In this document: positions 1-6,537 of the stretch, one piece after another
Layout of the letters: the number at the start of each line of letters is the position of its first letter
Position numbering within the stretch: position 1 is the stretch's first letter
Source: an archaeon
GTDB taxonomy: Archaea > Hydrothermarchaeota > Hydrothermarchaeia > JALTZZ01 > JALUTC01
Direction: 5' to 3'
Length of the DNA stretch: 6,537 bases
Assembly (NCBI GenBank): GCA_027051265.1
Contig: JALTZH010000021.1
Coordinates: 1 to 6,537 of the forward strand
Position numbers and translations under genes: made by a program
The notes under the pieces: model-generated
Seen by the model: the letters and a program-made list of their open reading frames with translations, nothing else
Told to the model about the DNA's origin: nothing
Database searches by the model: none

Positions 1-75
1 CAAGGATTAAGAGTTTTTGATGCAAATGAAAATATTATAGAAAAGCTAGAAACATTTCAAAATTATATATCTTAA
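1..75 (+). CDS. 3' end of an unrecognised protein gene (partial)
   Basis: The window opens inside a reading frame that runs 24 codons to a TAA at 73-75. The visible C-terminus contains GLRVFDANENIIEKLE and is followed by a short charged/polar tail ending NYIS. It has no motif I can assign to a family. It lies on the same strand as the operon that follows, but 136 bases of non-coding, T/A-rich DNA separate it from the next start, so it is probably a separate transcription unit. That the frame is coding is inferred only from its position at the window edge and the change to non-coding composition right after the stop. Confidence 0.5.
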   Translation, partial: QGLRVFDANENIIEKLETFQNYIS

Positions 76-154
76 ACCTCTGCCAGATATGTTACCGTGA
101 ACTAAACCCTCGAGTATGTAGTGATTCTATCTCTTCAAGTCAAATATAGGAAGA

Positions 155-190
155 TTTTTTATAATTTTTATAGAATTAAAGATTAATTTT
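155..190 (+). promoter_or_regulatory. candidate archaeal promoter (box A-like T/A tracts) for the 212-1730 operon
   Basis: The gap 76-211 has no credible open frame and becomes very T/A-rich near its right end. Two box A-like stretches can be seen: TTTTTTATAATTTTTATA at 155-172 and a weaker AAAGATTAATTTT at 178-190. No Shine-Dalgarno-like purine run precedes the ATG at 212, as would fit a leaderless or nearly leaderless transcript. The second box lies about 26 bases upstream of that ATG, the usual TATA-to-start distance in archaea. In such AT-rich DNA these matches are weak evidence. The rest of the gap holds nothing I can name. Confidence 0.35.
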
Positions 191-211
191 CCACGATTTG
201 TTTTTATTTTT

Positions 212-490
212 ATGAAGAAAAGATGTAAATATTGTAAGGAAGAAGCTGTTAACAACAAAGATTTATGTTTAAAACATTTAACAAGTCTGGAAGTCTTTTA
301 TGAGAAAAAAAACGAAATCTATGCGATTAAAACCGAAGATATGAGAATAATAGAGAGAATGATTAAATTAAATCCAGATTTGATAAGATGTCCTATATGT
401 AATAATCCCTTGGAAATTAATCATTGGAAAAAAGAGGAAAACCTACTCAAACCATATTTTATATGTAAAAAATGTAATTTCATAGGATGA
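212..490 (+). CDS. small protein with two zinc-binding knuckle sites, function unknown
   Basis: This 92-residue protein has two separated sets of metal ligands. Near the N-terminus C5, C8, C19 and H22 form CxxC-x10-CxxH. Near the C-terminus C60, C63, C85 and C88 form CPIC-x21-CKKC, a zinc ribbon that ends four residues before the stop. A helical, charged linker (about residues 25-57) joins them. There is no signal peptide or membrane segment, so it should be cytoplasmic. Paired ribbons of this size are common in archaeal nucleic-acid- or protein-binding adaptors, but I do not recognise the family and assign no function. The ATG at 212 has no clear ribosome binding site, as would fit a leaderless start. 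The TGA (488-490) is one base from the glmU-like ATG, so the two are probably co-transcribed. Confidence 0.75.
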   Translation: MKKRCKYCKEEAVNNKDLCLKHLTSLEVFYEKKNEIYAIKTEDMRIIERMIKLNPDLIRCPICNNPLEINHWKKEENLLKPYFICKKCNFIG

Positions 491-491
491 T

Positions 492-1730
492 ATGGATGCC
501 GTAATTCTCGCAGCCGGTAAAGGAAAAAGATTAGAACCAATAACAAAAGTTATACCAAAACCTCTTCTTCCTATACTTGATAAGCCATTAATAGAAAAAA
601 CTATCGAAGCATTAAAAACCTGTAACGTTAAAAATATATTCGTTATCATATCTTATAAAAAAGAACTCTTTGAAAAATTTCTTAAAGAATATGATGTTAC
701 GTTGATAACTCAAAACAAACCTCTCGGCACAGCAGATGCTCTCAAATATGTTAAAGATTACGTTGATGATTCATTTCTAACACTTTTTGGAGATTGCTTA
801 TATTCAATTGAAGATATAAAAAATATTATACAAAAATTTAGTGGAAAACCAATTTTAGGCGTTAAATATTCAAGCGAAGCTTATAAGTATGGTGTTTTAA
901 TAAAAGAAAAATCTCGTTACAAAATAATTGAAAAACCTTCCAACATAAGAGAAGGTTATATCCTTACAGGATTAAATATATTCCTAAACGACATCTTTAA
1001 CTATATAGGTCGTGTAAAAAAATCTGAAAGAGGAGAATATGAACTAACAGATGCTATAAATCTTGCGATGGATAATGATACCTTCGAAATATACGAACTC
1101 AAACATTACTGGAAAGATATAGGAACGTTTATGGATTATATGGATGCATGTTTTCACATGCTAAAGGAAACGGATCAAAAAGTTGAAGGTGAAGTTGCGG
1201 AAAACGTTACTATCAGAGGTAAAGTTATCCTAGAAAAAGGAGCGAAAATCCTACCAAATACATATATCGAGGGGAATGCTTATATAGGAAAAGACTCCAC
1301 CATAGGCCCGTTTGCTAGATTAAGAGGAAACGTTGTAATTGGAAAAAAATGCAAAATCGGAAGTTTTGTTGAAATAAAAAATTCGATAATCTTCGATGAA
1401 ACAAATGTTCCCCATCTTAACTACGTTGGTGATTCGATAATCGCATCGAACTGCAATCTTGGAGCAGGTACAAAAATTGCTAATCTTAGATTGGATGAAA
1501 AAAACGTTAAAATAAGAGTGAAAGGTAAACTGATAGATACTGGAAAAAGAAAATTTGGTTGTGTTATAGGTTTTAATACAAAAATTGGTATAAACGTATC
1601 AATAAATCCCGGAAGAATAATAGGTAATAACTGCAAAATCGGGCCTAATGTTGTAGTATACGAAGATCTCGAAGATAATACCTTCATACTCCTTAAGCAG
1701 GAATATTTGGTCAAGAGGACAGTTTTATGA
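492..1730 (+). CDS. glmU: bifunctional sugar-1-phosphate nucleotidylyltransferase / amino-sugar-1-phosphate acetyltransferase (archaeal GlmU, ST0452-like)
   Basis: A 412-aa cytoplasmic enzyme expected to acetylate glucosamine-1-phosphate (and possibly galactosamine-1-phosphate) with acetyl-CoA and to couple the product to UTP, giving UDP-GlcNAc for glycans and N-glycosylation. The N-terminal half (about 1-225) is a nucleotidyltransferase fold: LAAGKGKRLEPITKVIPKP (residues 6-24), LGTADAL (78-84), the metal-binding FGD (99-101), EKP (147-149) and WKDIGT (207-212). The C-terminal half (about 235-400) is a left-handed beta-helix of hexapeptide repeats with HLNYVGDS (308-315), GAGTKIANLR (324-333) and K337/K340. 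H308, Y311, N331, K337 and K340 fall at the same residue numbers I recall for the catalytic and substrate-tuning residues of Sulfolobus tokodaii ST0452 (about 401 aa), a strong family match. Its stop overlaps the next start by ATGA. Confidence 0.92.
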   Translation: MDAVILAAGKGKRLEPITKVIPKPLLPILDKPLIEKTIEALKTCNVKNIFVIISYKKELFEKFLKEYDVTLITQNKPLGTADALKYVKDYVDDSFLTLFGDCLYSIEDIKNIIQKFSGKPILGVKYSSEAYKYGVLIKEKSRYKIIEKPSNIREGYILTGLNIFLNDIFNYIGRVKKSERGEYELTDAINLAMDNDTFEIYELKHYWKDIGTFMDYMDACFHMLKETDQKVEGEVAENVTIRGKVILEKGAKILPNTYIEGNAYIGKDSTIGPFARLRGNVVIGKKCKIGSFVEIKNSIIFDETNVPHLNYVGDSIIASNCNLGAGTKIANLRLDEKNVKIRVKGKLIDTGKRKFGCVIGFNTKIGINVSINPGRIIGNNCKIGPNVVVYEDLEDNTFILLKQEYLVKRTVL

Positions 1731-3835
1731 AATTGCTCGATTTGAAATTTGTTAGTAATAAGATATATAACGAAATATTAAGAATACGTAACGAATCAAA
1801 AACTGAAGAAGATTTTAAAATTAGGTTCACGAATTTATTAAATGATTTTATTAGAAAATTTATACAAGAAGCAAAATTTGAACATAACATAATTTCAGGT
1901 AGAGCCGATGCTGTTTTAAACAAAATAATAATAGAATTTAAAAAACCACGAATCTTGTCGAGTAACGTTGTTTGTGAAAATAGTATTGAGCAAATAATTA
2001 AGTATATAAGTGAATACTGCAAAAAATATAATGTTGAGAAGCATAAAATTATAGGTATAATAACCGATGGTTTTAAAATAATTTTCGTAAGATATAGAAG
2101 AAACTTTGATCCTATTGTTTTAGATATCTCAGAGAATTCTATATATAGATTGTTAAGTGTATTGTTAAGTTCACAGAGAATCCCAATATCTCCTAAATAT
2201 ATAATTAGGGATTTCGGACACGATTCGTTCTTATATAAAAAAGCTATAAGAATATTATATAAAAAATTAGATACAAGAAATCCAAAAGTTGAAATGTTGT
2301 TTAGCGAATGGAAAAAAATGTTCTCTCTAGTTTGTTCATACAATTATAAAAAGCTTAAAGATTTAGAACGTGAATTGAATATCGGTGAAAGAATTGATGT
2401 TGAAAAATTGCTCTTCGTTATTCATACCTATTATAGCTTGATCATAAAATTTCTAGTATCAGAAGTTCTTACGTTTTATTTTTCTCGTGGTTATATCCCA
2501 ATAAAATCATTTTCATCCAGAATAATCGAAGAAAGAAATTTAAAATATTTTCTAAAAAAATTCGAGGAGAAAGGTTTGGAAGCAATATTTCCAGAGGGAT
2601 TTATTAGAATTGTAAACTTTTTGGAAGGTGATTTCTTCGCATGGTATGTGGAAGTGATTGACAAGGAATTGGAAGAGATCTTAAGAGAGATGGCTGAAAA
2701 AATTTATAATTACGATCCAGCTACCATTGAATTGCAACCAGAGAATGTTAAGGATTTGTTTAAAAAACTCTATCAAAATTTAGTACCTAAAAAGATAAGA
2801 CATGATCTTGGAGAATATTATACACCTGACTGGCTGGCAGAGTTACTCTTTGATGAAATTGGATATGATGGAAATCCAGACATAAGAATCCTTGACCCAG
2901 CTTGTGGTTCAGGAACATTTCTTATAGAAGCTATAAAGAGAGTAAAACAATATTCCTACGAAGAAAACATCGATGATGATATAGTTGCAAGAAAAATACT
3001 CGAAAATATAATTGGATTTGATTTAAATCCTCTTGCAGTAATTACTGCTAGAGCAAATTATTTGATAGCTATAGCAGATATTCTCTATCATTTACGGGGA
3101 AATGTTGAAATACCTATATATTTAACGGATTCTTTATTAGCTTCGAAAGAAAGAAAATTATTTGATATAGAATATACCTTTAAATTATATAATCAAGAAA
3201 TAAAAGTTCCTGAAAATATTGCAAAGAATTCTAAGATTTTTAATCTCATACTATCTTTGGTAAAAGAATACCTTAACTATGATTATAGTCCGAAAGAATT
3301 TCAGGAAATATTGAAGAGAGAAACAGGCATAAATAATGATGCTAAAAACGTCGCCCTAAACTTATATAAAATATTATATAAATTAAAGTTGGAAAAAAGA
3401 GATATGATATGGATAAATATCCTACGAAATATATTCGCACCATTTAGATATTTAAATAGTTTTGATATAGTTATTGGAAATCCTCCTTGGATTAATTGGG
3501 AAAATATTGCCGAAGGTATAAGAGGTAGTTTAAAGAAAATTGTTGAAGAGTACGGAATTTCTCCAAGAGATGATAGAGCTTTACGTAAGATGGATATTTC
3601 ATATATATTTTTATATAGAGTTCTTGATTTATATCTTAAAGATAAAGGAATTCTTGCTTTTCTAATAAATCAAACATGTTTCAAAGGTGTTTCGGGAGAA
3701 GGTTTTAGAAAGATGAAACTTTACGGTAAACCAATAAGAGTTTTAAAAGTTCATGATATGGTTGACTTGCAACCTTTTGAAGATGCTTCTAATAGAACTG
3801 GTGCAATTATAGTTAGGAAAAATGACAAAAGATAA
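1727..3835 (+). CDS. type IIG (Eco57I-like) restriction-modification enzyme, 5' fragment: nuclease and N6-adenine methyltransferase, truncated by a TnpB element
   Basis: A 702-codon frame encoding the front two-thirds of a single-chain restriction-modification protein that would cut unmodified foreign DNA and methylate adenine in the host's own sites. The N-terminus has a PD-(D/E)XK-type signature, GRADAVLNKIIIEFKKP, with D61, E70 and K72. A helical connector follows. The methyltransferase carries motif X-like LGEYYTP (361-367), motif I ILDPACGSGTF (388-398), FDLNPLAV shortly after it, and motif IV IGNPPW (583-588), which marks an amino (N6-adenine) methyltransferase. The frame ends NDKR at a TAA whose last bases come from the inserted element; the target-recognition domain resumes at 5247. 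GAGG at 1715-1718 lies 8 bases before the ATG, which overlaps the glmU stop. Without the recognition domain the fragment should lack sequence-specific activity. Related defence methylases such as BREX PglX share the NPPW core, but the N-terminal nuclease favours type IIG. Confidence 0.87.
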   Translation: MKLLDLKFVSNKIYNEILRIRNESKTEEDFKIRFTNLLNDFIRKFIQEAKFEHNIISGRADAVLNKIIIEFKKPRILSSNVVCENSIEQIIKYISEYCKKYNVEKHKIIGIITDGFKIIFVRYRRNFDPIVLDISENSIYRLLSVLLSSQRIPISPKYIIRDFGHDSFLYKKAIRILYKKLDTRNPKVEMLFSEWKKMFSLVCSYNYKKLKDLERELNIGERIDVEKLLFVIHTYYSLIIKFLVSEVLTFYFSRGYIPIKSFSSRIIEERNLKYFLKKFEEKGLEAIFPEGFIRIVNFLEGDFFAWYVEVIDKELEEILREMAEKIYNYDPATIELQPENVKDLFKKLYQNLVPKKIRHDLGEYYTPDWLAELLFDEIGYDGNPDIRILDPACGSGTFLIEAIKRVKQYSYEENIDDDIVARKILENIIGFDLNPLAVITARANYLIAIADILYHLRGNVEIPIYLTDSLLASKERKLFDIEYTFKLYNQEIKVPENIAKNSKIFNLILSLVKEYLNYDYSPKEFQEILKRETGINNDAKNVALNLYKILYKLKLEKRDMIWINILRNIFAPFRYLNSFDIVIGNPPWINWENIAEGIRGSLKKIVEEYGISPRDDRALRKMDISYIFLYRVLDLYLKDKGILAFLINQTCFKGVSGEGFRKMKLYGKPIRVLKVHDMVDLQPFEDASNRTGAIIVRKNDKR

Positions 3836-3841
3836 GGCAAG

Positions 3842-3861
3842 CCTCGCTTTTTAAAGCGGGG
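3842..3861 (+). repeat. left-end subterminal hairpin of the TnpB element
   Basis: CCTCGCTTT and AAAGCGGGG form a 9-base stem (one G-T pair) around a two-base TT loop, 8 bases inside the inferred left boundary. Imperfect subterminal hairpins of this kind are the sites TnpA recognises in IS200/IS605 elements. It also falls immediately after the truncated host frame's stop codon, but no U-tract follows, so I do not call it a terminator. Confidence 0.7.
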
Positions 3862-3862
3862 T

Positions 3863-3900
3863 AAAATTTAAATATCGAACACTTTATTATATCTATATAA
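3863..3900 (+). promoter_or_regulatory. box A-like promoter of tnpB inside the element
   Basis: AAAATTTAAATAT (3863-3875) is a good archaeal TATA-like element in an otherwise GC-richer end. At the usual spacing it would start transcription near 3896-3900, just before the inverted repeat that begins at 3901. A second T/A-rich run, TTTATTATATCTATATAA, fills 3883-3900. If the first box is used, the tnpB mRNA would have a leader of about 20-25 bases that begins directly with the stem described separately. Confidence 0.5.
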
Positions 3901-3999
3901 GGGCGTGGCGAGGTGGGTGGATTGAGTAGATTACGAGGAAGGTTAAAATTAAGGAACAAGCGAGATAATTGTTTTGTATATACCCATCTCGCCACGCCT
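3901..3999 (+). repeat. long inverted repeat enclosing the tnpB ribosome binding site and start
   Basis: The arm GGCGTGGCGAGGTGGG (3902-3917) is the reverse complement of CCCATCTCGCCACGCC (3983-3998) with a single G-T difference. With flanking wobble pairs the stem reaches about 19 pairs (3901-3919 with 3981-3999) around a 61-base loop. The 5' arm contains the GAGGTG ribosome binding site (3910-3915) and the GTG at 3913; the TTG at 3922 sits at the base of the loop. In RNA the stem would be very stable and would hide the ribosome binding site. It could equally act as a DNA structure of the left end. Confidence 0.75.
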
Positions 4000-5229
4000 C
4001 CATTAACGAGGACATGTAGAGTAAGATTAGCCGTGGATAAGGAAACGGAGGCAAAACTTTTTGAGCTTGGAGATGTATTTGCTAAGTGCTGGAACGAGGT
4101 TAATTATCTCAGAAGGCAGCAATTCTTCAACGAGGTAGGAGTGGATTTTGCAACGACTGAGAAAATGATTTACGATAAGTACAAGAAAATTTTAAAGGTC
4201 AATGCTCAGCAAGTTTCGAGGAAGAATACTGAGGCGTGGAAATCTTTTTTCAAACTTCTTAAGCTTAAGAAGATAGGTAAATTACCATCGTTTATAATTC
4301 CAAAACCACCGGGATATAAAAAGGATAGAAAAAATAATAAAAGAGAACCGTTTTTGGTTATAAGGAACGATAGGTATGAGATTAAGGATTGCTACATTTA
4401 TTTAAAGGATTTTAAGCTCAAACTAAAATATAGAGGTAGAATTCATATCAAAGGCAAACAAAGACGTCTCGAAATCCATTACGACAGCATAAGGAAAAGA
4501 TGGTATGCACATATACCTTTCTACGTCGAAGAAAAAATCGTAAGAAATGAGTGGAGAAAAGTTCCATTAACTCCTAGTGGAAATAAACAAGCAGGTATCG
4601 ATTTAGGCGTCAATAATTTCTTCGCAGTGTTCGTAGAAGATGGAACGACTTTTTTAGTCAACGGAAAACCGTTGAAAGCAGAGGCATTCTATTGGAGGAA
4701 GAAGATTGCCGAAGCTCAATCTAAAGGGAATTTGGATAGAGTTAGAAAGTATTACGTTATATGGAGAAGTAGATTCGAAGCCTATGTTAGATCTAACTTA
4801 AGAGAATTGTTCGAAAAATTATATCATATCGGTGTCTCAGTAGTAAAAGTTGGATACCCTAAGTACATTGCAAAAGAGCCAAATAAAAGTTCAAAGGTTA
4901 ACTTTGAGATAACGAACTTGTGGAGCTACAGAAAAATTCACCAATGGATCAAAGACCTTTGCGAAGAGTACGGCATAAAATATATCCCAGCCGAAGAGAA
5001 AAATTCTTCAAAAACCTGCCCCCTCTGTGGAAAAATCCACAAAAACGGTAGAAAATATAGAGGCCTATTTGTCTGTCCTGTTATGAAAAAAGCTATGAAC
5101 GCTGATTTAGTTGCTGCCTTCAATATCCTCCATAACGGTGAGTCCGCCAATATGGCGGATAGCCGTAACGGGAGTAAGACCGCTCCCTTTTGCTTACTCC
5201 CCGCCTTAGCTGGAACCCTTGCCCTTTAG
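3922..5229 (+). CDS. tnpB: TnpB RNA-guided DNA endonuclease (IS605 OrfB, RuvC fold), variant active site
   Basis: About 435 aa (438 from GTG 3913). I prefer TTG 3922 because GAGGTG (3910-3915) lies 6 bases before it; V41 would be too late because it removes the first beta strand. Numbering here is from the GTG. TnpB cuts DNA matching the guide of an omega-RNA made from the element's right end. The N-terminal part has the family pattern NEVNYLRRQQFF, then a basic region with PKPPGYKKDR. RuvC-I is GIDLGVNN with D230; RuvC-III is NADLVAAFNIL with D398. The expected RuvC-II Glu position, midway at 314, reads VKVGYPKYIA, so Gly replaces Glu. The zinc ribbon is CPLC (369-372) with CPVM (388-391), lacking the fourth Cys. 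From memory, GYP and the missing Cys also occur in other archaeal TnpBs, including Thermococcales ones ending GTLAL as here, so this is probably a clade trait and not decay. The C-terminal tail overlaps the omega-RNA. Confidence 0.9.
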   Translation: MSRLRGRLKLRNKRDNCFVYTHLATPPLTRTCRVRLAVDKETEAKLFELGDVFAKCWNEVNYLRRQQFFNEVGVDFATTEKMIYDKYKKILKVNAQQVSRKNTEAWKSFFKLLKLKKIGKLPSFIIPKPPGYKKDRKNNKREPFLVIRNDRYEIKDCYIYLKDFKLKLKYRGRIHIKGKQRRLEIHYDSIRKRWYAHIPFYVEEKIVRNEWRKVPLTPSGNKQAGIDLGVNNFFAVFVEDGTTFLVNGKPLKAEAFYWRKKIAEAQSKGNLDRVRKYYVIWRSRFEAYVRSNLRELFEKLYHIGVSVVKVGYPKYIAKEPNKSSKVNFEITNLWSYRKIHQWIKDLCEEYGIKYIPAEEKNSSKTCPLCGKIHKNGRKYRGLFVCPVMKKAMNADLVAAFNILHNGESANMADSRNGSKTAPFCLLPALAGTLAL

Positions 5230-5266
5230 GGCGGGGAGGAGGTCAGTCTCATAGCTATCCTTTCAA
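5110..5266 (+). ncRNA. predicted omega-RNA (reRNA) of the TnpB element with guide from the host gene
   Basis: The 3' end of tnpB and the right end fold into consecutive hairpins: 5135-5166 (ACGG/CCGT plus TCCGCCA/TGGCGGA with an ATA loop), 5170-5201 (perfect 9-base stem GGGAGTAAG/CTTACTCCC), and alternatives at the tip, either GCCC-TTTA-GGGC (5221-5232) or CCCCGCC (5199-5205) with GGCGGGG (5230-5236). This is the arrangement known for TnpB omega-RNAs, whose scaffold ends at the right end and whose guide is the next roughly 16-20 flanking bases. Here the guide would begin TCTCATAGCTATCC at about 5247, inside the recognition-domain part of the disrupted gene. The 5' end of the RNA is a guess; processing by TnpB itself is known in the family. 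Confidence 0.65.
5221..5232 (+). repeat. right-end hairpin of the TnpB element
   Basis: GCCC-TTTA-GGGC forms a 4-base stem whose loop and 3' arm contain the tnpB stop codon TAG (5227-5229). It sits 15 bases from the inferred right boundary, mirroring the left-end hairpin, and is followed by GGGGAGGAGGTCAG. It could serve as the right-end TnpA recognition hairpin in DNA and as part of the omega-RNA core, or give way to the longer-range pairing of 5199-5205 with 5230-5236. Confidence 0.5.
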
Positions 5267-6281
5267 GTATATAGTCTGGAAGAAGAAAAAGAACGTCAAA
5301 TCCATATCAACAGATTTAAGTCTAAAAGATGTTCGTGAAAAAACTATTCAAGAAGAATATTTATCAGAACCTTTAGGTGGATACAAAGAAGAGCAAGAAT
5401 TTCAATACCCATGGATAACGGTAAAAAATGAGCAAGAATTAACCTTTTATAGGAAAATATTGGGAAAATCTATGTATAGTTCTCATGAGGGGATTAATAC
5501 AAGAGGCGCTAATGGTGTTTACTGGTTGAAAATTTTAAATCAAAAAGGAAATCTTGTTCTAATAGAAAATCTTGCTGAAAGAAGTAAGAGGAAGGTAAAA
5601 AGAGTAAGAAAATGGGTTGAGAAAGATTTGGTATATCCTCTTGTTTTAACTTCGAATATTGATAAATGGTATTATAATTATAGCTATTACATAGTGATAC
5701 CACATGATACCAATGGAAGATTGATTAATGAGAATTATTTGAAAATAAATTATCCCGAAACTTATAAGTATTTGTATGAATTTAAGAGCATTTTAGCTAA
5801 TAGAAAACTTCATGGTAAAAAAATAAAAGAAAATAACTGGTATATACTTGAGGGTACCAATAGGGGAGTTTTTTATCCTTATAAAGTTGTAATTCCATGT
5901 ATCGGAGAAAGAGAGCTTAGGGCTGTTGTTCTTGAAAGAGTTAAGGATAAATATTTAGGAGAAAAGCCGTTAATGATACAGGAAACATCAATCTATATTG
6001 GATTAAAAGATAGAGAAGAAGCTCATTATCTATGTGCTATTCTCAATTCAAAAACAATTCAAGAAATAATTTCTCAAATAATTATTAAGGGTGGAAAAAG
6101 AGCTATAGGTCCAGGTTCTTTATCTGTATTAAATATACCAAAGTTTGATAAGAATAAAAAGGAGCATATTAAACTTGCGAAACTTTCTATAGAAGCTCAT
6201 GAAGCAAAAAGACAAAAACGTTTATCCTTTTTAAAGAAAATTGAAGATGAAATCAATGAGATCGTTAAAAGGATATTTTAG
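5247..6281 (+). pseudogene. type IIG restriction-modification enzyme, 3' fragment: target-recognition domain
   Basis: These 344 codons continue the protein broken off at 3835. The frame starts SHSYPFKYIVWKKKKN, the stretch that usually follows NRTGAIIV(R/K)K in Eco57I-like methylases. It then carries the recognition region, with conserved-looking features such as YPWITV, LEGTNRGVFYPY and the late block LNSKTIQEII...GPGSLSVLNIPKFD, and closes with a charged helical tail ending EIVKRIF. TaqI/Eco57I-type enzymes read their DNA target through this part. The fragment has no start codon of its own near the junction. The open frame reaches back to a TTG at 5190 only by reading 57 bases of transposon right end out of the tnpB frame; the first in-frame ATG inside is well downstream (MYSSHEG). 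Separate translation is therefore doubtful, but the frame is otherwise intact to TAG 6279-6281, which points to a recent interruption. Confidence 0.85.
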
Positions 6282-6307
6282 TACTTTAAAACTTACAACA
6301 ATTCGTA

Positions 6308-6537
6308 TCAAAGCTTTTCAAGCTCTTCCATAATTATGGTAAAATCTCTTGAACTAAGCTTATATCCTGTTTTCACCATACTTTTAAATACGTTAACAAC
6401 TTTCTCCTTGTTAATGAAACCTTTTTTGAAAAGAAGCATAAGCAGGTAAACGTTTCCTCTAACTTCTATTCCCAAGATCCTTCCAACAACTCTTGCAGGT
6501 TTTTCATCTATTATAGCAATTCCGTTGAGCTTCTTTC
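6308..6537 (-). CDS. PIN-domain / DUF3368 protein, C-terminal part (VapC-like toxin), partial
   Basis: A minus-strand frame enters from the right edge and stops at TGA (6310-6308), giving 75 residues. It contains IAIIDEKPARVVGRILGIE, the late PIN-domain block in which an acidic pair is followed by AR and LG(I/V), then the DUF3368-like stretch GNVYLLMLLFKKGFINKEKV and a C-terminal helix pair ending EELEKL. PIN proteins of this type are metal-dependent RNases that act as the toxin of VapBC-like pairs in archaea. The N-terminal catalytic acids and any antitoxin partner (upstream on the minus strand, outside the window) cannot be seen. It converges on the disrupted restriction-modification gene across 26 bases. 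The family call rests on pattern recall, without a profile search. Confidence 0.7.
   Translation of the reverse strand, partial: KKLNGIAIIDEKPARVVGRILGIEVRGNVYLLMLLFKKGFINKEKVVNVFKSMVKTGYKLSSRDFTIIMEELEKL

Follow-up and report, generated by a model that had tools for sequence, protein, structure and literature searches.

A TnpB-only IS200/IS605-type element as a probable ordinary, recent-looking disruption, and not a switch, of an archaeal type IIG restriction gene

In an archaeon, a type IIG restriction-methyltransferase gene has been split by the precise and apparently recent insertion of an IS200/IS605-type element with TnpB only, and very probably this is an ordinary disruption of the gene and not a switch. 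The window, i.e. the whole stretch of DNA that was analysed, is one entire contig (C21) of 6537 bp from an archaeal assembly of 1.46 Mb (257 contigs, about 95% complete); in it, an ORF at 1727-3835 and a second ORF ending at 6281 flank a 438-aa tnpB (Table 1). The element is of an already-known kind and, without tnpA, it is IS1341-like. It offers a natural and clean case of a TnpB element breaking a defence gene, with ends exactly defined, and it leads to a simple prediction: because the predicted guide of TnpB together with TGAC corresponds to the uninterrupted gene, TnpB is expected to hold the gene in its split form instead of allowing a switch. Switching would be possible only with a transposase supplied from outside the assembled genome.

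Table 1. Position of the interrupted gene, of the inserted element and of their parts in the window
Feature	Position	Strand	Evidence
5′ part of the type IIG gene, 700 aa: N-terminal PD-(D/E)XK-like nuclease motif, N6-adenine methyltransferase (DPACGSGTF, NPPW)	1727..3826	+	PADLOC, Pfam, homologues
TGAC target site, retained to the left of the element and predicted to be the transposon-adjacent motif (TAM)	3823..3826	+	Aligned copies
TnpB-only IS200/IS605-type (IS1341-like) element, 1420 bp	3827..5246	+	Copies on C138, C79, C42/C32, C57, C116, plus G001, G002
Left end, including a subterminal hairpin (CCTCGCTTT..AAAGCGGGG) and the TAA stop of the 5′ fragment (3833-3835)	3827..3861	+	Sequence; kept in copies
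tnpB, 438 aa, start GTG; RuvC D230, alternative E362, D398	3913..5229	+	NCBIfam guided_TnpB; Pfam OrfB_IS605, Cas12f1-like_TNB
Right end with the predicted scaffold of the omega-RNA; the 3′ end of tnpB lies within it	5128..5246	+	8-copy alignment; Rfam
Predicted guide, about 20 nt opening the 3′ part of the gene (TCTCATAGCTATCCTTTCAA)	5247..5266	+	Inferred from the family rule
3′ part of the type IIG gene, 344 aa: target-recognition and C-terminal region	5247..6281	+	PADLOC REase_MTase_IIG; homologue colinearity

Both parts of the interrupted gene were recognised by the PADLOC profile REase_MTase_IIG (PDLC03630), the 5′ part with E=1.7e-194 over profile positions 10-729 and the 3′ part with E=5.1e-55 over positions 733-1080, so that the profile runs on directly across the junction (729 to 733). 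Pfam Eco57I and N6_Mtase matched the 5′ part as well, and the D...ExK nuclease motif is conserved in homologues. The first-pass annotation, made from the sequence alone, had described a TnpB element splitting a restriction-modification gene, and indeed tnpB lies between the two halves of a type IIG gene. As in other enzymes matched by PDLC03630, nuclease, N6-adenine methyltransferase and C-terminal recognition region would form one chain (about 1050-1100 aa in those enzymes); unlike them, the gene of the window is interrupted by an element. Precisely, removal of the 1420 bp gives a continuous in-frame protein of 1044 aa, ...RKND/SHSYPFKYIVW... (the slash marks the junction here and below), with no stops in either half, as had already been stated, and no frameshifts. 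The continuous three-domain chain proposed earlier therefore stands, with its length corrected from about 1046 aa and its junction from NDKR/SHSYPF to ND/SHSYPF.

Colinearity of orthologs across the junction had been suggested as a check, and it was found: among 198 genomes searched, four archaeal full-length homologues (G188, G028, G144, G046; about 35-41% identity), of 1070-1101 aa with one longer frame among them, are intact and have open frames across it. In the 1420-bp version, the segment RTGAIIVRKND/SHSYPF aligns ungapped with RTAMIVVGRDGKTEFP and MTSLIVVEKEGETRFP from two homologues, and the number of residues between the conserved RT/MT and P is 13, as in L032 and L034 (12 in L031).

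The boundaries of the element were further defined by its other copies. Searching the genome with the element returned several related copies with 79-91% identity, plus shorter remnants. A DNA search for relatives on plasmids found none. Left ends of the form TGAC/AAAAGATAAGGCAAGCC..., with small variations, were present in C21, C42, C79, a miniature copy on C116, a copy of G001 and the locus L080, and TTAC instead of TGAC precedes the left end on C48, i.e. TGAC in six and TTAC in one of the seven aligned copies; the left end on C138 is decayed, yet it also starts at TGAC. Right ends have the form ...GGGGAGGAGGTCAG/, again with small variations, and beyond them the flanks of the copies located on different contigs of this genome are unrelated. 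The boundaries 3827-5246 are not slidable between the flanks (C against G, A against T), and the rejoined empty-site sequence is AAAAATGAC/TCTCATAGC. With TGAC or TTAC before every aligned left end, no target duplication and a rejoined protein that fits two intact homologues without gaps, the insertion is precise: the earlier claim that it is scarless and that its removal rejoins the frame holds with these boundaries, no bases being lost or duplicated.

The element had previously been placed at 3834-5247 or 3833-5246 (1414 bp), which puts the left end 6-7 bases to the right of its true position and misses the right end by 0-1 base. We rejected these boundaries because the ends of the other copies disagree with them and because the rejoined protein becomes two residues longer than in the 1420-bp fit (15 residues between RT/MT and P). 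The frame is kept in both versions since the two lengths differ by 6 bases. It follows that the 5′ fragment does not end in NDKR on its own account, K, R and the stop codon (TAA) all belonging to the element.

As regards the age of the insertion, dividing the identity of the 3′ half by that of the 5′ half gives 0.82-0.98 when the interrupted gene is compared, a range contained in the 0.79-1.04 of pairs of intact homologues. The 3′ half has therefore not measurably decayed, and hence the insertion looks recent. At its start codon (1727) the gene overlaps the stop (1730) of a nucleotidyltransferase gene lying upstream. That neighbour is present at 72% in the congener G001, where a purE-like gene follows it, and a search for a relative of the restriction gene in G001 found none; the restriction gene is therefore accessory. 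Searches for an empty or filled site in G198, which holds L080 with a TnpB 86% identical, found copies of the element and neither the restriction gene nor its upstream neighbour. No relatives of the rejoined enzyme or of TnpB were found among viral contigs.

The TnpB of the window passes the cut-off of NCBIfam guided_TnpB. By motif, its RuvC triad is composed of D230, D398 and an alternative glutamate, since G occupies the canonical glutamate column and E362 is found six residues ahead of the first CxxC; such an arrangement has been described for Fanzors and some TnpBs (PMC10711439). A four-cysteine zinc ribbon occurs in "many" TnpBs (PMC10711439), and here the fourth cysteine is absent (CPLC...CPVM). 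The second cysteine pair is incomplete in all the copies covering the zinc ribbon, also in the archaeon G037, so this is a trait of the subfamily and not damage to the copy of the window. Judged by dN/dS values of 0.155 against C42 and 0.096 against C32, tnpB is under purifying selection. The alternative-Glu triad, these low ratios (0.10-0.16) and a structured, omega-RNA-like end all make the protein look functional; the relocated glutamate and the missing fourth cysteine of the subfamily count against activity. In an 8-copy alignment of the right end, 8 of the 33 predicted pairs show compensatory changes, and Rfam matches stayed below threshold, with E=3e-5 for HgcC and E=1.5e-4 for the haloarchaeal omega-RNA family sot0042. 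Reading from the right end into the flank is predicted to give TnpB its guide, in which case the empty gene, TGAC+TCTCATAGC..., would be exactly the predicted target.

The tnpB of the window lies between conserved ends with subterminal hairpins, the organisation of IS200/IS605 elements. Like other IS1341-like members, the element has tnpB alone between hairpin ends, produces no target duplication, is inserted 3′ of a short target (TGAC/TTAC) and has an omega-RNA-like right end; it differs from their norm in its TnpB subfamily (alternative RuvC glutamate, no fourth zinc-ribbon cysteine) and in residing in a genome with no transposase found. A close relative is an autonomous element of another archaeon (G037, locus L066), located between TTAC/ and GGCGGGGAGGAGGTCAG/. 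It has a tnpB of the same subfamily and the same right end GGCGGGGAGGAGGTCAG, its left end follows TTAC, and it carries a Y1 tnpA, which the element of the window does not. These ends, common to a Y1-encoding element, assign the family to IS200/IS605. ISDra2 of Deinococcus radiodurans is comparable in its logic of precise insertion and excision, in a guide taken from the right flank and in a target motif used as TAM; in contrast, it encodes TnpA and targets TTGAT. The TnpB of ISDra2 has the canonical glutamate.

We propose the following history. A transposase from elsewhere would have moved the element in the past, inserting it 3′ of TGAC between the methyltransferase and recognition parts of the gene. 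The 5′ product would end two codons into the element and so be without the recognition part; restriction and modification are therefore expected to be lost together. The RNA of the right end, reading into the flank, would guide TnpB to the uninterrupted gene, and TnpB would tend to cleave any empty allele that excision leaves, an occupied copy then serving to refill it. The outcome would be a persistent and recent loss of function, reversible only in principle. In short, we infer that restriction and modification are lost, that TnpB is active and that empty sites are refilled, with the element retained. An extension, which we regard as improbable, is that the element acts as an RNA-guided suppressor, cutting copies of the type IIG gene that are empty or that come in intact, keeping this defence off in the lineage and spreading the insertion at homologous loci.

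The first-pass annotation had read the insertion as an on/off switch of a defence system, i.e. precise excision in some cells restoring the type IIG enzyme and giving a mixed population, and this we consider unlikely. Excision would give the exact frame and the interrupted gene is undecayed; moreover, excision of ISDra2 driven by TnpA restores a split tetA at about 2e-3 per cell (PMC2806898), and Y1 transposases are present in the same order (G002) and class (G005). However, elements of the IS200/IS605 family rely on the Y1 transposase TnpA for their excision: ISDra2 excisions per cell were <1e-9 with TnpB alone against 2e-3 with TnpA (PMC2806898). The element of the window encodes no tnpA, and searches for family matches to Y1 came up empty both in its own genome, 95% complete, and in the congener G001. 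IS607-type serine recombinases, which are present in the genome, were considered as excision machinery and rejected, as they act on different ends. A phase-variable locus has two alleles in one population and an enzyme interconverting them; here, in the assembly, there was no Y1 enzyme and no second or empty copy of the restriction gene. TnpB has been proposed to cut the empty site and to put the element back (PMC8612924, PMC11870625), which opposes a stable restoration of the gene, and the TnpB of the window would likewise cut the empty allele. A type IIG enzyme turned on in an unmethylated genome would also risk self-restriction, and no preference for the restriction gene is seen in the family, whose remaining copies occupy intergenic sites or lie close to the ends of genes. 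In fact, IS200/IS605 insertion occurs without target duplication, so the restoration of the frame by excision is automatic; it stems from the way such elements insert and is no sign of regulation. We found nothing relevant in the literature on IS605/TnpB insertions in restriction genes, or on switching by them. As for the ordinary disruption that we favour, one point against it is that an assembly of 257 contigs and about 95% completeness may lack a repeated tnpA.

An old, fixed pseudogenisation, in which the gene is dead and will decay, would agree with the excision machinery not found in the genome and with the decay of most of the other copies of the element. It is about as doubtful as the switch, since stops and frameshifts are absent from both halves and conservation of the 3′ half matches that between intact homologues; it differs from a recent disruption in timing only. 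Far less credible is a removal at the RNA level (IStron-like or by an archaeal intron) that allows the full-length enzyme to be made despite the insertion: element and gene have the same orientation and the removal would be frame-exact, but Rfam gave no match to group I or II introns over 3700-5400, even with E up to 1, and the ends are transposon hairpins common to copies outside genes. Equally little weight is given to an assembly artefact joining unrelated sequences through a repeated element. The family is repeated in this genome and the assembly is fragmented; nevertheless, one gene family covers both flanks in colinear order, which a chimera would not give, and identity to the closest of the other copies is only 91%, so this explanation is largely refuted.

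Concerning the other copies in the genome, the majority are decayed, those on C138, C79 and C84 being broken. An identical stretch of 127 bases is common to the contig ends of C42 and C32, which probably represent one copy, perhaps intact too.

Miniature copies of the element lack tnpB and retain the left end and an omega-RNA-like right end, both in the genome of the window and in its congener (see table). In the congener, the copy splits a short PIN toxin-like gene; rejoining this gene across the copy gives a continuous frame, as with the interrupted type IIG gene of the window.

Coordinates of the features considered
Feature	Location	Strand	Remark
92-aa protein with two CxxC pairs	window 212-490	+	upstream of nucleotidyltransferase gene
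Miniature element	L008 (same genome, contig C116)		286 bp, tnpB-less
Miniature element	L085/L087 (congener G001, contig C139)		tnpB-less
Archaeal TnpB group member	window 3913-5229
Archaeal TnpB group member	L066 (archaeon G037) 1851-3185
Archaeal TnpB group member	L014
Partial gene	window 6308-6535	-	broken off by contig end

At the right end of the element, the Rfam HgcC model matched window 5168-5259 with 32.4 bits, below the 50-bit cut-off, and on the basis of this match the archaeal HgcC RNA itself may be kin to the right ends of TnpB elements. Judged from sequence, the archaeal TnpB group has D-hydrophobic-G as its first motif and the RuvC glutamate in an alternative position. The fourth zinc-ribbon cysteine is missing in the members from the window and from G037, the latter adjoining a Y1 transposase.

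The copy on contig C42 of the same genome and L080 (WAOB01000018.1), a contig of another assembly that is labelled 'DPANN group archaeon', are 100% identical in the flank and 99.6% identical in the element, which would point either to one population or to a contig common to both bins.

Since the DNA match to the congener starts at 204, the CxxC protein may be conserved there. The partial gene at the window end matches two places in G002 (same order, other family) at 90% DNA identity, whereas the nucleotidyltransferase gene has just 72% identity even to the congener; hence, the partial gene was probably transferred recently. By eye, its intact relatives in G002 look like PIN/DUF3368 toxins.
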